Virus record (IMG/VR): IMGVR_UViG_3300012936_006851
Location: 1-21,694 of that record
Length of the DNA stretch: 21,694 nucleotides
From: a virus
Strand: one strand, 5' to 3'
Position 1 is the first letter of the stretch; the number at the start of each line of letters is the position of its first letter. The notes under the pieces were generated by a model. It was not told the origin of the DNA and ran no database searches. It worked only from the letters and a program-made list of their open reading frames with translations. The position numbers and the translations under genes were made by a program. Positions 1 through 21,694 of the stretch are shown in pieces.

Positions 1-708
1 AAAACTTACGAAGGGTCTCTATGGGATCAGGAAATTTTTCCTATTGATAGTTGGAAAAAATTAATGAATTATAAAGGTAAGGAATCTAATTTCAGACATA
101 AATACGATCACAAAAGCACTCGGGAAAAAGTTAAAAAGTTTGGAATGAGAAATTCCAATGTAATGGCAATAGCTCCCACAGCTACTATTGGTTACATTAA
201 TGGCGTTGAACAAAGCATAGAACCAAATTTTTCAGTATTATTTGTCTATGAAAATAAGTCAGGAAACTTTTACATAACAAATGAGCATTTCGTCCGAGAC
301 ATGAAAGAGAGGGGTTTATGGAACCAAGAGATGTCTAATTTGGTTAAAAGTGCAGACGGAGATTTATCAAGGTTAAATGGAAGTATACCGAATGACATTA
401 AAGAGAAATATAAAAGTGCCTTTGACAGAGACATGTTTAAACTCATAGAATGTAATGCGGAGCGCCAAAAATGGATGGACCAATCAATCAGCTTCAATCT
501 TTACAATAGCGGAACTTCACTAAAATATCTAAATGATATTTATATGAAATGCTGGGAAGAAGGTTTAAAGACAACCTATTATTTGAGAAATAGAGCAGCT
601 AGCAAAGTTGAAAAATCCACAGAGACTACAGGACAGAATACCGAAGAACCCTCAGCTTGCAGTATTGAGGCTATGCGAAACGGAGAATCCTGTGAGAGTT
701 GTCAATGA
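1..708 (+). CDS. nrdA: Ribonucleoside-diphosphate reductase large (alpha) subunit, C-terminal part
   Basis: The reading frame is open from base 1, so the 5' part lies outside the window; about 235 residues remain. The class I alpha-chain core motif APTATIGYINGVEQSIEP is present. Near the end comes KWMDQSISFNLYNSG, then LKTTYYLRNRAAS, whose Tyr pair corresponds to the radical-transfer tyrosines of NrdA (Y730/Y731 in E. coli). The tail ends in CESCQ, matching the swinging C-terminal cysteine pair re-reduced by thioredoxin or glutaredoxin. The enzyme reduces ribonucleotides to deoxyribonucleotides for phage DNA synthesis. Its stop overlaps the Nudix start by 4 nt (ATGA). Its beta partner is about 12.5 kb downstream at 13180, so the two subunit genes are split by structural and secreted-protein genes. 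Family call is very secure; the missing N-terminal part means no statement about its ATP-cone is possible. Confidence 0.95.
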   Translation, partial: KTYEGSLWDQEIFPIDSWKKLMNYKGKESNFRHKYDHKSTREKVKKFGMRNSNVMAIAPTATIGYINGVEQSIEPNFSVLFVYENKSGNFYITNEHFVRDMKERGLWNQEMSNLVKSADGDLSRLNGSIPNDIKEKYKSAFDRDMFKLIECNAERQKWMDQSISFNLYNSGTSLKYLNDIYMKCWEEGLKTTYYLRNRAASKVEKSTETTGQNTEEPSACSIEAMRNGESCESCQ

Positions 709-1130
709 GCATAGAAAACAAAGCTTCAGGGGTGGCTGTATTTTTCGGAAATACAGTTTTACTTGCGAAGAGATCTAAAAATTGCTACATCACAGGTGAA
801 CCTGCGCCCTTTGGAGGTTACTGGTCTATATTTGCCGGAGCCCTAGAAAAAGGAGAAAAACATCAGGAGTGCGCAGTTAGAGAAGCTTTAGAAGAAGCTT
901 CAATAAAAATAGATTCGAAAAAACTTAAGTATATAAATACTATCACTAACAAAAAAATAAAACTCAGGATATACGGAGTAGAATTAGAAGAGATACTGTA
1001 CCCAAAATTAAACCCAGAGCATACAGCATATGGATGGTTTAATGTAGACGCATTAGATTCGTTTTCTGAAAAAATAGACCCTAAAGTTGTCAAAAGTGTA
1101 ATTAAGTATGTAAAAAAACGAAAAAAATGA
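705..1130 (+). CDS. Nudix hydrolase
   Basis: This 141-residue protein is a full-length single Nudix domain. The Nudix box GX5EX7REUXEEXGU is matched by GALEKGEKHQECAVREALEE followed by ASI: the Gly, the first Glu, the REALEE core and the final hydrophobic residue are kept, and the usual Gly near the end is Ser. Such enzymes cleave nucleoside diphosphates linked to another group, for example oxidised or non-canonical dNTPs or ADP-ribose; the substrate cannot be read from sequence. I chose ATG 705 because it forms a 4-nt ATGA overlap with the nrdA stop; an in-frame TTG at 699 is the alternative. The C-terminus overlaps the next gene by another ATGA, implying translational coupling. The setting next to nrdA suggests nucleotide-pool cleaning or nucleotide recycling. 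Confidence 0.9.
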   Translation: MSIENKASGVAVFFGNTVLLAKRSKNCYITGEPAPFGGYWSIFAGALEKGEKHQECAVREALEEASIKIDSKKLKYINTITNKKIKLRIYGVELEEILYPKLNPEHTAYGWFNVDALDSFSEKIDPKVVKSVIKYVKKRKK

Positions 1131-3169
1131 AAAGAAAATTAATTCTATTAGCTCTATTATTATTGCCAGCACTTTGCTTTAGTAGTAACACATTATATTT
1201 TAATAACGGAAAATCCTTAGAGGGAGAAATTCTTGAGGCCAACGAAACCCACGTAAAGATAGCGAGAGCTAAAGACTTGCAACAATTCAGATTCCCAATC
1301 GACCTTCTAACAATAGACTCTAAAAAACAAATTGAATTATATTACTCTAAAGATAGGTACAGTAGCATACCATCACTAACAACGCCTCTAGATGAGAGAA
1401 CTTTGAATAAATTTTCTAGTTTCATAGATCAACTTATAGAACAAAATTTAAGAAATAATAGATTACAAAAAACAAAAGAGCTAGATGATTATACTTATGC
1501 TAGAAGATTATACTTGACAGTAATAGGTAGAATACCAACACAATCAGAATTATTAGAGTTCGTTGATGACAGAGATAGAAATAAAAAAGATAAATTAATT
1601 CAAAAACTTTTAAATTCAAATGGTTATGTTAATCATCAATTAAAGTGGTGGAGTGATATGTTAAGAATTAAAGATAGGGTTAATGGCACAAACATTAATG
1701 TTGGGGCAGTTTACAGAAAGTGGCTTAGAGAATCTTTAGAAAATAAAAAACCCTATGATCAAATTGTTAAAGAACTTGTATCTGGAAGTGGAAAACTTCT
1801 AGATGGTGGAGCTGAAATCAGTTATTACCTAAGAGATAGGGGAATGCAAGAAGACAACCTATCGCATACGATTAGAATTTTCCTTGGAACTAAACTAGAA
1901 TGCGCCATGTGCCACGATCACCCATTTGATAAATGGACTCAAAAACAATTCTATGAAATGACGGCTTTTACATCAGGCATCGGCAATGTAAGGCTAAGAG
2001 ATGAAAATAGAGCGATAGGTCAATTAAGCAGAGCAATTAATGAAGATGGGGACGAAAGGGCTGGTTTATTTAATAATTGGAGAAATATCGTTAGGGATTC
2101 TATACAGTTTGGCATAGAGAATAATGGGACAGGTTCAATTAAACTACCTGTAGATTTTGCAGAAGATAACGGAAACCCCGGAGACACTGTATTAGCAAAA
2201 GCTATATTCACACCCAGACCACCAGAAAAAATAGATGGAAACAGCAGGATTATATTTGGTCAATGGCTAACAAGCAAAGACAATCCCAGATTCACAACTA
2301 TGATTGCAAACAGAATATGGAAACATATATTCGGTGCAGGCCTAATAGAACCAATAGATTCAATGATGGATGATACAATTGCAAGCAATCAGGAATTAAT
2401 GAAATTTTTAGAAAGGTTAATGGTGTCAGTAAATTATGACTTAAGAGAGTACCAACGTATATTATTAAACACCAACCTATTCCAAAGAGAAAGCAAAAAA
2501 GAAGACTATGAATTGTTAGAAAATTATAGTTTCGAGGGCCCTATTCTACGAAGAATGACAGGGGAGCAGTTATGGGACTCTTTAGTAACTTTAGTTTATA
2601 ATGACATTGATAAAAAAGAAAGGGTCTACTTGCATAACCAACAAGATTATACTCCAATTTATGAGCGATATAAAGACATGACAGGAGAAGAAATTTACGC
2701 TGATTTCAAAAAAATATCAGAAGAAAATGACGGCAACAGGAACCTTTTGGGAATTATAAGCGATAATTATAGTTCCAATAATAAAAAATTCAAAGACAGA
2801 AATTTAGTAAGAGCAAGCTACCTACAATTTCCTGCCCCCGGAGGACATCTAATAAGGCAATTTGGAGGCAGCGATAAAGAGCAAATAGATAATAGTAATG
2901 CAGAGCCCAACACCACACAAGTACTAAATCTCTTAAACGGATTCGTCGAGAATAATATTTTAAATAAAAAAGATGCAGCATTTATCACTCAAGTTAATCA
3001 GGAAAAAGTGAAAACAAAACAGGTAGAAAACATATTTCTATCTATCCTAAATCGCAAACCAAAATATAGCGAAATTAGAGTTTTAACTGAATTCATTGAT
3101 GAAAAAGATGGATTTAAGCATGTAGCATGGATACTATTAAATAGCCATGAGTTTATTTTTATTAAATAA
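1127..3169 (+). CDS. Secreted DUF1549/DUF1553 (PSCyt2-PSD1) protein with CxxCH motif
   Basis: This 680-residue protein has an N-terminal Sec-type signal (MKRKLILLALLLLPALCFSS). Residues about 22-72 resemble a small SHD1-like beta domain (FNNGKSLEGEILEANETHVK). Residues about 92-285 match DUF1549/PSCyt2: RRLYLTVIGRIPT, WWSDMLR, then IFLGTKLECAMCHDHPFDKW, where C259-x2-C262-H263 is a potential c-type haem site. Residues about 375-660 match DUF1553/PSD1: NPRFTTMIANRIWKHIFGAG, RRMTGEQLWDSL, and FPAPGGHLIRQFGGSDKEQI. The separate PSCyt1 cytochrome domain found in many host versions is absent. These families are expanded in Planctomycetota and Verrucomicrobiota and are usually encoded beside DUF1501; their biochemical role is unknown. 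The start overlaps the Nudix stop (ATGA), so it appears translated from the nrdA message. No frameshift is seen; it looks intact and functional. The function offered here is only a family name. Confidence 0.9.
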   Translation: MKRKLILLALLLLPALCFSSNTLYFNNGKSLEGEILEANETHVKIARAKDLQQFRFPIDLLTIDSKKQIELYYSKDRYSSIPSLTTPLDERTLNKFSSFIDQLIEQNLRNNRLQKTKELDDYTYARRLYLTVIGRIPTQSELLEFVDDRDRNKKDKLIQKLLNSNGYVNHQLKWWSDMLRIKDRVNGTNINVGAVYRKWLRESLENKKPYDQIVKELVSGSGKLLDGGAEISYYLRDRGMQEDNLSHTIRIFLGTKLECAMCHDHPFDKWTQKQFYEMTAFTSGIGNVRLRDENRAIGQLSRAINEDGDERAGLFNNWRNIVRDSIQFGIENNGTGSIKLPVDFAEDNGNPGDTVLAKAIFTPRPPEKIDGNSRIIFGQWLTSKDNPRFTTMIANRIWKHIFGAGLIEPIDSMMDDTIASNQELMKFLERLMVSVNYDLREYQRILLNTNLFQRESKKEDYELLENYSFEGPILRRMTGEQLWDSLVTLVYNDIDKKERVYLHNQQDYTPIYERYKDMTGEEIYADFKKISEENDGNRNLLGIISDNYSSNNKKFKDRNLVRASYLQFPAPGGHLIRQFGGSDKEQIDNSNAEPNTTQVLNLLNGFVENNILNKKDAAFITQVNQEKVKTKQVENIFLSILNRKPKYSEIRVLTEFIDEKDGFKHVAWILLNSHEFIFIK

Positions 3170-3170
3170 T

Positions 3171-3180
3171 GTGTAAGATA
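3171..3180 (+). promoter_or_regulatory. GTGTAA-type candidate promoter before DUF1501 gene
   Basis: GTGTAAGATA begins 17 nt before ATG 3188. The same core occurs 14 or 17 nt before four other starts in this window. No -35-like hexamer is seen upstream. It resembles a phage-specific, -10-only late promoter; this is inference from recurrence and position. Confidence 0.4.
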
Positions 3181-3187
3181 TAAAGAT

Positions 3188-4453
3188 ATGAACGAAGAAT
3201 TAACTAGAAGAAGTTTTGCAAAACAAATTGCAAAAAGCTACTTAGGAATTAGTGCATTAGTTTACGGTAGTGAACTGATGTCAATGACAACAAGAGTGCC
3301 CTCAGCTAGGCATGTTATTTTTCTAAATATGACAGGAGGAATGACTCATATAGATACCTTTGATCCAAAGCCAGAAAACAAAGACGTAATGGGTGAGACG
3401 TCTGCAATTAATACATCTGCAGATGGAATACAGTTGGGACACTGGTTGCCAAAGACTGCTAAACAAATGCATTTAGCTTCACTTGTAAGATCTGTAAATA
3501 GTAATCAAGGTGCGCACGAGCAAGCCAATTATCTACTTCACACAAGTTATCAAAAAAGAGGTACGATTATTCATCCAAGCATGGGCAGCTGGATTAGTAA
3601 ACTATCAGGAAAATTAAATAAATCCTTACCAGATAATGTGAAGATAAACGGAGGTAGCGGAATTATAGGAGCTGGATATTTTGAAAGCAAACACGGGCCA
3701 CTACCATTAGGGAACCCTAATGCAGGTATCCAAAATGTAAAAAAATCTGGATACGTTGAAGAGACAATGTACAATAAGAGATTAGAAGCTTCTAAAAAAT
3801 TAAACGCAGATTTTACGGATATATTTCCACAAAAACAAGTTAGAGCATACTCGGATCTTTATGACAATGCTATTAGCTTAATGAAGAGTAAAGATTTAGA
3901 ATCTTTTGATTTAACTAAAGAACCGCAAGAACTAAGAGAAAAATATGGTTTAGATAATTTTGGACAAGGATGTTTATTAGCAAGAAGGTTAATTGAGAAT
4001 AAGGTCAGATTTGTTGAGGTTTCTTATGGTGGATGGGATATGCATAACGATGTATTTGGTAGCATGGAAACACGCGGAGCTGTTTTAGATTCAGGTCTAA
4101 GCTCCTTGCTTGAAGACTTGAATGTAAGAGGTTTACTTTCAGACACAATGGTTGTTGTGGCAAGTGAATTTGGACGGACTCCTGAAGTTAAAGCTGGTAG
4201 AGTCGGAAGAGATCACCACCCATCTGCGTTCAGTGTTTTATTTGCAGGAGGTGGAGTAAAGGGTGGTTATGTTCATGGAAAGTCTGATGAAAGAGCTCAC
4301 TACGTAGAAGAAAACGGAGTAGACGTACCTTCCATTAACGCTACAATAGCATATGCAATGGGATTAAGTATTGAAAAAATAACCTATTCTCCAAGCGGAA
4401 GGCCGTTTAAAGTATCAAACGGTGAACCGCCAATCTTTGAAATTTTATCATGA
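3188..4453 (+). CDS. Tat-exported DUF1501 protein (alkaline-phosphatase-superfamily-like)
   Basis: This 421-residue protein is close to the usual family length. It begins with a twin-arginine signal: TRRSFAKQ at residues 6-13, then a hydrophobic stretch to about residue 30. DUF1501 hallmarks follow in order: LNMTGGMTHIDTFDPKPENK, GCLLARRLIE, FVEVSYGGWDMHND, VVASEFGRTPEV, GRDHHPSAFSVLFAGGGVKG and ATIAYAMGLS. The family is related to sulfatases and alkaline phosphatases, but its reaction is not established. In Planctomycetota and Verrucomicrobiota it is typically the partner gene of a DUF1549/DUF1553 protein, exactly as here, 18 nt after that gene's stop. A GTGTAAGATA motif lies just upstream, so it may also be expressed separately late in infection. 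Its stop overlaps the next start (ATGATG). Tat export implies that it folds, perhaps with metal, before reaching the periplasm. Confidence 0.92.
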   Translation: MNEELTRRSFAKQIAKSYLGISALVYGSELMSMTTRVPSARHVIFLNMTGGMTHIDTFDPKPENKDVMGETSAINTSADGIQLGHWLPKTAKQMHLASLVRSVNSNQGAHEQANYLLHTSYQKRGTIIHPSMGSWISKLSGKLNKSLPDNVKINGGSGIIGAGYFESKHGPLPLGNPNAGIQNVKKSGYVEETMYNKRLEASKKLNADFTDIFPQKQVRAYSDLYDNAISLMKSKDLESFDLTKEPQELREKYGLDNFGQGCLLARRLIENKVRFVEVSYGGWDMHNDVFGSMETRGAVLDSGLSSLLEDLNVRGLLSDTMVVVASEFGRTPEVKAGRVGRDHHPSAFSVLFAGGGVKGGYVHGKSDERAHYVEENGVDVPSINATIAYAMGLSIEKITYSPSGRPFKVSNGEPPIFEILS

Positions 4454-5634
4454 TGAACCTAGACTTCTCAAAACAGATTAAAGCAGCGCTCGAGTCTCAA
4501 GAAGGCTCTGAAGAGGTTATTTCGGAAGAGGCTTGGGCAGCAGAAAAAGGCAAAGGCAAAAAATTAAATAAGCCCTTTAGGACCCCGGGTGGACCTAAAA
4601 AATTCTCAGTATACGTTAAGAATGAAAAAGGTAACGTAGTAAAAGTAAACTTCGGCGATCCAAATATGGAAATCAAACGTGATGACCCTAACAGGCGGAA
4701 AAGCTTTAGAGCCAGACACAATTGTGCCAATCCCGGACCCAAAACAAAAGCAAGATACTGGTCTTGTAAAATGTGGACAGGTAAAAGTGTTACAAAAGTA
4801 ACCAAAGGAGAAGATCAACTAGAAGAAGAAATGATTGAACTTCTTGATGAATCAGAAGCTAAAAGATCTGGACCTAAAAGTGCAGCTCAAACTCCAGCAA
4901 AACCTTCTGAAAAAAAGAAAGGCTCAACCAAAAATAAAGCAGGAAGCGCGGGAGAAAAAGGTTCAAAGATTACTTTCTCTGAAAAAGTTATCAGCGCTTT
5001 AAAAACAAAAGTTTCTGAGCATAACAAAAAACATCCATCTAAAAAAGTAACATTAGGTCAGTTGAAAAAAGTTTACCGCAGGGGAGCAGGAGCATTTTCA
5101 AGTTCACACCGACCCGGCATGAGTCGGGGAGGCTGGGCAATGGCAAGAGTTAATATGTATCTCAAAATGCGTAGAGGTGGTAAGGTAAAAGAATCTTACA
5201 GAAAAGCCGACCAAGACATATCAAAGTCTTCTATAGAATTTTCAGAATATTCTGATCTAGAAATAAAAGAAGCCATGGATGATTTAGACTTATTTGAAAT
5301 TTCTAACGAAACAGAAGAAGATTTAGAAACAATGTTCATCGAAGAGCTAGAAGCAGAGCTAACCGAAAAGCAAAAAAAATTACCCCCAGCTATTCAAAAA
5401 GCTATCCTAAAGAAAAAGGGCAAGGCTCCTAAAGATAGTAAGGATAAAGAAAAAGATAAGAATAGCTCCGAAAAAGAAGAGTCTGAAGCTAAAAAAGGTC
5501 TCTGGGAAAATATTAGAGACAAGAAAAGAAGAATGGGTAAAAATTATCGACCAGCGAAACCCGGAGATAAAGACAGACCCAGCCAAGAAGCTTTAAAGAA
5601 AGCTCAAGAAAGCTCAAAGAAAAAGAAAATGTAA
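4450..5634 (+). CDS. Highly charged two-domain phage protein, function unknown
   Basis: This 394-residue protein is Lys- and Glu-rich with long low-complexity linkers. Two compact segments stand out. Segment 1 (about 47-112) contains FGDPNMEIKRDDPNRRKSF and CANPGPKTKARYWSCKMW, with C92 and C106 perhaps binding metal. Segment 2 (about 185-258) contains LGQLKKVYRRGAGAF, RPGMSRGGWAMARVNMYL and a KVKESYRKAD tail. I recall similar segments in uncharacterised proteins of large marine phages, sometimes annotated as prohead or virion proteins, but I cannot assign a role. The middle (260-310) is acidic and the C-terminus strongly basic, which fits a DNA- or scaffold-associated virion protein. The start overlaps the DUF1501 stop; a second in-frame ATG lies at 4453. 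An intrinsic terminator follows the stop. It might instead be a nucleic-acid-binding protein packaged with DNA. Confidence 0.75.
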   Translation: MMNLDFSKQIKAALESQEGSEEVISEEAWAAEKGKGKKLNKPFRTPGGPKKFSVYVKNEKGNVVKVNFGDPNMEIKRDDPNRRKSFRARHNCANPGPKTKARYWSCKMWTGKSVTKVTKGEDQLEEEMIELLDESEAKRSGPKSAAQTPAKPSEKKKGSTKNKAGSAGEKGSKITFSEKVISALKTKVSEHNKKHPSKKVTLGQLKKVYRRGAGAFSSSHRPGMSRGGWAMARVNMYLKMRRGGKVKESYRKADQDISKSSIEFSEYSDLEIKEAMDDLDLFEISNETEEDLETMFIEELEAELTEKQKKLPPAIQKAILKKKGKAPKDSKDKEKDKNSSEKEESEAKKGLWENIRDKKRRMGKNYRPAKPGDKDRPSQEALKKAQESSKKKKM

Positions 5635-5657
5635 TATTTTAGAGCTTAAAAATATTT

Positions 5658-5689
5658 AAAGCACATCATAACTTGGTGTGCTTTTTTTT
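5658..5689 (+). terminator. Rho-independent terminator
   Basis: The arms AAAGCACATC and GGTGTGCTTT form a 10-bp stem with one U.G wobble and a 7-nt loop, followed directly by an eight-T run. It lies 24 nt after the stop of the charged protein and closes the transcription unit that includes nrdA, the Nudix gene and the PVC-type pair. Confidence 0.9.
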
Positions 5690-5704
5690 GGCACGACATA
5701 TGCA
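5689..5704 (+). promoter_or_regulatory. Sigma54-like -24/-12 promoter candidate upstream of hsp20
   Basis: TGGCACGACATATGCA matches the sigma54 consensus TGGCACG-N4-TTGCW at every fixed position except one (A for the first T of TTGC), with the GG and GC dinucleotides at the correct spacing. It starts at the end of the terminator T-run and would place the transcription start near 5715, leaving a leader of about 65 nt before hsp20. No ATPase activator gene is visible in this window, so host activators would be needed. No good sigma70 promoter is seen in the same gap. Confidence 0.4.
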
Positions 5705-5738
5705 ACATATATTGTAAGGATACTAATAATTAGGTCCC

Positions 5739-5757
5739 TGAGCGCCGAAAGGGCTCA
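5739..5757 (+). promoter_or_regulatory. GNRA-capped hairpin in hsp20 leader
   Basis: TGAGC and GCTCA pair as an outer stem, CC/GG forms an inner stem with one bulged G, and the apex is a GAAA tetraloop. An alternative pairing (CCCT with AGGG) overlaps it. It lies 23 nt upstream of the hsp20 ATG and is the only GC-rich structure in the gap. It could be a leader element that modulates translation, but the Shine-Dalgarno-like AAGAAAGG (5767-5774 region) is not part of the stem. Confidence 0.4.
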
Positions 5758-5779
5758 ACAATAAAAAGAAAGGTACATT

Positions 5780-6253
5780 ATGACACACATCAAAAAAGGA
5801 TTAGGAGCATCCTCAATCGTTCCAAGTAGAGAAGAGTTCATTACTCCATTCGATTCACTATTCGACAGCCTTATAGGACAAACATTCCCCGCATTAAGTC
5901 AAGAAATGGGTATACAGTTTTTTGAAAAAAATAGTTACCCCAAGGTTGATGTAATTGACTATGATGGAGAGCTCACAATAGAAGCAGAAATTCCCGGTCT
6001 TACGAAAGAAGAGGTCTCAGTTGATTTAGAAAAAGATGTACTAACTATATCTGGTCAAAATCATAATCAAAACGAAGACCTAAAGGCTAGATATATCCGT
6101 AAAGAGCTTAAGAGATCATCTTTCAAGAGGTCATTCAAGTTGGGTAAAACCGTAGATCAGAAAAAAATAAAAGCTGATTTCAAAGATGGAATATTAAAAA
6201 TATCTATACCAAAAAAAGAACAAGAGAAACCTAAAAGAGTAAAGATACTTTAG
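5780..6253 (+). CDS. Small heat shock protein, Hsp20/alpha-crystallin family
   Basis: This 157-residue protein has a usual length for the family. The alpha-crystallin domain spans about residues 52-148: YPKVDVIDYDGELTIEAEIP opens it, GLTKEEVSVDLEKDVLTISG forms the central strands, and KADFKDGILKISIPK is the family's conserved GIL motif near the end. The C-terminal RVKIL supplies the I-x-I/V-like tail used for oligomer assembly. It is an ATP-independent holdase that keeps unfolding proteins soluble. Hsp20 genes are recurrent in T4-like marine phages, where they are thought to protect virion assembly or the stressed host proteome. A purine-rich AAAGAAAGG sits just upstream of ATG 5780, one of the better ribosome-binding sites in the window. 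It is transcriptionally separated from upstream genes by a terminator and preceded by a sigma54-like site and a leader hairpin. Confidence 0.95.
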   Translation: MTHIKKGLGASSIVPSREEFITPFDSLFDSLIGQTFPALSQEMGIQFFEKNSYPKVDVIDYDGELTIEAEIPGLTKEEVSVDLEKDVLTISGQNHNQNEDLKARYIRKELKRSSFKRSFKLGKTVDQKKIKADFKDGILKISIPKKEQEKPKRVKIL

Positions 6254-6260
6254 TTTATAC

Positions 6261-6289
6261 TTGACTTAAAAATTAACTCATGGTATAAT
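6261..6289 (+). promoter_or_regulatory. Sigma70-type promoter giving a near-leaderless mRNA
   Basis: TTGACT (6261-6266), a 17-bp spacer and a perfect TATAAT (6284-6289). The expected transcription start, 6-8 nt after the -10, falls at about 6295-6297, essentially on ATG 6297. No Shine-Dalgarno sequence could be present on this transcript. Confidence 0.85.
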
Positions 6290-6308
6290 TATTACCATGA
6301 AGTTAATT
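6271..6308 (+). repeat. Long inverted repeat enclosing the -10 box and start codon
   Basis: The 5' arm AATTAACTCATGGTA (6271-6285) and the 3' arm TACCATGAAGTTAATT (6293-6308) are reverse complements except for a single extra A in the 3' arm, separated by a 7-nt loop. The -10 overlaps the inner arm and loop. The start codon at 6297 lies in the 3' arm. Read-through RNA from hsp20 would fold over the start; RNA from the local promoter would lack the 5' arm. It may alternatively or additionally be a repressor operator. Confidence 0.85.
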
Positions 6309-7475
6309 AATATTATATTATTTTTTCTCACTCCAGTAGCAATATTTGGAAGTTACATTCAGGTTGCTCCGGAGTCCCTTCATAACATATCTATGTCTGC
6401 TACAGACTACATTAGCTATGTAGTCAATGATCCAGACCATGATTTTCAGTATCTAAACGAAGATCCTGAAATTAGTAGAGAGATTGAGTATAGTTTATTT
6501 TTTGGACACAATACCTCGGGAGAGAGTGTTGTTAATATTAAAAGACAAGGCGAGCTTACAAAGAGTTACTTATTTTCTTATCAAAAAAACGGAAATACAA
6601 AAGCTGATCTTTTTATTATAATCGAACCCCTAAAAATACTTAATATATATGAACTAGAGTTTAAAACAAAACAAGAAGGTACAGGGACTTATAGGCAAAT
6701 TGATCAAGATACGGGTAAGGAGTTAATGTCTGGTTCGGTTAAATTTAATCTTGGCCCAAAAGTTGATAAAAACTCACCAAATAATTGGTACCTGTATGGG
6801 CATTATTACTTTCAGCCTTCTTCGGAAACATATGTTCATAAAGATAGCTGGAGGTATGGAACAAATTATATTGAAACAGGTGAAATGGTTATCCAGTCAG
6901 ATAAAACCATACCAAAGGAGCAGCTAAATTGGTATAAATACAGTAATGCATATTTCCACAATCCTGCAAGCGATGTATTCGTGACATTCGAAGACTATGA
7001 AAAAGGCAATCTGAACAATGTCATTAAATTAACAAGCTCAGAAAAATTAGCCCTACTAGAAGAAGACTATGGTTGGTATAAATTCCCAGAAGGATATTTT
7101 CAACCCGCTACAAATATCTGGGTGAAACCAAGTGAAGTAAATAGCTCTCCCCACGGAGAATCTATCAAGGTATATTTTAGTACCGAGCCAAGATCAGAGT
7201 ACTATGGATATATATCCGAAAGCGATAATGGGTATACAATGCCAAAAGTAGAATATAAATCAGATAATACTGAGACAGATAGTAGTGAAAAGTCCGGCTT
7301 CTTTCTATCCGCAGGGTGGCTCTATAGCCCTGAACATGGATGGATATATACAACCCCGCAGATATACCCTTATTTCTTTTTGTCAAAAACAAACTCTTGG
7401 TATTGTTATAAGCTATACAATTCAGAGCATTTAGTATTTGATTACCTAAGACAAAACTGGATAAAAGACTTTTAA
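6297..7475 (+). CDS. Secreted Trp/Tyr-rich repeat protein of Verrucomicrobiota-like type
   Basis: This 392-residue protein has a Sec signal peptide (MKLINIILFFLTPVAIFG, probable cleavage near residue 18). Residues 30-155 form an unassigned beta-rich domain. Three related modules follow: NWYLYGHYYFQP (about 163-174), NWYKYSNAYFHNP (211-223) and GWYKFPEGYFQP (259-270), each followed by a stretch ending in V. The C-terminal block (340-390) reads GWLYSPEHGWIYTTPQIYPYF, then SWYCYK and FDYLRQNWI. I recall this layout, GW-Y-GWxxT-YPF-WxYY-W, from the C-termini of many proteins of marine Verrucomicrobiota, where its role is unknown. A phage copy could act at the host envelope or be acquired host cargo. 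It has its own sigma70-type promoter with a start-occluding inverted repeat. Function not assigned; secretion prediction is good. Confidence 0.8.
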   Translation: MKLINIILFFLTPVAIFGSYIQVAPESLHNISMSATDYISYVVNDPDHDFQYLNEDPEISREIEYSLFFGHNTSGESVVNIKRQGELTKSYLFSYQKNGNTKADLFIIIEPLKILNIYELEFKTKQEGTGTYRQIDQDTGKELMSGSVKFNLGPKVDKNSPNNWYLYGHYYFQPSSETYVHKDSWRYGTNYIETGEMVIQSDKTIPKEQLNWYKYSNAYFHNPASDVFVTFEDYEKGNLNNVIKLTSSEKLALLEEDYGWYKFPEGYFQPATNIWVKPSEVNSSPHGESIKVYFSTEPRSEYYGYISESDNGYTMPKVEYKSDNTETDSSEKSGFFLSAGWLYSPEHGWIYTTPQIYPYFFLSKTNSWYCYKLYNSEHLVFDYLRQNWIKDF

Positions 7476-7485
7476 GTGTATTACT
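7476..7485 (+). promoter_or_regulatory. GTGTA-type promoter-like motif, variant
   Basis: GTGTATTACT directly follows the preceding stop. It resembles the GTGTAATACT motif 180 nt downstream but has T for the second A. If used, transcription would begin near 7489, giving a leader of about 37 nt with an AGGAGG for the small membrane peptide at 7526. Confidence 0.25.
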
Positions 7486-7525
7486 ATTATGCCTCTTGAT
7501 TTATTCAAGGAGCATAGGAGGATAC

Positions 7526-7651
7526 ATGATGAAAGAACACATAACAACAGCTATATTATTTTTAAAATTCTTATTAGTATGCTTCGGTTATATTGCCTGT
7601 ATAGCAGGAATTATGTTATTAATCGTAGAGTTAGACAAAGCTCTTAGATAA
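7526..7651 (+). CDS. 41-residue single-pass membrane peptide
   Basis: A short frame with a strong Shine-Dalgarno sequence, AGGAGG (7516-7521), 4 nt before tandem start codons ATGATG (7526 and 7529). The product begins MMKEHITTAILFLKFLLVCF and ends LLIVELDKALR. Residues about 8-35 form one continuous hydrophobic segment containing two Cys and two Gly, flanked by a charged N-terminus and a C-terminal ELDKALR. It has no recognised family. The position, just upstream of the fibre, holin and lipoprotein genes, makes a lysis accessory role (pinholin-like or holin-regulating peptide) possible, but nothing specific proves it. The stop is 20 nt before the next start, and a GTGTAATACT motif lies between them. 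An overlapping frame at 7489-7647 is judged spurious. Confidence 0.6.
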   Translation: MMKEHITTAILFLKFLLVCFGYIACIAGIMLLIVELDKALR

Positions 7652-7654
7652 AAA

Positions 7655-7683
7655 GTGTAATACTTGTTGTAATGAGTATTGCA
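7655..7683 (+). promoter_or_regulatory. GTGTAATACT candidate promoter within an inverted repeat around the start codon
   Basis: GTGTAATACT (7655-7664) begins 17 nt before ATG 7672. TGTAATACT (7656-7664) can pair with AGTATTGCA (7675-7683): nine base pairs with one G.U, and a 10-nt loop that contains the start codon. A transcript initiating just downstream of the motif would lose the 5' arm. No -35 box is evident. Confidence 0.45.
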
Positions 7684-8805
7684 AGATTTAGTGATTTTAG
7701 TGAGCAAAACCCCATAGATTCAGGGAATTATTTAGTTGGGCATGAGCATACTGGATTCAGGGGAGAGAAAAAATATGCCATAGGAGAAATATTTTCTCTT
7801 TATGCTTCTACAGATATGGAAATAAGTGGCAAAAGAACATTTCACGATTTAAATATAAACAACATATCAGGAATAGATAACAAAGTAAATGAATTATTTA
7901 GGCATACTCCTATAAATTTTAGCGGAGAAATGGGTGGAATAAGCACCCCGAGAGCTTGGATAAATGAAATACATTATGACAATAAGTGCGAAGACATGCA
8001 TGAGTTTGTTGAGATATGCGGACATACAGGATTGCAGCCAAAACGCTTCTCAGTAGTCCACTACAATTCAAGCGGCTATATGGTTAAGAAAAATGAGTAT
8101 TGTAAAGGAGAAGGTTGCGGAGACGAAAGCCCTATGGTATTTTCTCTTACAGGAGACTCTTTTTCAAATGTACATAAAAATTTTGGTTTTGAAATTCTAC
8201 CTATGAACGGAATTTCAAATAAAGAAGATTTTGGTTTTGCATTAGTATATGATTATGGTGGTCCAGCAGAGCAAACAGTACAATTAATCAGTTATGAAGG
8301 CTCTGGCAACCAAGGCTCCTTTGTCGGGCAAGAAGGGCCTGCTTCAGGAATTAGATCTCATGAAATTTGGGTAGAGCAAGATCCAGATGAAATGGGAATC
8401 ACATGTCAAAACTTAAGAACTCTGCAGTTATTTGGTACAGGTAATAGATATTCAGATTTTGAGTGGAGGTATCCAACACCAACACAATTAGAAACCAGTG
8501 GATATCTTAATCATGATCAAGATTTTTTAGCAGTACATAATGAATCGGGCAGAAAAAAATTAGAATCAAGATTAGGGATAAATACCTCAGATCCACTAGA
8601 TACACTCCATGTAAAAGGAGGAGCTACGGTAGAAGGAAATCTTCTTATATTCGGCCCAGATAGTGGTCACTATGGAGAGCGCAGGAAGACTATTATTAGA
8701 GTAGAGAATCTACCTGATACAGGGGATTTCCATGAAATACCGCCCAACTCCCTCTACAGAAGTGGAGACTTTTTGATGATTAAACCTACAACTAACTACA
8801 GCTAA
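7672..8805 (+). CDS. Phage appendage/fibre-like protein with lamin-tail-like domain
   Basis: This 377-residue protein has no signal peptide, as expected for a virion protein. The N-terminus (SIARFSDFSEQNPIDSGNYLVGHE) and the FHDLNINNISGIDNKVNEL segment resemble the start of fibre or baseplate-attached proteins. Residues about 93-265 resemble the lamin-tail-like (LTD) fold seen in secreted nucleases and adhesins: PRAWINEIHYDNKCEDMHEF then VEICGH, later FGFALVYDYGG and AVQLISYEGS-like strands. The C-terminal part has LGINTSDPLDTLHVKGGATV, the LGIxTxxPxxxLHVxG repeat common near the ends of phage tail fibres. It probably contributes to the host-recognition apparatus. It sits first in a run with the holin and LamG genes, overlapping the next start by one base (TAATG). 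The LTD assignment is moderate; the fibre-type C-terminal motif is stronger. Confidence 0.75.
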   Translation: MSIARFSDFSEQNPIDSGNYLVGHEHTGFRGEKKYAIGEIFSLYASTDMEISGKRTFHDLNINNISGIDNKVNELFRHTPINFSGEMGGISTPRAWINEIHYDNKCEDMHEFVEICGHTGLQPKRFSVVHYNSSGYMVKKNEYCKGEGCGDESPMVFSLTGDSFSNVHKNFGFEILPMNGISNKEDFGFALVYDYGGPAEQTVQLISYEGSGNQGSFVGQEGPASGIRSHEIWVEQDPDEMGITCQNLRTLQLFGTGNRYSDFEWRYPTPTQLETSGYLNHDQDFLAVHNESGRKKLESRLGINTSDPLDTLHVKGGATVEGNLLIFGPDSGHYGERRKTIIRVENLPDTGDFHEIPPNSLYRSGDFLMIKPTTNYS

Positions 8806-9239
8806 TGGGACCTATAATAAACACAATACTCGGAGCGGCTATAAAATTAGGCTGCAATTTAATAAATGCTTGGCTTGAGCATAGACAACAAAATCAAATG
8901 CTAATGGCAGCCAGAGACAAGGCTGTTGTAGACGCATTACTAAATAACCAACAGGAACAAGCAAAAGATCCATTTGTAAAAATTACAAGAAGAATACTGT
9001 TTATGTCAATTACGTTCACAATGTGTTTTCTAATGATATATTACGCAATGAATCCGCATATTTCCTATGACATCATAGTGCCTAAAGGAGAAGGTGCAAG
9101 ATGGGGAATATTTAGCTGGATTTTTGGAGCGAACGATTGGGAGATGGTCTCAATGACGGGAGGCTTGTTATTGTCATCCTTCATGGATTTATGCTTCATG
9201 GTTGTCGGTTTTTATGCAGTTCCGTCAAAGAGGAGATAG
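8805..9239 (+). CDS. Putative holin, three-membrane-segment phage type
   Basis: This 144-residue protein has an amphipathic N-terminus (MGPIINTILGAAIKLGCNLI), a charged helical middle (EHRQQNQMLMAARDKAVVDA), then DPFVKITRRILFMSITFTMC leading into a membrane helix of about residues 64-84. A second clear membrane helix is MTGGLLLSSFMDLCFMVVGF (about 117-136), ending in the basic tail PSKRR. The order (N-terminal helix, coiled middle, FxKxTRR before the first strong helix) recalls the 3TM holins of marine phages and gene-transfer agents. Holins permeabilise the inner membrane to time lysis. The next gene encodes a lipoprotein with spanin topology, which supports a lysis assignment. No endolysin gene is recognised in the window. 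Another membrane role remains possible. Confidence 0.65.
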   Translation: MGPIINTILGAAIKLGCNLINAWLEHRQQNQMLMAARDKAVVDALLNNQQEQAKDPFVKITRRILFMSITFTMCFLMIYYAMNPHISYDIIVPKGEGARWGIFSWIFGANDWEMVSMTGGLLLSSFMDLCFMVVGFYAVPSKRR

Positions 9240-9240
9240 A

Positions 9241-9522
9241 ATGAAATATTTATTCTTCATATCACTACTATTATTAAGCTCCTGTATGAGCGTTGTAAAA
9301 AATAATGAAATTAACAGAAACTTACAACCTATTGAGTTTAGCAAAGTAGACACAAATGAAGACGGGAAAATTACAGAAGAAGAAACCAAGGCGTTCAATG
9401 CCTTAGAACAAACAAATACAAATATTTCAACTCCGTTATATGTGTCAATTGGTATTTTATTAGCCTCAGTTGTGGGTTGTGCTGTATTAGTAAAAAGAAA
9501 AAATGCCAATATCAATACATAA
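9241..9522 (+). CDS. Lipoprotein with C-terminal TM helix and EF-hand loop; candidate unimolecular spanin
   Basis: I chose ATG 9241, preceded by AAAGAGGAG, because it starts exactly at a lipoprotein signal; an in-frame upstream ATG at 9202 would bury it. The 93-residue product starts MKYLFFISLLLLSSC with lipobox LSSC and acylated Cys15; Met at +2 fits outer-membrane sorting. Residues 37-48 (DTNEDGKITEEE) are a perfect 12-residue EF-hand loop with D, N, D, G, I and E at positions 1, 3, 5, 6, 8 and 12. Residues 66-84 (LYVSIGILLASVVGCAVLV) are a membrane helix followed by KRK. A lipid anchor at one end and an inner-membrane helix at the other is the topology of u-spanins such as T1 gp11, which fuse the two membranes in the last lysis step. 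It lies directly after the holin candidate. The 50-residue periplasmic part is short for a u-spanin, so the role is a proposal. Confidence 0.7.
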   Translation: MKYLFFISLLLLSSCMSVVKNNEINRNLQPIEFSKVDTNEDGKITEEETKAFNALEQTNTNISTPLYVSIGILLASVVGCAVLVKRKNANINT

Positions 9523-12500
9523 AAGGCCTTTTACATTTTCAATTTATGAAGGGACATCTTTATCAATATATAGAGATGCACCAACCTTGACAGATCAAGA
9601 AAATTATAGCTTTAATTATTATTACGGTCAATACAGAGATGCTCATCAAGGAACAAGCGACACACCATCCGCTCATTTCACCACAGAAGGTAATTCTTTA
9701 TACTCAAGCGCATCAGCTAACTTTTCAGGACAGAATTATTTATACAGAGATATAGGAAATTTATCTGGAAAAAGTAAAATTTCCTTTACGGCTTGGTATA
9801 AGTCAGAAAACACGGAAGAAGAAATATTATTTACTGATTCTGAAAACGACTCAGGAACGTTTAAACTTTTTTCAAACAATAGTGGCTCTAGGCCCGACAT
9901 ATCGATATACGATGGCTTTACAGGATTTTACTCAGTCACAGGAACTCGCTCAATAAATGATGGGCAATGGCACCATCTAGCAGCTACAGTCAATACGCAA
10001 GCAACTTTTCCCACAGAACCACATCTAAAACTATATATAGACGGAGAGCTTGATTCTAGTGGTTCAGCAGGGCCTATACCGGGCGCAGTAGCAGGGGCGG
10101 GCAGGTTCGCTCCTCAATCAGTTTTAGATACGCTAGAGGAAACTCTAATAACAGACACAGGAGAAGATATATCAACAAGATTCAATAATTATGTGAATAT
10201 GGGGGGAGGAACGAATAATAGTATTTTGTATTTTGCAAAACCAGTAACAAACGGTATAGATAAATGGAGGCTTAGATATGAAAACGGAGGGGCTGCACAT
10301 AATACAGTTAATATTTATTTATTATTAAGAAATAAAGAAACAGGTGCTACGACCTCAACAAGAATACAAAGATGGGCAGGAGGATTTCCTAATAAAAATT
10401 ATTATATAGACCACTGTAGAGGTCATTCATATGCCCATCTCCCCTATCCTAATGCGATAATGGAGTCAGGGATAACTTACAGAAGAAGTAACGGTGGAGG
10501 AGCACAAATCTTTCCAGCAACAAGCAGCAGCTACGGAGTAAACTGTGGAAGTAAATACCCCTTAATGGCGTCACAGAATAGATATTATGAAAAAGGTTTT
10601 TTACAAGACCCTCCATATGCAGGCAAGCTAATGGGTAATGGAGGAAGTAATCACAGATTCTGGCCACCAAGACTCTATGGTAATGATTGGGATGAGCCAG
10701 TATATACGGACTTTGAAATATATGGTTTATACATAGATCAAAATTTAGGAGGAGTCACTTCTCGTTTATACGAGTTTGGATTATATTTAAGCGGAGAGAG
10801 ATATGATTTATTTAAAATAAACCCATTCAACAATTATACAGAGCTATCCAATCAGTCCCACGAAGACATTACCCTTGGGTCAAGTGCGGGATACAGTAGG
10901 TCAGACAAGATCAGCGGACAGATCGACCATTTTAGTTTTTATGATAATGAGTTAACTAGTGGTGAAATAAGAGATTTATATCTAAGTGGCTCCTATGATC
11001 ACGAAAGAGCTAATGAACTTAAAACATCAGGTTGGTATGAATTTTCTAATCCAAACAATATTGGACTAGACTCTCATTATGTAAATTCTGATGAAGATGT
11101 GGTTAGATTATATCACTTCAATAATGATACCGAAAATGAAAGTAATTATAATGCTACCTTAAACCTAGTTGGATCCCCAATTTTTGAATCTGGAGATAAT
11201 ACTAAATTTGGCACAAGTAATCTTTATCTATCTGGAGAAAACCAAAGAGCTTTTGACCTCGGAGGGCATGAGCTAACCTTAAATCAAGACTTTACAATAG
11301 AGTTTTTTATAAACTTCAAATCAAAGCCAGAGCTACTAGAGAAACATAAGATTTTAGAAACAAAAAATTATGGCGGAGTTAGCGTAAATTATAATTTTAG
11401 TGTCTCAGCCAATAAGTTCATTCTAGATATTAAAGAAGGCAACAATGATTTTAAAACCTTTGAATCAGTATCAACAAATATAGAAAATGATATTTGGTAC
11501 CATATAGTTTTAGGAAGAAAAGATAATGAAATAATAATACTTCAAAATGGATCAATAATATGTAAAGAAAGCATGCCATTTTATCTACCTCTAGATGATG
11601 CCGAGCATGGATTTTCTATTGGTGGAGGAGTTATTGCAAACATTGAAGAATTTAGAATAATTAAAGATAATTTTATATACGATCTTTCTAATTTAATAAT
11701 TCCCCCAACACAACAACTTTCAAAAACAATTAAAAAGAGAAATAATTTATCTACAAACCTACCCATACCAACAATTGATACAATAAAAGAAAGAAGAGTT
11801 GATGCGCTTTACTTAAATAGGTCACAATACCTTACAGCAACCAACAACCACTCGGCTTTTTGTTTTAGTGATGAAAATTTTTCATTTACAACTTGGGTAA
11901 AACCTACGGTTATAGAAGATCTTACCGTACTAGGAGTTTGGAATGATAGTGGGATAAGAAGCTATGCATTAATGGCTTTTGGGGCAGACAAAACCTTTCG
12001 CTTTTTGGTATCAGCTGACGGAACTTCATATAGCAACGTTACATCCTTATCATCCACCCAAGAGATATTATTCAAAGATAAATGGTATTTTATTTGTGGG
12101 ATTCATGATGCAGATTCAGACGAATTAAAACTATATATTTATGACGAAAAAGATCAAATCAGTCTAACCAGTAAACCTTGGGCAGAAGGAATAATGAAAG
12201 ATCAGTACAACAATGAGTTTCAGTTTAATGGATCAAAAAATGGAATGTCATGTGCTACGGACATTCATGTAGATCAATTAGCCTTTTTTAACAAAGCTCT
12301 TTCTGTAAATGAAGTTTCGGAAGTGTGGAATGGCGGCATGGGACAGGAGTATCAAAACATAGAAAATACAACTTGGAAATCTAATATAATTAGCTGGTTT
12401 GATTTCTACCTAGGATCAACCCATGACACAAAAAATTCAAATCATCTTACTGCTTCGAGTTCACTAACTATATCAAACGGAAGGAGATCAACCGGATTTG

Positions 12501-13117
12501 AGGATGCTAAAGACGGCTCAGAAATTTTATTTTTTGGTTCGAGAGAAGGAAGTCAGTCACTTTTTTCTCCAGAAGGCAGAGAAACTACCTTTAAAGAATC
12601 AGTTATTAATAACCATCCAGCAATTCTTTTTAAGGAGGATAATAATTCTGGAGATTTTCTAGACTCGACTTATACATTACCTCTAGAGTTTACAATATTT
12701 GCTGCATTATCAGGAAGCAATGAAGCATATGCACCAATTATTAATAATACCGTGGCAGAAAATCAAGGATTTTCAATTTATAACAGCGGAGACTCTTTTA
12801 AGATTCAAATTAATAACGAGTTTGCAGAAGTAAATTGTCCAGCAAAATATCATACAATAGCAGCAACATACAAAAACGGCACAGGAAAATTGTTTGTAAA
12901 TGGAGAAGACGGAGTGGTAGTGGAAGACGAGCTATCTTTAAACGCAAAGCCTATATCAATAGGAAAACTATCTCATGTAGAAAATGATCAAACCAATTCT
13001 TATTTCAATGGATTAATATCAGAAATTATAATATTTGACCATAGCGAACCATTAGATGTTGGAACTAAAAATTATTTAGCCCAGAAGTATCGCTTAAATA
13101 AGCTTAAAATTTCTTGA
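9503..13117 (+). CDS. Large LamG/jelly-roll appendage protein
   Basis: The 1204-residue protein lacks a signal peptide and is best read as a virion appendage binding host-surface glycan. Four concanavalin-like LamG units are visible. Unit 1: about 57-187 (ISFTAWYKSE, GQWHHLAATVN, LKLYIDGEL) with its closing strands at 456-495 (ISGQIDHFSFYDNELTSGEI). Unit 2: 530-725 (FTIEFFINF, IWYHIVLGRKD, IEEFRII). Unit 3: 767-945 (FSFTTWVKP, KWYFICGIHD, VDQLAFFNKALSVNEVSEVW). Unit 4: 965-1200 (LEFTIFAALS, YHTIAATYKNGTGKLFVNG, ISEIIIFDH, YLAQKYRL). Residues about 188-455 interrupt unit 1 and match no LamG pattern. The gene overlaps the lipoprotein gene by 20 nt and has only a weak purine tract before its ATG. 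Its stop TGA lies inside the -35 box of the nrdB promoter. Confidence 0.85.
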   Translation: MPISIHKRPFTFSIYEGTSLSIYRDAPTLTDQENYSFNYYYGQYRDAHQGTSDTPSAHFTTEGNSLYSSASANFSGQNYLYRDIGNLSGKSKISFTAWYKSENTEEEILFTDSENDSGTFKLFSNNSGSRPDISIYDGFTGFYSVTGTRSINDGQWHHLAATVNTQATFPTEPHLKLYIDGELDSSGSAGPIPGAVAGAGRFAPQSVLDTLEETLITDTGEDISTRFNNYVNMGGGTNNSILYFAKPVTNGIDKWRLRYENGGAAHNTVNIYLLLRNKETGATTSTRIQRWAGGFPNKNYYIDHCRGHSYAHLPYPNAIMESGITYRRSNGGGAQIFPATSSSYGVNCGSKYPLMASQNRYYEKGFLQDPPYAGKLMGNGGSNHRFWPPRLYGNDWDEPVYTDFEIYGLYIDQNLGGVTSRLYEFGLYLSGERYDLFKINPFNNYTELSNQSHEDITLGSSAGYSRSDKISGQIDHFSFYDNELTSGEIRDLYLSGSYDHERANELKTSGWYEFSNPNNIGLDSHYVNSDEDVVRLYHFNNDTENESNYNATLNLVGSPIFESGDNTKFGTSNLYLSGENQRAFDLGGHELTLNQDFTIEFFINFKSKPELLEKHKILETKNYGGVSVNYNFSVSANKFILDIKEGNNDFKTFESVSTNIENDIWYHIVLGRKDNEIIILQNGSIICKESMPFYLPLDDAEHGFSIGGGVIANIEEFRIIKDNFIYDLSNLIIPPTQQLSKTIKKRNNLSTNLPIPTIDTIKERRVDALYLNRSQYLTATNNHSAFCFSDENFSFTTWVKPTVIEDLTVLGVWNDSGIRSYALMAFGADKTFRFLVSADGTSYSNVTSLSSTQEILFKDKWYFICGIHDADSDELKLYIYDEKDQISLTSKPWAEGIMKDQYNNEFQFNGSKNGMSCATDIHVDQLAFFNKALSVNEVSEVWNGGMGQEYQNIENTTWKSNIISWFDFYLGSTHDTKNSNHLTASSSLTISNGRRSTGFEDAKDGSEILFFGSREGSQSLFSPEGRETTFKESVINNHPAILFKEDNNSGDFLDSTYTLPLEFTIFAALSGSNEAYAPIINNTVAENQGFSIYNSGDSFKIQINNEFAEVNCPAKYHTIAATYKNGTGKLFVNGEDGVVVEDELSLNAKPISIGKLSHVENDQTNSYFNGLISEIIIFDHSEPLDVGTKNYLAQKYRLNKLKIS

Positions 13118-13142
13118 CAAATTCTTTTTTTTGTGTTATTAT
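13114..13142 (+). promoter_or_regulatory. Sigma70 promoter with extended -10 for nrdB
   Basis: A perfect TTGACA (13114-13119), 17-bp spacer and TATTAT (13137-13142), with TGTG one base before the -10 (extended -10). The -35 overlaps the stop codon of the LamG gene. Predicted start near 13149, leader about 31 nt. Confidence 0.85.
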
Positions 13143-13179
13143 TATTGAACTTACTAAACAAAAATAACGATATATAAAT

Positions 13180-14193
13180 ATGGATACAAAAACAGGAGAA
13201 CTTTTAACTAAAAATATAGCAGGAGTAAATAGAATTTTACCTCATAAACATAAATATGCATGGGATTTATTTTTAAAAAGCTGTGCAAACAACTGGATGC
13301 CAACAGAAATTAGCATGCAGAATGACATTAAACAATGGAAAAATGATGAAATTACAGAAGATGAGAAACTACTTGTTAAACGCTGCCTTGGATTTTTTGC
13401 TGGAAGTGAGTCTTTGGTTGGTAATAATTTGCTTTTGTCAGCCTTTCGTTATATTACAGACGCTGAGTGTCGGCAGTATATATTGCGTCAAGCATTTGAA
13501 GAGAGTCTTCACAACCTCACGGTAGTCTATATTTGTGATAGCTTAGATTTAGACATAGACGAAGTCTTTAATGCTTACGAAACGATTCCTAGCATAAAAG
13601 CAAAAGACGACTTTCTTATGAGTATAACAAATGATATTAGTCGTCAAGATTTTAATCCACACTCAAAAGAAGGAAAGCAAGAAATTTTAAGAAACTTTTT
13701 AACCTATTGGATTGTTTGTGAGGGAACTTTCTTTTTTAGTGGTTTTGCCATGCTACTTGCGCTTGGCAGACAAAACAAACTACAGGGCATTTCAGACCAA
13801 ATTAAATATACCTTAAGAGATGAGAGCTCTCATATAGCATTTGGTACGTATTTAATTAATACGCTGATAGAGCAAAATCCATCAATCTGGACAAAAGCCA
13901 TTCAAGAGGAATTCGTAGATCATATTAAAAAGGCAGTAGAGCTTGAGATAGCTTATGCTCATGATGTTCTACCTACAGGAATTCTAGGATTAAATGCAGA
14001 GATGTTCGTAGATTATATGCATTACATAGGAAACAGAAGATTAGAAGCTATTGGCCTAGACTATAGATTCCCAAGCGACAAAAACCCCTTTCCTTGGCTG
14101 GGTGAAGTTGTAGATGTTCAAGCGATGGGAAATTTCTTTGAGCGTAGGGTGAGAGAATACCAACAAAGCGGCTCCTTGGAAGACGATTTCTAA
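13180..14193 (+). CDS. nrdB: Ribonucleotide reductase small (beta/R2) subunit, class Ic-like with Val at radical site
   Basis: This 337-residue protein is a full-length R2. Metal ligands are in place: E77 (AGSESLVGNN, Glu instead of the Asp of E. coli), E108 and H111 (EESLHN), E181 (VCEGTFFFSG), E215 and H218 (RDESSHIAFG). The position of the E. coli radical Tyr122, four residues after H111, is V115 (HNLTV). The surrounding sequence (FFAGSESLVGNN, RQAFEESLH, VYICDSL, AKDDF) closely recalls the Chlamydia trachomatis R2, where that position is Phe and a Mn/Fe cluster replaces the tyrosyl radical. Y327 and the C-terminal DDF are suited to radical transfer and NrdA binding. It supplies the oxidising equivalent for NrdA (encoded at 1-708). 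It has its own strong sigma70 promoter and no Shine-Dalgarno sequence. The family call is certain; the metal content is inferred. Confidence 0.95.
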   Translation: MDTKTGELLTKNIAGVNRILPHKHKYAWDLFLKSCANNWMPTEISMQNDIKQWKNDEITEDEKLLVKRCLGFFAGSESLVGNNLLLSAFRYITDAECRQYILRQAFEESLHNLTVVYICDSLDLDIDEVFNAYETIPSIKAKDDFLMSITNDISRQDFNPHSKEGKQEILRNFLTYWIVCEGTFFFSGFAMLLALGRQNKLQGISDQIKYTLRDESSHIAFGTYLINTLIEQNPSIWTKAIQEEFVDHIKKAVELEIAYAHDVLPTGILGLNAEMFVDYMHYIGNRRLEAIGLDYRFPSDKNPFPWLGEVVDVQAMGNFFERRVREYQQSGSLEDDF

Positions 14194-14208
14194 AAAAATA
14201 TAGAAAAA

Positions 14209-14238
14209 CCCAGATAAATGTGTAATATATATCATGGG
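14209..14238 (+). promoter_or_regulatory. GTGTAATATA candidate promoter in the loop of a start-enclosing inverted repeat
   Basis: GTGTAATATA starts at 14220, 14 nt before ATG 14234. CCCAGATA (14209-14216) pairs with TATC-A-TGGG (14230-14238) with one bulged A, which is the A of the start codon. The promoter-like motif occupies the loop. Again the 5' arm would be missing from a transcript started by the motif. Confidence 0.4.
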
Positions 14239-14605
14239 ACAAGCGCATTCAAGATTAGGAGTTCACGTAAACTCCGTAAAAGATGAAGGAAATACTAGTG
14301 GTGGAGATAATAAAAACGCATCAGGAAGTATATACCTTGCGGATTGCGGTAGACAAGCAGGAATTACCCCTTCGTCACCAGATAAAGCAATAATTATTAC
14401 AGATATAATTAATGGGGCAAATAATTCAGCACTAGAATTAGCATATAAAGCTGACGCAGACGCCAGCTCCGCAAGCAGAACGACAATGCTTATTATGGAA
14501 CCAAAAACTTCCCACAGCTTCTTTATGCCATTAAGGCTTCCAAAAGGTAAATTTGCAAACCTTCATGCAGGAGCAAAGGTTACCATACATTATTACGAAG
14601 AATAA
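14234..14605 (+). CDS. Small protein of unknown function, possibly structural
   Basis: The 123-residue product has no signal peptide, membrane segment or recognised motif. Its N-terminal half is Gly/Asn/Ser-rich (NTSGGDNKNASGSIYLADCG) and its C-terminal half looks beta-rich, ending KVTIHYYEE. That composition is common among small virion or capsid-decoration proteins. A GTGTAATATA motif precedes it, the same motif found before the fibre-like and cupredoxin-like genes, which would suit late expression. It stands alone between nrdB and a sigma70 promoter for the recombination operon. No Shine-Dalgarno sequence is present. Function is not assigned. Confidence 0.7.
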   Translation: MGQAHSRLGVHVNSVKDEGNTSGGDNKNASGSIYLADCGRQAGITPSSPDKAIIITDIINGANNSALELAYKADADASSASRTTMLIMEPKTSHSFFMPLRLPKGKFANLHAGAKVTIHYYEE

Positions 14606-14610
14606 TTATC

Positions 14611-14639
14611 TTGACTTTTGTTACAAAATGTGTTATAGT
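14611..14639 (+). promoter_or_regulatory. Sigma70 promoter with extended -10 for the uvsX operon
   Basis: TTGACT (14611-14616), 17-bp spacer, TATAGT (14634-14639), and TGTG one base upstream of the -10. The predicted start near 14646 leaves a leader of only about 5 nt before ATG 14651. Confidence 0.8.
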
Positions 14640-14647
14640 TATAGCAC
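14630..14647 (+). repeat. Operator-like palindrome over the -10 box
   Basis: GTGTTATA and TATAGCAC are reverse complements except for one T/G position and are separated by 2 nt. The palindrome is centred on the -10 hexamer and ends 3 nt before ATG 14651. It suits a dimeric repressor, or is a shorter relative of the start-enclosing inverted repeats at 6271 and 16772. Confidence 0.5.
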
Positions 14648-14650
14648 TTA

Positions 14651-14986
14651 ATGAATAAAAAGTTTAATAAAAAAGAAGTCTTAGGAAATTTACTCAATGT
14701 ACCCAAGTTACAAAAGCGTAACTTTTGGGCTAGGGAAATGAAGATCTTAAATGATCTAATGAAAATTTTTCCTGAAGAGGACTTTTGGTCTAAACTTTGC
14801 TTGCCTAGTAAAATTGATTCCTTGCTAATATTAAATACTGAAGAAGGTAAAAAAAAGCTGCAATCTAGATATAATCAATATAAATATATTCCTAAAGAAA
14901 CTAAAAAAATCCCACTTGGAAAAAAAGTCGGAAAAGATTATAAAATAAAAGATAAACCCAAAACAATTAAAAATTTTCTAAAATAA
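14651..14986 (+). CDS. Small basic protein in the uvsX operon, unknown
   Basis: The 111-residue product is strongly basic, especially in its last 35 residues (many Lys in KKIPLGKKVGKDYKIKDKPK). The central part (FWAREMKILNDLMKIFPEEDFW, shown to its key residues F, W, L and P) is predicted helical. It is first in the operon and its stop overlaps the uvsX start by one base (TAATG), implying coupled expression. A recombination-mediator role like that of T4 UvsY is an attractive guess from position and charge, but I see no sequence match to UvsY. It could equally be a DNA-binding accessory factor. Function not assigned. Confidence 0.7.
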   Translation: MNKKFNKKEVLGNLLNVPKLQKRNFWAREMKILNDLMKIFPEEDFWSKLCLPSKIDSLLILNTEEGKKKLQSRYNQYKYIPKETKKIPLGKKVGKDYKIKDKPKTIKNFLK

Positions 14987-16092
14987 TGTCAGAGTCACAA
15001 CAAGTACTAAAATCATTTTTATCAAATAACAAAGAGTTCCATTATAATTTTGAGGAAGAAATTGACTACAAGGTATCCAGTGGAAGCTTAAGAATGGATT
15101 TTGAATTGGGGGGCGGATTCGGGCCCGGTCTACATAGATTCGTAGGAATGAATGAAGGGGGTAAAACCTCGGAATCCCTAGAGGTCATGAAAAATTTCTT
15201 AAGCTCACAAAATAATGCTAAAGGATTTTTTATAAAAGCCGAAGGTAGATTGAGCCCAGAGCTACGCAAAAGATCTGGAGTTAAATTTGTTTTTACAGAG
15301 GATGAATGGGTAGATGGAACTTGCTTTGTGTTCGAAAGTAATGTATATGAAACCGTGCTAGAGGCGATGAAAACGCTAATACTAAGTAATGAAGAAAAAA
15401 CAAAGTATTGTTTTGTCTTAGATTCACTAGATGGGCTTATCACAAAAGATGATATGAATAAAACTTTCGAAGATGCGCATAAAGTTGCAGGAGGAGCTTT
15501 ATTAGGGGCAAAGTTTATGCAAAAGATGAGTATATCTCTAGCTAAAAGAGGGCATATGGCAATTTTCATATCTCAAGTAAGAGCAGATATCAAACTAGAT
15601 CCTTATAGTAAAGCCCCAGTGAGGCAAACTACAGCTACTGGAGGTAATGCCCTACTTCACTTTGCAAACTTTATTCTAGAATTTGAGCCAAGGTTTAAAA
15701 AAGATATAATCCTAAATAGCCCAACGACACCAATATGTCCAGACAAAAATCCAATGCTAGGACACAATGTCAAAATAGTTGTTAAAAAATCTCCCAACGA
15801 AAAAACAAACTATACTCTATCATATCCAATAAAATATGGAAGAGAAAACGGTAATTCCATATGGGTCGAGCGCGAGATAATGGATATGCTATATATCTGG
15901 GGATATATATCAAAGAAAGGTGCGTGGATCACCTCAGATGAAGAATTTATTGAAATGTTAAAGAAAGATAAAATTGATTTTCCAGAAAAAATACAAGGAG
16001 AACCAAAACTTAATTCATTTCTTGAAGAAAACCCAAGTGTCGGAGAATATTTAATTAAGCATTTTAAGAGCTTAATCTATAATGAAATTTAA
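14986..16092 (+). CDS. uvsX: UvsX/RecA-type recombinase
   Basis: The 368-residue protein has the RecA ATPase core. Walker A is GMNEGGKT (residues 54-61). The catalytic-Glu segment is KAEGRLSPE (E86), corresponding to DAEHALDP in RecA. Walker B is CFVLDSLDG (142-150). ISQVRADIKLDP (195-206) leads into the L2 DNA-binding region, which includes RQTTATGGNALLHFAN. The length and the substituted N-terminal domain fit phage UvsX rather than bacterial RecA. It forms filaments on single-stranded DNA and catalyses strand exchange, which drives recombination-dependent replication and repair. It overlaps a nuclease gene downstream by 11 nt, and the helicase and primase genes follow, forming a complete replication-recombination block. 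Confidence 0.9.
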   Translation: MSESQQVLKSFLSNNKEFHYNFEEEIDYKVSSGSLRMDFELGGGFGPGLHRFVGMNEGGKTSESLEVMKNFLSSQNNAKGFFIKAEGRLSPELRKRSGVKFVFTEDEWVDGTCFVFESNVYETVLEAMKTLILSNEEKTKYCFVLDSLDGLITKDDMNKTFEDAHKVAGGALLGAKFMQKMSISLAKRGHMAIFISQVRADIKLDPYSKAPVRQTTATGGNALLHFANFILEFEPRFKKDIILNSPTTPICPDKNPMLGHNVKIVVKKSPNEKTNYTLSYPIKYGRENGNSIWVEREIMDMLYIWGYISKKGAWITSDEEFIEMLKKDKIDFPEKIQGEPKLNSFLEENPSVGEYLIKHFKSLIYNEI

Positions 16093-16489
16093 AACACTCA
16101 CCGGAGCAATCAAAAGAGTCAGGTCTCCCAGAAAACATTTAATAGAATGGAACGCTGGAAGCCGAAGTAAATTCCAAAAAAGAGTTAAAGATTTTCTAGT
16201 AGATTATTGGAAAAATGATGTAGTATTCGAAGAATTTCCTGTGCCCGGTACAAGATTATCTATAGACTTTTATAATGCTAATAAAAATATAGCTATAGAA
16301 GTTCAAGGAGATCAGCATATAAAATTTGTACCACACTTTCATAGAAGACAAGGTAATTATCTTCACCAATTAAGGAAAGACAGGCAAAAAGAAGAGTTTT
16401 GTGAGCTTAATAATATAAAACTGGTAGAAATATTTCAAAAAGAAGAAATAAATAAAGAATTATTCTCTAAGTACAATATAATATTATAG
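16082..16489 (+). CDS. PD-(D/E)XK/Vsr-like endonuclease with ExQ variant
   Basis: The 135-residue protein has the compact alpha/beta pattern of Vsr/DUF559-type nucleases. The core is RLSIDFYNANKNIAIEVQGDQH: D in SIDF (about residue 61), then E-V-Q in place of the classical E-x-K, followed by a GDQHIKF segment and basic RKDRQKEEFC, then NNIKLVEI as the closing strand. Such enzymes cut or nick DNA at mismatches, junctions or free ends. ExQ replacements are known among PD-(D/E)XK subfamilies and need not mean inactivity. Its start lies inside the uvsX coding end (11-nt overlap), so it is probably coexpressed with the recombinase and may process recombination intermediates. A free-standing homing-type nuclease is the alternative. 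The fold call is good; the exact function is not. Confidence 0.7.
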   Translation: MKFKTLTGAIKRVRSPRKHLIEWNAGSRSKFQKRVKDFLVDYWKNDVVFEEFPVPGTRLSIDFYNANKNIAIEVQGDQHIKFVPHFHRRQGNYLHQLRKDRQKEEFCELNNIKLVEIFQKEEINKELFSKYNIIL

Positions 16490-16506
16490 TGTAACAAAAG
16501 CTATGA
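16484..16506 (+). promoter_or_regulatory. GTGTAAC promoter-like motif with short inverted repeat over the start
   Basis: GTGTAAC begins at 16489, 14 nt before ATG 16503. TTATAG (16484-16489) can pair with CTATGA (16501-16506), six pairs with one U.G, putting the start codon in the 3' arm. This is the weakest of the series. Confidence 0.25.
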
Positions 16507-16757
16507 AAGAATTAGACTTAGATAATCTACCAGAATTTAAAATGCCGGAAGAAATTTTCGAGCAATTATATAATCTTACTGGCGGGACAGAAGAAAGCAG
16601 CAAAGGATTCCTCATTGCTTATACAAACCAGCATGGAGAACCAGTAATTCACGCAAAAGCCTCAAACCAAATTGTTCAAATGGGCTTAATAAAAGCCGTA
16701 GAAACCTTTTTGATTCAAGTAGAAAATCACGAAGATATACCACCTCAAGAAGATTAG
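16503..16757 (+). CDS. Small acidic protein of unknown function
   Basis: The 84-residue product is acidic at both ends (MKELDLDNLPEFKMPEEIFE and NHEDIPPQED). A middle section, KGFLIAYTNQHGEPVIHAKA, looks like a beta hairpin. A helix follows (QIVQMGLIKAVETFLIQVE). The arrangement recalls small proteins found beside replication genes of T4-like marine phages, but I cannot name a family. It lies between the Vsr-like nuclease and dnaB and is flanked by a GTGTAAC motif upstream and a sigma70 promoter downstream. An acidic, compact protein in this place could be a helicase or recombinase regulator; this is positional guesswork. Confidence 0.65.
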   Translation: MKELDLDNLPEFKMPEEIFEQLYNLTGGTEESSKGFLIAYTNQHGEPVIHAKASNQIVQMGLIKAVETFLIQVENHEDIPPQED

Positions 16758-16759
16758 GC

Positions 16760-16788
16760 TTGCATATTATCAGATTATATGCTATTAT
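16760..16788 (+). promoter_or_regulatory. Sigma70-type promoter for the dnaB-primase operon
   Basis: TTGCAT (16760-16765), 17-bp spacer, TATTAT (16783-16788). The predicted start, about 16795, is within 3 nt of ATG 16798, so the mRNA would be effectively leaderless. Confidence 0.7.
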
Positions 16789-16804
16789 TACTAGCATATG
16801 ATTT
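16762..16804 (+). repeat. Inverted repeat enclosing the -10 box and dnaB start codon
   Basis: ATATGCTA (16777-16784) and TAGCATAT (16792-16799) are perfect reverse complements around a 7-nt loop; with two G.U pairs the RNA stem extends to 13 pairs (16772-16784 with 16792-16804). The -10 hexamer starts in the 5' arm and fills the loop; the start codon is in the 3' arm. A third GCATAT copy at 16762-16767 also allows an alternative hairpin, GCATAT with ATATGC (16777-16782). Confidence 0.75.
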
Positions 16805-18312
16805 ATTCCAATGAATTAGAACAACACGTTCTCGCAGGACTTATCAAATATCCAGAGCTTTTTGCTGATATTGATACGTTTATTGATGAGAATGATTTTT
16901 ATGAAGAAGATTCTATAGTAAATAAAACTATATTCAGAATTATCAGACAACTAGTTTACGCCACAGAAGCAATTGACCCAGTTATTATCGCTGAAAGAGT
17001 CAACTCACTAGGTATAAGCTTTGAAGACAACATTAAGGTAGGAGACTATATACAAGCCCTCTCAATGAGGAGGGTTGCAAAAAATCAAGTCTTATCCTCT
17101 TGCAAAGAACTAAAAAAGCTAACTGTAAAAAGAGAAATCTGCGCATCTGCCAGAGACGTAGAAAAGCGTGTTAAAAAAATGCCTTCAACAGCGACTTATA
17201 CAGAGATTGTAAATCTTGCAGATTCAGTTTTTAATGAAAAGATTAACGTTTTTGAGTCAGGTCAAGACCGTCCAACAAATATATATGAAGAAATGGAGGA
17301 GATGGTGGAGGAGTTAGGCAATAACCCTATTACTGACTTTGGTCCAGTAGGCCCACATCCAAAACTTCATGCAATGTATGGCTCCTTACTGCGGCCCGGA
17401 AATATAACTGTTGTAACCGCTAGGTCAGGAGTTGGAAAGACCCAGTTTTGTATGGATTTTTGCACCAAGGTCTCCGAGCAATATGATATTCCAGTTCTTC
17501 ATTTTGATAATGGAGAAATGAGTAAGGAGGAATTAATTATGAGACAATGCGCAGCATTAAGTGGGGTGCCATTACACCTTTGTGAAACAGGAAAGTGGAG
17601 AACAGCAGGAAAAGAGGTTTGTGATAAAATTAGGTCAGTATGGCCCAAGATTAAAAATCTAAAATTTTACTACCAAAACGTCGGAGGCCTCTCTACAGAC
17701 CAAATGGTTGCTCTAGTTAAAAGATTTTATTACGGAAAAATCGGAAGAGGTAACCCGATGATATTGAGCTTTGACTATATTAAAACTTCTTATGGAGAAT
17801 CCAATTCTCAAATGAAAGAATGGGAACAAATAGGAGTAATGGTAAACAGCTTCAAAAAGTGCGTACAAAGAGAAATTTTAGTAGATGGAGAACCAATTAT
17901 CCCCATGATCACAAGCGTACAGACAAATCGCATAGGAATAAGCCAAAACAGAAGCTCAGACACTATCGTAGAAGACGAAAGCGTAGTGTCCCTATCAGAC
18001 AGAATTACCCAGTTTTGCTCACACATGTTCTTCCTCAGACCGAAAACTGTAGACGAACTTGAAAATGACATGGGTTTCGGCTCACATAAACTTATAAACC
18101 TAAAAGCCAGACACTTAGGGGATGACATCTATGGAGCCATAGAGCCAGTAAAAATGCCAGACGGTACATTAAAGAAAAATTTTATTAATCTAAATTTCGA
18201 CAATTTTGGAATAACAGAAGTAGGGGACTTGAGAGACTTAGTAGATCATATCGAAGCCGGAGGAGAGGTCTTTCAGGATGGAGACTCTGTTATTCCAGAT
18301 TTACTCTCATGA
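16798..18312 (+). CDS. dnaB: Replicative DNA helicase, DnaB/gp41 type
   Basis: The 504-residue protein has a DnaB-like N-terminal helical domain (MIYSNELEQHVLAGLIKYPE, PVIIAERVNSLG), a linker, and a RecA-fold motor domain. Walker A is TARSGVGKTQF (K214, T215). LHFDNGEMSKEELIMRQCA (about 235-252) is the DnaB motif following it. ILSFDYIKTSYGES (about 322-335) is the Walker B strand, and PMITSVQTNR matches the polar sensor motif. It unwinds the replication fork as a hexamer and loads with the primase encoded immediately downstream, which overlaps it by 4 nt (ATGA). This pairing matches T4 gp41/gp61. Expression starts from a nearly leaderless sigma70 promoter embedded in an inverted repeat. Confidence 0.93.
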   Translation: MIYSNELEQHVLAGLIKYPELFADIDTFIDENDFYEEDSIVNKTIFRIIRQLVYATEAIDPVIIAERVNSLGISFEDNIKVGDYIQALSMRRVAKNQVLSSCKELKKLTVKREICASARDVEKRVKKMPSTATYTEIVNLADSVFNEKINVFESGQDRPTNIYEEMEEMVEELGNNPITDFGPVGPHPKLHAMYGSLLRPGNITVVTARSGVGKTQFCMDFCTKVSEQYDIPVLHFDNGEMSKEELIMRQCAALSGVPLHLCETGKWRTAGKEVCDKIRSVWPKIKNLKFYYQNVGGLSTDQMVALVKRFYYGKIGRGNPMILSFDYIKTSYGESNSQMKEWEQIGVMVNSFKKCVQREILVDGEPIIPMITSVQTNRIGISQNRSSDTIVEDESVVSLSDRITQFCSHMFFLRPKTVDELENDMGFGSHKLINLKARHLGDDIYGAIEPVKMPDGTLKKNFINLNFDNFGITEVGDLRDLVDHIEAGGEVFQDGDSVIPDLLS

Positions 18313-19361
18313 ACGCAGACAACATAAAAGACGTCCTAATAGAACTAGGTTACCAACTAGTAGATAGGGGTAATTATTGGCAGACAAATGCCGTATTCAG
18401 AAACGGAGATAATAAGACAGCAATACAAATATATAAAGATTCTGGAGTATGGAAAGATTATGTAGCACAAACATCTTTTATGCCCTTCAAAAGCTTGGTT
18501 CAAGCAACTCTCAACACAAACGATAAAGAATTACTTGACAAATATTTAAAAAATTTAAATCTATTAGATACCGGGCTAGAAGAAAGGGTATCCAAACAGA
18601 GTAATAAAATCGTAACCGAAGAGACTTATAATGAGAATTGTCTTGAAAAATTACTACCACATTATAAATTTTATAATGATAAAGGTATATCTACGACAGT
18701 TCTAAAAAGTTTACAAGGTGGGTTTGCTACAGAAGGCCAAATGAATAAGCGCTTTGTATTCCCTATATTCAACGAGCATGGCCTTATTCACGGCTTTGCA
18801 GGACGAGACATGGTATCAGGCTCAGAAAGGCCAAAATGGAAGCATATAGGGCGTAAAAACAATTGGATCTACCCCTTATACAATTATAGTTCTGAAACAG
18901 AGAAAGCTATCGATCAAAAATCTCAAGTTATATTAGTAGAGAGTATAGGAGACTTACTTTCCCTACATGAGTCAGGAGTCAAAAATGTCCTTGTTACTTT
19001 CGGCCTGTCAGTTTCCCCAAAAATGATATGCGCCCTAGTTTCACTGTCTCCAGAGCAAATAGTTTTTTCATTTAATAATGATAGTGATAAAGAAGACAAC
19101 AGGGGGAGAGATGCCTGCGTTAAAAACTATCTTAAATTATTAAAATATTTTGATGCGGACAAAATGTGCATATGTTTACCAACTAAAAACGACTTTGGCG
19201 ACATGAATATTGAAGATATATCGCAATGGCAAATTAAATTATTAAATCTAGACAAAGATAAAAATAAAAATAATATAATAAAGAGGGCGAAACAACTTTA
19301 TTTACAAAAGAAAATAGCGAAAAACATCTTTACTAATATTAAAAAAATTACAAATGAGTAG
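18309..19361 (+). CDS. DNA primase, gp61-like Toprim type without zinc cysteines
   Basis: The 350-residue protein starts with YWQTNAVFRNGDNKTAIQIY and GVWKDYVAQ (about 23-55), the layout of the primase N-terminal module but with no CxxC or CHC2 zinc ligands. A middle domain (KRFVFPIFNEHGLIHGFAGR, about 148-166) corresponds to the catalytic-core entry. The Toprim domain has VESIGDLLSLHESG (E211), then VFSFNNDSD (D258, D260). It synthesises RNA primers for lagging-strand synthesis with the helicase encoded upstream. The ATGA overlap with dnaB indicates translational coupling. The last 60 residues are Lys/Asn-rich. A zinc-less N-terminus is common in T4-like marine phage primases as I recall, so I read it as natural rather than broken. 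The gene overlaps the following nuclease by 8 nt. Confidence 0.88.
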   Translation: MNADNIKDVLIELGYQLVDRGNYWQTNAVFRNGDNKTAIQIYKDSGVWKDYVAQTSFMPFKSLVQATLNTNDKELLDKYLKNLNLLDTGLEERVSKQSNKIVTEETYNENCLEKLLPHYKFYNDKGISTTVLKSLQGGFATEGQMNKRFVFPIFNEHGLIHGFAGRDMVSGSERPKWKHIGRKNNWIYPLYNYSSETEKAIDQKSQVILVESIGDLLSLHESGVKNVLVTFGLSVSPKMICALVSLSPEQIVFSFNNDSDKEDNRGRDACVKNYLKLLKYFDADKMCICLPTKNDFGDMNIEDISQWQIKLLNLDKDKNKNNIIKRAKQLYLQKKIAKNIFTNIKKITNE

Positions 19362-20391
19362 AGAAGTAAGGCTATCTGCCAGTAGAATAAGCACATTAAA
19401 AAAGTGTTCTTGGATTTATTGGGCAAAATATATTTTAAAAGTACCAGACACAACAAATGATGGAGCAAGTAGAGGGTGGATATGCCACCTCATATTTGAG
19501 CTATTAGGAAACCCTAGGCATAAAAAAGTTTATGACAAACTTGTCTTAAGTGAATCAATTTACGATCATCCGGCAATCAAAAAACTAGTACTACATCACG
19601 CCAAAAATCTAAAGGTAGATGATCCGGAAAATCTACAGATGATAAGCGATATGACAATGGCAGGGCTAAATTTTGACTTCTTTGGAGACACAAGGATATT
19701 ACCAGACGAAGCAATATCTGAACAAGAATTTCTATTAGATGTTGACGAAGACGGAAAGAGGTATAAAGTATTAGGTTTTATAGATAAATTATTTTTATAC
19801 AAGTCTGCAGGAGCAGCACTAATCAGAGATTTTAAAACTAGCAAGAGCGTCTTCAAGGGAAAAGATCTAACAGATAATTTACAAGATTTAATTTATTGTT
19901 TAGCTGTGAAAAGAATGTTTCCAGAATACTCCAAAAGAGTTATGGAATTTTTGTTTCTTAAATTTAATCTAGAATCAAAAGGTACGGTTAAAATGCCTCA
20001 AGTATCAGACGACGAACTAGAGGGCTTAGAATATGAACTAACAGGCATACAAAGCTACCTAGAGAACTTCACAGAAAAAGACGCAATTTCAAATTTTGCA
20101 GGAGATCAAGGCTACCCAAGCGACGGGAGTTTCGGGGGTTTACTTGTATGCGGAAAAGATGGATACAAGATAAGCAGGGGAAAACCTGTTTTAGACGAAA
20201 ATGGAGAGCCTATAGTCGCATATATATGTCCATTTAGAAAAGGATTTAGTTATACAGTACTTGTTGATAAAGAGGGTAAGGTTATCTCAAGTAAGTTTGA
20301 AAACGAGTCCCATTTACTGGTTGCAGATGAGTCAAAAGGGCAAAAGATAGAAAAAAGAGAATATGCGGGATGCCCAAAGTGGAATAATTAA
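19354..20391 (+). CDS. Cas4/RecB-like PD-(D/E)XK exonuclease
   Basis: The 345-residue protein opens with RLSASRISTLKKCSWIYWAK, the SxS-x-C-Y entry of the PDDEXK_1 (RecB/Cas4/AddB) family, with C18. The nuclease core follows: SEQEFLLDVDEDGK, GFIDKLFLY (D144), LIRDFKTSK (D159, K161) and QDLIYCLAVK as the helix-borne Q/Y motif. The C-terminal third has further cysteines (LLVCGKDGYK, AYICPFRKG, EYAGCPKW) that with C18 might hold an iron-sulfur cluster, although the spacing differs from the classical Cas4 set. Related genes sit in the replication block of T4-like marine phages. It probably resects DNA ends for the UvsX pathway. There is no CRISPR array or other Cas gene in the window, so it is not an adaptation protein. 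It overlaps the primase and the methyltransferase genes. Confidence 0.85.
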   Translation: MSREVRLSASRISTLKKCSWIYWAKYILKVPDTTNDGASRGWICHLIFELLGNPRHKKVYDKLVLSESIYDHPAIKKLVLHHAKNLKVDDPENLQMISDMTMAGLNFDFFGDTRILPDEAISEQEFLLDVDEDGKRYKVLGFIDKLFLYKSAGAALIRDFKTSKSVFKGKDLTDNLQDLIYCLAVKRMFPEYSKRVMEFLFLKFNLESKGTVKMPQVSDDELEGLEYELTGIQSYLENFTEKDAISNFAGDQGYPSDGSFGGLLVCGKDGYKISRGKPVLDENGEPIVAYICPFRKGFSYTVLVDKEGKVISSKFENESHLLVADESKGQKIEKREYAGCPKWNN

Positions 20392-21097
20392 AAATCTCTC
20401 TCCAGAAACGTTCTACGATACATACGGATCAAAGATTTTTAGTCAGTTTAATTTCTATGATTATATATATGTCGGTAAAAATGATAATGAATTTTTTGAT
20501 TTTATATATAAGTCATCCAGAATCCAAAAAACAGATAAAGTATTAGACTTAGGTTGTGGAGGAGGATACTTAACCCATGAATTAAGTAAATTCAATGAAG
20601 TAAATGGTTTAACTAATAGCCAAAACTGCATAAACCTAGCGAAAAAAAAATATCCTTCATGCAAGTTTATTAAAAACGACATGGAAGATTTTATATCCAA
20701 ACATAAATATGATGTTATACTTGCCCTAGAAAGCATTTGCCACACAAAAGACCTATATAGAACTTTAAAAAATTGCTATGAAAATCTCAGAGAAAAAGGC
20801 AGGCTATATATAAAAGACATGATATATTTAGACGACCTTAATCAATTAGCCGCAAGGAACAAAGCTTACCACTGCTACTTTTATTCTCTTTGCCCAGAAT
20901 ATACTATTAATAATTTATTAAATTCAGCAAAAGATGTTGGATTTAAAACTATATATATTCAAAATCTTGATGAAATATCAAATCAAGAATATGGAGAGAG
21001 TACGCTGTTTCACCATGAAGGCAGGGGCAAATACAGAAGTTTATTTGCAAAAGAGAAATATCACGAAAATCTAGCAATACTATTTCAAAAGAACTAA
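20363..21097 (+). CDS. Class I SAM-dependent methyltransferase, substrate unknown
   Basis: The 244-residue protein has a Rossmann-type methyltransferase core. Motif I is VLDLGCGGGYLTHEL (about 60-74); a following acidic strand end, VNGLTNSQNCINLAKKKYPS, holds the nucleotide-binding region; KFIKNDMEDF corresponds to motif II (ND); YDVILALESICHT is motif IV; and LREKGRLYIKDMIYLDD is motif V-VI. There is no DPPY, NPPY or PCQ catalytic motif, so a DNA base methyltransferase is unlikely. The pattern fits small-molecule, lipid or nucleotide-sugar methyltransferases of the type 11 group. It starts 29 nt inside the nuclease gene, preceded by AAAAAGAGA. A role in modifying host-surface or virion components is possible but not shown. 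The gene may use a different start, as no other ATG lies in frame nearby. Confidence 0.85.
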   Translation: MRDAQSGIIKNLSPETFYDTYGSKIFSQFNFYDYIYVGKNDNEFFDFIYKSSRIQKTDKVLDLGCGGGYLTHELSKFNEVNGLTNSQNCINLAKKKYPSCKFIKNDMEDFISKHKYDVILALESICHTKDLYRTLKNCYENLREKGRLYIKDMIYLDDLNQLAARNKAYHCYFYSLCPEYTINNLLNSAKDVGFKTIYIQNLDEISNQEYGESTLFHHEGRGKYRSLFAKEKYHENLAILFQKN

Positions 21098-21108
21098 GCC
21101 CTGTGATT

Positions 21109-21118
21109 GTGTAATTAT
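21109..21118 (+). promoter_or_regulatory. GTGTAATTAT candidate late promoter
   Basis: Begins exactly 14 nt before the GTG start at 21123, the same spacing as at 14234 and 16503. No -35 box and no Shine-Dalgarno sequence are visible. No start-enclosing hairpin was found here. Confidence 0.4.
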
Positions 21119-21122
21119 ATAT

Positions 21123-21694
21123 GTGACTAGAACTAATTTATCTAAAACCTACAACTATGTAGTAATCGCAAAAAGCGATAGCTCCGCCTACCTATGGAGC
21201 GGTCATGGCCTTGAAAACGCGCCTAACCCCACAATATACATTAGGTCTGATGACGAATTATATATTAAAAATGAAAGCGGAGGGCATCTTTTAAAAATAA
21301 CCAAATCAGGAAGCGCTGATATTACAGAGTCTAATGGTTCCATAAGTCTAACTTCTCCATCCAATGGTTCTACTATTTCTGCAGGAACATACAATTATAT
21401 TTGTCAAGCTCATCCATCAGCCATGAAAGGTGAGATTATAGTTAGCGATCATGATGTTGATGGAACTCCTGATAATGGATATGGCACGGGACTTTTACCA
21501 GCCAGAGGAAATGCGATTACCGCAAAAAAAATTGTTACAAAGATAAATGAAATAGTAACAAAAAGCGAATCAGGAGGAAGGGCTGCAGTTTCCCAATCTC
21601 CTCCAGATAATCCTGCAAATGGAGACCTTTGGTTTAATTTAACTGAAGCTGAACTCTATGTATATGCAGATACTGAAAGTGCATGGATCCAAAC
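21123..21694 (+). CDS. Virion protein with cupredoxin-like (type-1 copper) domain, 5' part
   Basis: The frame starts at GTG 21123 (the preceding ATG at 21121 is followed at once by a stop) and runs off the window; 190 residues are visible. Residues about 22-107 form a plastocyanin-like domain: SGHGLENAPNPTIYIRSDDE, then ESGGHLLKIT with H55, then AGTYNYICQAHPSAMKGEII with C94, H97 and M101. H, C-x2-H and x3-M reproduce the four ligand positions of type-1 copper proteins such as amicyanin. A later segment, NPANGDLWFN, and ELYVYADTESAW match the GDLWF-x-LYVY-W motif common in structural proteins of marine phages. No signal peptide is present. I recall similar cupredoxin-like segments in phage appendage proteins, but not a proven copper function. 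The GTGTAATTAT motif upstream suggests late expression. Confidence 0.8.
   Translation, partial: MTRTNLSKTYNYVVIAKSDSSAYLWSGHGLENAPNPTIYIRSDDELYIKNESGGHLLKITKSGSADITESNGSISLTSPSNGSTISAGTYNYICQAHPSAMKGEIIVSDHDVDGTPDNGYGTGLLPARGNAITAKKIVTKINEIVTKSESGGRAAVSQSPPDNPANGDLWFNLTEAELYVYADTESAWIQ

Follow-up and report, generated by a model that had tools for sequence, protein, structure and literature searches.

Why should a phage carry two proteins with export signals, of a kind (PSCyt2/PSD1/DUF1501) that many PVC bacteria encode tens of times in a single genome? The PSCyt2/PSD1 domains go back to Studholme 2004, as cited in PMC5615132, and are abundant in Rhodopirellula and in Verrucomicrobia; for the PSCyt/PSD domains, redox or carbohydrate roles have been suggested, while their function is stated as not known (PMC2754498, PMC5615132). 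The window considered here, i.e. the whole stretch of DNA analysed, is the entire IMG/VR record IMGVR_UViG_3300012936_006851 (21,694 bases).

The gene pair and its setting

The first member of the pair is a DUF1549/DUF1553 (PSCyt2/PSD1) protein of 680 aa (1127..3169, on the + strand, as are all features given below), in which PF07583 (E=1.6e-42, 146.3 bits against a cut-off of 29.8) and PF07587 (E=7.5e-31, 107.8 bits against 28.5) are found in order; the second is a DUF1501 protein of 421 aa (3188..4453) matching PF07394 (E=3.6e-105, 352.8 bits against a cut-off of 27) over positions 1-385 of the 390 of the profile. An earlier sequence-only reading had placed both open reading frames exactly there, downstream of nrdA and a Nudix gene, and profile matches confirm the two neighbours as the C-terminal part of nrdA (1..708, PF02867, E=9.8e-48), whose 5' end is off the contig, and a NUDIX hydrolase gene (699..1130, PF00293, E=9.4e-14). 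On the other side lies a DUF5824-containing phage gene (4450..5634; PF19141, E=1.6e-7; phrog_7595, E=8.6e-13). The chain of overlapping genes also described in that reading holds for nrdA/nudix (10 bp), nudix/DUF1549 (4 bp) and DUF1501/next gene (4 bp) but breaks between the members of the pair, which are separated by an 18-bp gap. LamG tail-like genes are likewise present near the pair.

The window also encodes UvsX, DnaB, a primase and a Cas4-like exonuclease, all phage replication genes, together with nrdB; because of these genes, nrdA and NUDIX, its setting is that of a phage. Both nrdA and nrdB are full in phage relatives, near the pair. A search for a terminase or capsid gene, proposed as a check of phage origin, finds none on the 21,694 bases of the window itself but does find TerL on relatives with the same pair.

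Recurrence among phages and bacterial origin

Viral versions of the pair had been considered unexpected; they prove to be neither rare nor isolated but cargo that recurs in at least two lineages of large phages. First scans, with a single protein as query, turned up 6 and 15 viral contigs besides the window, and an alignment-based scan found at least 62, of up to 222 kb, with a DUF1501 of the window's type, a count that includes the freshwater-type contigs L148/L151-L153/L156/L158 with a different DUF1501 group. As no TerL or gp23 was detected on these either, they are not used as Opitutia support. DUF1549 is present on 41 of the 62 contigs, and the pair is not obligatory since 21 of the 62, some of them fragments, show DUF1501 without DUF1549. 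TerL (PF03237) is encoded on 33 of the 62 (11/15 and 22/47), and two of them, 222 and 147 kb long, encode T4-type gp23; gp23 is found on 12 more contigs of related groups (14 contigs in all), on some of which the pair stands beside T4-like genes. Broader alignments yield 277 DUF1501-encoding stretches in IMG/VR, the best 80 of which were kept. A 184 kb gp23-negative relative of the window, with a phage DNA polymerase, a divergent terminase (~24% identical to that of the nearest named phage) and putative virion proteins that match no PHROG, belongs to a lineage other than the gp23 phages. The neighbourhood recurs as well: in L018, part of an independent 205 kb contig, NUDIX and DUF1549 overlap in the same way, and both DUF1501 and the block from UvsX to the exonuclease are present, at ~69% identity.

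Could the window nevertheless be an artefact, through chimeric assembly or through host DNA wrongly classed as viral? Its own lack of a terminase or capsid gene is in keeping with such a reading, which is however scarcely credible given that dozens of independent contigs with TerL or gp23 carry this pair, that the nudix-DUF1549-DUF1501 junction is repeated in L018, and that no homologue of the host-locus neighbours (PSCyt1, sufS) occurs in those phage flanks that were retrieved. For the clade it is already refuted, chimerism and host contamination being ruled out by recurrence, TerL/gp23 and synteny. The claim of phage carriage is thus borne out by at least 62 other viral contigs and by TerL or gp23 on relatives; homologues do occur in other viruses, and the junctions recur in independent contigs.

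Neither protein of the pair has a match among named phages (50,697 records) or in PHROGs, and among the 11 open-licence papers that name any of DUF1501, DUF1549 and DUF1553, two mention phage, neither of them concerning a viral role to judge by title or abstract. A viral DUF1501 protein is already in a database (A0A6J5M742 in BFVD, from an uncultured Caudovirales phage), under its family name only and with no role or pair described; it is 15% identical to the DUF1501 of the window in a fold alignment.

The pair had been taken to point to a PVC host, which can be refined to marine Opitutia (Verrucomicrobiota). Among the 84,980 species genomes scanned, the best relatives of the DUF1549 protein that also cover its N-terminal domain are marine Opitutia (~42% identity), followed by Planctomycetota. 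Opitutia genomes contain 7-54 copies of DUF1501, and in an IQ-TREE tree of this protein the viral type of the window groups with, and falls within, one marine Opitutia orthogroup, inside which several viral groups are nested. The viral rows need 5-6 label changes, no bootstrap tree unites them in a single clade and one viral origin is rejected (p-AU 0.003); the DUF1549 tree agrees. The trees indicate that phage copies arose several times from the same bacterial locus. Label changes alone are directionless, and we infer the host-to-phage direction from the conserved host locus around the bacterial copies, which in the Opitutia loci read consists of DUF1549/1553, DUF1501, a PSCyt1/leucine-rich-repeat protein and finally sufS; upstream there is usually a TonB receptor or a multihaem cytochrome. 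Phage carriage and host origin of the pair are well supported; host-derived and present in bona fide phage genomes, it is a phage auxiliary metabolic gene by origin and carriage.

The window's own clade comprises 15 viruses and is sister to the Opitutia set, its best bacterial match being 57% identical; the host of the window is therefore inferred less directly. Within this clade, a gene common to the gp23 phage L016 and gp23-negative phages suggests exchange between phage lineages. Elsewhere in the tree, the DUF1501 of phage contig L129 is 93% identical to a gene of Opitutia ARS76 that has normal host synteny. L077, a bacterial row inside a viral group, was considered as a phage contig and ruled out on its normal host synteny. 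The distant viral groups L222-L260 and L319-L341 form separate clades in a tree sample without their bacterial sources. A second Opitutia DUF1501 orthogroup (A5) used as query retrieves four IMG/VR relatives, all at no more than 49% identity, which suggests, with this one other paralogue as control, that not just any paralogue is captured by phages.

Conservation and predicted properties of the two proteins

In pairs of close viral copies, dN/dS is about 0.014-0.055 for DUF1501 and about 0.042-0.055 for DUF1549; the pair is under purifying selection in viruses. The DUF1549/DUF1553 protein begins with a Sec-type signal sequence read directly from the DNA (MKRKLILLALLLLPALCFSS, 1127..1186), and a hydrophobic N-terminus is also found in its viral homologues (n=14, 58-80% identity). 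In the AF2 model (pLDDT 88) this is followed by a small N-terminal barrel (1187..1306), whose resemblance to Sla1 homology domain 1 is suggestive only, as the Foldseek match to 2hbp combines a TMt of 0.65 with a weak E=0.3; the best Opitutia matches reach into this region. Residues 259-270 form the motif CAMCHDHPFDKW, containing a CXXCH (C259-A-M-C-H263, 1901..1915) that represents a candidate haem c site and whose C259, C262 and H263 are invariant in all 62 aligned viral and bacterial sequences. No PDB structure matches the model at E<=0.001 in Foldseek and no known cytochrome fold is recovered, for which reason the CXXCH may not be a haem-binding site; in a PDB sequence search, DUF1549 has weak phycobilisome-linker and citrate synthase similarities only. 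The protein is thus not filed as a cytochrome, having the CXXCH haem attachment motif but no match to a known cytochrome c fold.

The DUF1501 protein carries a twin-arginine (Tat) motif, TRRSFAK (3203..3223), which in the viral alignment has R7/R8 in 29/29 rows and F10 in 28/29. Both the EFGRTPEV and the GRDHHP motifs are present. D284-x-H286 (4037..4045), candidate metal ligands, and E327-F-G-R330 (4166..4177), which an HMM alignment places on the sulfatase D-H-G motif, are invariant in 77/77 sequences, while GRDHHP (4205..4222), a candidate metal/substrate motif, includes the invariant H343. R7/R8, D284, H286, E327, R330, R341, H343, H110 and H129 are found in every viral row checked. The pair had been judged intact, with its Sec and Tat signals and family motifs, and every family-invariant residue checked is indeed kept.

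The AF2 model of DUF1501 (pLDDT 88) has 179 Foldseek matches in the PDB at E<=0.001 (best E=3.7e-8, TM 0.35-0.46), and those listed are mainly sulfatases, alkaline phosphatase and LtaS/LtaP (lipoteichoic acid synthase). The model assigns the protein the fold of the alkaline-phosphatase/sulfatase superfamily, here exemplified by sulfamidase (4mhx) and E. coli AP, although the TM-scores of 0.35-0.46 are low. Structure prediction, suggested as a route to the active sites, is thus informative for DUF1501 but not for DUF1549/1553, which is without a significant fold match. The profile alignment puts the sulfatase D-H/Q-G onto E327-F328-G329, so that a Glu-Phe pair stands for the sulfatase Asp-His and E-F-G-R for D-H-G; the DUF1501 site is therefore altered, and catalysis by this protein, in which no canonical Ser/Thr/Cys nucleophile is established, is uncertain.

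The predicted fold raises the question as to whether DUF1501 acts as an exported phosphatase or sulfatase that frees phosphate or sulfate for virus production, with no redox role. The fold itself, the Tat motif and the 21 of 62 contigs with DUF1501 but without DUF1549 are all in line with such scavenging, which is nonetheless unlikely, as the host locus is mostly cytochrome-related rather than Pho- or sulfate-related and the active-site motif deviates from that of sulfatases. The presence of LtaS/LtaP, AP-superfamily enzymes acting on surface polymers, among the matches bears on another proposal, made with the original description of the locus, in which the exported pair alters the outer layers of the host and thereby prevents adsorption or injection by other phages. 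The export signals that both proteins carry are compatible with it. Exclusion proteins are, however, usually small and fast-evolving, whereas those of the pair are large and strongly conserved, and homologous to a core locus already carried by susceptible hosts. Neither remodelling of the envelope or of polysaccharides nor superinfection exclusion has specific support, and both are rather improbable; that one host core locus was captured repeatedly, and without the partnering cytochrome, agrees better with upkeep of a host periplasmic system.

The pair could also encode virion components, for instance receptor-binding or tail-associated enzymes. A phage gene of the DUF5824 type often interrupts the pair, standing between DUF1549 and DUF1501 in the viral contigs L002/L008, L005/L009, L015, L017, L019 and L020, and LamG tail-like genes occur nearby in the window. 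Against this, both proteins have export signals and close host homologues (50-57% identity) of the same architecture, and in many relatives the pair lies by nrd/replication genes rather than structural genes; a place in the virion is very unlikely.

A proposed role: periplasmic upkeep during infection

The reading that we prefer, at about an even chance, is that of an auxiliary module maintaining a host periplasmic redox/hydrolase system during infection. Its source would be the periplasmic machinery of hosts of the marine Opitutia type, and the infecting phage would make both the DUF1549/DUF1553 protein, exported through Sec and bearing its haem-c-type CXXCH, and DUF1501, exported through Tat and adopting the alkaline-phosphatase/sulfatase fold. 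Once in the periplasm, the phage pair would add to the copies of the host or stand in for them and may work with the host-encoded PSCyt1 cytochrome, keeping the redox/hydrolase activity running after host expression falls. PSCyt1 was not detected on any of the 48 viral contigs searched, some of which are fragments, while the same search returns 15-60 copies per genome in four Opitutia genomes; those host-locus PSCyt1 proteins that were scanned have two or three haem-c domains. Repeated capture of one orthogroup, conservation, export signals and the absence of PSCyt1 are together consistent with such an upkeep module, and the host job of the pair probably matters during infection. The more general proposition, namely that PVC phages encode exported parts of an uncharacterised periplasmic haem-c/AP-fold system, the same host locus being repeatedly captured, is tentative, with a somewhat less than even chance of being correct.

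In comparison with PVC PSCyt2/PSD1 and DUF1501 pairs, the phage pair agrees in domains and order as well as in export signals and invariant residues; it differs in being carried by phages, in lacking the PSCyt1 partner and, in the window's clade, in the length of its DUF1549 protein (680 aa, compared with 754-890 aa in Opitutia). Repeated retention of one orthogroup by phages points to this as the copy of greatest importance to a growing cell, and makes the function of PSCyt2/PSD1/DUF1501 testable by infection. The pair can also serve to mark the host of large uncultivated phages of marine Verrucomicrobiota, a group with very few isolates. If the periplasmic haem-c/AP-fold reading is true, it would define a new class of auxiliary genes and offer the first selective handle on PSCyt/PSD/DUF1501 systems. 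A parallel is found in cyanophages, which carry psbA/psbD as auxiliary genes that replace photosystem subunits: both cases display repeated capture of the same host genes, strong purifying selection and, sometimes, one gene alone.

Occurrence of DUF1501 and its neighbours

DUF1501 occurs without DUF1549 on the contig in the large phage contigs L112, L115, L116, L123, L134, L146 and L154 (80-206 kb); of the two proteins, DUF1501 is perhaps the less dispensable. Six other viral contigs carry, besides the paired DUF1501, a second, distant DUF1501 paralogue (L124, 12887-14218; L151, 5816-7072; L152, 2380-3630; L223, 8876-10297; L259, 4076-5341; L327, 1819-3075). A phage gene of the DUF5824/phrog_7595 family (window 4450-5634) lies between DUF1549 and DUF1501 in several other viral contigs, a placement that suggests that it travels along with the pair.

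Helical similarity in DUF1549/DUF1553 proteins

Weak phycobilisome-linker-like helical similarity is seen at about residues 617-676 of the window's DUF1549/DUF1553 protein (1127-3169) and at about residues 82-175 of the family member on a bacterial host stretch (L059).

Phage lineage and 3' end of the window

The phage lineage of the window, represented by L342 (positions 125500-145000 of the 184 kb contig G006), is probably unclassified; this stretch encodes a divergent TerL, the terminase used as a phage marker, and a DNA polymerase, and its putative virion proteins have no PHROG matches. A possible tail protein encoded at 21123-21692 of the window, with its reading frame open at the 3' end, begins with weak cupredoxin/plastocyanin-like similarity (PF00127; its score of 19.6 bits lies below the 21.2-bit cut-off) that includes a copper-type motif, YICQAHPSAMKG.
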